A DNA stretch of 64,000 nucleotides, taken from positions 1 to 64,000 of the forward strand of contig JANQWK010000025.1 in NCBI GenBank assembly GCA_030729925.1, given 5' to 3'. Both the position numbers and the translations under genes were made by a program. The notes under the pieces were generated by a model. It was not told the DNA's origin, searched no databases, and was given only the letters and a program-made list of their open reading frames with translations. Below, one piece after another: positions 1-64,000 of this stretch. This DNA comes from Saprospiraceae bacterium. Its GTDB lineage: Bacteria > Bacteroidota > Bacteroidia > Chitinophagales > Saprospiraceae. The first letter of the stretch is position 1, and every line of letters starts with the position of its first letter.

Positions 1-111
1 TCGAAAAGGAGAACGCTCACAAGCCCTGAAAGGGTGCAATACAATACCCTTCGGGGTTATGGAGTTTATGGTTCGGTCTACAGGCAGTTATTTTTCACAT
101 GAGAAATTGCT

Positions 112-188
112 GAAGCCACCTTAAGGTGCCTTCCACCTGATTATCGTATGGTTAATACCTCCACTACCACAATCGTAACCATTTTTCC
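112..188 (-). repeat. Palindromic element copy 1, truncated
   Basis: The invariant centre CACCTTAAGGTG lies at 117-128. The right unit AGGTG-CCTTC-CACCT and the outer CTGATTA are intact, but the left arm breaks off after GAAG, so only one of the two 15-bp units is complete. The inverted GGTTAC box (GTAACC, 175-180) and the TTAATACC box are present, so this copy reads right to left. It faces copy 2. Confidence 0.8.
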
Positions 189-337
189 GACTCAATTTTC
201 TACAAATGCCAGACAGGATTCCCTGTCACGATCAGCTTGTAATTCCTTTTTTTGCTTACCCCCGTTGTTACCATCCCGAAGCTGCAGCCAACCCATGGGG
301 GACTAAAAATTAGGGAGGCAAAACAACCTTAAATGGG

Positions 338-443
338 GGTTACTTTTTTAGATGTCGGGGTATTAATAGGGGTAATCAGGTGCAAGGCACCTTAAGGTGG
401 CTTGCACCTGTGTTTTAAATATATGACAATCAATATTTTGAAT
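338..443 (+). repeat. Palindromic element copy 2
   Basis: GGTTAC is at 338-343, TATTAA at 361-366 and the centre CACCTTAAGGTG at 388-399. The units are AGGTG-CAAGG-CACCT and AGGTG-GCTTG-CACCT. Compared with most copies, the outer spacer bases are swapped on both arms (C on the left, G on the right), which preserves complementarity. The right flank ends in AATCAATATTTTGAAT. Confidence 0.85.
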
Positions 444-563
444 AAATTTTTTCTTTTACCGACCTGTTGACCATGCCAGGTGGCGGGAGGGGACAGACAA
501 TAAGGAAGAGGGTTAAAAGTGCGTGGGTAGCAGATTTGCTACCCACGCTTGTGATTTAGGTGT

Positions 564-2090
564 TTAGAAGTCAAATTTGATACCTTGTGCCAGGGGCAAA
601 TCGGTACTGTAGTTGATGGTGTTTGTTTGGCGACGCATATAAGCTTTCCAGGAGTCGGAACCACTTTCTCTGCCTCCGCCGGTTTCTTTTTCTCCGCCAA
701 AAGCTCCACCGATTTCCGCACCGGAAGTCCCGATATTGACATTGGCGATGCCGCAGTCGGAACCACGGGCAGACAAGAACAATTCTGCTTCCCGAAGATT
801 GTTGGTCATGATGGCCGAGGACAAGCCCTGGGGCACACCGTTTTGGATAGCAATCGCTTCTTCGATCGTCTCATACGACATCAGGTATAGAATCGGGGCA
901 AAAGTTTCTGTCTGAACGATAGGCATATCGTTGCGCACTTCTGCAATACACGGTTTGACATAGCAACCACCGGGATAATGATCACCCTCCAGTCTGCCAC
1001 CGTCCACGACCATAGTACCACCCTGTTCTCGTATTGCCTCCAGCGCATGGAGGTAATTTTGAACGGCCAGTTCGTCAATGAGCGGCCCAACGTGGTTGTT
1101 TTGATCCAGCGGATTACCGATGCGCAACTGTCCGTACGCTTTCGCCAATTGCGTTTTGACTGTTTCCATCAGGGATTGGTGGACAATCAGGCGACGCGTG
1201 CTCGTACAGCGCTGACCTGCAGTACCTACGGCTCCGAAAACAGTTCCGGTAAGCACCAGCTTTAGGTCAGCATCGGGTGTAACAATGATCGCGTTGTTGC
1301 CACCCAGTTCGAGCAAACTTCTGCCCAATCGCTGTGCTACTGCGGTACCCACAATTTTCCCCATGCGAATACTTCCCGTAGCAGAAATAAGCGGGAGGCG
1401 TTCGTCGTGTGTCATCCACTCTCCTACTTGGTAGTCTCCAACGATGATGGAGCTAATACCATCTGGCAATCCATTGCTTTCCAATACCTTGTTAAATAAA
1501 AATTGGCAGGCAACGCCACACAGCGGAGCTTTTTCCGAAGGTTTCCAAATTACCACATCGCCACAAACAAGGGCGATCATGGCATTCCAGGACCAGACTG
1601 CTACGGGAAAATTGAACGCCGAAATGACTCCAACGATACCCAGTGGATGCCACTGCTCGTACATGCGGTGTAGCGGTCTTTCCGAGTGCATGCTGAGTCC
1701 GTAGAGCTGTCTGGACAAGCCTACGGCAAAATCACAGATATCAATCATTTCCTGTACCTCGCCCCAGCCCTCCTGGAGGCTTTTGCCCATTTCGTAGGAA
1801 ACCAATTTGCCGAGTGCATCCTTATGTTGGCGAAGAACATCGCCATACTGACGCACAATCTCGCCCCGTTTGGGGGCAGGCATCAGGCGCCATTGCAAAA
1901 ACGCCTCTTGCGCGCGTTGCACTACGGCATGGTATTCTTCCGCAGTAGTTACGCTCACCTGAGCGATGGGCGAACCATCTACCGGCGTATAGGAAGTAAT
2001 ATAATGTTGAGAATCGCTGCTCCATTTACCTGTACAGGTACCGGAATTACGGGCTTTGACGCCCAGTTCTTCAAGAAAATCGAGATTCAT
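564..2090 (-). CDS. Aldehyde dehydrogenase, ALDH7 (aminoadipate semialdehyde) type
   Basis: A 508-residue NAD(P)-dependent aldehyde dehydrogenase that fits the ALDH7A1/AmaB group, which oxidises alpha-aminoadipate semialdehyde in lysine breakdown and also acts on other aldehydes. The catalytic cysteine is Cys295 in GQRCTSTRR, and the general base is Glu261 in LELGGNNA. The nucleotide-binding region has FNFPVAVWSWN (159-169) and WKPSEKAPL (182-190). It is full length and has no signal peptide, so it should be cytoplasmic. It follows a yqeY-like gene by 15 nt on the same strand. The exact substrate is inferred from overall similarity. Confidence 0.9.
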   Translation of the reverse strand: MNLDFLEELGVKARNSGTCTGKWSSDSQHYITSYTPVDGSPIAQVSVTTAEEYHAVVQRAQEAFLQWRLMPAPKRGEIVRQYGDVLRQHKDALGKLVSYEMGKSLQEGWGEVQEMIDICDFAVGLSRQLYGLSMHSERPLHRMYEQWHPLGIVGVISAFNFPVAVWSWNAMIALVCGDVVIWKPSEKAPLCGVACQFLFNKVLESNGLPDGISSIIVGDYQVGEWMTHDERLPLISATGSIRMGKIVGTAVAQRLGRSLLELGGNNAIIVTPDADLKLVLTGTVFGAVGTAGQRCTSTRRLIVHQSLMETVKTQLAKAYGQLRIGNPLDQNNHVGPLIDELAVQNYLHALEAIREQGGTMVVDGGRLEGDHYPGGCYVKPCIAEVRNDMPIVQTETFAPILYLMSYETIEEAIAIQNGVPQGLSSAIMTNNLREAELFLSARGSDCGIANVNIGTSGAEIGGAFGGEKETGGGRESGSDSWKAYMRRQTNTINYSTDLPLAQGIKFDF

Positions 2091-2105
2091 GGTCAGGGTT
2101 ATTTG

Positions 2106-2552
2106 TTAGCCTAATAAATTTTTCACAAGCGCAGAAATCGTTTTGCCATCGGCTTTACCTGCGAGCGCTTTGGAGGCCGCTCCCATCACTTTCCCCATAT
2201 CCTTGGCAGAGCTGGCGCCGGTCTGTGCGATAATCTCCCGCAACACAGCCGTAAGTTCTTCCTCATTCAACTGCTTTGGAAGGTACTTCTCAATAATTTC
2301 GATTTCCTCTCTTTCCTGAACAGCGAGATCCTCACGGTTTTGTTTTTCATAAATATCCAGAGAATCTCGTCGCTGCTTGATCAATTTTTGAACCAGCTTG
2401 ATCTCCTTCTCCTCATTGAGTTCCTCACCGCTGCCATCTGTATTGGCGAGCAGAATCGCGGCCTTGATAGCGCGGATTCCCCTCAGCGCAACTTTATCTT
2501 TGGCCTTCATGGCATCTTTCAGGTCCAGATTGATTTTCTCTTCTAAAGTCAT
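2106..2552 (-). CDS. GatB/YqeY domain protein
   Basis: A 148-residue stand-alone YqeY protein related to the C-terminal tRNA-binding tail of the amidotransferase subunit GatB. Typical features are the N-terminal KDAMKAKDKVALRGIRAIKAAI helix pair, the IIEKYLPKQLNEEEL segment, and the C-terminal DMGKVMGAASKALAGKADGKTIS block that ends LVKNLLG. The family is widespread and its cellular role is not settled. It lies between rsmA and the ALDH gene on the same strand with short gaps, so the three are probably co-transcribed. Confidence 0.92.
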   Translation of the reverse strand: MTLEEKINLDLKDAMKAKDKVALRGIRAIKAAILLANTDGSGEELNEEKEIKLVQKLIKQRRDSLDIYEKQNREDLAVQEREEIEIIEKYLPKQLNEEELTAVLREIIAQTGASSAKDMGKVMGAASKALAGKADGKTISALVKNLLG

Positions 2553-2585
2553 GGCATTGGGTTTTATAGTTTTCTAAGAAAAATT

Positions 2586-3359
2586 TCATACCAACTTATC
2601 GTGGAGTTGTCTGCTTAGTACAATATAGTCCTCTACAGACAAATCTTCCGGCCGCTGTTGAAAATAACTGTCTTTCAGGACAGGATCATCCTTCAAAAAA
2701 ATTTTCATGGTGTTGCGCAGCATTTTCCGGCGCTGGCTAAACGCTTGTTTGACCACCCGGGAAAAGGTTTTTTCGTATCCCTCCAGCTCGGGTCGGTCTA
2801 TCCGCTCCAACCGAATCACGCCTGAAAGTACCCTGGGGGGCGGGGTAAAGCTACCAGGTTGTACCGTAAACAGGTATTTTCCGCGGTAAAAAGCCTGCGT
2901 GAGCACACTAATTACCCCATAGGTCTTAGACCCATGCGGTGCAATGATGCGCTCGGCCATTTCTTTCTGGAACATACCGACCATCTCTGGTACCAAATCA
3001 CGGTACTTGAGCATCCGAAAAACAATCTGGCTGGAAATGTTGTAAGGGAAATTGCCAATCAATGCAAAAGACTGACCCTCAAAAACCCTGTCCAGGGGAA
3101 GTCTCAGAAAGTCTTCCGCAATAATCGCATCCGAAAGCTGCGGAAAGGTAGCCTGAAGATAGTCCACCATATCACGATCCGCTTCCACGGCCTTGAAATG
3201 ACAATTTCTTTCCAGTAAAAAACGGGTAAGTACCCCTTTGCCCGGACCTACTTCCAATACATTGCCCATCTCTTCTGAAAAAGACAGACTGTCCACAATC
3301 TTCTCCGCAATATGCGGACTGTTCAAAAAGTGCTGACCGAACGATTTCTTGGCTTTCAA
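2586..3359 (-). CDS. rsmA: 16S rRNA (A1518/A1519) dimethyltransferase
   Basis: RsmA (KsgA) dimethylates two adjacent adenines near the 3' end of 16S rRNA with S-adenosylmethionine during 30S maturation. The 257-residue protein starts MKAKKSFGQHFLNSPHIAEKIV, has the SAM motif EVGPGKGVLT and the catalytic NFPYNIS motif (a variant of NLPYN), then the family's FTPPPRV segment and C-terminal SQRRKMLRNTMK region. It is normal in length. It is the first gene of a minus-strand run and is divergent from pdxA. Confidence 0.96.
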   Translation of the reverse strand: MKAKKSFGQHFLNSPHIAEKIVDSLSFSEEMGNVLEVGPGKGVLTRFLLERNCHFKAVEADRDMVDYLQATFPQLSDAIIAEDFLRLPLDRVFEGQSFALIGNFPYNISSQIVFRMLKYRDLVPEMVGMFQKEMAERIIAPHGSKTYGVISVLTQAFYRGKYLFTVQPGSFTPPPRVLSGVIRLERIDRPELEGYEKTFSRVVKQAFSQRRKMLRNTMKIFLKDDPVLKDSYFQQRPEDLSVEDYIVLSRQLHDKLV

Positions 3360-3412
3360 ATTGCTTACGGGGATTAACTGCTGATAAACCAGCTATTAAA
3401 AAAGGTTTTATA

Positions 3413-3420
3413 TATATTTG
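3413..3420 (+). promoter_or_regulatory. Possible -7 element before pdxA
   Basis: TATATTTG matches the Bacteroidota -7 consensus TAnnTTTG and lies about 100 nt before the chosen pdxA start. I see no good TTTG box 19-21 nt upstream, so this is a weak call. Confidence 0.3.
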
Positions 3421-3522
3421 CAAATTGATCTTCAGGGTAAAACAAGCCAGGGCAGGCTTATGGTTTACCTCTCAAACTTAAAAAATATAATTATCCTTGA
3501 AAAAAGAAAAACCGGTCAATTG

Positions 3523-4599
3523 ATGGATAAGTTGAAAATTGGCATTAGTATAGGAGATATTAACGGTATTGGATTGGAAGTTATCCTAAAGACGATCAGT
3601 AACAACAGCCTGCTCAAACTCTGCGTACCCGTGGTCTATGGCTCTACCAAAGTGGTTTCTTACAACAAAAACATCGTAGAAGCAGAGTTTCCTTTTCATG
3701 TGGCACGTTCTGCCGAACATCTCGACCTCAACCAGGTGAATGTTATCAATTGCTGGCAGGAAAATGTGAACATTACCCTCGGCAAGGCTACCGAAGAAGG
3801 TGGCTCATTTGCCAAAAGGTCACTCGAAGCCGCTACACAAGATCTGAAAGCGGGTTTGATTGATGCGCTGGTTACCGCTCCAATTAATAAACATGCCATG
3901 CAACTGGCTGGTTTTGAGTTCCCGGGGCATACAGAGTTCCTGGCTCACCAACTCGGCGGAAAAAGCCTGATGCTCATGATTCACGATGAGCTGCGCATAG
4001 GTCTGGCTACCAATCACCTGCCGCTGAAAGAGGTGGCAGCGCATATTACAAAGGATCTGATTTTCAAAAAAATAAGGACGCTGGAAAATACCCTCAAGGT
4101 TGATTTCGGTCTTGAAAAACCTACTATTGCGGTGCTTGGGCTCAACCCGCATGCCGGTGATGGCGATGTGCTTGGCGATGAGGAAACGCGGGTGATCAAA
4201 CCCGCTATTCTGGATGCAAAAGAAAAAGGTATTATGGCTATGGGGCCTTTTCCGGCAGATGCCTTTTTCGGCTCAGGACAGTTCAGGAAATTTGATGCGA
4301 TTCTGGCTATGTACCACGACCAAGGCCTGGTGCCTTTCAAGACGCTCTCGTTTGGCAATGGCGTCAATTTTACCGCAGGGTTGTCGGCCGTTCGGACTTC
4401 CCCGGATCATGGCACCGCTTATGACATTGCAGGGAAAAATGAAGCGAACCCCGACTCTTTCCGCCATGCACTGTACGCAGCTATAGATATCACACGTTCT
4501 CGAAGACAGTACCAGCAATGGCACGCTAATCCCCTGGAGCGAAGAAATATTGCAGGGGGTACCGACGATGAGGAAATTTTAGAAGAAGATAAGTCCTGA
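3523..4599 (+). CDS. pdxA: 4-hydroxythreonine-4-phosphate dehydrogenase
   Basis: PdxA oxidises 4-phosphohydroxy-L-threonine with NAD in pyridoxal-phosphate synthesis. The start ATGGATAAGTTGAAAATT gives a 358-residue protein that begins directly with the conserved strand IGISIGDINGIGLEVI; the reading frame is open further upstream, but that part is not family-like. Metal-site histidines are seen in FPGHTEFLA and MYHDQGLVPFKT, and DHGTAYDIAGKNEANP closes the active-site region. It leads a plus-strand set with a DksA-like gene and lspA. Confidence 0.95.
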   Translation: MDKLKIGISIGDINGIGLEVILKTISNNSLLKLCVPVVYGSTKVVSYNKNIVEAEFPFHVARSAEHLDLNQVNVINCWQENVNITLGKATEEGGSFAKRSLEAATQDLKAGLIDALVTAPINKHAMQLAGFEFPGHTEFLAHQLGGKSLMLMIHDELRIGLATNHLPLKEVAAHITKDLIFKKIRTLENTLKVDFGLEKPTIAVLGLNPHAGDGDVLGDEETRVIKPAILDAKEKGIMAMGPFPADAFFGSGQFRKFDAILAMYHDQGLVPFKTLSFGNGVNFTAGLSAVRTSPDHGTAYDIAGKNEANPDSFRHALYAAIDITRSRRQYQQWHANPLERRNIAGGTDDEEILEEDKS

Positions 4600-4638
4600 A
4601 CCAGGACTACGGGTAAGTAATTGTTAATTTATCAGCGC

Positions 4639-5004
4639 ATGGAAAAGACCCGCTATTCTGACAGTGAACTGGCAAGCTTCAAGGCTGTTATCGAGGATAA
4701 GCTCAAAACAGCCAACGATCAGCTCGATTTCTACCTGAAACAAATGGCAGATATGGCCGATAGTACAGATGCCAAAATCAGGGGATTGGACGATGGAACC
4801 GGAACAGCCGAAAATGAGCGCATTCTCGGATTGGCTGCACGCCAGCGAAAACATGTCCAGCACCTGGAAAATGCCCTGCTCAGAATTGAAAATAAGGTCT
4901 ATGGGATCTGCCGGCAGACGGGCAAACTCATTTCTAAAGAGCGACTCATGGCCGTTCCCCATGCAACATTGAGCATCGAAGCCAAAAAGAAAGGGTTTAA
5001 GTAA
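4639..5004 (+). CDS. DksA/TraR-family protein lacking the full zinc finger
   Basis: A 121-residue protein starting MEKTRYSDSELASFK. The N-terminal two thirds is a predicted coiled coil; the C-terminus has YGICRQTGKLISKERLMAVPHATLSIEAKK, the usual DksA/TraR signature. Only one cysteine remains where classical DksA has four zinc ligands, a form I associate with Bacteroidota. DksA proteins bind RNA polymerase through the secondary channel and tune initiation; that role is inferred here. An in-frame TTG at 4621 is a less likely start. It sits between pdxA and lspA. Confidence 0.88.
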   Translation: MEKTRYSDSELASFKAVIEDKLKTANDQLDFYLKQMADMADSTDAKIRGLDDGTGTAENERILGLAARQRKHVQHLENALLRIENKVYGICRQTGKLISKERLMAVPHATLSIEAKKKGFK

Positions 5005-5023
5005 ATTCCGAAAATTAAGCTGC

Positions 5024-5728
5024 TTGAAAAAGAAATCCCTATCCGTCGTCGCGCTGATTACCCTGATATTACTGCTGGATCAGAGTCTTAAAGTCTGGGT
5101 GAAAACCCACATGAATTACGGCGATGATATCCCGATTTTGGGTCTTGACTGGGCGCTTATCCACTTCGTGGAAAACAACGGAATGGCCTTTGGATTCAGT
5201 TTTGGCAGCGGTAGCGAGGGGAAGTTGCTCCTTAGTACCCTGCGCATCGTGGCCGTGGGCTTCTTGATGTATTATATTCATTTCTTGCTGCGCCTGAAAG
5301 CCTCCTTCGGCCTTCTTGCCAGCTTCGCCCTTATCCTGGCCGGTGCCCTCGGCAATATTATTGACAGTGCCTTCTACGGTATATTGTTTTCCGCTTCCCC
5401 CTTTCATGGAGGTCTGGCTACTTTTTTACCCGAAGGGGGAGGCTATGCTCCCTTTTTGCAGGGAAAAGTAGTGGACATGTTCTATTTTCCCATCTTCCGG
5501 GGGAATTTCCCGGAATGGATACCCTTCCTCAATGGACGGAATTTTGTCTTTTTCAGACCCGTTTTTAACATAGCAGACGTATCCATTACAACAGGAGTCC
5601 TAAACATCCTGCTGTTTCAAAGAAAGTTTTTTACCCAGGAGCATCATACACCGGATACAGCCCAAAGCACTTCCAGTGCAACGGATGACGTATCCCCTGC
5701 TGAAGACATAAGTCCTGAGCAAAGCTGA
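5024..5728 (+). CDS. lspA: Lipoprotein signal peptidase (signal peptidase II)
   Basis: LspA removes the signal peptide of prolipoproteins in the inner membrane after diacylglyceryl transfer. The 234-residue protein starts with TTG (LKKKSLSVVAL), because no suitable ATG is nearby. Four membrane segments are apparent. The family motifs are ENNGMAFG, GALGNIIDS and FNIADVSI, with the two catalytic aspartates in the last two. It is longer than the enterobacterial enzyme: there is an enlarged loop (YGILFSASPFHGG to FFRPV) and an acidic Ser/Thr-rich tail of about 30 residues. It is 19 nt after the DksA-like gene. Confidence 0.93.
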   Translation: MKKKSLSVVALITLILLLDQSLKVWVKTHMNYGDDIPILGLDWALIHFVENNGMAFGFSFGSGSEGKLLLSTLRIVAVGFLMYYIHFLLRLKASFGLLASFALILAGALGNIIDSAFYGILFSASPFHGGLATFLPEGGGYAPFLQGKVVDMFYFPIFRGNFPEWIPFLNGRNFVFFRPVFNIADVSITTGVLNILLFQRKFFTQEHHTPDTAQSTSSATDDVSPAEDISPEQS

Positions 5729-5751
5729 TAAACAGCTTTCCAACTTTTTTT
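5721..5751 (+). terminator. lspA: Likely intrinsic terminator after lspA
   Basis: AAAGCTG-ATAAA-CAGCTTT forms a 7-bp hairpin overlapping the lspA stop codon, and a run of seven T follows five bases later. It separates lspA from the convergent ArsR-type gene. Confidence 0.5.
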
Positions 5752-5789
5752 AAGGTTTCTCTACAGTTTTGGCCAGCTTAGCCAGCCTT

Positions 5790-6134
5790 CTACCCCTGTT
5801 TTGTCTTTCCCGGTCTAACGATTCTGCGCTCCGTTTCCAGAAAAGCACGAACCGCTTTGTTCGTGTTTTCCAAACGAGCGTAGTTGACGCTGTAATGGAT
5901 AAACTTACCTTTTCTGCTCGTTACGACCAGGTCTGCCAGCCTCAAAATTCTCAAATGCTGGGAAGTAATGGATTGCTCCAGGTTAAGGGTATGGTAAATC
6001 TGATTGACGTTGACTTCCCCATGCTCGTCCAAAAAATGAAGAATTCTCAATCGAAGCGGGTGCGCCAGTGCACGCATGATCTCTGAAGAAGCTTCCAGCT
6101 TCTCCGTGTTGATGTTAACCTTAGCCTTTCTCAT
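5790..6134 (-). CDS. ArsR-type winged-helix regulator, copy A
   Basis: A 114-residue winged helix-turn-helix protein of the ArsR/SmtB fold. I chose MRKAKVNINTEKLE as the start since it matches the start of the neighbouring paralogue (MRKQKSEI). The recognition region LEQSITSQHLRILRLADLV and the wing VTSRKGKFIHYSVN are typical. There is no cysteine in the protein, so the usual thiol metal sites of ArsR are absent. The C-terminus is basic (RRIVRPGKTKQG). Its ligand and targets are unknown. It lies 87 nt after its paralogue on the same strand. Confidence 0.85.
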   Translation of the reverse strand: MRKAKVNINTEKLEASSEIMRALAHPLRLRILHFLDEHGEVNVNQIYHTLNLEQSITSQHLRILRLADLVVTSRKGKFIHYSVNYARLENTNKAVRAFLETERRIVRPGKTKQG

Positions 6135-6221
6135 AGTTCTTTGTTGTTTGAAAATCGGATGTGTAGTTTTTTGTGTCAGGTCATACAACGTCGTTTTTTG
6201 AGAGGTACGTCAAAAATAAAA

Positions 6222-6563
6222 TTAACTTAAGGTCAGCTCCTCAACCAGTCTGGAAATCTGGGCCAGTCTGTCGCGATTGAGCGAATAGTTGATGAACTTA
6301 CCCTGGCGGCTGGTAATTACAATGCCTGCTCTCCGCAAAATGGCCAAATGCTGGGAAGCAACAGATTGTTCAAGCCGCAGCTTGATATAGATATCTGTCA
6401 CAGTCATGTTGTCACTCTCCTCCAACAAATCAATGATCCGCTGTCTGAGTTTGTGGTTGACCGCCCGAAGCACCAGCACCGCTTTTCGGAGCTCTGCATA
6501 ATCCAGCTGAATTTCTTGCTTCCCATTTCTCAGGGTCACAATTTCACTTTTCTGTTTTCTCAT
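6222..6563 (-). CDS. ArsR-type winged-helix regulator, copy B
   Basis: A 113-residue paralogue of the next gene downstream, with the same layout: RAVNHKLRQRIIDLLEE, then the helix-turn-helix LEQSVASQHLAILRRAGIV and the wing ITSRQGKFINYSLN. It too has no cysteine. The two copies are alike in the DNA-contacting helix but differ in the N-terminal and dimer helices, which suggests related sites with possible heterodimers (inference). No efflux or reductase gene is adjacent that would point to a metal or metalloid signal. The 160 bases upstream are very AT-rich. Confidence 0.87.
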   Translation of the reverse strand: MRKQKSEIVTLRNGKQEIQLDYAELRKAVLVLRAVNHKLRQRIIDLLEESDNMTVTDIYIKLRLEQSVASQHLAILRRAGIVITSRQGKFINYSLNRDRLAQISRLVEELTLS

Positions 6564-6722
6564 ATCGATTGGATTGATGATGGTATGAACTTTTGCTTAA
6601 GTAAAACAAAATCCGTACCAAAAAAAGGCATTATGAGAATGTGTAAGGCTAAACTTTTTGATTTAGAGATAAAAATATAAAATTAAATTACTCATTAAAA
6701 ATTTTTTCTAATATATTAAATT

Positions 6723-7403
6723 TTATAACGTCTTTGGGGTTGTAATATTTGGGGGTTTGAGGTAAAACGGGGTAAAAGAGGCGACTTCCTCGAATTTTTT
6801 TTGCCGATAGGCGAGTTCCGAAAGTGGCACTAAAAAATCAGCACTGGCTGCTATCGGATCGTATATGAAGTGGTCGTTGTCCAGAATTTCCTGGGCTTTT
6901 TCGGCTCCTTTGCCACCGGCTATGACAACGGTTCCTGCTTGGTGTAAAGGATCCAGGTCACCGGGTTCAATGATCCAGGAATATACGGGCTGGGTGTTTA
7001 CCAGTTCAGAGGTGTATCGTGCGGCATATACTTCCTGTCTCCGGGCATCAATGACCGGGATGAGAAGATCTGCCTCCGGAAAACGTTCTCTGGCGCCTTG
7101 GGCAATGCCTTTCAGGGTAGGTACGGCAATCAGCGGAAGGTGGAGTGCAAAACAGATGCCCTTGGCGACCGATGCGCCGATGCGCAGTCCTGTATAGGAT
7201 CCGGGGCCGCTGCTTACCGCTACCGCATGCAGATCCTGCAAGCTGTAGTCCGATTGTTCAAAAAGTCGGGCAATCAAAACAGTAGTCTGACCTGCATGCT
7301 GATTGGGCGTACAGATCGTTTCGCTGCACAATACCCGACCGTCGAGGCCCAGGGCTACCGAACATACCTCAGTAGCAGTTTCTATATTCAGGATTAGTGC
7401 CAT
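6723..7403 (-). CDS. tsaB: tRNA threonylcarbamoyladenosine biosynthesis protein TsaB
   Basis: TsaB is the non-catalytic partner of TsaD in making the t6A37 modification of ANN-decoding tRNAs. The 226-residue protein starts MALILNIETATEVCSVALG; the open frame upstream has no family character. The ASKHA-fold signature SSGPGSYTGLRIGASVAKG is present. The C-terminal half (ARRQEVYAARYT) is typical of the bacterial dimerising TsaB. Its start faces prfA across 108 bases, a region that must hold both promoters. Confidence 0.93.
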   Translation of the reverse strand: MALILNIETATEVCSVALGLDGRVLCSETICTPNQHAGQTTVLIARLFEQSDYSLQDLHAVAVSSGPGSYTGLRIGASVAKGICFALHLPLIAVPTLKGIAQGARERFPEADLLIPVIDARRQEVYAARYTSELVNTQPVYSWIIEPGDLDPLHQAGTVVIAGGKGAEKAQEILDNDHFIYDPIAASADFLVPLSELAYRQKKFEEVASFTPFYLKPPNITTPKTL

Positions 7404-7511
7404 GATGTGACGGGAACCTTTTGGTGTAATTTTTTCATTGAAAGAATTGTTGCTATTTTGCAGCTCACTTGTGCAAAAAGACAAATATAGTCGTTTTGAA
7501 AAATACCTATT

Positions 7512-8594
7512 ATGCTCGATAAACTGGAAGCTATCAAAGAAAGATATCTTACGCTGGAAGAACAAATGTCAGATCCGGAAATTGTGGTTGATCCCTCAAA
7601 ATACCGCAAAATCAGCAAAGCCTATAAGGATCTGAAGGAGGTAGTGGATGCTTACGATGCATACAAAGGAATCCTGGGTAGTATAGATACCGCTCAAGCC
7701 ATGCTTAAAGAGGATGATCCAGAGATGCAAGAGTTGGCGGAAGCAGAATTGGAGGAGCTCCTGCCGGAAAAAGAAGTTCTGGAGGAGAAGATCAAGCGTT
7801 TGCTGATTCCCAAGGATCCGGAAGATAGCCGCGATGTAATTTTTGAGATTCGCGCAGGTACCGGCGGGGATGAGGCAAGTATTTTTGCGGGTGACCTCTA
7901 CCGAATGTACATGCGCTATTTTGAGCAAATGGGCTGGCAGACGGAGATTGTGAGTTTGAACGAAGGTACCGTGGGTGGGTATAGCAAGATCGTACTGGAA
8001 ATCAGTGGAGAAGATGTATATGGTCGCATGAAATTTGAGTCCGGTGCACACCGGGTTCAACGGGTGCCCAAAACCGAGTCGCAGGGCAGAATACATACTT
8101 CCGCCGCTACGGTCGCGGTCATTCCCAAATTAGAGATGGAAGATGTCAATATCAATAAGGCCGATCTTAAAATTGATACTTTCCGGTCGAGTGGGGCGGG
8201 TGGACAGCACGTGAACAAGACCGAGTCAGGGGTTCGTTTTACACACATTCCGACCGGTATTGTGGCAGAGAGCCAGGATGGCAGGTCCCAGATCAAAAAC
8301 CGGGAGATTGCAATTCAAAGGCTTTACCAAAAAGTTTATGAGGTGCAACGCGAAGCCCATGATTCCAAAATGGCTGCTCACCGAAGGTCATTGGTCGGCT
8401 CAGGAGACCGATCCGATAAAATACGGACGTATAACTATCCTCAGAACCGGGTGACGGACCATAGGCTGGAAGGGGAAGTGAAAAATTTTAATTTACAGCA
8501 GGTGACGGAAGGCGATCTCGATCCGATTATTGATGCACTTCATGTGGTCGAGACCTCCGAAAAAATGAAAACAGGGATAGAGGAGCAGCTATAA
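7512..8594 (+). CDS. prfA: Peptide chain release factor 1
   Basis: RF1 reads UAA and UAG and triggers peptidyl-tRNA hydrolysis. The 360-residue protein has the catalytic GGQ motif in SSGAGGQHVNKTES and the stop-codon-reading tripeptide position as PKT in RVPKTESQGR, a variant of the RF1 P-x-T pattern (PAT in E. coli) and not the SPF of RF2. The N-terminal helical domain and the C-terminal DRSDKIRTYNYPQNRVTDHR segment are intact. An inverted repeat GGAGCAGC/GCTGCTCC overlaps the last codons (8582-8603). The next gene converges on it 17 nt away. Confidence 0.97.
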   Translation: MLDKLEAIKERYLTLEEQMSDPEIVVDPSKYRKISKAYKDLKEVVDAYDAYKGILGSIDTAQAMLKEDDPEMQELAEAELEELLPEKEVLEEKIKRLLIPKDPEDSRDVIFEIRAGTGGDEASIFAGDLYRMYMRYFEQMGWQTEIVSLNEGTVGGYSKIVLEISGEDVYGRMKFESGAHRVQRVPKTESQGRIHTSAATVAVIPKLEMEDVNINKADLKIDTFRSSGAGGQHVNKTESGVRFTHIPTGIVAESQDGRSQIKNREIAIQRLYQKVYEVQREAHDSKMAAHRRSLVGSGDRSDKIRTYNYPQNRVTDHRLEGEVKNFNLQQVTEGDLDPIIDALHVVETSEKMKTGIEEQL

Positions 8595-8611
8595 GGCTGC
8601 TCCGCTGTGCC

Positions 8612-11600
8612 TTAAAAGTCCATACCCAGGGAGATGTACAACTTGGGATCCAGTACTCGCCTGGTTTCCAACCCCCAGGCGTAGTCCACTCGGACAAAGT
8701 AGCCAAAAAGCATGCTCCGAACCCCCAATCCGTAGCCCGCAACCAAAGGATCTCGGAAGAAATTGACCCTTACGGAAATGGCATCGCTATTGGGGATAAC
8801 CGTGGTGTTGAGGGGATTGTCAATGCTGAAGGGATCTTTGCCCCCCCAGGCCGTACCCACATCGAAAAACCCGGTCAACTGGAAGTTTCTGAAAAAGGGA
8901 GAACGCATATTCGTGGAAAGATATCTGAATACCGGCACCCGAAGTTCGAGATTGCTCAACACATAAGAGTTGCCATTTCGAATGTTGATGTTGAACCCTC
9001 TCATATTGGTAGCCAATGCCTGATAGGCAAAATTAATCCCCGGAGGCACTGCTACATCGTTATCCTGTGTGGGAAACAACCAATTGTTGACGCCCCCCAT
9101 ATAGTAAAGGATCTGTTCCGATCCAAATGAAGTCGCAGCAGCAAACCTTGCGGCTAAAACCGAATGTTTCAGAAGGCGCTGATAATGACGTGCATCCACG
9201 CCTAAAATGCCCATAAACCCGTCGTTGAGATCGAGCGAAATGCTTCCCTCGTCCAGATCCAGATCAAACCGCTTGACGGCCTCTGCATAAATTTTATAGC
9301 GGGTTCCGTTTTTGAGGTTAAGCGCAATGTCAAGGGTGTTGTCAAACACGTATTCCAGCTTGATCCCCGCCCGTTGCTCACTGATGGTAGGCGCTCTCAA
9401 ACTGCCCAGTTCTGTAGCCAGCTGCGTACTTCTGTCCCTCCTCAAAGTGGCAGTTCCTCGCAGGCTCCGGAAAATATCCAGGGGATACCTTACTCCAAAT
9501 TGACCCAGTACGATATTGTTCTCCTTCTTCTGTGGCACAAAAGAATTGCTGGGTTCGGTAATGCGTTCGTTTTTGCGGTAAACTGCAAAGGTTTTATCCA
9601 GCCTGTTCTTTTTGTTGTTGAAAATCAGAAAATACTCCGATCCGTTAAAACTGGTAGGTATCCGCACTCCCCCTTCGAATTCATAATCCTCGAACAAGTC
9701 TTTAAAGTTGGCTTTCAACAGAATACCCGGGGGCGGGTAAGCAAATTCCTGCTGGTTTCCGACATAACTTTGCAGCCCCTCAAACAACAAACTGTTGTCC
9801 ATCTGAGTCGTGACAAAATCAGTTCGGAAAGTAAGTCGGTAAGGGGTAATGGCTCCCGGCCTGAATTTATACACCGGTCGTGTAGGCGAAGCGGGTGAAG
9901 TTCCTTGCGAGGGACTTGTCGAAGGCTTGGCAGCGGTGGCAGTTGGAGCCCCTGTAACGACCTGAGGTTGTTGTTGCGGCTGTTGTTGTTTTTGCTCAAG
10001 TATCCTTGCCTTCTCTGCGGCATCCAGAAACTCTGTCTGGAAAAGGTAGTTGTCAATATCTACTGCATTGCTGTCTTTGGGCGCTTCTACGGGCGGTGCA
10101 GGAACAGGTGGTGCAGGAACAGGATCAACCGGCGGAGTCGTCACAGGACTTGCCTCCCGGATCCTCACGCTTTGCTCGGGCACCTGAAAACTAAAATCCA
10201 AGGGAACTTCTTCTGTCTTTTTCGGAACATCAGGAACAAAATTTGCACCCAGGCCGAGACCGTTGCGCTTGAGCTGCGCGTATGTAGAGGAGAAAGGTAC
10301 GATCGTAGTATCTGTGGCGATGGTTCCCATAAACGCGGTATAGCCATCTTCCACCCACAGGAGCTCCACAAATTTATTGACCCGTGGTGCCATAGACTGC
10401 TCGGCGATATGGGTAGTATAGTTTGAAGCCGGATGATTGACTGCTCTTTTCTTGATTACCGGCTCAATCACAATCGAATCCACAATTGCGGTATCCAGTT
10501 CGGTCAAGACGCTGTCTGCATTCAGTCGGATACTTGTACCATCGTTGAAATAGATGACTTGGTCATTGTGGTGCACATAATCTTCGAGATAGCCATAGTA
10601 TCGGTTGTAAATGCCACTTTCATCCGACAAAAACGAAAAATAAGTTGTGTCTATAGCCGTGGGTGTCCTTTCGTTGGCCAAGGGCGTATGCGTGATCTGC
10701 ACCAGTTCGGAACCTCGGTTTTCCAGGTCGTAATAAAACAAATCAAAGGTCTCGATAGGCAGGATGGTATCCAAACTAATCGAACTGATTATTGGTTCAG
10801 GCCGATTGGACGAAAAAATGATCCCGGATCGGTTGTTCACCCGTACATAAGCCGCATGCAGGTCGTCGTAAAAATCGCTGGTAATGCGCTGGGACTGTCG
10901 GTTGTTGATGTAGTACAGAAAAATATCGGATTGCCCCCCTGACGCAGCAGAAAACACCAGCATATTGGGGTTTGCAAAATCCATGGAATAAATGCGCTGA
11001 TAGCGGGAGGCCAGCTCTTCTGTCTTCGAGTCCCCGGTACTTGCATCATAGATCACCAGGCGCGGCTGATCCCTTTTCTCGAAGAGAATCGCAATTTCGG
11101 AATTGTTGGGGCTCCAGTCCAGCATGGGATAATTGTAATCTGTAGCCTGGAAAGCATTTCTAAATCCGCCTTTGAAGATCACCTTGCGCTCGTTGGTAAG
11201 TAAATCCTGCAAATACACTTTGAATTGACCGATTTCATTCGTCACATAAACAGCGCGCGTGCCGTCCGGGCTAAGCTGGAAGTGGTTGAGCGGCAGTTTT
11301 CGCTTGTTTTTGATCGGTATCTGTCTGAGTGAAGGTGGCTCCAGGTACTGCATCTCGGTTCTGTACCTGTTTTCGAAATAAGCAGTCCAGTCCTTGATGA
11401 TAGCCGGAAAACTGCTGCCCAGGACGTACAAAAACCCATTTTCGGTATTTCGGTTGATCCGGGTCAGATAAAGCAGGTTAGAAACGGTTCGCTTGCCATA
11501 TTTTTCGGCAATGTAATACCAAAGGGCATGACCTGCGAGGCGGGGTTTGACTTTGGCCAATGTTTCGAAACCTTCGTAGCTGGTGCTGAGCATAGCATCT

Positions 11601-12184
11601 CTCAGTTCTCCGTCCAGCTCTGTACTCCAGGTTTCACCAACGTAAGAAATCAGACCTGCTTTGAACCAGTCCGGCAGATTGAGTAAAACGGCATTCTGCA
11701 CAATTTCCTGGATATTAGATCCGAAAAGCATCGCATCGAGATACACATTGGCAATGCCCTCCCGAACCTGTTTCCGCAAATTTAGGTGGTTGCCATCGAA
11801 ATACACAAAAATCTTGTTTCCTACAATTTTGGTCAGACCGCCGGTATTGGTAAAAGCTTCCTCAGAACCTATATTGCTCTGCTTGAGGTCGGTAAGGTCT
11901 GTATAAACGATAATCTGGATTTTTTCATTGATGCGGTGTTCAAGCAGTCGTTGAATTTCAGCAAAATCGTATTCGGCGAGCTGTAGGCTGGCCTGGCCAA
12001 TATTACGGGCTTCTCCATACCAATAGGTAATAAAGTTGTCACTCTCGTATTGTGCCCACTCATCAAAATCTCTGTGGTATTGTACCCGGTTTTTCCCAAA
12101 TTGTACATCGGTTACCTGGGAAAAAGTTTGGCCGGATAGCAACAGCAATCCTATACAACTAAAGAAACCGATTATTTTTTGCAT
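8612..12184 (-). CDS. Outer-membrane protein: peptidase-like domain, PD40 propeller, BamA-like barrel
   Basis: A 1190-residue exported protein, with signal peptide MQKIIGFFSCIGLLLLSGQTFSQ; this start gives a clean signal. Residues about 30-300 resemble the MA-type gluzincin fold (NFITYWYGEARNIGQ, PDWFKAGLISYVGETW), but the usual HExxH helix reads KQVREGIANVYLD, so no zinc site is visible. A TolB/PD40-like propeller follows (NHFQLSPDGTRAVYVTNE), then a Pro- and Gln-rich linker and a C-terminal barrel ending in YISLGMDF with terminal Phe, as in BamA/TamA surface antigens. Its function is unknown; a role in outer-membrane assembly or surface display is inferred. It runs convergent with prfA. Confidence 0.82.
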   Translation of the reverse strand: MQKIIGFFSCIGLLLLSGQTFSQVTDVQFGKNRVQYHRDFDEWAQYESDNFITYWYGEARNIGQASLQLAEYDFAEIQRLLEHRINEKIQIIVYTDLTDLKQSNIGSEEAFTNTGGLTKIVGNKIFVYFDGNHLNLRKQVREGIANVYLDAMLFGSNIQEIVQNAVLLNLPDWFKAGLISYVGETWSTELDGELRDAMLSTSYEGFETLAKVKPRLAGHALWYYIAEKYGKRTVSNLLYLTRINRNTENGFLYVLGSSFPAIIKDWTAYFENRYRTEMQYLEPPSLRQIPIKNKRKLPLNHFQLSPDGTRAVYVTNEIGQFKVYLQDLLTNERKVIFKGGFRNAFQATDYNYPMLDWSPNNSEIAILFEKRDQPRLVIYDASTGDSKTEELASRYQRIYSMDFANPNMLVFSAASGGQSDIFLYYINNRQSQRITSDFYDDLHAAYVRVNNRSGIIFSSNRPEPIISSISLDTILPIETFDLFYYDLENRGSELVQITHTPLANERTPTAIDTTYFSFLSDESGIYNRYYGYLEDYVHHNDQVIYFNDGTSIRLNADSVLTELDTAIVDSIVIEPVIKKRAVNHPASNYTTHIAEQSMAPRVNKFVELLWVEDGYTAFMGTIATDTTIVPFSSTYAQLKRNGLGLGANFVPDVPKKTEEVPLDFSFQVPEQSVRIREASPVTTPPVDPVPAPPVPAPPVEAPKDSNAVDIDNYLFQTEFLDAAEKARILEQKQQQPQQQPQVVTGAPTATAAKPSTSPSQGTSPASPTRPVYKFRPGAITPYRLTFRTDFVTTQMDNSLLFEGLQSYVGNQQEFAYPPPGILLKANFKDLFEDYEFEGGVRIPTSFNGSEYFLIFNNKKNRLDKTFAVYRKNERITEPSNSFVPQKKENNIVLGQFGVRYPLDIFRSLRGTATLRRDRSTQLATELGSLRAPTISEQRAGIKLEYVFDNTLDIALNLKNGTRYKIYAEAVKRFDLDLDEGSISLDLNDGFMGILGVDARHYQRLLKHSVLAARFAAATSFGSEQILYYMGGVNNWLFPTQDNDVAVPPGINFAYQALATNMRGFNINIRNGNSYVLSNLELRVPVFRYLSTNMRSPFFRNFQLTGFFDVGTAWGGKDPFSIDNPLNTTVIPNSDAISVRVNFFRDPLVAGYGLGVRSMLFGYFVRVDYAWGLETRRVLDPKLYISLGMDF

Positions 12185-12357
12185 ACCCTTTGTTTTTGGA
12201 GTACCCTCCGGAAAGCCAGGAGGGAGATTACCAATCTTATAACACTTTCCCGGCAATAGGTTTTGTACCTTCAAGATAATTTTTTTCGAAAAAAAATTCT
12301 ATTATATTGTTTTTTTACGTCCATTTCGTATGCTGAACACCAAATATAGTCCAACTT

Positions 12358-13008
12358 ATGATCCAAGTTTTGTGCAAAACATACAATCCTTTTCAGGAAA
12401 ATACCTACTTGTTGTACGATGCATCCGGTGAATGTATCATCATTGACCCGGGATGCTGGACAAATACAGAGGAGCAGGATTTGAAACAGCAAATTTCCCG
12501 ATTGGGGCTGAAGCCGGTCGGATTATACAATACCCATTGCCATCTGGATCATGTATTTGGCAATGCTTTTGTCGCGGCTACCTACGGGTTGGAGCTTGCC
12601 ATGCATGCGGGGGAGGTTCCGGTGCTGGATGCCGTTCCGCAAGTTTGCAAGATGTATGGCATTCCCTACACCAAGCCTTCGCCCAATCCGGGACAATTTT
12701 TGGAAGCGGGGCAGCGGATCGCATTTGGGCAGTCCGAACTGGAAGTATTGTTTACCCCCGGTCATTCTCCTGCGAGCGTCTCTTTTTTCAGCAAAGACTC
12801 GGGTATTCTCATTGCCGGCGATGTCTTGTTTAGCGGAAGCATAGGTCGGACAGATCTTCCGGGCGGGGATCTGGATGTTTTGATGGATAGCATTCGCCGG
12901 GAGTACTTGCCGCTGGGCGATGAGGTCGTGGTATATCCGGGTCATGGCTCCGCAACCACCATTGGGCATGAGCGAAAAACCAATCCGTTTTTACTGGAAT
13001 ACTTATAA
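12358..13008 (+). CDS. MBL-fold hydrolase, glyoxalase II-like
   Basis: A 216-residue metallo-beta-lactamase-fold protein of the small YcbL/GloB-like group. Metal ligands are visible in THCHLDH (His60, His62, Asp64, His65), in TPGHSPASVSF, in the bridging aspartate of IAGDVLF, and in YPGHGSATTIGHE. GRTDLPGGD is also typical of the group. It lacks the C-terminal glutathione-binding domain of classical glyoxalase II, so the substrate is open. It is cytoplasmic. It is convergent with rnhB, with 11 nt between stops. Confidence 0.9.
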   Translation: MIQVLCKTYNPFQENTYLLYDASGECIIIDPGCWTNTEEQDLKQQISRLGLKPVGLYNTHCHLDHVFGNAFVAATYGLELAMHAGEVPVLDAVPQVCKMYGIPYTKPSPNPGQFLEAGQRIAFGQSELEVLFTPGHSPASVSFFSKDSGILIAGDVLFSGSIGRTDLPGGDLDVLMDSIRREYLPLGDEVVVYPGHGSATTIGHERKTNPFLLEYL

Positions 13009-13019
13009 ATTAGGGAAAA

Positions 13020-13628
13020 TCAGTCAAAAAAGGATCCCTGTACGGGTAGAGGCGATTGTCGGAAAGAAAGTCGGTGATGCGGGCTCAGGCCATGTTGCAG
13101 GATTGCCTCCCGATGTTTTCGGGTCGGATAGCCTTTATTTTGGCTCCAGTCGTAGTGTGGAAAATCCTGGGCAATTTGTTCCATGTAAGCATCGCGGTGG
13201 GTCTTGGCCAGGATAGAAGCAGCTGCAATCGAAGCAAAGCGCCCATCTCCCTTGACCATACAAACATGTGGAATATCCGGATACGGTCTGAAGCGGTTTC
13301 CGTCTATCAGGAGCAATTCGGGTCGGATGCTAAGTTGGCCTATTGCCTGGTGCATCGCTTCCCAGGAAGCCTGTAGGATATTGATTTGATCAATCACTTC
13401 CGGAGCAATCGCGGCTACTGTCCAGGCCGTTGCCTCCTGTTCGATCACCTCGCGCAACAAATCGCGCTGTCGGGCAGACAATTTTTTCGAATCATTGAGC
13501 AGGGGATGGCTAAAATTGGCGGGAAGTACCACTGCTGCTGCATAAACTGGACCGGCCAGGCAGCCTCTGCCCGCCTCATCACAACCAGCTTCCAGCAGTT
13601 CCCGTTGATAATGCGATGCTAAACCCAT
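13020..13628 (-). CDS. rnhB: Ribonuclease HII
   Basis: RNase HII cuts RNA in RNA/DNA hybrids and removes single ribonucleotides from DNA. The 202-residue protein has the acidic pair in [19 protein letters not shown], the [11 protein letters not shown] segment, LLIDGN, and [21 protein letters not shown] with the further catalytic aspartates. Length is normal and nothing is missing. Confidence 0.95.
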
Positions 13629-13730
13629 AACTATTGATTCGCTGTCCGATTTAAGTAAACATTATGCGTATATCGTGGTTTTGGGAGTGGTAAAAGAAAA
13701 AACAATTGTGACCTCAGCAAAACCACCTGC

Positions 13731-15965
13731 ATGTTAAAGATAAGCCGTATCGTTTCTTTTTCCTTGTTTTTGGCATTGGGAATTTACGGAGCCTTCCAAA
13801 TTCCCGACTTGAAATTTTCCTTCGACTTTGAGCAGTTTTTTCCCGAAGGGGATGAAGACTTAGCCTACTTCCAGGATTTCATCAAGTCATTTGAAACCGA
13901 CGACAACTTTTTGATGGTTGCGGTTCGACGCGATTCCGGTGTTTTTGATCAGCGCTTTCTGGAAAAATTCCATGACTTTTCCCTCAGGGCTCGGGATCTC
14001 CCCCATGTCGTGGCGGCGCAGTCCCTTACCAAAATGAGTTATCCACTCAAGACTCCTTTTGGGGTAATTGCCTCCCCGGCCATTCACATGGATCAACCCG
14101 GCAAATACCTGGCTGACCAGAAACGGATCCTTGCTGACAAGCGTTTTGTCAATACCCTTATTGACGAAAAAGCCAGCAGCCTGGTCGTTTTTCTCAAACT
14201 CGTCAACAGCATTGACCTTGACCAGGCTACGGAACTCATGAGTGCGCTCGAACCCATGCTGGATTCCTATAACTTCGAAGCCGTTCACATGCTTGGCCGA
14301 CCCTATTTCCAAAAAGAACTGGTCGCCATGCAAAAACAGGAAATTATCTTTTCAGCTGTGGTATCCGGTATTTTGGTTACGTTCATTATGTTTCTCATTT
14401 TTAGAAAAATATGGGGAATAGGTGTAGCCATAGCCTCGATAGGGATGGGTATCCTGCTGTTTATCAGCTTTATGGGCTTCACCCAGCGGGAATTCAGCGC
14501 TATGGCTGCCTTGTATCCGGTGCTCATGATTATCGTGGGTACCTCGGACGTGATCCACATTATGTCAAAATACATTGACGAACTCAGAAAGGGGAAAGAC
14601 CGAACTACTGCTATTCGGATTACTATCAAGGAAATAGGTCTGGCAACCCTGCTTACCTCGCTCACCACGGCCGTGGGATTTGCCTCCCTTTTTACCAGTC
14701 GCATCGCTCCTATCCGCGACTTTGGGCTCAACGCAGCCGTGGGGGTATTGGCTGCTTACATTGCCGTCATCGGGTTTACCACCATGTTGCTGACCCTTTT
14801 CCGCAAGGAGCAGATCATCAAACTTGGTGCAACACATGATTTCTGGGAAAAACTCATGGCCAAAACCTACATTTTTACTCGGGATCAATCCAAATTGATC
14901 ACCCGTGTATCTCTGGCCTTTGTGCTACTTTGCTTTGTAGGCATATCTTTGATCTCGACCGACTACAACATTGCCGGTAATCTGCCCCGGGGTAAAAAAA
15001 TAACGGAAGACTTTTACTTCTTCGAGCGGGAAATGGCCGGGTTTAGGCCTATGGAGCTGGCGGTAACCGCAAAAAGTGGCTATCTCGCAACAGATTTTGA
15101 AGTAGTTCGGGAGATAGACAAAGTAGAACAGCACCTTCAGGCCCTGCCAGCAGTACAGGTGCTCGGGTCTATTTCAACGGTTTACCGTGCTGTGCACGAT
15201 TTGTTTGGCAACGGCAGCGGAGCATTTCCCGAGACGGAAACGCAATTTGCACAATATGCAAGGCTTATTCAGCGGGTTCCCCAGGCGGATGTCAACGTCC
15301 TCGTAAGCAAAGACACTACGAAGGCCAGGATCTCTACCCGGCTGAAAGATGTAGGAGCCGACTCGATCAAATGGCTGGGACAAGAAATAGACCAATGGAT
15401 CCTGGCCAACACCGATACCAGCATCGTATCGTTCAGGCGTACCGGAACAGGCACCATCATTGACAAAAACTCCGTTTATGTGCGCCAGGACTTGATTGCC
15501 GGGCTTGGGCTGGCGGTAGCTATTGTAAGCATCCTGATGGCCTTGTTGTTTAGGAACCTCAACATGATCATCATTTCACTCGTCCCTAACCTCCTTCCCC
15601 TTGTCATGGCCGGAGCCATTCTCGGCTTCCTGGGCATAGAACTCGAAGCCGGAATAGCCATTGTATTTGCAGTTATTTTTGGCATAGCCGTGGATGATAC
15701 CATCCACTTTCTCAGCAAATTTAAACTCGTCAGAGCACGTGGCGCAGGAGTAGAAGAAGCACTAGCTATTACCTTTCAGGAAACCGGTAAGGCCATCGTC
15801 TTAACCACGATCATCCTGTTTTTCGGGTTCCTGATTATGCTATTCTCTATCCACCCCCCCAGCGTCATTGTTGGCACCCTGATCAGCGTTACCCTGTTCA
15901 GCGCAGTCATCAGCGACCTCCTGCTTATCCCTATCCTGATCCGATATTTTATGAAGGAAAAATAA
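13731..15965 (+). CDS. RND/MMPL-family exporter
   Basis: A 744-residue protein with 12 predicted membrane segments in the RND arrangement: one helix, a large periplasmic domain (about 30-205), five or six helices, a second periplasmic domain and the last helices. The central helices carry GTSDVIHIMSKY and, in the second half, AVDDTIHFLSKF, matching the acidic proton-relay positions in TM4 and TM10. It resembles the MMPL/sterol-sensing group, which often exports lipids or hydrophobic compounds. The substrate is unknown. No membrane-fusion or outer-membrane partner is adjacent. Confidence 0.88.
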   Translation: MLKISRIVSFSLFLALGIYGAFQIPDLKFSFDFEQFFPEGDEDLAYFQDFIKSFETDDNFLMVAVRRDSGVFDQRFLEKFHDFSLRARDLPHVVAAQSLTKMSYPLKTPFGVIASPAIHMDQPGKYLADQKRILADKRFVNTLIDEKASSLVVFLKLVNSIDLDQATELMSALEPMLDSYNFEAVHMLGRPYFQKELVAMQKQEIIFSAVVSGILVTFIMFLIFRKIWGIGVAIASIGMGILLFISFMGFTQREFSAMAALYPVLMIIVGTSDVIHIMSKYIDELRKGKDRTTAIRITIKEIGLATLLTSLTTAVGFASLFTSRIAPIRDFGLNAAVGVLAAYIAVIGFTTMLLTLFRKEQIIKLGATHDFWEKLMAKTYIFTRDQSKLITRVSLAFVLLCFVGISLISTDYNIAGNLPRGKKITEDFYFFEREMAGFRPMELAVTAKSGYLATDFEVVREIDKVEQHLQALPAVQVLGSISTVYRAVHDLFGNGSGAFPETETQFAQYARLIQRVPQADVNVLVSKDTTKARISTRLKDVGADSIKWLGQEIDQWILANTDTSIVSFRRTGTGTIIDKNSVYVRQDLIAGLGLAVAIVSILMALLFRNLNMIIISLVPNLLPLVMAGAILGFLGIELEAGIAIVFAVIFGIAVDDTIHFLSKFKLVRARGAGVEEALAITFQETGKAIVLTTIILFFGFLIMLFSIHPPSVIVGTLISVTLFSAVISDLLLIPILIRYFMKEK

Positions 15966-16343
15966 GGGATCATCGCTTCGCGAAAAAAAAACCTCGATCT
16001 GGTTACTTTTTGATAGCCAGAGGGATTAATAAGGGTAATCAGGTGGAAGCCACCTTAAGGTGCCTTCCACCTGATTGCTAACTATTTGACTACCATTGTA
16101 TTAAATCCTTTTTTGCATCCAAGTTTCTCTACAATTTGCCCAACAACTGCTGTGGCTGCTGATTGGTTTTGTCAATCTGAGCCCGTCAACTGACTAGGGT
16201 GCTGTTTTCCAACTTTGTGAGCGCGAACGCCTCGTCACCAATCGAAGCATTTTGCAAAAAAAATATTTCTACAATTTTTTTTTGCAAATTTTTTAATTTA
16301 AAATTTGATTTTTTAATTTTATGCAGATCTAAAAAATTTTGTT
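15966..16343. other. Intergenic region with repeat copy 3 and an AT-rich leader
   Basis: This 378-bp gap holds palindromic element copy 3 (16001-16096) and, in its last 90 bases, a strongly AT-rich stretch with long A and T runs before the aminotransferase gene. The AT-rich part contains several near-matches to TAnnTTTG but no clearly best promoter. I see no gene. Confidence 0.6.
16001..16096 (+). repeat. Palindromic element copy 3
   Basis: GGTTAC is at 16001-16006 and the centre CACCTTAAGGTG at 16051-16062. The symmetrical core spans 16037-16076 with one mismatch (spacers GAAGC and CCTTC). ATTAATAAGGG precedes the core as in other copies. It lies 35 nt after the exporter stop codon. Confidence 0.85.
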
Positions 16344-17750
16344 TTGAAACACACACCTATTACCAGCCCTTCGGTATCCGGGGAACTATGGAAAAAAGAC
16401 CGGGACCATGTGATTCATCCTTATACCAACTTTGAGAAATTTGGTACAGATGGGGCTGTGATTTATGCTTCGGGCAAGGATCATTTTATTTTTGATGTGG
16501 AAGGCAATCGCTATCTGGATGGCATTGCGGGGTTGTGGTGTGTCAATATTGGGCATGGAAATCGGGAGATTGCAGAACTCATGGCGGAGCAAGCCATGCG
16601 TATGGCATATTACAACACTTTTGAAGATGCGGGATCTGTGCCTGCTGCGGAATTGGCTGCGAAGCTGGCTGCGATAGCGCCTGCAAACCTGAACCGCGTA
16701 TTTTTTGGCACGGGAGGTTCTATGGCCAATGATACTGCGATAAAGATCGTGCACTATTATTTCAACCAGTTGGGGGAAAGCCAGAAAAAGCTGGTCATTT
16801 CCAGAAATCTGGCCTATCATGGCAGTACCTATCTGGCTCATACTTTGACGGGTATTCAGTCCACGCATTTGGGATTTGATTTGGCTCCGGATCTGGTGCA
16901 TTACGTTTCGGCCCCCTATCCCTATCGGAGGCCTTCGGAACTTTCTGAGGATGAATTTTGCGACTTTCTGATTGCTGAGCTGGAAGCGAAGATTGTGGCT
17001 CTTGGCCCTGAGCGGGTAGCTTGTTTCATAGCGGAGCCTATATTAGGAGCGGGAGGAGTGATCGTTCCTCCGAAGGGGTATCATCGCCGAACCTGGGAGA
17101 TTTGTAAAAAGTACCATATTTTGTATATCTCGGATGAAGTGGTAACCGCTTTTGGCCGATTAGGTCAGATGATTGCTTCCGAGACTATGTTTGGCATTCA
17201 GCCTGATATTTTGGTTTTGGCCAAGGGCATCTCATCCGGTTACATACCCTTGGGTGCTACCATGATATCGGATGAAATTTACGAAGTAATCAGTCGGCCC
17301 AAGGCAGGAAATCCCTATTTTTCTCATGGATTCACGTATTCGGGGCACGCGCTGGCCTGCGCAACTGGGTTGAAGAATATTGAAATTTTGGAACGCGACA
17401 ACTATTGTGGCCACGTAAGCACTACTGGTCCCTATTTTGAAGCACAGTTAAAAACGCTTGAGCAGTACGCCATTGTAGGAGAGGTGCGCGGAAGTCATTA
17501 CATGCTGTGCCTGGAATTGGTTGCGGATAAAGCTACCAAAACTTCCTTTCCCGATGAGGTCGCTATCGCGAAAAGGATATATTATCACTGTAAGCAAAGA
17601 GGTTTGATTGTCAGACCCATAGGTCCGCTTATAGTGATTTCTCCACCCCTTACTTATGATCACGACGCCATACATCAAACGGTTGAAATTTTAGATCAAA
17701 GCATTCGGGCAGTCATGGACGACCTGATTGCCCAACAGCTTTGGCGATAA
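16344..17750 (+). CDS. Class III aminotransferase, putrescine/omega-amino acid type
   Basis: A 468-residue PLP enzyme closely resembling SpuC-type putrescine-pyruvate and beta-alanine-pyruvate aminotransferases. Shared features are LDGIAGLWCVNIGHGN, FFGTGGSMANDTAIK, AYHGSTYLA, IAEPILGAGGVIVPPKGY, ISDEVVTAFGRLG with the PLP-contacting aspartate, and LAKGISSGYIPLGA with the Schiff-base lysine. The start is TTG at 16344; the next in-frame ATG would remove conserved sequence. It is soluble. A nearby agmatine-deiminase-like gene would fit polyamine use, but a gene relic and a repeat copy separate them and substrate choice is inferred. Confidence 0.88.
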   Translation: MKHTPITSPSVSGELWKKDRDHVIHPYTNFEKFGTDGAVIYASGKDHFIFDVEGNRYLDGIAGLWCVNIGHGNREIAELMAEQAMRMAYYNTFEDAGSVPAAELAAKLAAIAPANLNRVFFGTGGSMANDTAIKIVHYYFNQLGESQKKLVISRNLAYHGSTYLAHTLTGIQSTHLGFDLAPDLVHYVSAPYPYRRPSELSEDEFCDFLIAELEAKIVALGPERVACFIAEPILGAGGVIVPPKGYHRRTWEICKKYHILYISDEVVTAFGRLGQMIASETMFGIQPDILVLAKGISSGYIPLGATMISDEIYEVISRPKAGNPYFSHGFTYSGHALACATGLKNIEILERDNYCGHVSTTGPYFEAQLKTLEQYAIVGEVRGSHYMLCLELVADKATKTSFPDEVAIAKRIYYHCKQRGLIVRPIGPLIVISPPLTYDHDAIHQTVEILDQSIRAVMDDLIAQQLWR

Positions 17751-17776
17751 CCCACTAACCAATAAATATTTTTTTA

Positions 17777-17869
17777 ATGTTGTTTCACAGCATAAGCTTT
17801 GGGCTTGGGCTGGTGCTTAGTGCTTGTCAGTCAACCATTCAAGATGCAGATTGGGTACTGAAGAACTGA
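17777..17869 (+). pseudogene. Relic of a lipoprotein amidohydrolase gene (N-terminus only)
   Basis: A 30-codon frame reads MLFHSISFGLGLVLSACQST then IQDADWVLKN and stops. It has a lipoprotein signal with lipobox LSAC, followed by ADWVLKN, which is how many exported metal-dependent amidohydrolases begin (ADWVLKNG, then a first beta strand). The stop falls exactly where the conserved glycine is expected, and nothing family-like follows in the next 80 bases before repeat copy 4. I read it as the 5' stub of a deleted gene; a free-standing 30-residue lipopeptide is the alternative. Confidence 0.45.
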
Positions 17870-17950
17870 ATATTTGAGTGTAAAATTCTGGATCTAACTA
17901 ATTGCTTTTAAGAAGCTCCCCTAATTTCTGAAAGTTTTCTGTGAAAATTA

Positions 17951-18054
17951 GGTTACTTTTTGAGCGGTGAAGGTATTAACAAGGGGTAATCAGGTGGAAG
18001 GCACCTTAAGGTGCCTTCCACCTGATTCGCAAAATCCTGTTTTTCAAATAATTA
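17951..18054 (+). repeat. Palindromic element copy 4, perfect 40-bp palindrome
   Basis: GGTTAC is at 17951-17956, TATTAA at 17974-17979 and the core at 17988-18027, which is a perfect 40-bp palindrome centred between 18007 and 18008. The two units are 17992-18006 and 18009-18023 (spacers GAAGG and CCTTC). The right flank TTTTTCAAATAATTAAA runs up to the start codon at 18059, so this copy may lie in the leader of that gene. Confidence 0.9.
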
Positions 18055-18058
18055 AATT

Positions 18059-19354
18059 ATGAATTCAGCAAATTTACCCCCTATATTGATCCTTTTGGTG
18101 ACCATCTTGGGTTTCGCCTGTGAGCCTGATATTGGGGAAACTGATTTCATTACCCGGCAGGCGGCGGAGTTTGAACCGCAGGAAGCTGTTTGGTTGATCT
18201 GGCCACAGGATGATCACCTGGAGGGGTTTTCCAACGACCAGGTCGTATTGGATATCATTACCTCGATTTTGCCCTACACTTACGTCAAAGTGGTTGTTTC
18301 AGATCCGGAAATCCGATTAAAGGCGGAGCGCCTGTTACCTGCGGCATCGCTGGAAAGTGGTAAAATTGAGTTGTTGGAGATACCAGCTGTGCAGTTTTGG
18401 ACCAGGGACATGGGGCCAACCTTTGTGGAAAACAACAAGGGGGAGCAAGTGGTGGCTGATTTTAATTTTAACGCTTGGGGGTATAGTGATACTTTAGACG
18501 CAGACACGAGGATCGAGGAGCAGTTTGATGAAAGGGCGGGGCGGCTTTTGGGCTTACCCGTGATTTCTTCCAACATGATTAGTGAGGGGGGCAATAGGGA
18601 GGTCAACGGAAAGGGGACCTTGATGCTGGTGGAGCGGGTAGAATCCGGCAGAAATCCCCATCTGAGTAAGGACGCTATGGAAAAGGAATTTGGGCGGATG
18701 TTGGGCGTGCGTCGGGTAATCTGGTTGAAAGCGGGTTTATACGAGGATGATCATACTTTTTTGGGACCTTTGGATCTTGGAGAAGGGCGGAAAGCCTATA
18801 CAGTCGTTACGACAGATGGACATGTGGACGAGTTTGCTCGCTTTGTCAACGACAGCACCATCTTGTTGGCAAGTGTGGCGCCTGAGGATAGGGACGATGC
18901 CATAGGTCGGGAGAATCACCGTCGCCTGGAAACGAACTACGACATCCTACGAGCTGCAACTGATCAGGATGGCCAGCCTTTTCGTATTGTGCGCATGCCT
19001 TTGCCCAAAAATATCATAGGCACGATGAAGCCGGGTGATCCGGTCTATGATTACATCAGTACGCTGGATTATACGAATGGTGCTGTTTTTCCCGAAGGGG
19101 ATACGATTCAGGTAGTTGCAGCAGCGAGTTACCTCAATTTTTTGATCACGAATGGCTGTGTGATTGCGCCGAAATATTGGCGTCCAGGTTGGGACGAAGA
19201 AATCCTGGCGCGTGACCAGGAAGCTGCCCGGATCTTGCAGGAAGTTTTTCCGGAACGGAAGATCCTGATGATAGATGCCTTGGCCATCAATTTTGGTGGC
19301 GGCGGAATTCATTGTATTACGATGCAACAACCGCTGTTGGCGGAAAAAGAATAA
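18059..19354 (+). CDS. Agmatine deiminase / peptidylarginine deiminase family protein, exported
   Basis: A 431-residue member of the PAD_porph/agmatine deiminase family, which converts guanidine groups to ureido groups with release of ammonia. Visible family motifs are EFEPQEAVWLIWPQ, FWTRDMGPTFV, SEGGNREVNGKGTLM and the C-terminal GGGGIHCITMQQP with the catalytic cysteine. The N-terminus MNSANLPPILILLVTILGFA then CEP looks like a lipoprotein or secretory signal, so it probably acts outside the inner membrane, unlike cytoplasmic AguA. It could act on agmatine or on peptidyl-arginine; the sequence alone does not decide. The following gene starts 4 nt after its stop. Confidence 0.87.
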   Translation: MNSANLPPILILLVTILGFACEPDIGETDFITRQAAEFEPQEAVWLIWPQDDHLEGFSNDQVVLDIITSILPYTYVKVVVSDPEIRLKAERLLPAASLESGKIELLEIPAVQFWTRDMGPTFVENNKGEQVVADFNFNAWGYSDTLDADTRIEEQFDERAGRLLGLPVISSNMISEGGNREVNGKGTLMLVERVESGRNPHLSKDAMEKEFGRMLGVRRVIWLKAGLYEDDHTFLGPLDLGEGRKAYTVVTTDGHVDEFARFVNDSTILLASVAPEDRDDAIGRENHRRLETNYDILRAATDQDGQPFRIVRMPLPKNIIGTMKPGDPVYDYISTLDYTNGAVFPEGDTIQVVAAASYLNFLITNGCVIAPKYWRPGWDEEILARDQEAARILQEVFPERKILMIDALAINFGGGGIHCITMQQPLLAEKE

Positions 19355-19358
19355 AGCC

Positions 19359-20657
19359 ATGAGGAAGTATCTTTTCTTGGTATTGGGTGCTATGAGTTTG
19401 GGGTGCTGGTCTTGCGCGGTCAAACCTTCCACTCAGGTAGCAAGCCCCCGATTATCACCTGCCGATAGTGTGAACCTGTATGTTCAGTTGACTGAAGTAC
19501 TGGATTCACAGCAACTTATGGGTCTTTCAGTAGTTTTGATGGCCAATCATGATATTGCGTGGGAGGGCAGTTGGGGCTGGGCGAACTATGAGCGTCGCAT
19601 TCCGGTGAGCGGCACTACTGCGTATCGGGTGGCTTCCATTTCCAAAGCTGTTACAGCGGTGGCGCTGATGCAACTGGCAGAGCAGGGGAAAGTGGATCTG
19701 TATGCGGATGTGAGTCTTTATCTGGGCTGGCTGCTGCGACATCCTTCTTTTCCGGACAGCATTATTACGTTGGATCACCTGTTGAGCCATCGGTCGGGTA
19801 TCCGGGATGGAGCTGCGTATAGTCGCTTTTCCAGGGATATGGTGGCTGGTCAGTTGGACATACGGCAGTTGTTTGAGCAGACCGGGGACTACTATGCCAC
19901 GGATCTTTTTTCCGAGCATGCCCCGGGTACTTACTTTTCATACACGAATTGTACCTGGGGTTTGATTGCCACTATCGTGGAAAAGGTTAGTGGTGAGCGG
20001 TTTGATCAGTTTTGCCGCAGGCATATTTTCGAGCCTTTGGGCATGCAGGCGCGTTTTAATGTGCTTGATCTCCAACATCTCGATGAACTTGCCGTGCTCT
20101 ATCGGTTTTCAGACGACCAATGGGTGCCTCAGGCCGATGATTATTCGATAGAAGCGCCTTTATCGCGGGTTGACTCGCTTTACCGTCCCGGAAAAAACGG
20201 TTTGCTATTTGGTCCGCAGGGAAGCCTGAGAAGTACGGCTGCTGATCTGGCCGTTTTTGCCCGCATGTTGATGAATGAGGGGAATTATGAGGGCGTACAA
20301 GTGTTGGAACCTTCGTCGGTTCAAAGCATGATGGAGCGGCATTGGGTATATCAGAATGGCAATGGGGATACTTGGGAAAACTTCTTTTTGGCCTATGGGT
20401 ATGGGATACATCATCTGACCAATACCTCTGGGGCGGATATTATTTTTCCTGACCGGCTGATGTCCGGACATCCAGGTATTGCTTATGGTTTGTTAAGTGA
20501 TATGTATTTTGACAAAGCCAGTGGTAGTGGGATTATTTTTATCACCAATGGCAGCAAGCAGGAATATGCTTATGGTCGTCAGAGTACCTTTTACCTTCCG
20601 GAGGAAAGCGTATTTGAGGTAATTTATCCCTATCTGCAAAAACTTGAAAACCCGTAA
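19359..20657 (+). CDS. Beta-lactamase-fold serine hydrolase, exported
   Basis: A 432-residue class C beta-lactamase/PBP-like hydrolase. I start it at MRKYLFLVLGAMSLGCWSC, 4 nt after the previous stop; the open frame upstream overlaps the deiminase gene. The nucleophile motif is SISK (Ser93-Lys96), the second motif YTN (in FSYTNCTWG) and the third region HPG (in MSGHPGIAYG). Two early cysteines make a lipoprotein possible. Such proteins include esterases and D-amino peptidases as well as lactamases, so the substrate is open. The context suggests one transcript with the deiminase and the antiporter. Confidence 0.85.
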   Translation: MRKYLFLVLGAMSLGCWSCAVKPSTQVASPRLSPADSVNLYVQLTEVLDSQQLMGLSVVLMANHDIAWEGSWGWANYERRIPVSGTTAYRVASISKAVTAVALMQLAEQGKVDLYADVSLYLGWLLRHPSFPDSIITLDHLLSHRSGIRDGAAYSRFSRDMVAGQLDIRQLFEQTGDYYATDLFSEHAPGTYFSYTNCTWGLIATIVEKVSGERFDQFCRRHIFEPLGMQARFNVLDLQHLDELAVLYRFSDDQWVPQADDYSIEAPLSRVDSLYRPGKNGLLFGPQGSLRSTAADLAVFARMLMNEGNYEGVQVLEPSSVQSMMERHWVYQNGNGDTWENFFLAYGYGIHHLTNTSGADIIFPDRLMSGHPGIAYGLLSDMYFDKASGSGIIFITNGSKQEYAYGRQSTFYLPEESVFEVIYPYLQKLENP

Positions 20658-20660
20658 GCC

Positions 20661-22022
20661 ATGGAGGAGCATCAGGGATTTCTGAGCCTGGCACCCACTT
20701 TGGGGGTTTTGGTACTAGCGCTTATCAGCAAAAAAACCTTTGAGTCCTTACTGGGAGGGGTGCTTATCGGGTATGTCTTATTGTATCAGTTGGATTTTTT
20801 TGATCCTCTGACGGCAGGTTTGCTGAAAGTAATGCAGGATCCAACCATTGCATGGATCATTTTAGTATGCGGACTATTTGGGTCGCTCAATTATTTGTTG
20901 GTACAATCGGGAGCTGCTTTAGGGTTTGCCAACTTTTTGCTTCGTTTCGTGCACCATCGTTCGGCTGCCTTGCTGGCCACCTGGTTGATGGGGCTTAGTA
21001 TTTTTATTGACGATTATTTGAATGCCCTGGCTGTTGGCACAACGATGAAAAAAATAACGGATAAGTTCCGGGTTCCCCGTGAAATGCTGGCCTATATTGT
21101 TGATTCAACCGCTGCACCCGTATGTGTGCTGATCCCTTTGTCCACCTGGGCCATTTTTGTGTCCGGGTTATTAGAAACGAATGGTGTAGCACAAGCGGGA
21201 GGTGGCTTACAGGCTTATGTGGGGGTTATTCCCTTTATGCTGTATGCCTGGATTGCGGCCATAATGGTTCCTTTGGTTGCGCTGGGTTATATTCCTGCGC
21301 TTGGTCGGATGAAGGAGGCAGAAGTCAGAGCTGCCGGAGGGATATTGGTGCCCCCAAACTCGGAAAGCATCGCGCTGGATATACCCGAATTGAAAAGTAC
21401 CCGGATACCGCGTCCTGCTCACTTCCTGTTTCCACTTATCATACTGATTGGCAGCACGGTTTGGTTTGACATTGACGCTTTGAAAGGCATCATTACCTGC
21501 CTGGTGTTTACGATCATCTATTTTGCCTGGCAGAAGATCTTATCGCTGGCTGCGTTACTGGATGGGGTATTTGAAGGGTTCAAAACCATGATACATGCAC
21601 TCGCAATCATCATTATCTCCTTTGTGCTCAAGGACATCAACGACGAATTAGGTCTTACGGCATATATCCTTGAAACGGTATCCCCTGCGATGAGCAGGGA
21701 ATTGCTCCCGGTAATTGCCTTTGTCTCGCTATCCCTGGTCACCTTCGCCACGGGTTCTTTTTGGGGCGTATATGCAATTGCCTTACCGATTATCATCCCG
21801 TTGGCAGATTCTTTGGGCGTACACACCGGGTTGGCTATTGGGGCAGTAATTAGTTCGGGAGCTTTTGGCTCGCATGCCTGTTTTTACGGAGACGCAACGG
21901 TGCTTTCTGCTTCTGCTACAGGTTGTAACAACATGGCGCACGTGCTCACACAACTTCCTTATGCCCTGTTGGCTGCTGTGTTAAGCGTATTGGGGTATCT
22001 GGTATTGGGGTATCTGATCTGA
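20661..22022 (+). CDS. NhaC-type Na+/H+ antiporter family transporter
   Basis: A 453-residue membrane protein with about 11 hydrophobic segments and the NhaC/YuiF-type signature region STAAPVCVLIPLSTWAIFVSG, plus FIDDYLNALAVGTTMK and the late GSFWGVYAIALPIIIPLA and GAFGSHACFYGDATVLSAS segments. Members exchange sodium or small organic anions or amines against protons. It starts 4 nt after the hydrolase stop, so it is probably translated from the same mRNA. With a deiminase upstream, uptake of the deiminase product is a possible role (inference only). Confidence 0.87.
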   Translation: MEEHQGFLSLAPTLGVLVLALISKKTFESLLGGVLIGYVLLYQLDFFDPLTAGLLKVMQDPTIAWIILVCGLFGSLNYLLVQSGAALGFANFLLRFVHHRSAALLATWLMGLSIFIDDYLNALAVGTTMKKITDKFRVPREMLAYIVDSTAAPVCVLIPLSTWAIFVSGLLETNGVAQAGGGLQAYVGVIPFMLYAWIAAIMVPLVALGYIPALGRMKEAEVRAAGGILVPPNSESIALDIPELKSTRIPRPAHFLFPLIILIGSTVWFDIDALKGIITCLVFTIIYFAWQKILSLAALLDGVFEGFKTMIHALAIIIISFVLKDINDELGLTAYILETVSPAMSRELLPVIAFVSLSLVTFATGSFWGVYAIALPIIIPLADSLGVHTGLAIGAVISSGAFGSHACFYGDATVLSASATGCNNMAHVLTQLPYALLAAVLSVLGYLVLGYLI

Positions 22023-22041
22023 TAGGCATGGGCTTAAAAAC

Positions 22042-22075
22042 AAAAAGTGCCACCCGGAACCGGGTAGCACTTTTT
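22042..22075. terminator. Bidirectional intrinsic terminator
   Basis: AAAAAGTGC, a C/A mismatch, ACCCGG, a two-base AA loop, then CCGGGT and GCACTTTTT form a stem flanked by A on one side and T on the other. It lies between the convergent antiporter gene and the susD-like gene and can serve both. Confidence 0.85.
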
Positions 22076-22100
22076 GTCGTATAACAAAAGCTGTCAGCGC

Positions 22101-23441
22101 TTAATAACCCGGGTTTTGCACCAGGTTAGGGTTAGCATTGATCTCTCTTCCCGGAATGGGGAAAACGGTGCGATCAGCATCAAAAGCCTGTCCTTGTACA
22201 CTTTGTTTCAACCTTCTCAGGTCGTGTACCTTGAATCCTTCGTGCGCCAATTCCAATCTGCGCTCGTACAAAATATCATCCACGGTAACGGAGCTTGCGG
22301 CGGGTAGGCCGGCTCTTTGGTGAATTTTATTATAATCATTCAAAGGCGTATCTCCCACAGAAGTTCCCAGGCGTGCATTACACTCTGCCCGGATCAGGTA
22401 CAATTCCGCGAGGCGGAACAGCGCAACATTACCAAACTGGTTGGTCCATTTGCCGCTGCGAATAGCACCATTACCCTCGTAGAAAAGGCTTAATCGCTCA
22501 TCAGCGGGGTCGTACAAACTCAAATGACCGTCCAGGATATCAATATCTCCATCTCTACCGCCGAAATCGGGGATAGCGAAGAACGTAATCATCGAGTTCA
22601 CGCCGTCCTGTGATGTAACCTGAATAGAAAAGATATCTTCTGGAGAATTGGAATCGCGGTTAAACGCATCTGCAAAATCATTCATCAAAGAATACCTGCC
22701 TGATGCAATCACGCGTGAAGCTTCATCTCTGGCCTTAGCAAAATCGCCTTGTTGCAAGTAAACGCGAGCCAGGGCGGCAGAAGCTGCATAGGAATCCGCT
22801 CTCCAGCTATTTGATTCCGGCAGCAAGCTCTTTGCCTGGTTCAGGTCGCTGATGATCTGTGCATACACCGCATTCACAGAAGCCCTTGCAACCTTTGAAT
22901 CGTCGTTGATAGCGCGGGTTGGCGTCAACACCAGTGGCACACCCAGTTGGTCGTTGCTAGCACCTGTTACCCAGGGTTTGGCATAGAAACGCACCAGTTC
23001 GAAATATACCATGGCGCGGATGAACAATGCTTCGCCCTCTACTTTGGCTTTATCGCTTTCATTCACCACATCCAGACCAGCAAGTACATTGTTGGCAATG
23101 TTAATGGTTTGGTAGCAGTCCACCCAAAGTCCCTGCACATCGCCATTTTCGGCAATCATATTCAGGTTCCAGATTTCGCGAGGACCATTGAAGGTACCCA
23201 CCCACTGCACTTCGTTGTTGGCACCCAGCAGTTCCGAGTTGCGTAAAGTGTTACCAGCGAAAAGATTGGTAGCACCTAACTCATCGTAGGCACCTACCAG
23301 TACAGCCTTGATATTGGCATCATTTTCCAGGGCTAACTCTTCAGAGATGCTCTGAGCAGGCTCCAGGTCGAGCAAAGAATCGCAGCTCGCCAGGGTAGCG
23401 GAAAATGCAATTAAGAAAAATAAATATTTTAATGATTTCAT
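22101..23441 (-). CDS. SusD/RagB-family nutrient-binding outer-membrane lipoprotein
   Basis: A 446-residue SusD-like lipoprotein that caps a SusC transporter and binds its substrate at the cell surface. The start MKSLKYLFFLIAFSATLASC gives a signal peptide with lipobox LASC. The family layout is clear: DSLLDLEPAQSISEELAL, the TPR-like helical middle (EGEALFIRAMVYFELVRFYAKPW), and the C-terminal ALFRLAELYLIRAECNARLG, YERRLELAHEGFKVHDLRR and INANPNLVQNPGY ending. It is 53 nt after the SusC gene. The substrate cannot be read from the sequence. Confidence 0.94.
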   Translation of the reverse strand: MKSLKYLFFLIAFSATLASCDSLLDLEPAQSISEELALENDANIKAVLVGAYDELGATNLFAGNTLRNSELLGANNEVQWVGTFNGPREIWNLNMIAENGDVQGLWVDCYQTINIANNVLAGLDVVNESDKAKVEGEALFIRAMVYFELVRFYAKPWVTGASNDQLGVPLVLTPTRAINDDSKVARASVNAVYAQIISDLNQAKSLLPESNSWRADSYAASAALARVYLQQGDFAKARDEASRVIASGRYSLMNDFADAFNRDSNSPEDIFSIQVTSQDGVNSMITFFAIPDFGGRDGDIDILDGHLSLYDPADERLSLFYEGNGAIRSGKWTNQFGNVALFRLAELYLIRAECNARLGTSVGDTPLNDYNKIHQRAGLPAASSVTVDDILYERRLELAHEGFKVHDLRRLKQSVQGQAFDADRTVFPIPGREINANPNLVQNPGY

Positions 23442-23494
23442 TGTTATCTTTTTTATAAACATAAAGCATTGAAAAATATGCAACAGCTCTGCTA

Positions 23495-26400
23495 TCAGAA
23501 TCCGACATTAATACCGAAAGCAACGGTTTTGGGCTGAGGTGCAGCATAGAAGTCAACACCGAATGTAGTATTATTAACAAATGCGTCGGTGGTTACTTCT
23601 GGATCCCATCCATCGTAATTGGTGAATGTGAGCAGGTTTTGGCCAACCACGTACAGGCGCAGTCTTCTAACGCCGATGTTGTTCAATACCTTTTTGGGGA
23701 ACTCATATCCGAAAGTAAGGTTTTTAAGACGCACGTAGGAACCGTCCGACAAGTAGCGGCTGGATCTGCTTTGGGTACCGTGTCCGCCAAGGAAAATAGC
23801 TCTGGGGACATTGGTGATATCACCTGGTTTTTGCCAGCGATCCAGCTGATCTCTGGTTTGGTTGTCGAACCAGTCACCGTTAGCAGACATAAAGCTACCG
23901 GCTGAGTTGTGGATCATGTTGCCAAATACCCCTTGGAACTGGATGCTCAGGTTAAAACCTTTCCAGTCGAAAGTATTGGTTACACCACCGATCCACTCGG
24001 GGCTTGGATTGCCCAGTGCTACGAATTCAGCTTCGCTGTAATTGTTGGTAGTCTCTCTTCCTGATCCTTCGTTGTTGATGTACCAAAGCGGATCGCCATT
24101 GTCGGGATCAACGCCGGCATACTCTGCGCCCCAGAACACACCAATTGGCTGGCCTAGTTTCACTACGTTCATCAAACGCGAGCTACCCGGGTCAATCAAA
24201 TCCTGTCCATCTGCGAGTTTGGTTACCTCATTGATGTTGTAAGCCATATTGAAGCTGGTGTTCCATTTGAAGTCACCAACGGTATTGTTGGTGTTCAAAA
24301 CAAACTCCACACCTCTGTTGACTACCTCTCCAATGTTTTGTGTCTGGATGGTAAAACCTGAAGTTGCGGGAACGGGTACACCCAACAACAAGTCGGAAGT
24401 CACTTTTTGGTAGTAGTCAATCTCACCATTGATACGGTCTTTCAGGAATCCAAAATCCAAACCTATATCAATTTGTGCAGTATTTTCCCAGGTAAGATCC
24501 GGGTTAGGTATCTGTGAAGGTTGCAAACCAGAAACGCCGTTGTAGCCTTCTGCGGCAAAAAGTCCAAGGTGTTCGAAGTTGCCGATGGCGGCATTACCGA
24601 TCAGACCGTAGCTGGCGCGTAGCTTCAAGAAGCTAAGGGTGCTGTTGTCTTTCAGGAAGCCTTCTTCAGACAAAACCCATCCCAAAGAAGCTGCTGGGAA
24701 GAAACCGTAGCGGTTGTTGGCACCAAAGCGGGAAGAACCGTCCACACGACCACTGAAAGAAAGCAAGTACTTTCTGTTGAAGTTGTAGTTGACCCGTGTG
24801 AAGTAAGACACAAAAGTAAACTCGGTAAGGAAAGAACTACCGCCGGTAATATCAGCCGCGCTGGAAATGGTTTTGAGGTCATCCACAGGGAACTGCTGGC
24901 CTTCCGAGTCTGTACTCTGGTTTCTGGAATCCTGGTATTCTGTACCCAGGGTGAGGTCCAGGTTGTGGCTGCCGAAGGTTTTGCCGTAGTTGGCAAACAA
25001 CTTGGTATTGTAGTTCAGTACCTGGGTAGCTCTGGAATAGGCATATCCGTTGCTGGCCTGCCCGCCGAAGGTAATACTTCCCTGGAAAAGATCATCTCGC
25101 AGGTTGTAGATATCTGCTGCCATTTCGCCGTTCAGCACAAGTCCCGGAGCGATCTGCCATCTGGCATAACCATTGGCAAGGGTTCGGTAAGAAACCACAT
25201 TTCGCTGGGATTCTTCGAGTTCGATCAAACCATTGTAGTAAGTCGCAGTGGGGCGGTCGAACAACTCGCCCGGCTGAATCAAGCGCGATCCTGACTGGAA
25301 AGGCGTGTTGGTGTAGTTGCGATCCGGAGTGATGGGTGCAAGTGCAATCAGCTGCAACGGCGTAGAGAACGCATTGTCGTTGGACACCTGATCGGTAAAA
25401 GTACGTGCAAGGCTGAAATTGAGTCCTACCGTCAATTTGTCTGTAGCCTTATTCTCCAGGTTCAGACGTGCGCTCATACGCTCAAAACCATTGCCTTGAA
25501 GGATGCCCTGCTGATCGCTGAAGCCCAGACCTGCGTAAAAGGTAGTCGTATTGTTACCGCCTGAGAAGTTGAGGTTGGCCTGTTGAGAAATCGGGTTATC
25601 GTCAAAGGCAAGATCCTGCCAGTCGGTATCGGTCTCCTGGGTTTTCCAGTCAGACGGACCTGAATAACGCGTGAAGCGCGCTTCTACCCAATCTTTCCAG
25701 GTAAAACCACCGGGTACATTGCCCTCGATTTCGTCGAGGTTTACAGCAGCTTCTGTAAACAGCTCGACGTATTCGGCTGTATTCAAAAACTCGCGATAGC
25801 CTGTTGGGCGGCTGGTACCTACCTGGTAGTTAAAATCAATTTTGGTGCTACCTGCTTTACCTTTTTTAGTCGTAATCAGGACTACCCCGTTCGCTGCGCG
25901 AGAACCATAGATGGCTGAAGCGGAAGCATCTTTGAGGATATCAATAGACTCGATATCGTTGAAGTTAAGGTCGGCAAGCGGGTTCAAAGGAGCACCGCTG
26001 GCGTTTTGCGATTCTACGGTAATCGGAATACCGTCAATGACATACAACGGCTGGTTGCTTGCAGAAATAGAAGAAGCACCACGGATACGCACGCGGATGG
26101 CACCACCGGGTTTACCGTTGACCGCTTCCACAAACACCCCGGCACTACGACCCTGCATAGCTTGTTCTACACTGGGTACAGGCAGGTTTTCCAGCTCTTC
26201 CCCGGAAACTTTTGCAATGTTTCCGGTAAGGGTAGATTTGATCTGGGTACCATAACCTACCACCACTACCTCTGACAGCTGGGCGGCAGACTCTTCGAGG
26301 GTCACGTCCAACACATTGGAACTACCCAGCGCCACTTCCAGGGTAGCATATCCCGTGTAGGAAAATACCAGAATTTCTCCGCCTTCAGGTACATTGATGG

Positions 26401-26575
26401 AATATGCACCATCAATGTCTGAAACGGTTCCGGTAGAGGTACCCTGAACCAGTACGGTAGCGCCAATCAGCGGATTACCCTCTGTATCAGTCACTGTACC
26501 ACTTACCGTTCTTTGGGCAAACGCCATTCCGACAAAAAGGAACAGCATGCCAAAAACTAGTGAGATTTTTTTCAT
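23495..26575 (-). CDS. SusC/RagA-family TonB-dependent transporter
   Basis: A 1026-residue outer-membrane TonB-dependent receptor. Order: signal peptide (MKKISLVFGMLFLFVGMAFAQ), a carboxypeptidase-regulatory-like domain (VSGTVTDTEGNPLIGATVLV), a TonB-box region (SEVVVVGYGTQ), the plug with the SusC signature DASASAIYGSRAANGVVLITTKKG, and a 22-strand-type barrel that ends VAFGINVGF with terminal Phe. The chosen start puts MKK at the signal; an upstream in-frame ATG would add eight residues. It forms the import complex with the SusD-like lipoprotein. No glycoside hydrolase or peptidase is adjacent to suggest the ligand. Confidence 0.95.
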   Translation of the reverse strand: MKKISLVFGMLFLFVGMAFAQRTVSGTVTDTEGNPLIGATVLVQGTSTGTVSDIDGAYSINVPEGGEILVFSYTGYATLEVALGSSNVLDVTLEESAAQLSEVVVVGYGTQIKSTLTGNIAKVSGEELENLPVPSVEQAMQGRSAGVFVEAVNGKPGGAIRVRIRGASSISASNQPLYVIDGIPITVESQNASGAPLNPLADLNFNDIESIDILKDASASAIYGSRAANGVVLITTKKGKAGSTKIDFNYQVGTSRPTGYREFLNTAEYVELFTEAAVNLDEIEGNVPGGFTWKDWVEARFTRYSGPSDWKTQETDTDWQDLAFDDNPISQQANLNFSGGNNTTTFYAGLGFSDQQGILQGNGFERMSARLNLENKATDKLTVGLNFSLARTFTDQVSNDNAFSTPLQLIALAPITPDRNYTNTPFQSGSRLIQPGELFDRPTATYYNGLIELEESQRNVVSYRTLANGYARWQIAPGLVLNGEMAADIYNLRDDLFQGSITFGGQASNGYAYSRATQVLNYNTKLFANYGKTFGSHNLDLTLGTEYQDSRNQSTDSEGQQFPVDDLKTISSAADITGGSSFLTEFTFVSYFTRVNYNFNRKYLLSFSGRVDGSSRFGANNRYGFFPAASLGWVLSEEGFLKDNSTLSFLKLRASYGLIGNAAIGNFEHLGLFAAEGYNGVSGLQPSQIPNPDLTWENTAQIDIGLDFGFLKDRINGEIDYYQKVTSDLLLGVPVPATSGFTIQTQNIGEVVNRGVEFVLNTNNTVGDFKWNTSFNMAYNINEVTKLADGQDLIDPGSSRLMNVVKLGQPIGVFWGAEYAGVDPDNGDPLWYINNEGSGRETTNNYSEAEFVALGNPSPEWIGGVTNTFDWKGFNLSIQFQGVFGNMIHNSAGSFMSANGDWFDNQTRDQLDRWQKPGDITNVPRAIFLGGHGTQSRSSRYLSDGSYVRLKNLTFGYEFPKKVLNNIGVRRLRLYVVGQNLLTFTNYDGWDPEVTTDAFVNNTTFGVDFYAAPQPKTVAFGINVGF

Positions 26576-27181
26576 ACTAATGTTAATTTTATTGTACAAT
26601 CATTGATTCCAAAAAAGATGTCAGGACACTGGCTTGTCGCTTTGTAGCAGATCGCACACAAAGATTTACTTTAATTAGTTGTAAGTGGACGCATGGGTAA
26701 AAAACCCGGATGTGATGATATAGTCGGTTTGCCAGAGTTCCTATGTTCACAGGTTAGCCGCTGCAAATATAAAGTATATGCTTATAATTTTTTTGGAAAT
26801 TGTATCGAAAACTTCCTTTAACCATTTGTAATTTCTTTGTTTTCCGAAAGTTGCTTTACCGGGGTTGTTGCGATCAACATCAGGGGTATTGATCCGGTAT
26901 GAGGGGGTGATAATAGTGGTTATAGTTTAAGCGGCTGAAAAAGAAAATATTGAACAATCTACTGGTCAGCTAAAAAAATAACTATAAAAAAAGCCTCATA
27001 ATATCTTTTTTTAGCGCTGAGTTGGGGAACTTAGTCAACAAAAAGCTTTTTTCTGCTTTAGAAGCAAGATTGATATAGGCCCACATGATGCTTGATTGTC
27101 CATTAGCGTTAGGGTACAACTAAAAAAGAAGAAAAGCCGTTTTAGAAAAAAGGTGTCACTCCCTTATTCAAATTTGCCGGC
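26576..27181. other. 606-bp intergenic region between divergent susC and lysE-like genes
   Basis: No gene or RNA is recognised. CAAATATA at 26764-26771 reads TATATTTG on the minus strand, a -7-like element about 190 nt before susC, without a good -33 box. A small GGGT/ACCC hairpin at about 26694-26707 has A-rich surroundings. The part from 26950 to 27180 is AT-rich with no clear pattern. Confidence 0.4.
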
Positions 27182-27808
27182 ATGAGTGTTTTTATAGAAG
27201 GAGTTAAGATAGGGTTAATTGTTTGCTTTATGCTGGGGCCGATGTTCTTTGCCTTACTGCAGGCAAGCTTGGAGCATGGGTTTCGCGCTGGGGCAACGCT
27301 AGGGTTGGGGCTTTGGACGAGCGATTTGATCTATATCGTGACGGCCTATTGGGGGCTGGCCTATGTAGAGCGATTGGTGGCAGATGAGCAGCTGACCGCG
27401 ACGGTCGGATTTATTGGTGGAGTACTGTTGATCATTTTTGGTTCTGTTGCACTTTGGGTAAAACCTAATCTCCAAAAAGCACTGCAACAGGACAGTCAGG
27501 AGTACACTGCCTACTGGAGCTTTTGGCTGAAAGGTTTTTTGTTGAATATGTTTAATCCTTTTTCTTTTTTCTTTTGGCTGGGCATCATCAGCACTGTGCT
27601 TACCCAAGAGCAACTGGCCAGTGGCAAAGCGCCCTATTTGTTTGCCGGTATCATCGGCACGATTATGACTACTGATTTGTTGAAAGCCCTGCTGGCAAAG
27701 ACAATACGACGCGTGATGCGCCCTGTACACATTCTCTGGCTGCGCAGGGTCTCCGGAGTAGCACTCATTATTTTTGGCGTAGCCTTAATCGCCAGGAGCG
27801 TCCTTTAG
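27182..27808 (+). CDS. LysE-family amino acid exporter
   Basis: A 208-residue protein with six predicted membrane helices in the LysE/RhtB arrangement. It starts MSVFIEGVKIGLIVCFMLGPMFFALLQASLEHGFRAG, where the GP motif and following small residues fit the family, and has FLLNMFNPFSFFFWLGI in the middle, matching the usual N-P-K/F region. Members export amino acids or homoserine-like compounds; the substrate here is unknown. It is convergent with the alkB-like gene, 7 nt between stops. Confidence 0.87.
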   Translation: MSVFIEGVKIGLIVCFMLGPMFFALLQASLEHGFRAGATLGLGLWTSDLIYIVTAYWGLAYVERLVADEQLTATVGFIGGVLLIIFGSVALWVKPNLQKALQQDSQEYTAYWSFWLKGFLLNMFNPFSFFFWLGIISTVLTQEQLASGKAPYLFAGIIGTIMTTDLLKALLAKTIRRVMRPVHILWLRRVSGVALIIFGVALIARSVL

Positions 27809-27815
27809 CCAAGGC

Positions 27816-28865
27816 TCACTCGTTTTTGGCGTAAGCCTTCGCCCTGGGGTTCATAAGACCAAACCATAAAGGTGGAATCAGCGATAGCAGGATGGATCCT
27901 GGATAGCCGAGGGGAAGCTGTGGACTCTCGTCAAATCTTCGCAGGATCTGGTATTTTCGGCTTGCTTTGTAGTGGTGATCGGAGTGCCGGGTGAGTTCGT
28001 ATAGAAAGATACGTCCCAACTCATGATCCGAGTTCCAAGAATGTTTCAAACTCACTTTTTCATAATGCCCACTGGACAGCAGCTGCCTGCGGAGTCCATA
28101 ATGCTCGATGTAGTTGACACTCTCCAGCATCAGGAAACCAAAAATGCCGGCCAATACTGCCCAAGGAAGAACTGCCCAGCCGAAATACCATACAAGGGCC
28201 ATCAGATAGGTCAGTTGGAAAATGGTAAACCTGAGCATTTCGTTGCGGAAAGAGAAAAAGGAAAAGCCTTCCCTCTGCAGCCGCTGCGTCTCTAATTTCC
28301 AGGCATTGGTGTATCCCCCGACAACGGATCGGATCCAAAAGACATAAACCGGCTCATTCATCCTGGAAGAAGCGGGATCTTTGTCCGTTGCGACCCATTT
28401 GTGATGCCCCAGGTTGTGTTCAATGATAAAGTGCATGTACCAAGAAGGCATCAGCAGTAATTTGGCTATGATCCGCTCGTATCCATGCTTTCGGTGCCCC
28501 AGCTCGTGGGCAACATTAATACCAGAGGTACCCAGAACCAGCCCTACACTACAGACAAATCCAATTTTTTCAAAGGTACTCAAAGTGGTGTCTTGTGTCA
28601 TGACATGAAAATAATAGACGAGCAAACCATAAACCAGCGGAAGGTTAAGGTAAAGCAGCCAATCAAAAAAACGGGTGTGGAGCAGTTGTTCCTCCTGCTC
28701 AGGTTCGTGATTGGCCGTCGTGCGCGGCAAAAAAAGTTCAAGCAAAGGAATTAGGACAAAACCCACATAGATACTGCCCGGAGCAGCGTATCCTTTAACA
28801 TACAAGCCCACAAAAGCAGCAGCGGGCGCAAGGTATGCAATGAGGTATTTGAGGTCTTTCCACAT
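27816..28865 (-). CDS. alkB: Alkane 1-monooxygenase (AlkB-type membrane di-iron hydroxylase)
   Basis: A 349-residue membrane di-iron enzyme that adds one oxygen atom to the terminal carbon of alkanes or related chains. The histidine motifs of the AlkB/XylM group are all visible: HELGHRKH (120-127), EHNLGHHKW (149-157), NYIEHYG near residue 263, and LTRHSDHHYKASRKYQ near 308. Several hydrophobic segments surround them. It is somewhat shorter than Pseudomonas AlkB (about 400 residues). No rubredoxin is fused or adjacent; a 2Fe-2S flavoreductase is divergent, 134 nt away. Fatty acid or other alkyl substrates are possible. Confidence 0.9.
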   Translation of the reverse strand: MWKDLKYLIAYLAPAAAFVGLYVKGYAAPGSIYVGFVLIPLLELFLPRTTANHEPEQEEQLLHTRFFDWLLYLNLPLVYGLLVYYFHVMTQDTTLSTFEKIGFVCSVGLVLGTSGINVAHELGHRKHGYERIIAKLLLMPSWYMHFIIEHNLGHHKWVATDKDPASSRMNEPVYVFWIRSVVGGYTNAWKLETQRLQREGFSFFSFRNEMLRFTIFQLTYLMALVWYFGWAVLPWAVLAGIFGFLMLESVNYIEHYGLRRQLLSSGHYEKVSLKHSWNSDHELGRIFLYELTRHSDHHYKASRKYQILRRFDESPQLPLGYPGSILLSLIPPLWFGLMNPRAKAYAKNE

Positions 28866-28999
28866 GATTTCGATTTTTGAATTCCACCTAACTGGCTTAG
28901 TTTTGCGCGTGGAGCGGCTGGAAATCCCTGAAAATTAAACCAGCAGCCACTAAATATGTTTCACTAAAGTTACCAACAATTATCCAAACCAAAATATAT
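28866..28999. promoter_or_regulatory. Shared divergent promoter region, alkB and flavoreductase
   Basis: On the plus strand TATGTTTC (28955-28962) is a near match to TAnnTTTG about 38 nt before the reductase start. On the minus strand TAACTTTA (complement of 28965-28972) is preceded by TTTG at 17-nt spacing. Both are imperfect and largely overlap, which would couple the two genes. Confidence 0.3.
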
Positions 29000-30100
29000 A
29001 TGAGCAGTAATTTTTATTCGCTGAAGGTTGCACATATTCAACCCGAGACCTCAGATACGGTGTCGGTTACATTTGCCGTTCCGGCCGATTTGAAGGAGGT
29101 TTTCCGCTATATCCAGGGACAATACCTTACCCTTCGATTTACCATAAATGGAAAGGAGGAAAGAAGGGCTTATTCGATGTGCAGCAGTCCGCTCGAAGAG
29201 GGGCTTACCGTGGCAGTGAAGCGGGTTAAGTCCGGGAAAGTGTCGAATCATATCAACGATAAACTCAAGGTGGGAGACAGCGTTGAGGTCATGCCTCCGG
29301 AAGGACGCTTTTTTTCCAAACTGGATCCGGACAACCAAAAGACTTATTACATGATTGGCGCGGGTAGTGGGATCACGCCCCTGTTTTCGATGATCAAAAC
29401 AATTCTCGAAACAGAACCCCGCAGCTTTGTGTATTTGTTTTATGGCAACCGGGATGAGGATAGTATCATTTTCAAGGGAGCGCTGGATGCGATTCAGGAT
29501 AAGTACGAGGGTCAGATCGAGATCATCTATCTGTTGAGTCAGCCCAAACGTTCCAAAGATAAAGGAATCAGGGGATTGTTTTCCAAGGGCAGCGTGCAGT
29601 GGTCAGGCATTGTGGGCAGGTTGGAAGAGGCCAATTTGACAAAGCTGATGGATGAGCATACATCCCGACACAAATCCGTGGCTTATTTTATTTGTGGTCC
29701 CGGCGATATGATTGCGCAGACAGAGGCCGTGCTGCGCACAAAAGGAGTGGAACCTAAAAATATACACGCCGAGTATTTCAGCAGTCCTTCTGATGCTGCA
29801 TCCGATGCGGTGGTAGGTATGGAAGGGGCCAAAGTTACTGCTCACCTCGACGGTAGTGTGGTGACGATTGCGGTGCCTCCCGGCAAAAATATTTTGGCGG
29901 CGCTGATTGACAACAAATATGATCCGCCTTACTCCTGTACCTCTGGTGCGTGTTCTACCTGCATGGCAAAGGTGCTGAATGGGGAGACCAAAATGGAGGT
30001 GTGCTATGCCCTCGACGCAGAGGAAGTGGCACAGGGGTATATCCTGACCTGCCAGGCGCACCCAGTATCCGAAACTGTAGAAATTACCTTTGAAGTATAA
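29000..30100 (+). CDS. FAD/NAD(P)H oxidoreductase with C-terminal 2Fe-2S ferredoxin domain
   Basis: A 366-residue electron-transfer reductase of the PaaE/HmpX type. Order: FAD-binding barrel with RRAYSMCSSP (a variant of the RxYS motif), NAD(P)-binding domain with MIGAGSGITPLFSMIK and YFICGPGDMI, then a plant-type ferredoxin domain with SCTSGACSTCMAKV and a fourth cysteine in YILTCQAHP. Such proteins pass electrons from NAD(P)H to oxygenases. It is divergent from an AlkB-type hydroxylase, so it is a natural candidate for its electron donor (inference). The PD40-OmpA gene begins 9 nt downstream. Confidence 0.92.
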   Translation: MSSNFYSLKVAHIQPETSDTVSVTFAVPADLKEVFRYIQGQYLTLRFTINGKEERRAYSMCSSPLEEGLTVAVKRVKSGKVSNHINDKLKVGDSVEVMPPEGRFFSKLDPDNQKTYYMIGAGSGITPLFSMIKTILETEPRSFVYLFYGNRDEDSIIFKGALDAIQDKYEGQIEIIYLLSQPKRSKDKGIRGLFSKGSVQWSGIVGRLEEANLTKLMDEHTSRHKSVAYFICGPGDMIAQTEAVLRTKGVEPKNIHAEYFSSPSDAASDAVVGMEGAKVTAHLDGSVVTIAVPPGKNILAALIDNKYDPPYSCTSGACSTCMAKVLNGETKMEVCYALDAEEVAQGYILTCQAHPVSETVEITFEV

Positions 30101-30108
30101 GCAATATC

Positions 30109-32199
30109 ATGAGCTTCCGCAAAACGATAAGGTGGATGCTGGTGATGGCACAGGCCCTACCCGCCTGGTTGTCCGGACAGTCTCCGGAAGAAAGCCGCCA
30201 TCCACTTGCGGAAGTGAATACGCCCTGGATCGAAACGCGGCCTTCCATTAGCCTGGACGGAAGCGTGCTCTATTTTTCGAGGTTGGGCTACCCCTCCAAT
30301 ATGGGAACCGCCGATGAAGCCGACATCTGGGTTTGTTATGTTTCCCAGGATAGCATCACAAGCAGCCCGGTAAATGTGGGTGCACCGATAAACTCCGTGT
30401 TTCCGGACTACCTGGTTGGCAACGGGATCTCCGGTGATTTCTTGCAGGCGATGCGTCTGGAGGAGTTGCCTTCTTTTTTTTCCGTTGAGGGCAATCCCCG
30501 CCAACGCAGCGTGGAGGAATTGCCCTCGCCAGCCCTGTTTTTTCCGGATGCTTCAGATTATTTCATCAGTTCGAACAAGCGGTTGCTGTTTTTTTCGATG
30601 GCAAGTCCGGACGGATTAGGAGGGCAGGATATCTATTTGTCTCATCGGGAGCCCGATGGCAGCTGGGGGAAAGCCAGGAATCTGGGTGCGGCGATTAACT
30701 CCAGGGGAGATGAAACGGCACCTTTTTTGGCAGCCGATGGCAAAACCCTCTATTTTTCGAGTGATGGTCGTGGAGGGTTTGGCGGAAAGGATTTATTTGT
30801 GAGTTTTTCGATGAGCGATGAACACTGGAACGAATGGACCATTCCTCAAAATCTGGGTCCGGGTATCAATGCAGCTACAGACGAGCGCTATCCGACCTTA
30901 CCCGCATCCGGCCGGCAATTGTTTTTCGTGGTGCAAGTTCCCGGAACAGACAGTAGCGACCTTTACCGGGCCTCGCTGCCACAAATATTCCGCCCGCAAC
31001 CTACCTTGATTGTAAGTGGTCTGGATCATAGTCAGCTTCAAATCAGAAGAGCCGATCCTGCGCTTGGCTTTCTACCCGATTTGTATGTCACTCTCGAAAA
31101 AGCAGCGGGAAAATTCCAGTTGGCACTGCCAACGGGGAGCAATGTCACCATCACAGCAGAAGAACCCGGCTATTTTTGGTGTACCCACACGCTGGAATTG
31201 GGGTATGAGCCTATGGAATCTCTTGACCGGGACTCGATGTTTACCAGTACCCTATCCAGTAATCCGGAATATTTGAGCAGAGAAGCTGAACTTATCCAGC
31301 TTCACGAGGAATGGGTTGAAAAAAGGGAATCAGTTGCAACAATAGCACGGGATCAAAATATACTGCTGGAAGTGATCAGGCAAAAAACGTTACAAATGCC
31401 TTTGATTTCTCCCGATCCATCCTTAGAAGTCAATCGCATTTTGCTGATGTTGAGCGCCTTGCCAGACACCTTTGTCCAGCAAATAAGTAAGGTCTTGAAC
31501 GAAAAACTGTCAGCTCTCCAACACCCGGATTCCCTGCTCGCAGGAAAAACGGAGCGGGAGGATTTGCTTTCTCCGGAAGCGGAAAAACAGCTGAACCAAC
31601 AGTTGGTATTTGATCTGAAGACTTACATTGATGCACACAATCGGCAGGAATTGCTGGAACAGCAGCAGGGGCTGCTGGAGCTTGCCGTAAAGGAAGGAAC
31701 AGAGAGCCAAATCACGATGGAGCGGCAGGTTTCTCGAAAAACAAAAGAGGAAGGCCGCACAACTCCCCTGCAAAACGTTAACCCTTCCAGGGCGGATAAG
31801 GCGCAGCCATTCGAACAGCTATTCCTGACCTGTCCCAAAATCCCCGTTCAGGCGGGCAGTAAGATGATCCTGCAATCTATTTATTTTGAAGAGAATACAG
31901 CTGTGCTGAAAAGTTCTGCAGAAAATGAATTGCAAAGACTGATTGATTTTTTAAAAAAAAATGCGACAATTGTACTCGAAATCGGTGTACACACCCATAC
32001 CCAGCTGGCTCACGCCTTCGCCGATCCCATTTCGGTGCGGAGAGCCAAAGCGGTGGTGGACTACATAGCTGAACACGGGATTGACCGCAATCGAATGCTT
32101 GCAGCCGGTTACGGGAAAAAGCAGCCCTTGGTGCTGCCCGATACAGATCCGGAACAGCAAAAAATAAACCAAAGGATTGAAATACGCATACTAAAATGA
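30109..32199 (+). CDS. PD40-repeat protein with C-terminal OmpA domain
   Basis: A 696-residue exported protein. After an N-terminal signal (MSFRKTIRWMLVMAQALPAW) comes a set of PD40 propeller-type repeats with the recurring pattern LYFSSDG/GGKDLF (for example PSISLDGSVLYFSRLG and APFLAADGKTLYFSSDGRGG). A helical, charged middle of about 220 residues follows, then an OmpA-like peptidoglycan-binding domain (IYFEENTAVLKSSAENEL, VRRAKAVVDYIAEHGI, INQRIEIRIL). This layout is common in Bacteroidota envelope proteins, some tied to gliding or type IX secretion. No such partner is adjacent, so the role is open. Confidence 0.87.
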   Translation: MSFRKTIRWMLVMAQALPAWLSGQSPEESRHPLAEVNTPWIETRPSISLDGSVLYFSRLGYPSNMGTADEADIWVCYVSQDSITSSPVNVGAPINSVFPDYLVGNGISGDFLQAMRLEELPSFFSVEGNPRQRSVEELPSPALFFPDASDYFISSNKRLLFFSMASPDGLGGQDIYLSHREPDGSWGKARNLGAAINSRGDETAPFLAADGKTLYFSSDGRGGFGGKDLFVSFSMSDEHWNEWTIPQNLGPGINAATDERYPTLPASGRQLFFVVQVPGTDSSDLYRASLPQIFRPQPTLIVSGLDHSQLQIRRADPALGFLPDLYVTLEKAAGKFQLALPTGSNVTITAEEPGYFWCTHTLELGYEPMESLDRDSMFTSTLSSNPEYLSREAELIQLHEEWVEKRESVATIARDQNILLEVIRQKTLQMPLISPDPSLEVNRILLMLSALPDTFVQQISKVLNEKLSALQHPDSLLAGKTEREDLLSPEAEKQLNQQLVFDLKTYIDAHNRQELLEQQQGLLELAVKEGTESQITMERQVSRKTKEEGRTTPLQNVNPSRADKAQPFEQLFLTCPKIPVQAGSKMILQSIYFEENTAVLKSSAENELQRLIDFLKKNATIVLEIGVHTHTQLAHAFADPISVRRAKAVVDYIAEHGIDRNRMLAAGYGKKQPLVLPDTDPEQQKINQRIEIRILK

Positions 32200-32206
32200 T
32201 TAAGCC

Positions 32207-32704
32207 GTGAAATTCATAGAGCAAGACATTATTGACGAAGTAGTAGAAGAACTGAGTTCATCTGCTGAAAAACAACAGGAGCTGATCGAACAATTTCAGG
32301 AGGATCAGCCCATGATTTTTACCTACCTCTTCTCTGAAAGCTTCGATTCCTTTACAGAAGACGAAAAAGACTTACTGCTTTTTATTGGATTGGTCAACTG
32401 GAGGGCCATTACACGGGTCCACCCCGACTGCCCGGAGGTAACTGAAAAAATGCTGAACGATGCCGAGGAAGAAAACTGGGAGTTGATCGAAGACATGAAA
32501 CACAAAAGCTTCCAACACAAGCTGGATTTCCTGTTTGAAGGCTATCCTCAAGAGGATCTGCTGGCTGTCGCAGAAGACATGATCATTGATGATGATGATC
32601 AGTTCATAACCCAGGTTGCGAAGGAAGCTATTTTTATTTCGGCCAAATCTATTATTGACGCTTTTGTCACAGCCATTGACGCAGGAGAAAGCAAGCCGGA
32701 TTAG
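32207..32704 (+). CDS. Acidic hypothetical protein
   Basis: A 165-residue strongly acidic protein that I do not recognise as a named family. It starts with GTG at 32207, 7 nt after the previous stop. It is predicted mostly helical, with runs such as IIDEVVEELSSSAEKQQELIEQF and the Asp-rich MIIDDDDQFITQVAKEA, and has no signal peptide or membrane segment. Its stop overlaps that of the convergent acyl-CoA ligase gene by 4 bp. Confidence 0.8.
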   Translation: MKFIEQDIIDEVVEELSSSAEKQQELIEQFQEDQPMIFTYLFSESFDSFTEDEKDLLLFIGLVNWRAITRVHPDCPEVTEKMLNDAEEENWELIEDMKHKSFQHKLDFLFEGYPQEDLLAVAEDMIIDDDDQFITQVAKEAIFISAKSIIDAFVTAIDAGESKPD

Positions 32705-34380
32705 GCTTGCTTCTTCACTTCTTCATCCCGAAGGCTTCTTCGCAGAATCTTACCAACATTAGTTTTCGGTAACTCTGCCCGGAATTCTATCTGCTTTGGT
32801 ATTTTGTAACCCGTAAGGTTTTCTTTGCAGTAGTTCAATATTTCACTTTCGCTTAGGGAATTATCCTTTTTGACCACAAAAACCTTAACCACTTCGCCTG
32901 ATTTATCATCGGGCACACCTATCGCGGCAACTTCCAGTACTTTGGGGTGCGAAGCAAGGGTCTCTTCTATTTCGTTGGGATAGACATTGAAGCCCGATAC
33001 CAGGATCATATCCTTCTTGCGGTCAACAATCCTGAAGAACCCATCATCTTCCATGAGTCCGATATCGCCCGTGCAAAGCCAGCCGTCTTTAATCGTCTCC
33101 GCAGTTGCTTCCGGTCTGTTGTAATATCCTTTCATCACCTGTGGCCCCTTCACTTGAATTTCGCCCGCCTGGTTGGGTCCCAGTATGTTGCCATTGTCGT
33201 CAGCAATCCTCACATCCGTTGAGGGCAGAGGAATGCCGATTGACCCAATCTTACCGGTTCCGTCAAACGGATTGGCAGTAACCACCGGCGAAGACTCCGT
33301 CATACCAAAACCCTCGGCCAAGAAACAACCCGTTACGTCCTGCCATTTCTCCGCAACAGGCTTTTGAACGGCCATACCACCACCGCAAGTCACTCGCAGG
33401 TTGCTAAAGTCCACCGTGGAAATATCCTTGTGGTTAAGGAGTGCATTGAAAAGCGTATTTACCCCCGTAATCATCGAGAAAGGATAGGCTTTGAGCGTCT
33501 TAATCACAGAGTCCATATCCCGTGGATTGGTAATCAGGACACTGAGGCTTCCATAATTCACAATGGCCAGACAGTTGACCGTAAATGCAAAAATGTGGTA
33601 CAGTGGCAAAGGACAGATGGCAATCTCTTTCCCCTCCTTCAAAAAGGGATCCATGGTTGCCTTGATCTGCAGCATATTGGCAACCAGGTTGCGGTTGGTC
33701 AACATCGCTCCTTTCGAAACCCCCGTCGTGCCACCGGTATATTGCAGCGCAATGACATCATCGTGTGTGCCCGTATGAGGCTTGAGCGAAAACTTCCGAC
33801 CCTCCGCCAGGGCATGACCAAACGTCACAGCATTGGGCAGATGGTACTTTGGCACCATTTTCTTTACAGACCTAACCACAAAATTGACAATCAGGGACTT
33901 TGGAAAACCCAGCATCTCTCCGAGACTGGTGACAATCACCGTTTTTATGCTCGTATCTGGCATGATTTTCTCGAGATTCGCCGCAAAATTTTCTGCAATC
34001 ACAATGGCTTTTGCGCCGGAATCATTAAACTGATGCAGCATCTCCCGCGGTGTGTAGAGCGGATTGGTGTTGACAATCACCAGCCCCGCCCGCAGGGCAC
34101 CAAACAACGCAATGGGATACTGTAGGAGATTGGGCATCATCAGCGCAATTTTGTCACCGGGTTCCAAACCCCGGGACTGCAAATAGGCTCCGAACTGGGC
34201 AGACATTTTGTCCACCTGCTGAAAAGTAAGCGTCTTGCCCATACAGGCAAAAGCAGGATTTGCCGCAAACTTCCTGAAAGCTTCATTCACCATGTCCACC
34301 AAGGTCTCATAAGCTTCTACGTTAATATTAGCAGGAATCCCACTCGGATAATTCTTTAACCACGGTCTAGGCTCGTTCAT
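32701..34380 (-). CDS. Long-chain fatty-acid-CoA ligase
   Basis: A 559-residue AMP-forming acyl-CoA synthetase of the FadD group. The ATP/AMP signature YTGGTTGVSKGAML lies near residue 210; GFGMTESSP, GWLCTGDIGLMEDDGFFRIVDRKKDMI and the C-terminal lysine region TNVGKILRRSLR are intact. It activates free fatty acids for beta-oxidation or lipid synthesis and is cytoplasmic or membrane-associated. With the nearby AlkB-type hydroxylase and reductase it could complete an alkyl-chain breakdown route, though alcohol and aldehyde dehydrogenases for the middle steps are not adjacent. Confidence 0.93.
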   Translation of the reverse strand: MNEPRPWLKNYPSGIPANINVEAYETLVDMVNEAFRKFAANPAFACMGKTLTFQQVDKMSAQFGAYLQSRGLEPGDKIALMMPNLLQYPIALFGALRAGLVIVNTNPLYTPREMLHQFNDSGAKAIVIAENFAANLEKIMPDTSIKTVIVTSLGEMLGFPKSLIVNFVVRSVKKMVPKYHLPNAVTFGHALAEGRKFSLKPHTGTHDDVIALQYTGGTTGVSKGAMLTNRNLVANMLQIKATMDPFLKEGKEIAICPLPLYHIFAFTVNCLAIVNYGSLSVLITNPRDMDSVIKTLKAYPFSMITGVNTLFNALLNHKDISTVDFSNLRVTCGGGMAVQKPVAEKWQDVTGCFLAEGFGMTESSPVVTANPFDGTGKIGSIGIPLPSTDVRIADDNGNILGPNQAGEIQVKGPQVMKGYYNRPEATAETIKDGWLCTGDIGLMEDDGFFRIVDRKKDMILVSGFNVYPNEIEETLASHPKVLEVAAIGVPDDKSGEVVKVFVVKKDNSLSESEILNYCKENLTGYKIPKQIEFRAELPKTNVGKILRRSLRDEEVKKQA

Positions 34381-34538
34381 AATGATCAGATCGTTTTAAT
34401 TGCTCAGAAGAATAAATCAAATATTTGTCGAGATAAGGCAATTTACAAATTTTCCCTTGTTGCTTAACTTCAATTTTACAATTTCTCTTCCCTTTTGTTC
34501 TCATTCAAATGATTTTCAAGAGAAAATATCGGAGTACC

Positions 34539-34569
34539 TTTGCACTTTGGATAAAAAAAGGTACATTTG
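34539..34569 (+). promoter_or_regulatory. rpsA: Bacteroidota-type promoter of rpsA
   Basis: TTTG (34539-34542), then 19 bases, then TACATTTG (34562-34569) match the known Bacteroidetes primary-sigma consensus TTTG-N19-TAnnTTTG exactly. Transcription should begin at about 34576, giving a leader of roughly 43 nt before the rpsA ATG, with no Shine-Dalgarno match. Confidence 0.8.
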
Positions 34570-34618
34570 CGCCTCAATTTTGGAACAATATTTTTTAACT
34601 TTTAAAAGCATTCTTTCA

Positions 34619-36604
34619 ATGCTCGACAACGAAAATCTAAACGAAGAAGAGCTTCAGGATGGTGATTTGGTACCTAATGAAGAAGCTGCTGCTGAGTCTC
34701 CCGTGGTAATTGCCTATGACAATGACGATGAGGATCAAGTGGTTGCAGAAGAAGAAGAGGAAGAAGAGGAAGAAGAGGGCGATCTCGATGAGATCCTTGC
34801 TGAGGAGGACATGGTTACGGGTAGCGGCCATGATGATTATGACTGGTCAATTTCCGATAAAGGAAATATTGTTTACTCTGAGCAGGACCGGGCAAGTTTC
34901 ATGGATCAGTACGATGCGACGCTCAATTCGCTTATCGAAAACGAAATTGTTAGAGGTCGCGTAACTTCCATCAATTCAGGGGATGTAGTATTGGACATCA
35001 ATTACAAGTCTGATGGTCTGGTTTCTCTTTCTGAATTCCGGGATTTCCAGAATCTTGCTATTGGTGACCAGGTAGAAGTTTATGTTGAACAACAAGAGGA
35101 CACCAAGGGTCAGCTGGTACTTTCCCGCCGCAAAGCGAAATTGTTGCGTGCATGGGAGAATATCGTAGATTCTTACGAAAATGGTACGGTCATCAAAGGT
35201 TTGGTGATCAGTAAGACCAAAGGTGGTTTGATTGTGGACTGCAGTGGGTTGGAAACTTTCCTTCCTGGTTCTCAGATTGACATCAAACCGATTATTGACT
35301 ATGATTCATACGTTGGTAAGACAATGGAATTCAAGGTGGTTAAAATCAATGAGACCATCAAAAATGCCGTTGTTTCTCACAAAGCATTGATCGAGAGCGA
35401 CCTTGCAGAGCAGCGTGAAGCGATTATCGCAAGCTTGGAAAAAGGTCAGGTATTGGAAGGTTTGGTTAAGAACATTACCGACTTCGGAGCGTTCCTGGAT
35501 CTGGGTGGCGTAGATGGCTTGTTGTACATCACTGATATTTCCTGGGGACGGATCAAGCACCCAAGCGAAGTGCTTGCGTTCAACCAGAAGATCAATGTGG
35601 TGGTGTTGGATTTTGATGAGAATAAAAAACGAATTTCACTGGGTCTTAAGCAGTTGCAACCCCATCCTTGGGAAGTGCTGGATGCGGCTATCCAGGAGGG
35701 TTCTACCGTCAAAGGTAAAATTGTCAACATCGAAGATTACGGTGCATTCCTTGAGATTCTACCGGGCGTAGAGGGTTTGATCCACGTGTCAGAGGTTACC
35801 TGGAGCAACCAGCCTATTAACGCGAGAGAGTATTTCAAAGAGGGTCAGGAGTACGAGGCGAAAGTGGTTACGATTGACAGGGAAGAGCGCAAAATGTCGC
35901 TTAGCCTTAAGCAGCTTTCTCAGGATCCGTGGAGCCAGATTGCGGCTCAGTATCCTATCGGCAGCAAACATACCGGTGAGGTGAAAAACCTTACTCCTTA
36001 CGGCGTGTTTGTGGAGCTGCAGGAAGGTATCGGCGGTATGGTGCATATTTCAGATCTTTCCTGGACAAAGCGCTTTTCACACCCGTCTGAGTTTACAAAA
36101 GTGGGCAATAAGATAGATATTGTGATTCTTGAGATTGATCAGGATAACCGCAAGCTTTCTCTTGGCCACAAGCAAATAGAAGAGAACCCTTGGGATACTT
36201 TCGAGGCAGTTTTCCCCGTAGGGTCTTACCACGAGGCTACTGTCCTGCGTAAGGATGACAGAGGTGCCATCGTACAGCTGCCTTACGGCTTGGAAGCTTT
36301 CGCTCCTATCAAACACATCCGCAAAGAAGATAATGCTTATGCAGAGGTGGATGAAACGCTAACGGTGAAAGTGATCGAGTTCAACCGGGATGATAAGCGT
36401 ATTCTGGTTTCACACTTGCGCTACCTCGACGATATTCGAAAAGAGGCAGATGAAAAGGTGAAACAGGAGAAAGACAAAGAGCGTACAGACGTGAAGCAGG
36501 CTGTTAAAAAGCAGCAGTCCACGATAGAAAAGTCCACGCTTGGAGATCTTGATGTGTTCAATCAGTTGAAAGAACAGATTCAGGACGAAGAGGAGGATAA
36601 TTAA
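34619..36604 (+). CDS. rpsA: 30S ribosomal protein S1
   Basis: A 661-residue S1 protein with six S1 RNA-binding repeats (beginning near NEIVRGRVTSINSGD, GTVIKGLVISKTKGG, GQVLEGLVKNITDFGAF, GSTVKGKIVNIEDYGAF, GSKHTGEVKNLTPYGVF and GSYHEATVLRKDDRGA). I start it at MLDNENLNEEELQD because a strong promoter lies just upstream inside the longer open frame. The N-terminal 75 residues are very acidic with a long glutamate run, as in other Bacteroidota S1 proteins. S1 binds mRNA leaders on the small subunit, which matters in a lineage with weak Shine-Dalgarno use. Confidence 0.95.
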   Translation: MLDNENLNEEELQDGDLVPNEEAAAESPVVIAYDNDDEDQVVAEEEEEEEEEEGDLDEILAEEDMVTGSGHDDYDWSISDKGNIVYSEQDRASFMDQYDATLNSLIENEIVRGRVTSINSGDVVLDINYKSDGLVSLSEFRDFQNLAIGDQVEVYVEQQEDTKGQLVLSRRKAKLLRAWENIVDSYENGTVIKGLVISKTKGGLIVDCSGLETFLPGSQIDIKPIIDYDSYVGKTMEFKVVKINETIKNAVVSHKALIESDLAEQREAIIASLEKGQVLEGLVKNITDFGAFLDLGGVDGLLYITDISWGRIKHPSEVLAFNQKINVVVLDFDENKKRISLGLKQLQPHPWEVLDAAIQEGSTVKGKIVNIEDYGAFLEILPGVEGLIHVSEVTWSNQPINAREYFKEGQEYEAKVVTIDREERKMSLSLKQLSQDPWSQIAAQYPIGSKHTGEVKNLTPYGVFVELQEGIGGMVHISDLSWTKRFSHPSEFTKVGNKIDIVILEIDQDNRKLSLGHKQIEENPWDTFEAVFPVGSYHEATVLRKDDRGAIVQLPYGLEAFAPIKHIRKEDNAYAEVDETLTVKVIEFNRDDKRILVSHLRYLDDIRKEADEKVKQEKDKERTDVKQAVKKQQSTIEKSTLGDLDVFNQLKEQIQDEEEDN

Positions 36605-36638
36605 TTTTAGACCTTCGTCTTCCGACATGCTATAAGTG

Positions 36639-36675
36639 AAACTTCTGTCATCCTCGCGATGGCAGAAGTTTTTTT
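36639..36675 (+). terminator. rpsA: Intrinsic terminator of rpsA
   Basis: A 14-bp stem (AAACTTCTGTCATC with GATGGCAGAAGTTT, one G-U pair), a 5-nt loop CTCGC and a following T run form a textbook terminator between rpsA and the GHMP kinase gene. Confidence 0.9.
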
Positions 36676-36697
36676 GTTTACCTTTCAGCTCTAACGC

Positions 36698-37588
36698 ATG
36701 ATTTCACATCCTTACTACGCCAAACTGCTGCTCTGGGGAGAACACATCGTCATTCATGGCGCTCAAGCCTTAGCTACCCCTTTACCGGCATTTTCGGGAC
36801 ATTGGGTTCAGACAGCGGCCGGCGACGAGGAGCGGCTGCTTCCTTTTTTGGCCTATTTGTACCGCGAGGGGATGGAAAAATGGCTCGACCTCCGGGCTTT
36901 TGAGGAAAAAGTAACTGCAGGTCTTGCGTTTGCTTCAAATATTCCGGGCGGTTACGGGCTGGGCAGTTCAGGGGCACTTTGCGCTGCCATTTACGACGCT
37001 TTTGCGCGGGATAAAATCGAGCGCGGCGATACCAGCCGTTACCTGGAGTTAAAATCGCTGCTGGGAAGGATGGAGAGCTTTTTTCATGGCTCAAGTTCGG
37101 GAATAGATCCCCTGATCATTTACCTGAACCGCTCGGTACTCTTGGATGCAAAGGGGGTTCAAACGCTCGACTGGCAATTGCCGGGTGAAGAAAGTGCTTT
37201 TCGGTTTTTTTTACTCGATACCGGATTACAACGACAGGCAGGTGATTTTATCCATTATTTTCTCGAGCAGTCAAAACAACCGTCTTTTGGCAATGTCCTG
37301 GAAAAAGTCCTGCTCCCGGCTAATGAAAGTGCAATCGAGCAGACCCTGAACCACTCGTATGCAAGCTTAATGACGGTTTTTGACGAAATTTCAGCTTTTC
37401 AACTGAATTTTCTTCCCGGACTCATTCCTCCAGGTTTTACCGCGGTATGGAAGAAAGGTCTGGAAGCAGATCTCTTCAAACTCAAAGTATGCGGAGCAGG
37501 TGGTGGTGGCTTTGTACTTGGCTTTACGCCCGATTTTCCGACTACCAGGGCATACTTGTCCGATTTTCCCCTGATACTCCTGGGGTAA
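36698..37588 (+). CDS. GHMP kinase, mevalonate kinase-like
   Basis: A 296-residue GHMP-fold kinase. It starts MISHPYYAKLLLWGEHIVIHGAQALATPL, the mevalonate-kinase N-terminal pattern (K-LxGEHxVxxG), has the ATP loop IPGGYGLGSSGALC (a P-x-G-x-G-L-G-S-S-A form) and the C-terminal KVCGAGGGGFVLGF. It is likely to phosphorylate mevalonate in isoprenoid synthesis, a pathway several Bacteroidota use, but other small-alcohol substrates cannot be ruled out. Its 3' neighbour is the epimerase gene 83 nt on. Confidence 0.85.
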   Translation: MISHPYYAKLLLWGEHIVIHGAQALATPLPAFSGHWVQTAAGDEERLLPFLAYLYREGMEKWLDLRAFEEKVTAGLAFASNIPGGYGLGSSGALCAAIYDAFARDKIERGDTSRYLELKSLLGRMESFFHGSSSGIDPLIIYLNRSVLLDAKGVQTLDWQLPGEESAFRFFLLDTGLQRQAGDFIHYFLEQSKQPSFGNVLEKVLLPANESAIEQTLNHSYASLMTVFDEISAFQLNFLPGLIPPGFTAVWKKGLEADLFKLKVCGAGGGGFVLGFTPDFPTTRAYLSDFPLILLG

Positions 37589-37671
37589 GGGGGGCGTTTT
37601 GATTTATTTTTCGATCTGCGGTCAAGTTTTGTGCAGACTTTTTTTACTTTTAGTTCCCTAATCACTCGTTT

Positions 37672-38739
37672 ATGAAAATCAAAGCCGTTCGTTTCTGGAA
37701 AGAGGGTCTCGAACTTACACTCCCCTATACCATTGCCTTTCAGACAGTTTCCGCTGTCGAGAATATTTTTGTCCGAATAGAGTTGGAGAATGGTCAGATC
37801 GGCCTCGGCGCAGGTTCTCCTGCCGAGTTTATTACCGGCGAGACTTTCGCCGGGAGTATGCAACTGCTCGAAGAAAATCTGGAGGGACTGCTGCTCAACC
37901 AAGATATCCGAAACCTGCCGGCTTTGCTGAAAAAATTGGATGCGCCTTTTATCCAGCACCCCGCAGCCAACGCAGCGATAGATATCGCATTGTTCGATGC
38001 TTTTACCAAGTATCTGGGCATTCCGCTGGTTGATTTTTTTGGCAGGGCACACCAAAAATTACCTACTTCGATTACGATTGGGATCAAGTCGCTTGAGGAG
38101 ACGCTGGCTGAAGCAAAACAACGGGTATCGGAGGGCTTCCGGATCATCAAATTGAAAACGGGTCTCGAGGTGGATAAGGATATTGAGGTGTTTTCCCGGC
38201 TCAGGGAAACCGTGGGTAAGCATGTTAAGATAAGGGTGGATGCCAATCAGGGCTATCGGTTTGAAAGCCTCAACAAATTCGTTAAAGCAGTAAAACCATT
38301 GGATCTGGAGTTTATGGAGCAGCCCTTCCCGGAAGGAAGTATGGATGAGATGCGCCAGCTTCCCTGGGAGATCCGCTCACTGACCGCAGCCGATGAAGAC
38401 CTGCATTCGATGAAAGATGCCATGAAACTGGCAGTCAAACCTTTTCCCTACGGGATATTCAACATCAAACTGATGAAATGTGGAGGGGTTCGCAATGCCC
38501 GAAGGATCGCGTTGGTGGCAGAGGAGACAGGACTGAACCTGATGTGGGGGTGTATGGATGAGAGCATCATCAGTATCTCAGCGGCACTACATGCGGCACT
38601 CGCTTCCCCCGCAACCCGGTATCTGGATCTGGATGGTAGCATAGACCTGGCCAGAGATATTGTGAAAGGAGGATTCGAACTGAAAGAGGGTTATCTGTCC
38701 ACTACAGGACAACCCGGATTGGGCGTAATTCCGTTATAA
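37672..38739 (+). CDS. Enolase-superfamily epimerase/racemase (DgcA- or dipeptide-epimerase-like)
   Basis: A 355-residue muconate-lactonizing subgroup enzyme. The catalytic lysine motif is IIKLKTG (Lys160, Lys162), metal ligands are Asp190 (RVDANQGY), Glu216 (FMEQPF) and Asp241 (AADED), and the second base is Lys266 (NIKLMKCGG). This set fits L-Ala-D/L-Glu epimerases and DgcA, an N-acetyl-D-glutamate racemase. The gene directly downstream is a DUF1611 protein, the partner of DgcA in the D-glutamate pathway described in marine bacteria, so DgcA is my preferred reading. Confidence 0.85.
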   Translation: MKIKAVRFWKEGLELTLPYTIAFQTVSAVENIFVRIELENGQIGLGAGSPAEFITGETFAGSMQLLEENLEGLLLNQDIRNLPALLKKLDAPFIQHPAANAAIDIALFDAFTKYLGIPLVDFFGRAHQKLPTSITIGIKSLEETLAEAKQRVSEGFRIIKLKTGLEVDKDIEVFSRLRETVGKHVKIRVDANQGYRFESLNKFVKAVKPLDLEFMEQPFPEGSMDEMRQLPWEIRSLTAADEDLHSMKDAMKLAVKPFPYGIFNIKLMKCGGVRNARRIALVAEETGLNLMWGCMDESIISISAALHAALASPATRYLDLDGSIDLARDIVKGGFELKEGYLSTTGQPGLGVIPL

Positions 38740-38765
38740 AAATTTACTACAAAACTGGCTATACC

Positions 38766-39827
38766 ATGCAACGACAAAAAGCTATTGTCCTGACTAACGG
38801 GTTTTTGCATACGCCATTTGCCAAAACTTGTCACGGACTTCTCCGTGGCAGTGATCGTTTTGAGGTGTTGGCGGTTATTGATAACCAGCACACGGGAGCT
38901 GATGCAGGGGAGGTGATGGATGGTAAACCCCTCGGTATTCCCGTGTATGGCGATGTTGCTACTGCCATGGCGCATTTTGGAGCTGCGGTGACGACTTGCG
39001 TGATGGGGGTCGCTACTTCTGGAGGATATCTTCCCGACAGTATCAAAGTGGCCATCGAAAGCGCTATCCGTCATAAATTATCAGTAGTCTCCGGTTTGCA
39101 TACTTTTCTGAGCGATGATCCCCATTTTTCTTCCCTCGCAGCCGAGTACGGCGTGAGCATCACAGATGTGCGAAAACCTCGTCCTCGTAACCAGCTCAAG
39201 TTTTGGAGCGGCGAAATTTATCAGGTACCTACCCCGAAAATTGCTGTCCTGGGTATGGATTGTGCCGTCGGCAAAAGAACAACCTGCCGCTTCGTCATGG
39301 AAATGTGCCGAAAAAACGGCATCGCAACCGAGATGATCTATACCGGCCAAACCGGCTGGATGCAAGGCTATCCACATGGCTTTATCTTCGATTCCACCGT
39401 TAACGATTTTATCGGAGGTGAAGTGGAACGCGCTATCGTGGAATGCGCCCGGGAAAGTAACCCCGAGCTTATCCTCATCGAAGGCCAGTCTGCTTTGCGC
39501 AATCCATCCGGCCCATGTGGAGCCGAGTTTTTGCTTTCCGGCAATGCCAAAGGGGTGATCCTGCAACATGTTCCAGGACGCAAACACTACGAAGATACAC
39601 CCGCAATCCTTCCAACTGTAGCCAGCGAAATAGCCCTGATACAAAGTTATGGCGCAGCTGTGCTGGCCATTACACTCAATGAGGAGGGGATGTCCGATGC
39701 CGAAATGACAGCCTGCCAAAGTGCCCTTCAAGAGGAATTAGGGCTGCCCGTAGTGAGACCCCTGAAAGAGGGAGTCGAAAAATTGTTACCCACTATTCGT
39801 TCCTTTATGGAGCAAGGGAATCACTGA
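38766..39827 (+). CDS. DUF1611 protein, DgcN-like D-glutamate N-acetyltransferase candidate
   Basis: A 353-residue DUF1611 protein with an N-terminal Rossmann-like domain (VLAVIDNQHTGADAG, CVMGVATSGG) and a C-terminal P-loop domain with GMDCAVGKRTTC (163-174) and later LILIEGQSALRNPSGP. DgcN of this family has been reported to acetylate D-glutamate with acetyl-CoA ahead of racemisation by DgcA. It starts 26 nt after the epimerase, so the two are likely co-transcribed. Function is by family and context; no assay is implied. Confidence 0.83.
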   Translation: MQRQKAIVLTNGFLHTPFAKTCHGLLRGSDRFEVLAVIDNQHTGADAGEVMDGKPLGIPVYGDVATAMAHFGAAVTTCVMGVATSGGYLPDSIKVAIESAIRHKLSVVSGLHTFLSDDPHFSSLAAEYGVSITDVRKPRPRNQLKFWSGEIYQVPTPKIAVLGMDCAVGKRTTCRFVMEMCRKNGIATEMIYTGQTGWMQGYPHGFIFDSTVNDFIGGEVERAIVECARESNPELILIEGQSALRNPSGPCGAEFLLSGNAKGVILQHVPGRKHYEDTPAILPTVASEIALIQSYGAAVLAITLNEEGMSDAEMTACQSALQEELGLPVVRPLKEGVEKLLPTIRSFMEQGNH

Positions 39828-40207
39828 TGATCTTGACTGTCCTCCTACTCAGAAAAGATGGGCTTTAGAAGAGCTGCGCGTTGTGAAAGTTTTTCTACAA
39901 GGCAGACAGGGAATTTTTAAGGTGCTTTTAAGGTGTTTTTTTGAAGTTATTTATTTGAAAATCAATATTTTAGTAATCAGGTGGAAGCCACCTTAAGGTG
40001 GCTTCCACCTGATTACCGTTCATTAATACTTTTTCCCCCTCCGAAAGTAACCTGTTTGTGAAAATTTTTTGTGAAAGTTTTTTCCAACTTTCTTCGTTAC
40101 CCGGCTTAGCGAAGGCTTCCTGAGCAGAAGTAAGGGGAAGATCTGTCGGGAAAGATCTAAAAAAAGGGTATATTTCAGCATTGACAGGTTGGGAAAAAGC
40201 TACAATT
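39828..40207. other. Intergenic region with repeat copy 5 and a short direct repeat
   Basis: This 380-bp gap contains copy 5 of the palindromic element. Just before it TTTTAAGGTG occurs twice with an 11-bp period (39915-39924 and 39926-39935), repeating half of the element's core. GTGAAA-type runs follow the element up to about 40090. I see no gene. Confidence 0.6.
39954..40052 (-). repeat. Palindromic element copy 5, perfect 44-bp palindrome
   Basis: The core at 39973-40016 is a perfect 44-bp palindrome, the longest in the family here, with centre CACCTTAAGGTG at 39989-40000 and spacers GAAGC and GCTTC. ATTAATAC follows, and the inverted GGTTAC box (GTAACC) is at 40047-40052, so it reads on the minus strand. 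The far flank is TTTGAAAATCAATATTTTAG. Confidence 0.9.
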
Positions 40208-42751
40208 ATGCTGCGTTTAGGGTTGATTCCTTTTTTGGTGCTGATTTTCGGGAGTCTGGCTAGTGGTCAGACCGATATGCCCTTGATTGAGGTAGATGAG
40301 GCGGGGGTGATGCGTTGGAGTGACTCGGGTACTGCGCTTGAGGGTTTTGGAGTGAATTATACGGTTCCGTTTGCTCATGCTTACCGGATGGCAACTCGGA
40401 AGGGGCTGGATGTCAAGCAGGTAATGGATCAAGATATTCACCATTTTGCGCGTCTGGGTTTCGATTTGTTTCGGGTGCATGTGTGGGACACGGAAATCAG
40501 TGATACGCTCGGGAATTTATTGGACAACGAGCACCTGGATGCTTTTGACTATTTATTGGCCGAGCTCAAAAAACGCAATTTCAATGTTGTGCTCACGCCT
40601 ATTGCGTTTTGGGGCAACGGCTGGCCCGAACCCGATTTTCCCACGCCGGGGTTTTCAGCCAAATATGGGAAAGAGGCTTGTTTGACAGATGAAGCCGCTA
40701 TACAGGCACAGGAGCGGTACCTGGATGCTTTTGTGCGCCATGTTAATCCCTATACCGGACTTGCCTACAAGGATGATCCTTCGATTATTGCTTTTGAGGT
40801 GAGTAACGAACCCCATCACAAAGGATCGGTACCAGAGGTGACCCGATTTATCAACCGCATGGTGGGGGCTATTCGCAAAAGTGCTTGCGAGAAGCCGGTT
40901 TTTTACAATATGAGTCATAGCATACACTTGGCAGAGGCCTATCTGAACGCCGAAGTGCAGGGCGGTACTTTTCAGTGGTATCCAACGGGTTTGCTCTATG
41001 GAAAAGCCCTACAGGGCAATTTTTTGGCGAACGTGGATGCTTATCCGATTCCGTTCTCGGAGGGACTTCGCGAAAAGGGTATGGCGCGACTGGTGTATGA
41101 GTTTGATGCGGCAAACGTGGCCACCGCGCCCGCTTATCCGGCTATGGCGAGAAGCTTTCGAAGCGCCGGCATTCAGATCGCGACGCATTTTTCCTACGAT
41201 CCGGGATTTCTGGCTTATGCCAACACCGAGTACAATACCCATTACATGAACCTGGCCTACACTCCCCAAAAGGCGCTGGGACTGATGCTCGCCGCAGCGG
41301 TTTTTCACCGCGTACCCATGTATGCGGACTATGGTGCTTTTCCCAATAACCTGGAGTTCGAAGGATTTCGGCTCGATGAATCGCGCAACCTGGCAGAATT
41401 ACTGACTTCCGACCGATTTATCTATACCCACAACACGGAAACGGTTCCGAAAAATCCGGAACAGCTGCAGCAACTTGCGGGTTTTGGCGATTCTCCCTTG
41501 GTCAGGTACCCCGGGAAAGGGGCTTATTTTCTGGATAAAATTGGTCCCGGCAAATGGCGACTGGAGCTTATGCCGGATGCCGTAATCGTCGGCGATCCCT
41601 ACGGGAAAAATAGTCCGGATCGAACGGTCGCGGTAATCAAGTGGACAGAACATACCATGTGGTTGGATCTGCCCGAACTGGGCGACAGTTTTAGCGTTCT
41701 TCCGCTCAATGAGGGGAATACTTTCCAAACACAAGCTCAAACAGGCACTTTCCGGATCCGACCGGGAACTTACTTGCTCCTGGAGGAGGGAAGCGCAATG
41801 CTCCCCCTTCCCGAAAACATCAGAAATATTTCCCTGAGGGGGTTTTCCGCTCCTCCTTCTACCGTTCAGCATACCCACGTCATCCATACCCCGCTTCAGG
41901 ACACGGATGCTGCTCAGGATCTGGTTTTCCAAGCTGGCGTGGTTGCGGCAGACTCCGTAGAAGGCGTGTATGTGTATGGCGCTCCCGGTTACGAATGGAC
42001 GCTTTTTCCCCTGCAACAAACGGGAACCTCGATTTTTGAGGGGCACATTCCTTCGGAAAAACTTCGGAAAGGGGTCTTCGACTACCAGATTGTCGTGAAG
42101 ACTTCCAAAGGCTGGACGACTTTTCCCGATGGGAAAACAGGAAAGCCCGGCGATTGGGATTATGCCGCAGAAAAGACCTATTCGCTGAGGATTCAGGATC
42201 CGAATGCGCCGGTTTTTTTATTTGATGCACATACCGATTATCCCTGGGTACTGAAGGAGTGGCGTCCGGGTTTGAGAAAGGTCCCGCTACCCCAACCCGG
42301 TTCCGCTGCCTTCGAGGTAGCGCTGGAAGCACCCCAGGCGACACCTGACTATACCATTCAGCATTATGTAGGGGATCGCCTGCAGATGCGCAGCAATAGC
42401 CTGTCGGCAAAAAAATATATCGTCGTAGAGGGGTATTCCTTAGCGGAAAAACCTCAGCGCCTCCAGTTGGCACTCACGACCAACGACGGACGTGCCTTTG
42501 GAGAGGTTGTAACCCTGGATCCCCAGCTCGGACATTACCGCATCGCACTGGATACCCTCGAGCCGGTACCTCTTGTATTGCTGCCCCGCCCCTATCCCAC
42601 CTTTTTGCCTTATTTTTTTGAAGGGCATTCCGGAGGAACATGGCATTGGGCAGACATTGAACGCATCCAGATTTCGCTGGGATCAGGCCTTTCGGCAAAT
42701 GAGCAACAAGGTCTGCAAGGCTTTGGTCTGGTGCGTGTTTGGTTGGAGTAA
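40208..42751 (+). CDS. Exported glycoside hydrolase family 5-like protein
   Basis: An 847-residue secreted protein, signal MLRLGLIPFLVLIFGSLASG then QTD. The first ~400 residues form a GH5/clan-A-like barrel: FDLFRVHVWDTE, VVLTPIAFWGNGWPEPD, the acid/base candidate in IAFEVSNEPHHKGS and the nucleophile candidate in LVYEFDAANVATAP. The remaining ~450 residues are beta-rich and of unknown type. The substrate is likely a beta-linked polysaccharide but is not fixed by the sequence. No type IX sorting tail is obvious. The adenine deaminase gene starts 17 nt downstream. Confidence 0.78.
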   Translation: MLRLGLIPFLVLIFGSLASGQTDMPLIEVDEAGVMRWSDSGTALEGFGVNYTVPFAHAYRMATRKGLDVKQVMDQDIHHFARLGFDLFRVHVWDTEISDTLGNLLDNEHLDAFDYLLAELKKRNFNVVLTPIAFWGNGWPEPDFPTPGFSAKYGKEACLTDEAAIQAQERYLDAFVRHVNPYTGLAYKDDPSIIAFEVSNEPHHKGSVPEVTRFINRMVGAIRKSACEKPVFYNMSHSIHLAEAYLNAEVQGGTFQWYPTGLLYGKALQGNFLANVDAYPIPFSEGLREKGMARLVYEFDAANVATAPAYPAMARSFRSAGIQIATHFSYDPGFLAYANTEYNTHYMNLAYTPQKALGLMLAAAVFHRVPMYADYGAFPNNLEFEGFRLDESRNLAELLTSDRFIYTHNTETVPKNPEQLQQLAGFGDSPLVRYPGKGAYFLDKIGPGKWRLELMPDAVIVGDPYGKNSPDRTVAVIKWTEHTMWLDLPELGDSFSVLPLNEGNTFQTQAQTGTFRIRPGTYLLLEEGSAMLPLPENIRNISLRGFSAPPSTVQHTHVIHTPLQDTDAAQDLVFQAGVVAADSVEGVYVYGAPGYEWTLFPLQQTGTSIFEGHIPSEKLRKGVFDYQIVVKTSKGWTTFPDGKTGKPGDWDYAAEKTYSLRIQDPNAPVFLFDAHTDYPWVLKEWRPGLRKVPLPQPGSAAFEVALEAPQATPDYTIQHYVGDRLQMRSNSLSAKKYIVVEGYSLAEKPQRLQLALTTNDGRAFGEVVTLDPQLGHYRIALDTLEPVPLVLLPRPYPTFLPYFFEGHSGGTWHWADIERIQISLGSGLSANEQQGLQGFGLVRVWLE

Positions 42752-42768
42752 TTAAAAAAAATCACATC

Positions 42769-44412
42769 ATGACCATCCTGACCGCAAACCTTATTGATAT
42801 TCCCAACAAGCAGATTTTTCCCGCAAGGGTCACTATTTTCGAGGGAAAGATCCATGGCATCGAAAAAATAGCCGAGGTGCCGGCATCAGCAGGTTATTTG
42901 TTGCCGGGATTTGTGGATGCACATGTGCACGTGGAGAGCAGCATGCTTCCCCCTGCCGCTTTTGCGCGGATGGCAGTAGTTCACGGTACGGTGGGGAGCG
43001 TTTCTGACCCCCACGAAATTGCCAATGTACTGGGGGAGGAGGGCGTTCATTACATGCTGGAAGATGGGGCCAACAGCCCCTTTAAGTTCTGCTTTGGCGC
43101 TCCCTCCTGTGTGCCGGCAACCCCATTTGAAACGGCGGGTGCACATTTGGGCGTAGAAGCGGTAGAACGTTTGTTGCAACACCCGGATATTGGTTACCTG
43201 TCAGAGATGATGAATTTTCCGGGGGTACTGTACGAAGATGCCGAGGTGATGGCGAAACTTGCTGCTGCGCGTAAATTTAACAAACCCATAGATGGCCATG
43301 CTCCCGGTTTGAGGGGTAAAGAGGCACAGACTTATTTTTCAGCAGGGATCAGTACAGATCACGAGTGTTTTACCCTCGAAGAGGCTATGGAAAAGGCTTC
43401 CCTGGGGGTGCAAATCCTGATCAGAGAGGGAAGTGCTGCGCGGAATTTTGAGGCACTATGGCCTTTGTTTGAGCACTATCCTGCACAGCTTATGTTTTGC
43501 AGCGATGACAAACACCCGGATGACTTGGTCAAAGGGCACATCAATCAACTGGTTGCACGTGCCCTGGCAAAGGGATGTGACTTGTTCGATGTGCTGCATG
43601 CCGCTTGTGTGCATCCGGTCAAACATTATCAGCTCGCTGTTGGGTTATTGCGGGAAGGAGATCCTGCCGATTGCATCCGGGTGCGCGATCTGGAACATTT
43701 TATCGTAGAAGAAACCTGGATTGACGGCGTATGCGTGGCGCACAAGGGGACTTGTCTGATTCCTGAGCACCCCGCCGTTGTGATCAATCAGTTTAAAGCT
43801 ACGCCGCAAACAGCAGCTGCCTTTGCGGTTCCGAGTCGGGAAAAACAACAGCAGGTTCGCCTGATTCAGGTGCTGGATGGTCAGATCGTCACAGCTTCCG
43901 ATACGGCAACTTTAGCGGTCGTAGCGGATCAAGTGCTTGCCGATCAAGCACGGGATATCCTGAAAATTGCGGTGCTAAATCGGTATGTGCCCGATGCAAA
44001 GCCCGCTGTTGCCTTTGTCAGGGGTTTTGGGCTGACCCATGGAGCACTGGCTTCCAGCGTAGCCCACGATTCGCACAATATTGTTGCAGTAGGTACAGAC
44101 GATGAGGTACTTGCCGAGGCCATCAATGCCGTGATTGCAGCAAAGGGTGGAATTAGCGCCTGTGACGGCATGGGGGAGACCCGTGTATTGCCGCTTCCCA
44201 TTGCCGGGCTGATGAGTACCGAGAATGGGTGGGATTTGGCGGAGGCCTATGCCGGATTGGATACCTGGACCAAAGAAAGACTGGGATGTGAACTGCAAGC
44301 GCCTTTCATGACCCTTTCCTTTTTGGCCTTGCCTGTCATTCCTGCTTTAAAAATTACCGACAAGGGACTCTTTGACGTGGAGACCTTCCAGTTTTCAGCG
44401 CTTTTCCCGTAG
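42769..44412 (+). CDS. ade: Adenine deaminase
   Basis: A 547-residue amidohydrolase-superfamily adenine deaminase that converts adenine to hypoxanthine and ammonia. I start it at MTILTANLIDIPNKQIFPARV. Metal and active-site segments include PGFVDAHVHVESSML, GTVGSVSDPHEIANVLG, IDGHAPGLRGKEAQ, GISTDHECFTLEEA and FCSDDKHPDDL. The C-terminal domain (RGFGLTHGALASSVAHDSHNIVAVG) is typical and complete. It works in purine salvage in the cytoplasm. Confidence 0.94.
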   Translation: MTILTANLIDIPNKQIFPARVTIFEGKIHGIEKIAEVPASAGYLLPGFVDAHVHVESSMLPPAAFARMAVVHGTVGSVSDPHEIANVLGEEGVHYMLEDGANSPFKFCFGAPSCVPATPFETAGAHLGVEAVERLLQHPDIGYLSEMMNFPGVLYEDAEVMAKLAAARKFNKPIDGHAPGLRGKEAQTYFSAGISTDHECFTLEEAMEKASLGVQILIREGSAARNFEALWPLFEHYPAQLMFCSDDKHPDDLVKGHINQLVARALAKGCDLFDVLHAACVHPVKHYQLAVGLLREGDPADCIRVRDLEHFIVEETWIDGVCVAHKGTCLIPEHPAVVINQFKATPQTAAAFAVPSREKQQQVRLIQVLDGQIVTASDTATLAVVADQVLADQARDILKIAVLNRYVPDAKPAVAFVRGFGLTHGALASSVAHDSHNIVAVGTDDEVLAEAINAVIAAKGGISACDGMGETRVLPLPIAGLMSTENGWDLAEAYAGLDTWTKERLGCELQAPFMTLSFLALPVIPALKITDKGLFDVETFQFSALFP

Positions 44413-44424
44413 GGTAAAACGACC

Positions 44425-45651
44425 TCATGCCCCTGAATTTTTCCGAATGACGTGCTCGTGTTGCCAGACAAACAGATCCTGTCCATTGAGCGCGGCGGCG
44501 AGCAGGTCTGGAAAATGTTGGGGTGAACAGGCAAAAGCGGGGATACCGAGACCTGCCAGAGCCGCTGCATTTCGGGTATCAAACTCGGGACTGCCCTCAT
44601 CGTTCAGCGCAAGCAGGCAGATGACTTTGACTCCGGCATGTACCAGCGCCTGAAATTTTTGCAGCATGCGCTGTCGGCTTCCTCCCTCAAACAAATCTGT
44701 AATGATCACCAGCACACTTTGTTGCGGATGGGTCACCCTGCCGTGGATATGATGCAGGGCATTGCCGATATCGGTACCTCCCCCCAGTTGGGTGCCCAGT
44801 AACAATTGCACCGGATCGTGCAGGTGAGCACTGAGATCGGCTACGGATGTATCAAAAACCAGCAACTGGGTTTTGAGGGTAGGTAACCCGGCCAGGATAC
44901 TTCCCATGATGCCGGCATAAACCAAGGAATTGGCCATGGAAGCACTTTGATCCACGGCCAGAAAAAAATGTCGGAGAGCCTGTTGTTTTCGGCGATAGCC
45001 TATCCATTTTTCCGGAAAAACTGTCTGGTACTCGGGCTGATAATGTTTGAGGTTAGCTTTGATGGTTCGGTGCCAGTCCAGCTCTTTCCACTGCGGTCTG
45101 AAGTGGCGATTTTTGCGGGACAAGCTTCCTTTAACAGCCTGCTCCAGTGAAAATTTTAATTTTTCCCGGATCTGGTCAATAACCTTTTGAATCACTTTTC
45201 GGGCGGTATCCTTGGTGGTCTCTGGCATCACCTTACTCAGGCTGATGAGGGTACTCACCAGGGAAACATCGGCTTCGAGGCTATCCAGTAATTCGGGTTC
45301 GAGCAGGAGTTTCTGCAGCCCCAGTCTCTCGAAGGCATCTTTTTGCAGCAGCGTCACTACGGGTTTGGGAAAATAGGTTCGGATATCGCCCAGCCAGCGG
45401 CTGACCACCGGGGAGGAATTGCCCAGATTACCTTTGCGGTTGCTATCATAGAGGGCATCCAGCACGCGATCTATCTCCTTATCGGCACCTGCGAGGGGGA
45501 GTGCTGCTTCGGGATCGGCTTTTTCACCCAGGATAAGTCGCCAGCGCTGTAGTTTTGTTTCCAATTGTAATGGGTTTAACGAGAGATAAATATAAAAATA
45601 CTTATTTTTGGGAAGAAGGAGAAAGCCAGTATCCAGGTTGAGTTGACTCAT
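44425..45651 (-). CDS. VWA-domain protein (MoxR-associated/CoxE-like type)
   Basis: A 408-residue protein with a C-terminal von Willebrand A domain. The MIDAS motif is DQSAS in HFFLAVDQSASMANS, with the threonine in GGGTDIGNAL and the aspartate in VIITDLFEGGS, so metal binding should be intact. The N-terminal half is helical and lacks a signal. Such proteins usually act with a MoxR AAA+ ATPase and SWIM or other partners; none is in this window. The first ~25 residues are encoded by AT-rich DNA and an in-frame TTG near LETKLQRW is an alternative start. Its start is 28 nt from the divergent membrane-protein gene. Confidence 0.83.
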   Translation of the reverse strand: MSQLNLDTGFLLLPKNKYFYIYLSLNPLQLETKLQRWRLILGEKADPEAALPLAGADKEIDRVLDALYDSNRKGNLGNSSPVVSRWLGDIRTYFPKPVVTLLQKDAFERLGLQKLLLEPELLDSLEADVSLVSTLISLSKVMPETTKDTARKVIQKVIDQIREKLKFSLEQAVKGSLSRKNRHFRPQWKELDWHRTIKANLKHYQPEYQTVFPEKWIGYRRKQQALRHFFLAVDQSASMANSLVYAGIMGSILAGLPTLKTQLLVFDTSVADLSAHLHDPVQLLLGTQLGGGTDIGNALHHIHGRVTHPQQSVLVIITDLFEGGSRQRMLQKFQALVHAGVKVICLLALNDEGSPEFDTRNAAALAGLGIPAFACSPQHFPDLLAAALNGQDLFVWQHEHVIRKNSGA

Positions 45652-45679
45652 TTGAATATCCGCATAACCAAATTACTCC

Positions 45680-46807
45680 ATGTCGAAAGGCGACCCCATT
45701 TCAGGTGAAAATTTTTCCAAAGAACAGCATGCGGTACTGGATTCTATTCGAATGAGTCGTATTATCCTGCCTGTATTCATTGGCATTGTGGCTGTATTTT
45801 ACCTATTGTGGCGACAGTTTGACCCCGCCGAATTTGCAAGTATCAACTGGACGTTTCATACTAATCTATGGATAGGGATAGCTATAATATTTGTGATCAG
45901 CAAGCATTTGTCGTATGCTTTGCGGTTGCGAATTTTATCGGAGGGGGCCTTTAGCTGGCGCAAATGTATAGAACTCATCTTTATTTGGGAGTTCAGTTCG
46001 GCTGTATCCCCGACTGCGGTTGGTGGTTCGGCGGTCGCATTTTTCGTCCTTGCCCAGGAGAAGTTATCTACGGCACGCACGGCGACAATTGTTTTATATA
46101 CGGTGGTACTGGACGGTCTTTTTTTTATTGGTTCTCTTCCACTGCTGTATCTATGGTTTGGATCCAACATGATTCGTCCTGGCGTGGAGGAGTTGTCGGA
46201 CATTGGCGGCTGGGGGTATTACTTCGTATTTGCCTACAGTCTGATGGCGGTTTATAGTGGCCTGTTTTACTATGGCATCTTCATTGACCCCCGCCAGATT
46301 CAGCGGGCACTCACCTGGGTAACGCGCCTGCGTCTGCTGCGGCGTTTTCATGAAAAAGCGGTACAGTTGGGGGGTGACATGGTCCTAGCCTCTGCCGATC
46401 TAAAAAACAAAAGTTGGGGATTCCATATTAAGGCATTTTTGGCGACAGCCATGGCCTGGTCCAGTCGTTTTCTCATTTTAAACAGTCTGATTATTGGATT
46501 TATCCTGGCTTTGCCCACTGACTTTTTCACACAGTTTGAACTTTTCGCCCGTCTGGAGGCCATGTTTGTGATCATTGCATTTAGCCCTACGCCGGGAGGA
46601 GCGGGTTTTGTAGAAATCCTGTTTGGAGGATTTCTCACAGATTATGTGGATAACCCTACTTATGCTACCGTCATTTCGACCATCTGGCGGCTGATTGCCT
46701 ACTATGCCTATCTGCTTGCGGGGGTCATCATTATTCCGAATTGGCTTCGCAAGGTCGTGAATGAGAGGCGTCAGCGCAGACAAGCGGAGGATCAGTCTTC
46801 CTCATAA
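45680..46807 (+). CDS. Flippase-like (UPF0104/LPG synthase TM-region) membrane protein
   Basis: A 375-residue inner-membrane protein with about eight hydrophobic segments and the lysylphosphatidylglycerol-synthase TM-region pattern: EFSSAVSPTAVGGSAVAFFVLAQEKLS and AFSPTPGGAGFVEILFGGF, which carry the family's conserved Pro-Gly-rich motifs. It lacks the soluble aminoacyl-transferase domain, so lipid or precursor translocation is more likely than synthesis. Its 3' end overlaps the convergent universal-stress gene by 16 bp. Confidence 0.85.
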   Translation: MSKGDPISGENFSKEQHAVLDSIRMSRIILPVFIGIVAVFYLLWRQFDPAEFASINWTFHTNLWIGIAIIFVISKHLSYALRLRILSEGAFSWRKCIELIFIWEFSSAVSPTAVGGSAVAFFVLAQEKLSTARTATIVLYTVVLDGLFFIGSLPLLYLWFGSNMIRPGVEELSDIGGWGYYFVFAYSLMAVYSGLFYYGIFIDPRQIQRALTWVTRLRLLRRFHEKAVQLGGDMVLASADLKNKSWGFHIKAFLATAMAWSSRFLILNSLIIGFILALPTDFFTQFELFARLEAMFVIIAFSPTPGGAGFVEILFGGFLTDYVDNPTYATVISTIWRLIAYYAYLLAGVIIIPNWLRKVVNERRQRRQAEDQSSS

Positions 46808-47625
46808 TCTATGCACAAGACAGGAAGATCGGCGTAATTCACCAAGGCTTCGACCGTACTTCCTACCAACATGCGTTTGAGTGCGGAGCGGTTGTGGTTG
46901 GATACTGCGATCAACTCAGCTCCGATCTCCTCGGAAAAAGACCGGATACCGGCTTCGATTTGCGAATTTTTGTAGATGTAGGGGTGACAGGTATAAGGAG
47001 CTGCCAGCGCTTTGAAATCTTCCATTGCGGCGGCGGTAATGGTAGTCGTGCTGCCAAAAGAAAAAGGCGTATCAATAGCCACTAAAAAAATTTCCGGCTC
47101 GAAGGGGGCAACTATTTTTTTGAAGCGGAGGAAGGTTTCCTGATCCTGCCTATTAAAAGAGGAAGCAAAAACGACCTTTTTGAAAGCGATGCTGTTGATG
47201 GGTTTTTTGACAATCAGCACGGGGCGGTGGATACTTCGGATCACTTTTTGGGTATTTGCCCCGATAAACAGTTCGTTGTGGCCACTATTCCCGTAAGCGC
47301 CCATCACGATAAAATCAATTGCCTGTGCTTTGACATACTCTTGGATGCTGTCCACCAGTGATCCGGCCACGAAGGAAGTATGGAAACTCACATCCGGGTA
47401 TTGGGCTTTGAGTTGATCAAATTTTTCAGCTACCTGTCGGACGAGCACCTGTATTTCCAAGAACCCAAACTTTTCCTCTTCACTGAGATTTTCCCAGCCA
47501 TCCGGTAGTTCTGTGCAGCTTAGTAAATGTACCTCTGCCCGGAAGTGTGCGGCAAATTGGAGTGCTGTATTCAGGGCATGTCCTGCTGCTTCGGAGAAAT
47601 CTGTCGGAACTAAAATATGCTTCAT
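46792..47625 (-). CDS. Universal stress protein with two Usp domains
   Basis: A 277-residue tandem Usp protein. The first domain starts MKHILVPTDFSEAAGHALNTALQFA and closes with IVMGAYGNSGHNELFIGANTQKVIRSIHRPVLIV, which has the G-x2-G-x9-GS/T-like ATP-binding pattern in altered form. The second domain (KKVVFASSFNR to SNHNRSALKRMLVGSTVEALVNYADLPVLCI) has a better-kept binding loop. Tandem forms are common in Bacteroidota and are linked to stress survival. It is the last gene of a minus-strand run. Confidence 0.9.
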   Translation of the reverse strand: MKHILVPTDFSEAAGHALNTALQFAAHFRAEVHLLSCTELPDGWENLSEEEKFGFLEIQVLVRQVAEKFDQLKAQYPDVSFHTSFVAGSLVDSIQEYVKAQAIDFIVMGAYGNSGHNELFIGANTQKVIRSIHRPVLIVKKPINSIAFKKVVFASSFNRQDQETFLRFKKIVAPFEPEIFLVAIDTPFSFGSTTTITAAAMEDFKALAAPYTCHPYIYKNSQIEAGIRSFSEEIGAELIAVSNHNRSALKRMLVGSTVEALVNYADLPVLCIDYEED

Positions 47626-47662
47626 ACCAAAAATTGTACTTTAAAAATGAGCCATTGAAGGA

Positions 47663-49327
47663 CTATTGCTTAGCCAGGTGTTTGAGGATCTTGTTGGATG
47701 GATCTATGACCACCTCATCTCCGGCGCGTATTTTTACCGTCGCTCCACCGGGGGGAACGGCAACAGTTCGGAGCTGTCCATTGACGGATACCTCCACGGG
47801 CATCGGAAACGGAACATTTACCGGGCTTTCCCATTGCAAGAACAGTTGGTTGTCCAGCATCGAATGTTTGAGGGTGGGGAGTTTGGGCTGGTAGGTATAG
47901 ACCTCAAAAAACCAGCTAAGCTCCTTTCCGCTCACTTCCTCGCAAATCTTGACAAAATCCTCGGTGTCCACCTGTCTGACCTGGCTGCCATCTGTCCTTT
48001 GTTCTGCATCTGCGGTAGGGTAAGCCATGGTGCGCAAGGACTGGAAAAAAGCCTCCTCTCCGACTAAAAAGCGGAGGGTATGCAATATCCAGGCACCTTT
48101 TGCATAGATGGGAGACTGATAAATATCTTTAGAAGAGGTAATCTCCTTTGGGGCAACTGCGCGTTCATTTTTGAAGCCGAGCAGGCTTTTCATATAGCGG
48201 TGGTATCCTTCTGTGCCCTTGAGTTGTTCCACGTACAAGGCCTGCATGTAGGTACCAAACCCCTCGTGTATCCACATATCCTTCCAATCTTTATTGGTAA
48301 CCAGGTTACCCCACCACTCGTGGGAAAGTTCGTGGTGATGGAGCGCATCGAAGCCCCAGTCATTACCTCGGGTCATGGAAGTATTTTTAAATCCTGCTCC
48401 ATAAGCGATGATGGTCTGGTGTTCCATGCCGAGGTGAGGAGTTTGGGCAACCCCGTATTTTTCATTGCGGAAAGGATAGGGGCCGAGCAGTGCTTCAAAA
48501 AAGCGCAGGTGATCCAGTATTTCCGGAAACAACTGTTGTCCTTTTTCAAAATCTTCCGGCAAAACGTAGAACATCACGGGGAAACTTCCCCCGGCCACGC
48601 TCTCCAGGCTACCTTCGATCAGGCGGTAAGGGGCGATATTGAGTGCCACGTTATAGATATTGATCGGATTGAGGATATTCCAGTGATAGACGCGATTTCC
48701 GGAGGGGAGTTGCTCCACTTTGCGAAGCACTCCGTTGGAAGCGACCACCAGAGGCTGTGGCACTTCGATATGCAGGGCCATGGAATCCGGTTCGTCTGAA
48801 ACATGATCCTTACAAGGCCACCATACATCTGCGCCAATAAGCTGGCAGCTGGTAGCAATCCAGGGCTGTCCGTCGGCGGTCTGCGTCCAGGTAAAACCTC
48901 CATCCCAGGGTGGATTGGGTGCTACCCGGGGTTTGCCTCCATACACGATGCTGATATTGAGGTTGCTACCCGCAGGTTTTTCCTGTCCGAGATCAATATA
49001 CAGCAATCCGTCTTTATGTCGAAAACTGCGTTTTTCCCGACTGTTTTCATAAATTTCCTCCACGCGCAGGAGATTGTCCAGTTGCAGCACGAAGGTCTTC
49101 AAGGGGCTTAGTACCTCTGCCTCTACCCGGAGGGTACCTGAAATAGCTTTTTCCGAAGGATCAACACGCAGCTGAAGGTCGTAGAACTTAACATCGAAAG
49201 CTGCTTGCTCGGGCATGAGTTCGCCGCCGGAATTATACACTTCCACTTGGGCATACATGGGTACAACAAGCAGGAGCGCGAAGAAGAAAGCAGTAAGAGC
49301 AAAAAGATCAGATCGTTTCATACGCAT
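47663..49327 (-). CDS. M1-family zinc aminopeptidase, exported
   Basis: A 554-residue M1 metallopeptidase with signal peptide (MKRSDLFALTAFFFALLLVVPMYAQ). The substrate-binding motif is GMEHQ (300-304, usually GAMEN), zinc ligands are in HELSHEWWGN (His332, His336) with Glu355 in WIHEGFGTY. The N-terminal beta domain and catalytic domain are present; the large C-terminal helical domain of PepN is absent, as in shorter bacterial members, and a small beta domain ends the protein. It likely trims peptides in the periplasm. ATG at 49321 is an equally good start. Confidence 0.9.
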   Translation of the reverse strand: MRMKRSDLFALTAFFFALLLVVPMYAQVEVYNSGGELMPEQAAFDVKFYDLQLRVDPSEKAISGTLRVEAEVLSPLKTFVLQLDNLLRVEEIYENSREKRSFRHKDGLLYIDLGQEKPAGSNLNISIVYGGKPRVAPNPPWDGGFTWTQTADGQPWIATSCQLIGADVWWPCKDHVSDEPDSMALHIEVPQPLVVASNGVLRKVEQLPSGNRVYHWNILNPINIYNVALNIAPYRLIEGSLESVAGGSFPVMFYVLPEDFEKGQQLFPEILDHLRFFEALLGPYPFRNEKYGVAQTPHLGMEHQTIIAYGAGFKNTSMTRGNDWGFDALHHHELSHEWWGNLVTNKDWKDMWIHEGFGTYMQALYVEQLKGTEGYHRYMKSLLGFKNERAVAPKEITSSKDIYQSPIYAKGAWILHTLRFLVGEEAFFQSLRTMAYPTADAEQRTDGSQVRQVDTEDFVKICEEVSGKELSWFFEVYTYQPKLPTLKHSMLDNQLFLQWESPVNVPFPMPVEVSVNGQLRTVAVPPGGATVKIRAGDEVVIDPSNKILKHLAKQ

Positions 49328-49344
49328 AAGGATTTATGAAATAT

Positions 49345-50295
49345 TCAATACTGGTTATTGCGTTCCCAGTAATTGATATCTTCGATTTCTTCAATGATCG
49401 TCAGGTAGTTGGCGTAGCGGAGTTCGCTGACTTGTCCTTCGGCGATGGCCGCTTTTACCGCGCAGCCGGGTTCATTGCGATGCAGGCACTTGCCACCGAA
49501 GCGGCAATCATCCGAGAGGGCAAAGAACTCTCGGAAATTATGGGCAACGTCCATAGGTTCGAGGTGGTTAAAAGCCAGTGTTTTGATCCCGGGCGTATCA
49601 ATGATGGCGCCACCAAAATCCAGGTTGTACATCTGGGCGAAGGTAGTCGTATGTTGGCCCTTGCCTGAATAATCGGAAATTTCTCCGGTACGCAGGTCCA
49701 GTTGAGGTTGAATGGCGTTAATCAGGGTGGACTTACCCACGCCGGACTGTCCGCTGACAAGGGTGGTTTTATCTTTGAGTAACATCCGCAAATCATCTAG
49801 TCCGTCGGAGTGGGTAGCAGAAGCCAGCAGCACTTGGTACCCGATAGACACATAGATGCTTTTGATGTATTCGAACATTTCCATGTCGTGTGCTTCGTAT
49901 AGATCGCACTTATTAAAAACAACCGTGACGGGAATATCGTAAGGTTCGGTCATCAGCAAAAAGCGATCAATAAAGCCCTGTTTGAGGTTGGGGTGCACGA
50001 TGGTCACGACCACCACGGCCTGGTCAATATTGCTGGCCAGGAGGTGCAGATCGTGTTTTCGGCGGGGCGACTGTCGGACCACGTAGTTTTGTCTGGGTTG
50101 GATTTGGCGGATTACTCCGCTGCCCAGCTCCGCATCGGGCTCTACCAGTACGCGATCGCCAACCGCAACGGGATTGGTCAGTTTGAGTCCATCGAGCCGG
50201 AATTTGCCGATAATCCGGCATTCGAGGATCGTATCCGGATCCATTTGAACCAAGTACCAGCTACCGGTAGATTTTATGACAATACCTTCTTTCAA
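49345..50295 (-). CDS. rsgA: Ribosome small-subunit-dependent GTPase A
   Basis: RsgA checks late 30S assembly. The 316-residue protein has an N-terminal OB domain, then a circularly permuted GTPase in the order NKCD (TVVFNKCDLY), GQSGVGKSTLINAI, DTPGIKTLAF, and a C-terminal zinc knuckle CRFGGKCLHRNEPGCAV. All key residues are present. It lies between the GGGP-synthase homologue and the M1 peptidase with gaps of 26 and 17 nt. Confidence 0.96.
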   Translation of the reverse strand: MKEGIVIKSTGSWYLVQMDPDTILECRIIGKFRLDGLKLTNPVAVGDRVLVEPDAELGSGVIRQIQPRQNYVVRQSPRRKHDLHLLASNIDQAVVVVTIVHPNLKQGFIDRFLLMTEPYDIPVTVVFNKCDLYEAHDMEMFEYIKSIYVSIGYQVLLASATHSDGLDDLRMLLKDKTTLVSGQSGVGKSTLINAIQPQLDLRTGEISDYSGKGQHTTTFAQMYNLDFGGAIIDTPGIKTLAFNHLEPMDVAHNFREFFALSDDCRFGGKCLHRNEPGCAVKAAIAEGQVSELRYANYLTIIEEIEDINYWERNNQY

Positions 50296-50321
50296 AGTTG
50301 TATAGTTAGTCGAACAAGTTA

Positions 50322-51122
50322 CTACAAAAAATCGAGTTTGCCAGTTCCTTTAGTTGGATGTGCCAGGGTGGCAGTTGAAATTCTTTTCAGGCTTGAAGCA
50401 ATAGCGGGCAATTGTTCCGGATATTTTTCGAAGGCTGTTCCGATGACGATCAGATCGGCGCCTGCTTTGGCTGCTGCCATTGCCTGTTCGGGTGAATGGA
50501 TGCCACCACCTGTCAGAATGGGCACATCTGTATGTCGTCTTACCTCGGCGATCAACTCTGGCCGCACGGGCTGTTTGGCGCCGCTGCCGGCATCCAGGTA
50601 GATCAATTGCAGTCCCAGCATCTCCCCTGCCATGGCTGTTGCGGCTGCAATTTCGGGTTTATTACCTGGAATGGGCATCGTATTGCTGATGTAGGAAGCG
50701 GCAGTTGGGGATCCGCCATCAATCAGCAAATAGCCTGTCGGAATAATTTCCAGTTTACTTTTCCGCAGGGCGGGTGCTGCTACCACGTGTTGTCCGATGA
50801 GGAAATCCGGATTTCTGCCCGAAATCAGCGACAACAGCAAAATGGCGTCGGCATGATCGCTGAGTTGGATGTGGTTTCCGGGAAAAAGTACGATGGGCAG
50901 GGAGGAATGTGTCCTTAGTCTTGCCACGCAGGCATCTGTTTCGCCTTGCACGAGCAGGCTTCCCCCCACGAAGAGGTAGTCCACTCCGGATCTTGTGCCG
51001 GAACTGAGCACCGACAAAACATCATCGGAAGGTTCTTTATCGGGATCTATCAGTACAGCCAGCTGTTTGGCCCCCGTTTGTCGGGCTTGTCTGATCTGGT
51101 CGTAAATAGAAGATAAGTACAT
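50322..51122 (-). CDS. Geranylgeranylglyceryl/heptaprenylglyceryl phosphate synthase family protein
   Basis: A 266-residue TIM-barrel prenyltransferase of the PcrB/GGGPS family, which joins a prenyl diphosphate to glycerol-1-phosphate as archaea do for their lipids. Recognisable parts are LAVLIDPDKEPSDD (phosphate and metal region), DYLFVGGSLLV, PIVLFPGNHIQLS, LLLSLISGRNPDFLIG, EIIPTGYLLIDGG, LIYLDAGSGA and PILTGGGIHSPEQA. Bacteroidota carry a group of this family with reported GGGP synthase activity; its product in the cell is unclear. It heads a minus-strand operon with rsgA. Confidence 0.9.
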   Translation of the reverse strand: MYLSSIYDQIRQARQTGAKQLAVLIDPDKEPSDDVLSVLSSGTRSGVDYLFVGGSLLVQGETDACVARLRTHSSLPIVLFPGNHIQLSDHADAILLLSLISGRNPDFLIGQHVVAAPALRKSKLEIIPTGYLLIDGGSPTAASYISNTMPIPGNKPEIAAATAMAGEMLGLQLIYLDAGSGAKQPVRPELIAEVRRHTDVPILTGGGIHSPEQAMAAAKAGADLIVIGTAFEKYPEQLPAIASSLKRISTATLAHPTKGTGKLDFL

Positions 51123-51199
51123 GCGTCTGCGGGTAAGGGGATTACCAATATGGGACTAAGCCCAAAAGCTTTCTTTGTGTGCAAAGTAAATCATTTTGT

Positions 51200-51225
51200 A
51201 AACGAATATTTTCCGAAATTCGTTT
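51200..51225. promoter_or_regulatory. Inverted repeat upstream of the M48 lipoprotein gene
   Basis: AAACGAAT and ATTCGTTT are 8-bp arms separated by 10 bp, centred about 40 nt before the M48 start in the 131-bp divergent region shared with the GGGPS gene. The spacing suits an operator for a dimeric regulator; no T run follows that would make it a terminator. Confidence 0.35.
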
Positions 51226-51253
51226 AGAATTTAAACACCTGAAAATTTTGGTT

Positions 51254-52711
51254 ATGCAAACAAGATATATTCTAACTTTCCTGCTGTTGGCATTGGTAGC
51301 AGCGTGTTCTGTCAATCCCGTTACCGGGAAAAAAGAATTGATGTTGTTGTCGGACGACGCTGAGCGAGCCTTGGGGTTAGAATCGGATCCTGGCATCGTT
51401 CAGAGTTTTGGACTGTACGAAGACGAAGCGTTGCAAAACTTTATCAACGTGAAGGGCAAGGAAATGGGGGCAATTTCGCACAGGCCGGATGTCCCTTATG
51501 AGTTTAAAATTCTGGACTCTCCGGTGGTCAATGCTTTTGCCTTGCCGGGGGGCTTTGTCTATTTTACCCGGGGTATATTGGCCCATTTCAACAACGAAGC
51601 GGAATTTGCGGGGGTATTGGGGCATGAGATTGGTCATATTACGGCCAGGCATTCTGCCAGTCAGTACAGCAAGCAAGTTTTGGCCCAGGGCTTATTGATC
51701 ACGGGGGTAGTACTCTCGGATGACTTTGCAGATTTTGCGGATGTGGTGCAGGCGGGTTTGGGGTTGTTGTTTCTCAAATTTGGCCGTGACGACGAGTCGC
51801 AGTCGGACGAACTGGGGGTAGAATATTCTTCGACCATAGGCTATGATGCGCATGAGATGGCCAATTTTTTCCAGACCATCAAAAATCTTTCTGATGACGA
51901 GGGGGGGCGCATTCCCACTTTCCTTTCTACCCACCCAGATCCGGGTGACCGCTACAACAGGGTGCACCAATTGGCTGCGACCTGGCAGTCGGAGCACAGC
52001 AGTACTGATTTGAATGTGGGTCGGGACAGTTATCTTCGCATGATTGACGGTCTGATCTACGGGGAGGATCCTAAGCAGGGATTTTTCGAAGATGGGAGTT
52101 TTTACCATCCTGAGTTAAAATTCCAGTATCCTGTTCCATTGGGCTGGGATACCGAAAATACGCCTCAGGAAGTAAAGATGGCGCCTGAAAATGGGGAGGC
52201 GTATATGTATTTTACCTTGGCTTCGCAAAAAACTTTCCAAGAGGCAGTGAGTACCTTTTTGAGCGAGCACGAGCTCACGCTGGTATCTTCCAATGAAACT
52301 CTGGTATCGGGGCTGCCTGCTTACGCGGTAGTGGCGGATCAGGAGTTGGAGCAGGAAGGGACTGAGCAGGCTGCTGCGGAAAAAAAATATATTCGGCTGC
52401 AGACTTATTTCATTCGCTACAACGACTTGATGTATCAGTTTACCGGCATGGCGATGAAGGAGAATTTTGCGACGTATGCGCCGCAGTTTACTCGAACCAT
52501 GACCAATTTCCGTCCCTTGACGGATCCGGTCAAACTCAACCGACTCCCTGAGCGTATCAGTATTGTTACTGTCGAGGCTGATGGAACGTTACAAAGTGTA
52601 TTGGAACGCGCGGGCATGCCTCGGGATCGGTTTAAGGAACTGTCTGTTTTGAATGGCATGCCTTTGGGAGAGCCGCTGACGCGGGGAACCTTGATCAAGG
52701 TCATCCGATAA
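51254..52711 (+). CDS. M48-family metalloprotease lipoprotein with LysM-like tail
   Basis: A 485-residue protein. The start MQTRYILTFLLLALVAAC gives a lipoprotein signal (VAAC, Cys18), better than the longer open frame. The zinc motif is GHEIGHITARHS (His124, Glu125, His128) with the third ligand region DELGVEYSSTIGYD. After the protease come a Gln/Glu-rich mixed domain and a C-terminal LysM-like segment (VTVEADGTLQSVLERAGM to GTLIKVIR). It resembles BepA/LoiP-type periplasmic quality-control proteases. It is divergent from the GGGPS operon. Confidence 0.9.
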   Translation: MQTRYILTFLLLALVAACSVNPVTGKKELMLLSDDAERALGLESDPGIVQSFGLYEDEALQNFINVKGKEMGAISHRPDVPYEFKILDSPVVNAFALPGGFVYFTRGILAHFNNEAEFAGVLGHEIGHITARHSASQYSKQVLAQGLLITGVVLSDDFADFADVVQAGLGLLFLKFGRDDESQSDELGVEYSSTIGYDAHEMANFFQTIKNLSDDEGGRIPTFLSTHPDPGDRYNRVHQLAATWQSEHSSTDLNVGRDSYLRMIDGLIYGEDPKQGFFEDGSFYHPELKFQYPVPLGWDTENTPQEVKMAPENGEAYMYFTLASQKTFQEAVSTFLSEHELTLVSSNETLVSGLPAYAVVADQELEQEGTEQAAAEKKYIRLQTYFIRYNDLMYQFTGMAMKENFATYAPQFTRTMTNFRPLTDPVKLNRLPERISIVTVEADGTLQSVLERAGMPRDRFKELSVLNGMPLGEPLTRGTLIKVIR

Positions 52712-52771
52712 AATTTGGCGGGAAGCTGTTGTTTATTTGATTGTTTTACCGGTAAAATTCTGCGAAGTTTT

Positions 52772-52779
52772 TAGCTTTG
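52772..52779 (+). promoter_or_regulatory. -7-like element before a mini membrane protein
   Basis: TAGCTTTG fits TAnnTTTG and lies 21 nt before the ATG of the 51-residue gene. No TTTG box at the usual distance is seen, so support is partial. Confidence 0.35.
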
Positions 52780-52800
52780 CAGCAAATAAATTAGATCATC

Positions 52801-52956
52801 ATGATGGCACAAAAAAATACGAAGGCTTTGGATTGGGGTATATTTTTGGTATCCACTGCACTATGTATCTATATGTTGGCAATCAGTTCCCCATGGTTTT
52901 GGGTAACCCTTCCCTTTTTGCTAACCTTTTTGGTGCGCGCCCTGGATGCCATGTAA
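52801..52956 (+). CDS. Small membrane protein, 51 residues
   Basis: The frame starting MMAQKNTKALDWGIF encodes two hydrophobic stretches (GIFLVSTALCIYMLAI and WFWVTLPFLLTFLV) joined by SSP, ending RALDAM. A -7-like promoter box just upstream and a clean fit between the M48 and DUF2237 genes favour a real gene. I recognise no family; a two-helix hairpin in the inner membrane is predicted. It ends 31 nt before the convergent DUF2237 stop. Confidence 0.6.
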   Translation: MMAQKNTKALDWGIFLVSTALCIYMLAISSPWFWVTLPFLLTFLVRALDAM

Positions 52957-52987
52957 TCCAGTTGCGGATAAACGTAACACCGGATCA

Positions 52988-53362
52988 TCAGTTTTGTCTG
53001 TCCAGGGAAAACACCTGTAGTATTTCCAGTGGAATAAAGTCCAGTGCCCGGATGTGTGTGGCTTCCGGGATAATTGGAGGAGCGACACCTGCTTCGTAGG
53101 CTTCTTTCCAGCGAAGGGCGCAAAGACACCATTTGTCGCCGGGTTTCAGTCCTGGAAAGCGGTATTCAGGAATGGGGGTAGAGAGGTCATTTCCTTTTGA
53201 GCGGGTAAACTCGAGAAACTCGCGGGTCATCCGTGCGCAAACAACATGTCGGCCGAGGTCATCAAGGCCTGTACGACAAAATCCATCCCGAAAAAAGCCG
53301 GTCAAGGGATCATTACAGCAAAGTTGCAGGGCTGAGCCCAGAATATTTTTGTCAGTTGCCAT
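52988..53362 (-). CDS. DUF2237 family protein
   Basis: A 124-residue protein starting MATDKNILGSALQLCCNDPLTGFFRDGFC. The conserved blocks NDPLTGFFRDG, DDLGRHVVCARMTREFLEF, GNDLSTP, FPGLKPGDKWCLCALRWKEA and VAPPIIPEATH are those of DUF2237. The function of the family is unknown. An upstream in-frame ATG would add 12 residues without family character. The several cysteines are a family trait. Confidence 0.88.
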   Translation of the reverse strand: MATDKNILGSALQLCCNDPLTGFFRDGFCRTGLDDLGRHVVCARMTREFLEFTRSKGNDLSTPIPEYRFPGLKPGDKWCLCALRWKEAYEAGVAPPIIPEATHIRALDFIPLEILQVFSLDRQN

Positions 53363-53490
53363 GGCAGCGGAATTAGTTGTTGGTGGGAAATTACCCAAAA
53401 AGCAAAAATAAGGGTAAAAAAAGTGGAAGTAGCCGGATAAATTGTGGAAGTTTGAGTTTTTAAAACAAACACCTGCTGAATCAGCCGATT

Positions 53491-54840
53491 ATGAGCCAGT
53501 CCTCTGCATTGGGAAGCAAGCCCGTTGGAAAACTCCTCGTTGGACAGGCAGTTCCTGCCTCGATTGGCTTTTTGGTGATGTCCATTTATGGCATTGTGGA
53601 TACCATTTTTGTGGGCAAGTGGGTAGGTTCATTGGCCATTGCTGCGATTACGGTTGTCATCCCCATTAGTTTTTTGATTTCGTCTATAGGGATGGCCATT
53701 GGCATTGGTGGTGCTTCGGTGATTAGTCGGAGTTTGGGTTCTGACAATAAGCCGAAGGCTTTGCTTGCCTTTGGCAATCAGATCGCCTTGACGATCAGTC
53801 TGGCGGTAATCATTATGATTTTGGGTTTTTGTTTTCAAGCTCCCATTTTAAAGCTTTTTGGGGGGCGGGGCGATATTTTAGCACCTGCCTCGGTATATTT
53901 TCGGGGAATTTTGCTGGGTATTCCCTTTTTGGCCTGGGCGATGATGTCGAACAACGTCATGCGGGCATTAGGGGCTCCTAAAATGGCAATGTTTGTGTTG
54001 TTGGTGCCTGCGGTTTTGAACATTATATTAGATCCCATCTTTATTGTGGCTTTTGACTGGGGTTTGGCGGGAGCGGCTTGGGCTACGGCATTTTCTTATG
54101 TGGCCAGTGCTGGATTTGCGGTTTGGTTTTTCTTTTTTTCCGGCAGATCGGAATTGCGGATTACCCCTGTGCAGCTCATTTTGAAGTGGAGCATGGTTCG
54201 GGAGATCTTTTCCATCGGCATCGTCACACTTGCCCGTCAGGGAACGATCAGTCTGTTGGCAATAGTCCTGAATAACAGTCTATTCACCTATGGTGGTGAA
54301 TTGGCTGTCTCTGTTTATGGCATCATCAACCGCATGATGATGTTGGTCAATTTTCCTGTCATTGGGATCACCCAGGGATTCATACCCATTGCCGGGTACA
54401 ACTACGGTGCGAAGCAGTGGAGTCGTGTAAGAGCAGTCATTCGGTTGGCCATTCGCTATGGAACGGGCATTGCCAGTCTGCTTTGTATCGGTATTCTGAT
54501 TTTTGCACATTTGCTGGCCAATATCTTCACCAATGATGCCGCCCTGATGGATGCCAGCCCTATGGCGATTCGAATAGCTTTTATGGCTACGCCATTCATT
54601 ACCCTGCAACTCATCAGTTCTGCCTACTTTCAGGCGATAGGTAAACCCATACCTGCGCTCTTGCTTACGCTAACCAAACAGGGTTTTTTCCTCATTCCGC
54701 TCATTCTGATTTTACCCGGTTTTTGGGGACTGAATGGCATTTGGATTGCTTTTCCCATTGCAGATACCCTTTCTGCCGTCTTTTGCTATTACTTCCTGAT
54801 CCGGGAGGCCAATCGAACCCTGCAGGTGGCGGATCAGTAG
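53491..54840 (+). CDS. MATE-family efflux transporter
   Basis: A 449-residue MATE exporter with 12 predicted helices. Typical segments are SIGFLVMSIYGIVDTIFVGKWVGSLAIAA, GGASVISRSLGSDN, NNVMRALGAPKMAM, the PVIGITQGFIPIAGYNYGAKQW region at the start of the second half, and YFQAIGKP. Such proteins export drugs or small metabolites against sodium or protons. No regulator is adjacent. Repeat copy 6 starts 30 nt after its stop. Confidence 0.92.
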   Translation: MSQSSALGSKPVGKLLVGQAVPASIGFLVMSIYGIVDTIFVGKWVGSLAIAAITVVIPISFLISSIGMAIGIGGASVISRSLGSDNKPKALLAFGNQIALTISLAVIIMILGFCFQAPILKLFGGRGDILAPASVYFRGILLGIPFLAWAMMSNNVMRALGAPKMAMFVLLVPAVLNIILDPIFIVAFDWGLAGAAWATAFSYVASAGFAVWFFFFSGRSELRITPVQLILKWSMVREIFSIGIVTLARQGTISLLAIVLNNSLFTYGGELAVSVYGIINRMMMLVNFPVIGITQGFIPIAGYNYGAKQWSRVRAVIRLAIRYGTGIASLLCIGILIFAHLLANIFTNDAALMDASPMAIRIAFMATPFITLQLISSAYFQAIGKPIPALLLTLTKQGFFLIPLILILPGFWGLNGIWIAFPIADTLSAVFCYYFLIREANRTLQVADQ

Positions 54841-54870
54841 TGGAGAAGTGGTTTTTTGGGTATTAATATA

Positions 54871-54967
54871 TTTAAAATCAATGGTTTATGAAACAGGTGG
54901 AAGCCACCTTAAGGTGACTTCCACCTGTTTAACCCTTATTAATACCTCGACTTCCAAAAAGGTAACC
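54871..54967 (-). repeat. Palindromic element copy 6
   Basis: The core spans 54891-54930 with the centre CACCTTAAGGTG at 54905-54916. Spacers are GAAGC and ACTTC. The outer bases read AAACAGG and CCTGTTT instead of AATCAGG and CCTGATT, a paired change on both arms. TTAATACC and GGTAACC (54961-54967) follow, so it reads on the minus strand. It lies between convergent genes. Confidence 0.88.
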
Positions 54968-55078
54968 TAATTTTGAGGCTGTTTGGGGTTTCGGTACATG
55001 TTAAGGGGGGCTATTTCAGCATTATCTTTGGATTTGGAGACAATACTGAAATAGCTGCTTTGGGGATTTGAGCAGTTC

Positions 55079-55639
55079 TTATTGCTGCCCCAGCTGAATG
55101 GGGACGCCAATATGTGTCTGATCCCATTCCAATACCAGGGTAAGGGAATCGGAATCATCAAACGAGATGGTAAACATCTCTACGGGTTCGAGGAGGCGTT
55201 CCACGACCACTTCGGTTTGCAGGACATTAAAGTTGGGATCCATGCTGGCTACGCCGTCGAAGTTGACGCCCCAGCCGTACTGTTTGCTGTTGAAGATGAC
55301 GCTCCAGCTATCGAGTCCGGGAATGGTCCACAGGGTATAACGTCCTGCGGGCAGCACCTGGCCGTTGACCAATAGATTTTTGTTGGTTTCGAAGGTAGTA
55401 GCCTCATTGGCGCCGGTTCGCCAGACCTTTCCGTAGGGAATCAGCCCATCGAAGATAACGCGTCCTTTTTTGGATGGGCGGCTGTAGTTGACGCTGATAT
55501 TGAGGTCACTTTGTTCGAACACGACCGTTGTCTCCGGGCTATTTTTTATGGTTTGTATTTTCATGACGTTGAATGCAACGAAGGCAAACACGAGGAGTCC
55601 GGCTGCGATAACGATGATCCATTTCAGGGTTTTGGACAT
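55079..55639 (-). CDS. DUF2911 family protein
   Basis: A 186-residue protein with an N-terminal membrane anchor or signal (MSKTLKWIIVIAAGLLVFAFVAF) and the DUF2911 domain: INVNYSRPSKKGR-like NISVNYSRPSKKGR, FDGLIPYGKVWRTGANEATTFET, LPAGRYTLWTIPG and WSVIFNS. The function of this beta-rich exported domain is unknown. It lies just downstream of the first acylase gene on the same strand, 32 nt apart, so it may be co-transcribed with it. Confidence 0.9.
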   Translation of the reverse strand: MSKTLKWIIVIAAGLLVFAFVAFNVMKIQTIKNSPETTVVFEQSDLNISVNYSRPSKKGRVIFDGLIPYGKVWRTGANEATTFETNKNLLVNGQVLPAGRYTLWTIPGLDSWSVIFNSKQYGWGVNFDGVASMDPNFNVLQTEVVVERLLEPVEMFTISFDDSDSLTLVLEWDQTHIGVPIQLGQQ

Positions 55640-55671
55640 GAGATTTGGGTTAAGAGATGAATAAAAAAAGA

Positions 55672-57759
55672 TTAACGTTCCTGTGGGTGGTAAATCTTTT
55701 GTGCATTGTTGAAGATAGCTTCCCGGTCGAAAGTCAGTTTTTTAGCTTGTTTGTTGACAAACAACTCCATTTGATCGCTATAATGGGGGCTTCCGGGGCG
55801 GTTTGAGTTGCCGAACGGCACAATAGACTCCATCTCTGCCACTCCATCTTTGTCGTATTGGATAAACATCATAAAGCTATCGCCATTGGTGATATAGTAC
55901 TTTCCGTTATCCTTATCGAGATACCCTCCTCTGGCTGCCAGTGTATTGCGGTATCCATACACATGCACTTCCTTATTTCCCCGCTTTAGCCTTGCGAAAT
56001 CGCGGAAAGGCACATCCAAGCGACCGAAATACTTCATCAGGTGTTCTTTGGCAAAAGCGAGTCCTTTGTTGAGTTGCTGATCGGACAATGTCTCGTTTTC
56101 AGGTATGTAATCTCTGGGAAGGGTGCTCAAGATAAGGTAGTAAATCGTGGGAGCCGGGCTGTTGGGATCGGCGCTGAGATCCCAGTTTTTCATGAGATCG
56201 AGTAGATCCTGGTAATCTGGATGTTGGTAAGTTTGGAGAAAGCGTGCTGTTTTCCCGATAGGGTGATCCTTTGCCAGTCCTGCATCGTATTTGATGGTCT
56301 TCAATTCCTCCATGGAAAGGCGGGTTCCATCCTGGTAGATCTCGCGAAACCGCAGGCTTCGGGGAAGATCATCAATGATGGTATTGTAACTGACCAGGGG
56401 GTCGTAATTTTCGGGATTCAGCCACTCCGCTTCACAGGTGCACTTAAAGGGGCTATGGTTGACATTATACACAAAACCGCAGTCGGGGTTTTGGATTTGC
56501 GGTCGTTTTTCGAGGGGAACATAATTTTGCCACAGGGTAGCGGTGCTATTACCGGGCACAATTTCCTGCCAGTTGTAGCCGGGGGTTCGCTCCGGAAACA
56601 ATCCGTTGAAAATGTACAGGATATTATCCTCCTTGTCTGCATAGGTAATATTGAAGTAAGGCAGCCCATTCCACTCCAGGGCTTTTTTAAACTCCTCCAT
56701 GTTTTGGGCGAGCGCCATCCGGAACCACTGTTCTGGAGCTTTAACATTGAGAATCATGGGGTTTCGCACCGCAAAGAAATTACCGCCTTTGCTTTGTACG
56801 GTTGGACCGTAAACGCTGTTGTAGATCTTTTTTTTGACCCTGACGGGAAAAGGCAGGGCTTTGAGTTTAACAGCAATGGGGATGGTTTTTTCTTCCAGTT
56901 TGAGCCACTGTCCGTCGAATTCGTAGTATAAAGGCTTGCTGGGGTGCATTTTCAGCAGATAGGCATCGGTATGATCGTAGTAATTGTTGGTATGTGTCCA
57001 GCCGAGGTTGTGGTTGGTACCAATTTGGAGAGAAACGGAACCGGGGAACATACCGCCCTGAAAACTCATTCCCTCTTCGCTTTCCACGTGCATTTCATAA
57101 AAAGCTTCGGGGCCGGTAAGACCGATATGGGGGTTGGCGATGAGGTAGGTGCGGTCATCTTTGGTCATTTCTCTGCGGAATGCAAAAGCATTCGACCCCT
57201 TGCTAAGCACGGCATCTGCTTCTGCTTGTTCGTTGGTGCGGGTATCGTTGAGGAGTGCTCCGAGCAACCTTCCCAAGCCGGTAAATTCTGCAATTTTGAG
57301 CGGATAGCTTTTGAGGATATCCTGTGGTGTCACTGGAAAGGCTTTTTTTTGCAAAATCTCTTCGGGATGCAGCCTTGCGTAATCATTTATTCCCTGACAA
57401 AAAGCTTCGAGGTAGCGCATAAAATCGGGGCTGACATCGGTATGGATGAGGGAGTCAATTCGTTGATCCAGTCCGGTGAAACCGGAAAAAAAATCCCCTG
57501 GAGCCAATTTTTTACCAAACGTTCTGCCCAGCATACCTTTGGAGAAGAGGACAGTTTGCTGAAGGACTTCAAAATTGTCCTCGCATTGTGCCCAAGCTAT
57601 GCCGTAGGCCATCTCATTGTTGGTTTGGGCATACACATGTGGCATACCCCATTGGTCTCTTACAATGGTTACTTTTTGTGGATCAATTTGGGTGTTCTGT
57701 GCGGGTAGCCATAGGAAAAGGGCAGAAAAAAAGAGCAGTGCAATCGTTTTTTGGGTCAT
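55672..57759 (-). CDS. Penicillin-amidase-family (Ntn-hydrolase) acylase A
   Basis: A 695-residue exported acylase. The start MTQKTIALLFFSALFLWLPAQ gives a signal peptide. In this family a precursor cuts itself before a serine that becomes the N-terminal nucleophile; here it is Ser189 in SKGSNAFAF, ahead of the beta subunit with TNNYYDHTDAY. The alpha subunit has the RDQWGMPHVYA motif. Family members hydrolyse N-acyl-homoserine lactones, penicillins, cephalosporins or other amides. Its start codon is 40 nt from that of a divergent second acylase. Confidence 0.9.
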   Translation of the reverse strand: MTQKTIALLFFSALFLWLPAQNTQIDPQKVTIVRDQWGMPHVYAQTNNEMAYGIAWAQCEDNFEVLQQTVLFSKGMLGRTFGKKLAPGDFFSGFTGLDQRIDSLIHTDVSPDFMRYLEAFCQGINDYARLHPEEILQKKAFPVTPQDILKSYPLKIAEFTGLGRLLGALLNDTRTNEQAEADAVLSKGSNAFAFRREMTKDDRTYLIANPHIGLTGPEAFYEMHVESEEGMSFQGGMFPGSVSLQIGTNHNLGWTHTNNYYDHTDAYLLKMHPSKPLYYEFDGQWLKLEEKTIPIAVKLKALPFPVRVKKKIYNSVYGPTVQSKGGNFFAVRNPMILNVKAPEQWFRMALAQNMEEFKKALEWNGLPYFNITYADKEDNILYIFNGLFPERTPGYNWQEIVPGNSTATLWQNYVPLEKRPQIQNPDCGFVYNVNHSPFKCTCEAEWLNPENYDPLVSYNTIIDDLPRSLRFREIYQDGTRLSMEELKTIKYDAGLAKDHPIGKTARFLQTYQHPDYQDLLDLMKNWDLSADPNSPAPTIYYLILSTLPRDYIPENETLSDQQLNKGLAFAKEHLMKYFGRLDVPFRDFARLKRGNKEVHVYGYRNTLAARGGYLDKDNGKYYITNGDSFMMFIQYDKDGVAEMESIVPFGNSNRPGSPHYSDQMELFVNKQAKKLTFDREAIFNNAQKIYHPQER

Positions 57760-57799
57760 AAATGATATATTTTCAACGAAATTACAAAACGAAGATACC

Positions 57800-59908
57800 A
57801 TGCGTACTTACATTTCACCTTATTTTTTGTGTATTGCCTTCTTTTTTGCCGAAGGCTTAACCTTGCGGGCGCAATCGTTGGCTGATCAGGTACAGATTAT
57901 GCGTACCAGTTTCGGGGTACCTCACATTGAGGCGGAGAATTTATCGGCGGCGGCATTTGGATTGGCCTATGCGGAGATGGAAGATCACGGCGAGCGTGTG
58001 CTTTTGCCGTTGATCCGGGCCAGGGGAGAGCTGGCTATGCTGGAAGGTGCTGCGGCGATTGACGCTGATTTTATCAACCAACTGGGTTATGAGCGGACCG
58101 TGGCCACCTATCACCTGCTTGACCAGGACACCCGCGACATGTACAGTGGTTTTGCCGAAGGCGTCAACTATTACCTTGACCGCTACCCGGATAAATTCCC
58201 GGTTTTTCGAACCTGGCGTTTTACGGGTCAGGATGTGGCAGCGGTGACTACTTCGGTAGAAAGTCCGGGAGCCGCGCGGCAATTTTTGCGACGACTGGAG
58301 CGGCGGGAAGCCGAAGGAGAGGGGATCAGTTCGCTGAACGAGGATGGTTCCAATGCTTGGGCACTTGCGCCGGAGCGCACCCTTTCGGGACATGCGATTT
58401 TGTTCAGGAATCCCCATTTATCCTGGGATGCTGGGTACTATGAGGCACATTTGCGGGTACCGGGAAAGCTGAATTTTTATGGAGATTTCCGCATTGGAGG
58501 GCTTTTTGCCATCATTGGGGGTTTTAACGAGCGATTGGGCTGGAGTACGACAAATAATTCTCCCGATCGGGATGAGGTCTATGCTTTTAAGGCCGATCCC
58601 GAAAAACCGGATCACTATATCCTGGACGGTATTGCTGTGCCGATCAGTAAGCGCACGATCGAGGTAAATTTTAAAAACGGATCGGCTGTAGCGTTGGAAC
58701 GGCGCGAATTCCTTACGACGCCTTTCGGGCCGGTTATTCGTCGGGAGGGGGGATATGTGTATGTATGGACGGTTCCCGGGGATGGAGAATTCAGGCGTGG
58801 GGATCAGTTTTTGCGCATGATGCAGGCCAAAAATCTGGAGGAATGGAAATCGGCCATGCGGATGCAGGCGATCAGTACTTCCAATTACACCTATGCGGAT
58901 GCTGACGGCAATATTTTTTACGTATGGAATGCATTGGTTCCTAACATTCCGCACCCGCCGGGAGGAGATACGACAGCGGTATTTGTGGAAAAAACAGCCG
59001 AGATGTGGTTGCAGCCTATTCCTTTTGATGATTTGCCGCAGCTGCACAACCCCAAGGGGGGGTACCTGCGCAATGAAAATGACCCTTTTCATTTTACCAA
59101 TTTGAACGAAATCATGCATCCGGGGGATTATCCGTCCCATTATCCTGCGCCGCGGCTGCGCCAACGCAGCCAGCTGAGTCTTGCGCTCATCGGAGGGACA
59201 GATGTTTTGAGTCTGGAGGAGGTGATCAAACGCAAGCACAGCATGCGAATGTTGTTGGCGGAACAGGTTAAGCCTGATTTGATCAAGGCTTTGCAGTCCG
59301 GCGGAAGTAACCGCGAAGTCAGGTCGGCTGCTTTGCATCTGTCCAATTGGGACAATACGGTTGACAAAAACAGTCGCGGGGGTGTCCTTTTTGAAGCCTG
59401 GTGGAACCACTACCGGAAAATGCTGGGCGACCAAAACCTGTACGCGGTGCCCTGGTCGTTTGAGGATCCGGTTGCCACGCCACGTGGGCTTTCAGATCCT
59501 CAGGCAGCGGTAAAGGCATTCGCTTTGGCGCTCGAAGAACTCAAAGAAAAATACGGCACCTGGGACCTGGCTTGGGGTGACGTGCACCGGTTGCGGTTGG
59601 GGGAACTTGATCTGCCAGCCAGTGGCGGTCCGGGTGGTTTGGGCTGTTTCCGCGTACTTGCATTTCGCGAAGACGTGGACGGCAAGCGCAAGATCAGTGG
59701 AGGAGACGGCTGGCAACTGGTCGTGGAGTTTTCCAATCCGCCCAAAGCCTATTCCGTTTTAGCTTATGGCCAAAGCAGCATGGAAGATCATCCCCATCAC
59801 AGCGACCAGGCAAGCATGTTTGCTGAAAGCAGCATGAAACCTGTTGCCTTCACACCGGAAGACATCCGAGCAAACTTACTGAAAGCTTACCGTCCTGGAG
59901 AGGAATAA
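57800..59908 (+). CDS. Penicillin-amidase-family (Ntn-hydrolase) acylase B
   Basis: A 702-residue exported acylase; the start MRTYISPYFLCIAFFFAEGLTL gives a signal, and a longer open frame overlapping the divergent gene is rejected. The autocleavage and nucleophile serine is Ser184 in EDGSNAWALAPE. The alpha subunit keeps MRTSFGVPHIEAEN and the beta subunit GWSTTNNSPDRDEVYAF. It differs widely from acylase A outside the motifs, so the pair is an old duplication or two separate acquisitions. Quorum-signal degradation or amide use are both possible. Confidence 0.9.
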   Translation: MRTYISPYFLCIAFFFAEGLTLRAQSLADQVQIMRTSFGVPHIEAENLSAAAFGLAYAEMEDHGERVLLPLIRARGELAMLEGAAAIDADFINQLGYERTVATYHLLDQDTRDMYSGFAEGVNYYLDRYPDKFPVFRTWRFTGQDVAAVTTSVESPGAARQFLRRLERREAEGEGISSLNEDGSNAWALAPERTLSGHAILFRNPHLSWDAGYYEAHLRVPGKLNFYGDFRIGGLFAIIGGFNERLGWSTTNNSPDRDEVYAFKADPEKPDHYILDGIAVPISKRTIEVNFKNGSAVALERREFLTTPFGPVIRREGGYVYVWTVPGDGEFRRGDQFLRMMQAKNLEEWKSAMRMQAISTSNYTYADADGNIFYVWNALVPNIPHPPGGDTTAVFVEKTAEMWLQPIPFDDLPQLHNPKGGYLRNENDPFHFTNLNEIMHPGDYPSHYPAPRLRQRSQLSLALIGGTDVLSLEEVIKRKHSMRMLLAEQVKPDLIKALQSGGSNREVRSAALHLSNWDNTVDKNSRGGVLFEAWWNHYRKMLGDQNLYAVPWSFEDPVATPRGLSDPQAAVKAFALALEELKEKYGTWDLAWGDVHRLRLGELDLPASGGPGGLGCFRVLAFREDVDGKRKISGGDGWQLVVEFSNPPKAYSVLAYGQSSMEDHPHHSDQASMFAESSMKPVAFTPEDIRANLLKAYRPGEE

Positions 59909-59936
59909 GTTCAACGCATGAGGGCAGGCCTCCGAA

Positions 59937-60293
59937 TCAGGGTCTGTCCTCCCCTACATGATCTCTTTTGGTGATAATATAAGCATCTCCATCGTTAGGT
60001 TCTTTTTCATCGTGATGGGGATGCCATACCAGGTACACAATCTCTTCGTGGCGCAACAGATCCAAAGTCCTTTCAAACTGTTCGGCCTGGGCATTCATGA
60101 TGATGAGTCCGCCATCTATGGCCGCATCCGGTGCAGTTTGGCCCTGTCGGGCAAAATTGGCGATTCCAATACGCTTGCCGCTGGTATAAAAGTGAATAGA
60201 TGCGGCCATCCATCGCTGAACGGCACCATCCAGGTCATTGCCGTAGAGAATCACCTGGTAATCGTCTATTCTGTAGGAGGTAAAAGTTGTCAT
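59937..60293 (-). CDS. Hypothetical protein, 118 residues
   Basis: Starts MTTFTSYRIDDYQVILYGNDL and has alternating beta-strand and helix character with a GKRIGIANFARQGQ stretch, a central AAIDGGLIIMNAQAEQFERTLDLLRHEE and an acidic end (HHDEKEPNDGD). I recognise no family and no signal peptide. It is the most protein-like frame here; an overlapping plus-strand frame looks like its shadow. It ends 28 nt from the convergent acylase B stop. Confidence 0.6.
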   Translation of the reverse strand: MTTFTSYRIDDYQVILYGNDLDGAVQRWMAASIHFYTSGKRIGIANFARQGQTAPDAAIDGGLIIMNAQAEQFERTLDLLRHEEIVYLVWHPHHDEKEPNDGDAYIITKRDHVGEDRP

Positions 60294-60658
60294 GTACTTG
60301 GGGAAATTTCGTTTATGAGCAAATACAACACGAAAATAGGGGATAATATTTTATCCGGCGCAAACTTTAGTCGGGATGTCAAAGATCCGGTGCATCCACC
60401 ATGGACGAATTTGGAGGCGTGGAAAAGGTGGGATTATGAAAACTTTTGGCTGAGAAAATTTATGTAATTTTTTGAAAATCATAATTTTATAATACAGGTG
60501 CAAGCCACCTTAAGGTGACTTGCACCTGATTACCCTTATTAATACCCTGGGCTGCCAAAAGGTAACCACTCTTTTGCGTCCGGATGAGGATGATCTCCTG
60601 CAATTGTTGTAGAAGGTCTCAGGGCCTTTGTTGAAAAGGGAGCCTTTGCATGGGTATT
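60294..60658. other. Intergenic region with repeat copy 7
   Basis: Contains palindromic element copy 7. A 50-codon plus-strand frame at 60315-60467 (MSKYNTKIGDNILSG to WLRKFM) is Trp-rich and may be a remnant or a small gene, but nothing supports its expression. Confidence 0.5.
60471..60567 (-). repeat. Palindromic element copy 7
   Basis: The core CAGGTG to CACCTG is at 60495-60528 with centre CACCTTAAGGTG at 60506-60517. Spacers are CAAGC and ACTTG; as in copy 2 the outer spacer pair is swapped to C and G. TTATTAATACCC and GGTAACC (60561-60567) follow, so it reads on the minus strand. The far flank is TTTGAAAATCATAATTTTAT. Confidence 0.88.
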
Positions 60659-62083
60659 TTAGTCGAGCTTTTCCGAATAATTACTGTGCTGCCACATTTT
60701 CACTACCTTTCCGGAATCATTGCGTTCAAAAACAACTGTTTCGCCCAGTTTGCCATCTGATCGAACACGTCTGAAGGTATCGCCAGAGATGTGTTTTAAT
60801 TGAGAGAAATTTGCGGGATTGTCCGAGGGTAGGGACAAGACGGCCAGATTGCCGTACCATGGTAAAACAACCTCTTCGCTTCCCCAGGGTTGCGCATTGT
60901 AGCTGCCTGAGTAATCTTCCAGATTTACTTGGTCTGGGGTAACCCTTTTTGCATCCAGTGCTTTGCCAATAACAGCCATGAGGGCGTTGGTATATTGGCC
61001 GGTATTGATATCGGTAGCATTGAACATCACGACGTAGGCCATCTTATTATGGGTAGTCATGGCAAGTTGGGTGCGGTAACCTGGGCATGACCCTCCGTGG
61101 CCGACCACGGTTTGAGCGCCTTGTTTCCTTACAGAAAACCCTAGCCCCCAGGAAGTTTGCCAATCTGGATCCATCCAATGTACGTTCTGCATTTCCCGGA
61201 GGGTGCTGGCCTTGAGTATTTCGGTGCCGCCTGTCTCCAGGAGTCTGAACTGCCAGGAAGCGAACTTTGCCAGATCTTCAACGGTAGAGGTAAAACCTGC
61301 TGCTGCTGTTACCCCTTTGGTGAAAAAGGGATCCATTTCATAGCGTGTCCCGGATCGGGTAACTGCGCTGTAGCCGGTTGCCAGTTGTTGTTTAAGGAGA
61401 TCTGCAGGCATGTATGGTCTTGTGTCGTCCAAATCCAGCACATCGAGGATATTTTTTTGCACATAATCTTCGTAAGACATTCCGGACACTCCTTCAATCA
61501 CGGCACCCAGGATAGAAAGCCCGAAGTTGGAGTATTGAAAATAGGTAGATGCAGGGTACAAGGTCTCGAGGCTGTCCATTTGTGCCATGATGTCGGCCAT
61601 CTCTGGAAAATCAAACTCGGGGCCGGTCCAATAGGGGAAATTAGACTGACGGGGTAAGCCGGAGGAGTGCGTTAGCAATCCTCTGATCGTAATCGGGCCG
61701 CTATCTTCGTAGGCTTGTTTGATGGTAAACCAAGGTAAAATTTCGGAAACTTCGTCCTCCAACGATAGCTTGCCGGCATCTCGCAGTTGCATGATGGCGA
61801 TAGCGGTAAACAACTTGGAAATCGAACAGATGCTATAGATTGTTTTTGGGGAAGCCGGATTGTTGGTAGCGATATCTGCCCACCCGAATCCTTCCTCCCA
61901 AAGTAAGTCTTGATCTTTCACAACAGCAACGGAAATTCCGGGAAGACTTTCATAGTCTTTCTGTGCATCGAGCCAAGTTTCCAGCAAACGGAAGGCATCC
62001 TGGAGATCTGGTTTTTCCTGGGAAAAAACAGGAGGGCTCCAGCAAATAAGCAGGGTAAGCAAGAGAGAGTAAGAAGCATTCAT
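60659..62083 (-). CDS. Beta-lactamase-fold serine hydrolase
   Basis: A 474-residue exported class C-like hydrolase; start MNASYSLLLTLLICWSPPVFS with a signal peptide (an in-frame TTG nine bases upstream is less likely). Motifs: SISK (Ser87-Lys90), YSN (in FQYSNFGLS) and GHGG (in VVGHGGSCPGY), followed by a C-terminal beta domain of about 100 residues (YSGSYNAQPWG to the end). It resembles D-amino-peptidase/esterase types more than true lactamases. It shares motifs with the hydrolase at 19359 but not its neighbours. Confidence 0.88.
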   Translation of the reverse strand: MNASYSLLLTLLICWSPPVFSQEKPDLQDAFRLLETWLDAQKDYESLPGISVAVVKDQDLLWEEGFGWADIATNNPASPKTIYSICSISKLFTAIAIMQLRDAGKLSLEDEVSEILPWFTIKQAYEDSGPITIRGLLTHSSGLPRQSNFPYWTGPEFDFPEMADIMAQMDSLETLYPASTYFQYSNFGLSILGAVIEGVSGMSYEDYVQKNILDVLDLDDTRPYMPADLLKQQLATGYSAVTRSGTRYEMDPFFTKGVTAAAGFTSTVEDLAKFASWQFRLLETGGTEILKASTLREMQNVHWMDPDWQTSWGLGFSVRKQGAQTVVGHGGSCPGYRTQLAMTTHNKMAYVVMFNATDINTGQYTNALMAVIGKALDAKRVTPDQVNLEDYSGSYNAQPWGSEEVVLPWYGNLAVLSLPSDNPANFSQLKHISGDTFRRVRSDGKLGETVVFERNDSGKVVKMWQHSNYSEKLD

Positions 62084-62172
62084 GGCGTGCAAAGGTTTAG
62101 CGGTTCGAAAACTTTAAGTTAAACATTTGAGAGGATATCTCAAACTCTGTTTGGGTGGTGGGAAAAAGTTGT

Positions 62173-62203
62173 GTTTGAAGAAGAAGGGCAGTAAATTAGA
62201 TAC
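62173..62203 (+). promoter_or_regulatory. Possible promoter before a mini membrane protein
   Basis: TTTG (62173-62176), 19 bases, then TAGATACC: the -33 box and spacing are ideal but the -7 box keeps only the TA of TAnnTTTG. Confidence 0.3.
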
Positions 62204-62218
62204 CATAAAACTTATTCC

Positions 62219-62326
62219 ATGGAAAATTCAGTCCAGTTTTTTAAAAAATACCGAAACGAGATAATCGTGGGTGCAATAGTGTTTTTGTTTTTTTTATTGA
62301 GAGACCTCCTTAAATCGCTAACTTGA
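62219..62326 (+). CDS. Small membrane protein, 35 residues
   Basis: The frame reads MENSVQFFKKYRNEI, then the hydrophobic IVGAIVFLFFLL and RDLLKSLT. It has a basic start, a single membrane segment and a basic end. Such mini-proteins are often real but unannotated; no family is recognised and only the weak promoter upstream supports it. Confidence 0.45.
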   Translation: MENSVQFFKKYRNEIIVGAIVFLFFLLRDLLKSLT

Positions 62327-62371
62327 TTTTTTCACCTTAGCTGCTCATTTTATTATCCTTACTTTTAGCAA

Positions 62372-63118
62372 ATGCAGACATCCCACCTTACAAGCAGACA
62401 TACGGAAGCGTTTCCCAATTTGGTAATGGCTCAAAGTACGCGGTTGGGCGGAGTAAGCCCTGCGCCTTACAACAGCCTTAATCTTGGTCTGCACACAGCG
62501 GATAGTTCGGCTCATGTGCAAGAAAACCGCCAGCGTTTTTTTAGTGGTCTGGGTTTGGATCCAAACCGAATTGTGGGTGGAAGACAAATTCACCTTGATC
62601 GGGTAGCTGTGGTAGATGAGCCCGGCCAGTACAGTGGCACGGATGCTTTTATTACCAATACCAAGCATCTTTTTTTGACGGTTTCCGTTGCAGACTGTTG
62701 CCCTGTCCTCGTTTTTGATACACGAACGGGAGCCTGTGGTGCGGCACATGCTGGCTGGAGGGGTACCGTGGCGCAAATTGCGGCAAAAATGCTGGCGGCG
62801 ATGATTGACCATTATGATACTCAACCGCAAGACTGTCTGGCTTTTATAGGCAGTTGTATTGGGGCTTCTGCATTTGAAGTGGATCAGGACGTAGCAGATT
62901 TTTTTGAGGAAAACTGCAAACAATGGGATCCGCAGCGGGGTAAGTTCTTGGTGGATGTAAAAAAAGCCAATACCGATCAGTTGACGGGGGCGGGGATTCC
63001 GCTCTCGCAAATAGACATCTCTCCTTACTGTACCAGTGAAGACAATCAACTGTTTTTTTCCCATCGGAAGGAAAAAGGACTTACCGGCAGAGGTCTGGCA
63101 ATTATTGGATTGAGATAA
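62372..63118 (+). CDS. pgeF: Peptidoglycan editing factor PgeF (YfiH/laccase-domain)
   Basis: A 248-residue PgeF-family protein, formerly called polyphenol oxidase. E. coli PgeF removes wrongly placed L-serine from peptidoglycan precursors. Visible motifs are LNLGLHTADS, VSVADCCPVLVFD, AAHAGWRGTV and GSCIGASAFEV, which supply the Cys and His ligands of the active site, and the C-terminal CTSEDNQLFFSHRKEKGLTGRGLAIIGL. Length is normal and it has no signal. Confidence 0.95.
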   Translation: MQTSHLTSRHTEAFPNLVMAQSTRLGGVSPAPYNSLNLGLHTADSSAHVQENRQRFFSGLGLDPNRIVGGRQIHLDRVAVVDEPGQYSGTDAFITNTKHLFLTVSVADCCPVLVFDTRTGACGAAHAGWRGTVAQIAAKMLAAMIDHYDTQPQDCLAFIGSCIGASAFEVDQDVADFFEENCKQWDPQRGKFLVDVKKANTDQLTGAGIPLSQIDISPYCTSEDNQLFFSHRKEKGLTGRGLAIIGLR

Positions 63119-63399
63119 TGACGCTCCACTCATAATCTGAAAAAACCAGACATTAAACTTTTTGGTGAAACTTTTTAAATCCAGCTTTTGTTTTCTTAGG
63201 GCGATTGAAATTTATAATCCTGCAATACAACACCATCTGAATTGCCCTTTTTTAACAATTTCATAGCAAAAAAACGTGGAACGATTACTTTTTTGATTGC
63301 GTTACACTTTTAATTACTTAGGAAAGAAAATCCAGGGCCAGTCTATTGCGTTCACTAAGGCAGGTCAAATCAAAAACCCAAAAAAACTATCACAAGCGT

Positions 63400-64000
63400 A
63401 TGCGCGCATTAGTCATCACCAACACCATAACCAAAAGAGACAGTCTGTCCCTTGAAAAATATCTTAATGAAGTTGCCAAATACGACGTCCTTAGTCCTGA
63501 TGAAGAGCTTAGGCTTTTTCAACAGTATCACGAGGGCGACGATCGTGCATTTCAGAAGTTGATTAAATCCAACCTTCGGTTTGTGATTTCTGTGGCCAAG
63601 CAATATCAGCATTGCGGACTCGGACTGAATGACCTGATTAATGAAGGTAACATTGGACTGATCAAAGCGATTGAGCGTTTTGATGAAACCAAGGGGTTTA
63701 AGTTTATTTCTTATGCCGTATGGTGGATCCGTCAGAGCATTTTGTTGGCTATTGGGGAAAAATCTAAGGAAATTCGTACTCCGCTCAACCAGCAAAGTGT
63801 CTCTTTGAAGGTTTATCAAACGATTGAGGAGTTGCAGCAGCAGCTTGAGCGAAGTCCTTCTGCAACCGAGATCGCAGAGAAGTTGGATATGAAGCCAGAA
63901 GTGGTGTCAGAGATTTTGAGCAAATCAGATACTTGTCAGTCCTTGGATGCGCCTTTTGGGGAAGAAGAGGAGGGAAGCCTGATGTATGTGGTGCAAGATC
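63400..64000 (+). CDS. Sigma-70 family RNA polymerase sigma factor, 3' end outside window
   Basis: The 200 codons visible encode MRALVITNTITKRDSLSLEK, the region 1.2 start typical of the short Bacteroidota primary sigma, without region 1.1. Region 2 is complete: NLRFVISVAKQYQ, LNDLINEGNIGLIKAIERFDETKGFKFISYAVWWIRQSI. Region 3 follows with PSATEIAEKLDMKPE. Sequence after region 2 (GEKSKEIRTPLNQQSVSLKV) differs from the usual R-LPLNKIG pattern, so it may be a secondary RpoD-like paralogue. The gene is cut by the window end. Confidence 0.9.
   Translation, partial: MRALVITNTITKRDSLSLEKYLNEVAKYDVLSPDEELRLFQQYHEGDDRAFQKLIKSNLRFVISVAKQYQHCGLGLNDLINEGNIGLIKAIERFDETKGFKFISYAVWWIRQSILLAIGEKSKEIRTPLNQQSVSLKVYQTIEELQQQLERSPSATEIAEKLDMKPEVVSEILSKSDTCQSLDAPFGEEEEGSLMYVVQD

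Follow-up and report, generated by a model that had tools for sequence, protein, structure and literature searches.

The window analysed here, a stretch of 64,000 nucleotides from a Saprospiraceae bacterium, contains six matches to the pattern AGGTG-N5-CACCT-TA-AGGTG-N5-CACCT, starting at positions 378, 16041, 17992, 39979, 54895 and 60496, whereas none is expected by chance (0 in 100 dinucleotide shuffles). The layout described in the sequence-only reading, two AGGTG-N5-CACCT units joined by TA in six full copies, is therefore real, and within these six cores the half-sites are indeed constant and only the spacers vary. The copy at 17992 lies between genes for a class III aminotransferase and a PAD_porph protein. 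Its left domain was delimited by alignment and per-column information, and the five other full elements by pattern match, alignment and a covariance model:

17951..17991, + strand: left domain preceding the 17992 core, GGTTACTTTTTG...GGTATTAACAAGGGGTAATC
17992..18023, + strand: core palindrome; in this copy the long hairpin is Watson-Crick paired throughout (16 pairs)
18024..18057, + strand: right domain of the same element, stopping 1 bp short of the PAD_porph ATG (18059)
338..452, + strand: full element, core 378-409
16001..16115, + strand: full element, core 16041-16072
39936..40052, - strand: full element, core 39979-40010
54852..54967, - strand: full element, core 54895-54926, with convergent genes on either side
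60453..60567, - strand: full element, core 60496-60527
about 112..181, - strand: seventh, truncated copy consisting of the left domain and a partial core, without the last half-site and the right domain

The truncated copy lies in the opposite orientation to the copy at 338. A search of the window against Rfam gave no family match at the gathering score.

Dispersal of the element in the genome

The source genome (3.74 Mb in 104 contigs) contains 132 exact matches to the core pattern, and a covariance model built from 19 copies identifies at least 150 full-length elements. We gathered 158 copies for comparison, with their orientation set by the flanks. The core is the middle of an oriented element of ~110 bp, conserved from ~41 bp before to ~43 bp after it, with the consensus GGTTACYTTTT-N10-GGTATTAATAAGGGTAATC / core / GATTNNTAAANATTTGANNATCAATATTTTAA. 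Lone 15-bp units were sought in 0.44 Mb, giving two unrelated-looking matches and one at a contig end, none of them convincing. Several G000 copies, for example L111, adjoin small tandem or inverted GGTTACTTTTT repeats, such as GGTTACTTTTTTGGGTTACTTTTTGG. Copies L140 and L134, both at contig ends, have identical right domains and different left domains, and are possibly one locus assembled twice.

Copies are scattered across the genome at a density of about one per 25 kb and are intergenic, with only 4 of 158 inside called ORFs. Convergent gene pairs are the commonest setting (45 of 127 classified copies, the four arrangements numbering 45, 33, 28 and 21; p=0.02 against equal numbers, based on heuristic ORF calls), and copies are found close to stop codons. 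Such placement would suit an RNA element at gene ends, either an mRNA stabiliser or a terminator, acting through the long hairpin and only secondarily linked to a transposase; the commonest half-site change, C14T, would moreover leave a G.U pair in place when the copy is transcribed in one of the two directions. However, copies flanked by co-directional genes lie either way round (33 and 28), and some copies directly precede start codons, including that of the transposase itself. Nor does a T-run follow the hairpin: TTTTT occurs in 1 of 148 copies, and none was called in a scan of the window, so that an intrinsic terminator was rejected. Overall, we regard the RNA reading as improbable.

The linked transposase and palindromes in related genomes

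When the genome was searched for REP-associated tyrosine transposases, a 209-residue HUH/Y1 (RAYT-like) transposase was identified at C94:63618-64244, encoded by the sole full-length gene of its clade in the genome. Its ATG directly follows the right end of an element copy (L158: core 1430-1461, ATG 1504), and a second, inverted copy lies ~0.4 kb further upstream, measured core to core; downstream, no copy is present in the ~250 bp readable before a run of N. The protein has the HUH motif NHFH and the tyrosine motif YIHANP, and both NHFH and YIHxN are invariant across 13 aligned relatives; the WQ motif is absent, with LFR instead. It matches NF047646 REP_Tyr_transpos with E=2.1e-15 and 56.9 bits, below the curated cut-off of 80 bits. 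Pfam returned Y1_Tnp alone, with no HTH domain, and a PDB profile search with the transposase alignment gave nothing at E<=0.01. Other Y1 gene fragments, broken at contig ends, occur in G000 at C20:4280-4642, C77:3-296 and C9:5501-5704 (L207, L215 and L214, respectively). The C77 fragment has GTAGGGGCGCCCC in frame and the C20 fragment a GTGGGTGCCC repeat, in which they resemble subclass 2.4 genes that have REPs inserted inside them.

Neither the element nor a C94-type protein was found in the same-genus genome G073 (88% complete). Coding identity between the two genomes is ~72–77%, and clean empty sites in G073 were rejected because the intergenic DNA does not align. One gene pair common to both is separated by ~90 bp in G073 and ~180 bp in the source genome, a difference compatible with insertion or loss, with undefined ends.

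Homologs of the transposase were detected at E<=1e-15 in 72 of the 248 family genomes searched. Long palindromes lie within about 600 bp of 20 of the 29 homologous genes examined (44 in 30.5 kb), whereas the same scan gave none in a total of 115 kb of control sequence (93 kb from other Bacteroidetes loci and 21 kb from G073); the other nine genes lack a palindrome by the criterion used, some of them being near contig ends. These gene-adjacent palindromes differ from species to species and, in the four genomes checked, are dispersed in their own genome, with 70 copies in G058, 13 in G004, 12 in G122 and 10 in G125; genomes having other palindromes gave 0 copies, as did a reversed control pattern. 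By inspection, what the related palindromes more often share is an apex resembling ACT-N-AGT. The hairpin foot has GTAG in G004 and G058, and the right-domain motif TTGATAATCAATATTTTA is common to G004, where it stands beside another core. In G004, loci L268-L275 (for example, L270, L272 and L275 at 1501) have the same core with locus-specific, perfectly complementary outer arms of ~8–12 bp, which could reflect insertion into existing hairpins or snap-back extension. Locus L209 of G032 has a left-domain-like GGTTACCTTTTG...GTTATTAATAAAGGTA without a core at about 1505-1610, upstream of a probable coding start; this weak match may be due to chance.

Variation and folding of the core

All four half-sites are intact in 114 of the 158 copies; CACTT takes the place of CACCT at half-site 2 in 36, and a few copies have other half-site changes. 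One half-site position is thus dimorphic (23% T). Spacer positions 2-4 (AAG/CTT) are constant in all 137 tabulated copies, which makes the spacer centres as invariant as the half-sites. The expectation that half-sites stay fixed while spacers drift therefore survives genome-wide only in part: the half-sites are mostly kept, but half-site 2 is dimorphic and the spacer centres do not drift. Half-sites as variable as the spacers, the outcome named as contrary to that expectation, were not found among the 158 copies. Positions 6 and 27 covary (MI 0.72, 98.7% Watson-Crick), with C-G in 114 of 152 copies, G-C in 36 and G-G intermediates in 2. Exactly one non-Watson-Crick pair is present in 126 of 156 cores, two are present in five, and the remaining 25 cores are fully paired. 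Positions 10 and 23 pair in every one of the 36 CACTT copies, but these copies may represent one cassette type, in which case this exclusion of a second mispair is not independent evidence.

The three parts of the element vary independently. Compared among copies, cores are on average 93% identical, left domains 73% and right domains 54%; whole copies have diverged to a mean of 71% identity (81% to the nearest neighbour), and recent transposition is therefore not visible. Left and right domain similarities are uncorrelated (Mantel r=0.004, p=0.44). As many as 106 pairs of left domains are at least 95% identical, compared to 3.5 expected with independent columns, yet their right-domain identity (57% vs 57%) and their sharing of core types (12% vs 11%) are at background. 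The element is therefore not simply copied whole, and a miniature transposon copied as a unit was rejected. This independence could stem from core exchange, from short-tract gene conversion or from selection long maintained at each locus. The transposase might mainly swap cores in place, as cassettes between loci, rather than add copies, which would keep the core homogeneous, usually with one mispair, while the flanks of each locus diverge independently; we consider this rather doubtful.

A homogeneous core between domains without a signal of common descent, spread genome-wide at about one copy per 25 kb, could also represent a pair of neighbouring duplex sites bound by a dimeric protein, such as a nucleoid or regulatory protein, and selected at each locus; adjacent dimer-binding sites were one of the two options offered by the sequence-only reading. 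However, dimer sites with free spacers need neither invariant spacer centres nor the joint swaps at 6/27, one half-site is changed in 23% of copies, and the palindrome families are species-specific and accompany the transposase gene. There is no sign of a dimer that binds duplex DNA, the linked protein being a single-strand-DNA HUH transposase, and we find this explanation quite improbable.

Covariation and predicted stability both favour a single long hairpin over short hairpins of the arms. In contrast to 6/27, the within-arm pairs do not covary (MI 0.02 for 6-10 and 0.07 for 23-27), and positions 10 and 23 have no tendency to pair; the outer flanks do covary, with a mean complementary run of 2.17 vs 1.64, a value reached in 0 of 2000 shuffles. 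Folded as DNA, the long hairpin has −16.7 kcal/mol and the two-arm form −7.3 kcal/mol, a deficit of 9 kcal/mol that increases to 17 as RNA. The self-palindromic arms noted earlier are weakly significant in the source-genome family (shuffle p 0.026–0.034), a result that counts once because the copies may all share ancestry, and they fall short of significance when related families are pooled (combined p 0.10, source genome excluded). Consequently, although AGGTG/CACCT arms are able to self-pair and similar self-palindromic arms occur in G054 (AGGTGTGGCACACCT) and G072 (AGTCA-AATGG-TGACT), the proposed switch between one long hairpin and two short ones with complementary loops is energetically unfavourable and highly unlikely.

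A probable atypical REP-type palindrome and the closest known systems

We propose, with a probability of roughly 0.8, that the core belongs to a RAYT system as an atypical palindrome of REP type, REPIN-like in being a compact inverted pair, and that the C94 transposase processes it. The two inverted copies immediately upstream of a gene for a single-strand-DNA transposase make an unusual kinship with the REP repeats, which such transposases spread, the most likely reading of the palindrome family. When single-stranded, for example in the lagging-strand template, the element would fold as a single long hairpin that mostly contains one mispair; the cognate C94 HUH/Y1 enzyme would recognise and process this hairpin, and would spread or exchange copies among intergenic sites. 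We infer that the transposase binds, cleaves and mobilises the element, whereas the number and placement of the copies, the covariation in the hairpin, the transposase gene next to a copy and the equivalent palindrome and transposase pairs of related genomes are shown by the data. The lack of a GTAG foot and of WQ, the divergence of the copies, the nine of 29 homologous genes without a palindrome, and the fact that the domains are not inherited together, which simple whole-element copying does not predict, count against the REP/RAYT reading. Single copies at gene ends may have secondary roles as well.

As in the REP/RAYT REPtrons of E. coli (PMC8266576), a Y1 HUH gene of RAYT type stands beside accompanying copies of a hairpin repeat that has many intergenic copies. 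The REPtrons differ in having a GTAG foot and WQ, both tied to GTAG recognition; in the source genome GT[AG]G is absent from the hairpin foot, which is TAATC/AGGTG, and we therefore refer to an atypical REP-like variant rather than to a canonical REP. They also have a single-foot hairpin, unlike the long palindrome with like ends found here inside a larger conserved element. The mispair in the stem recalls the mismatch bulge required for E. coli REP activity (PMC8266576), a parallel that is suggestive only.

Bacteroidetes TnpA_Y1 subclass 2.6 (PMC6006769) shares with the present system its host phylum, a YIHxNP-type tyrosine motif, atypical flanking structures without GTAG, and copies elsewhere in the genome. 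Its motifs are NH[LIV]H, WQ and YIH[QN]NP, whereas those found here are NHFH, LFR and YIHANP, and its secondary structure is described as weak, whereas it is strong here. TIRYT/TIRtrons likewise combine a Y1 gene with flanking inverted repeats, some self-complementary and some repeated genomically, but their GGGGWSAS is absent from the core and no C-terminal HTH was found in the C94 protein (PMC3733652). REPINs and BIMEs offer a possible structural parallel, in that two inverted self-pairing halves together form one long hairpin; the linker here is 2 bp, compared to the usual 20–100 bp, although 1–2 bp is given for a few families (PMC3733652, PMC8266576).

A literature search of open-licence papers returned no description of this palindrome family. 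New features are the absence of a GTAG foot and of WQ, the mostly single mispair per core and the independent variation of three domains. The findings extend transposase-linked palindromes to a family in which many species pair their own hairpin with their own version of the gene. This natural set of enzymes and substrates, several without GTAG, makes hairpin recognition and the retained mispair addressable, while the independently varying domains make persistence by core exchange, as opposed to copying, a testable proposition.
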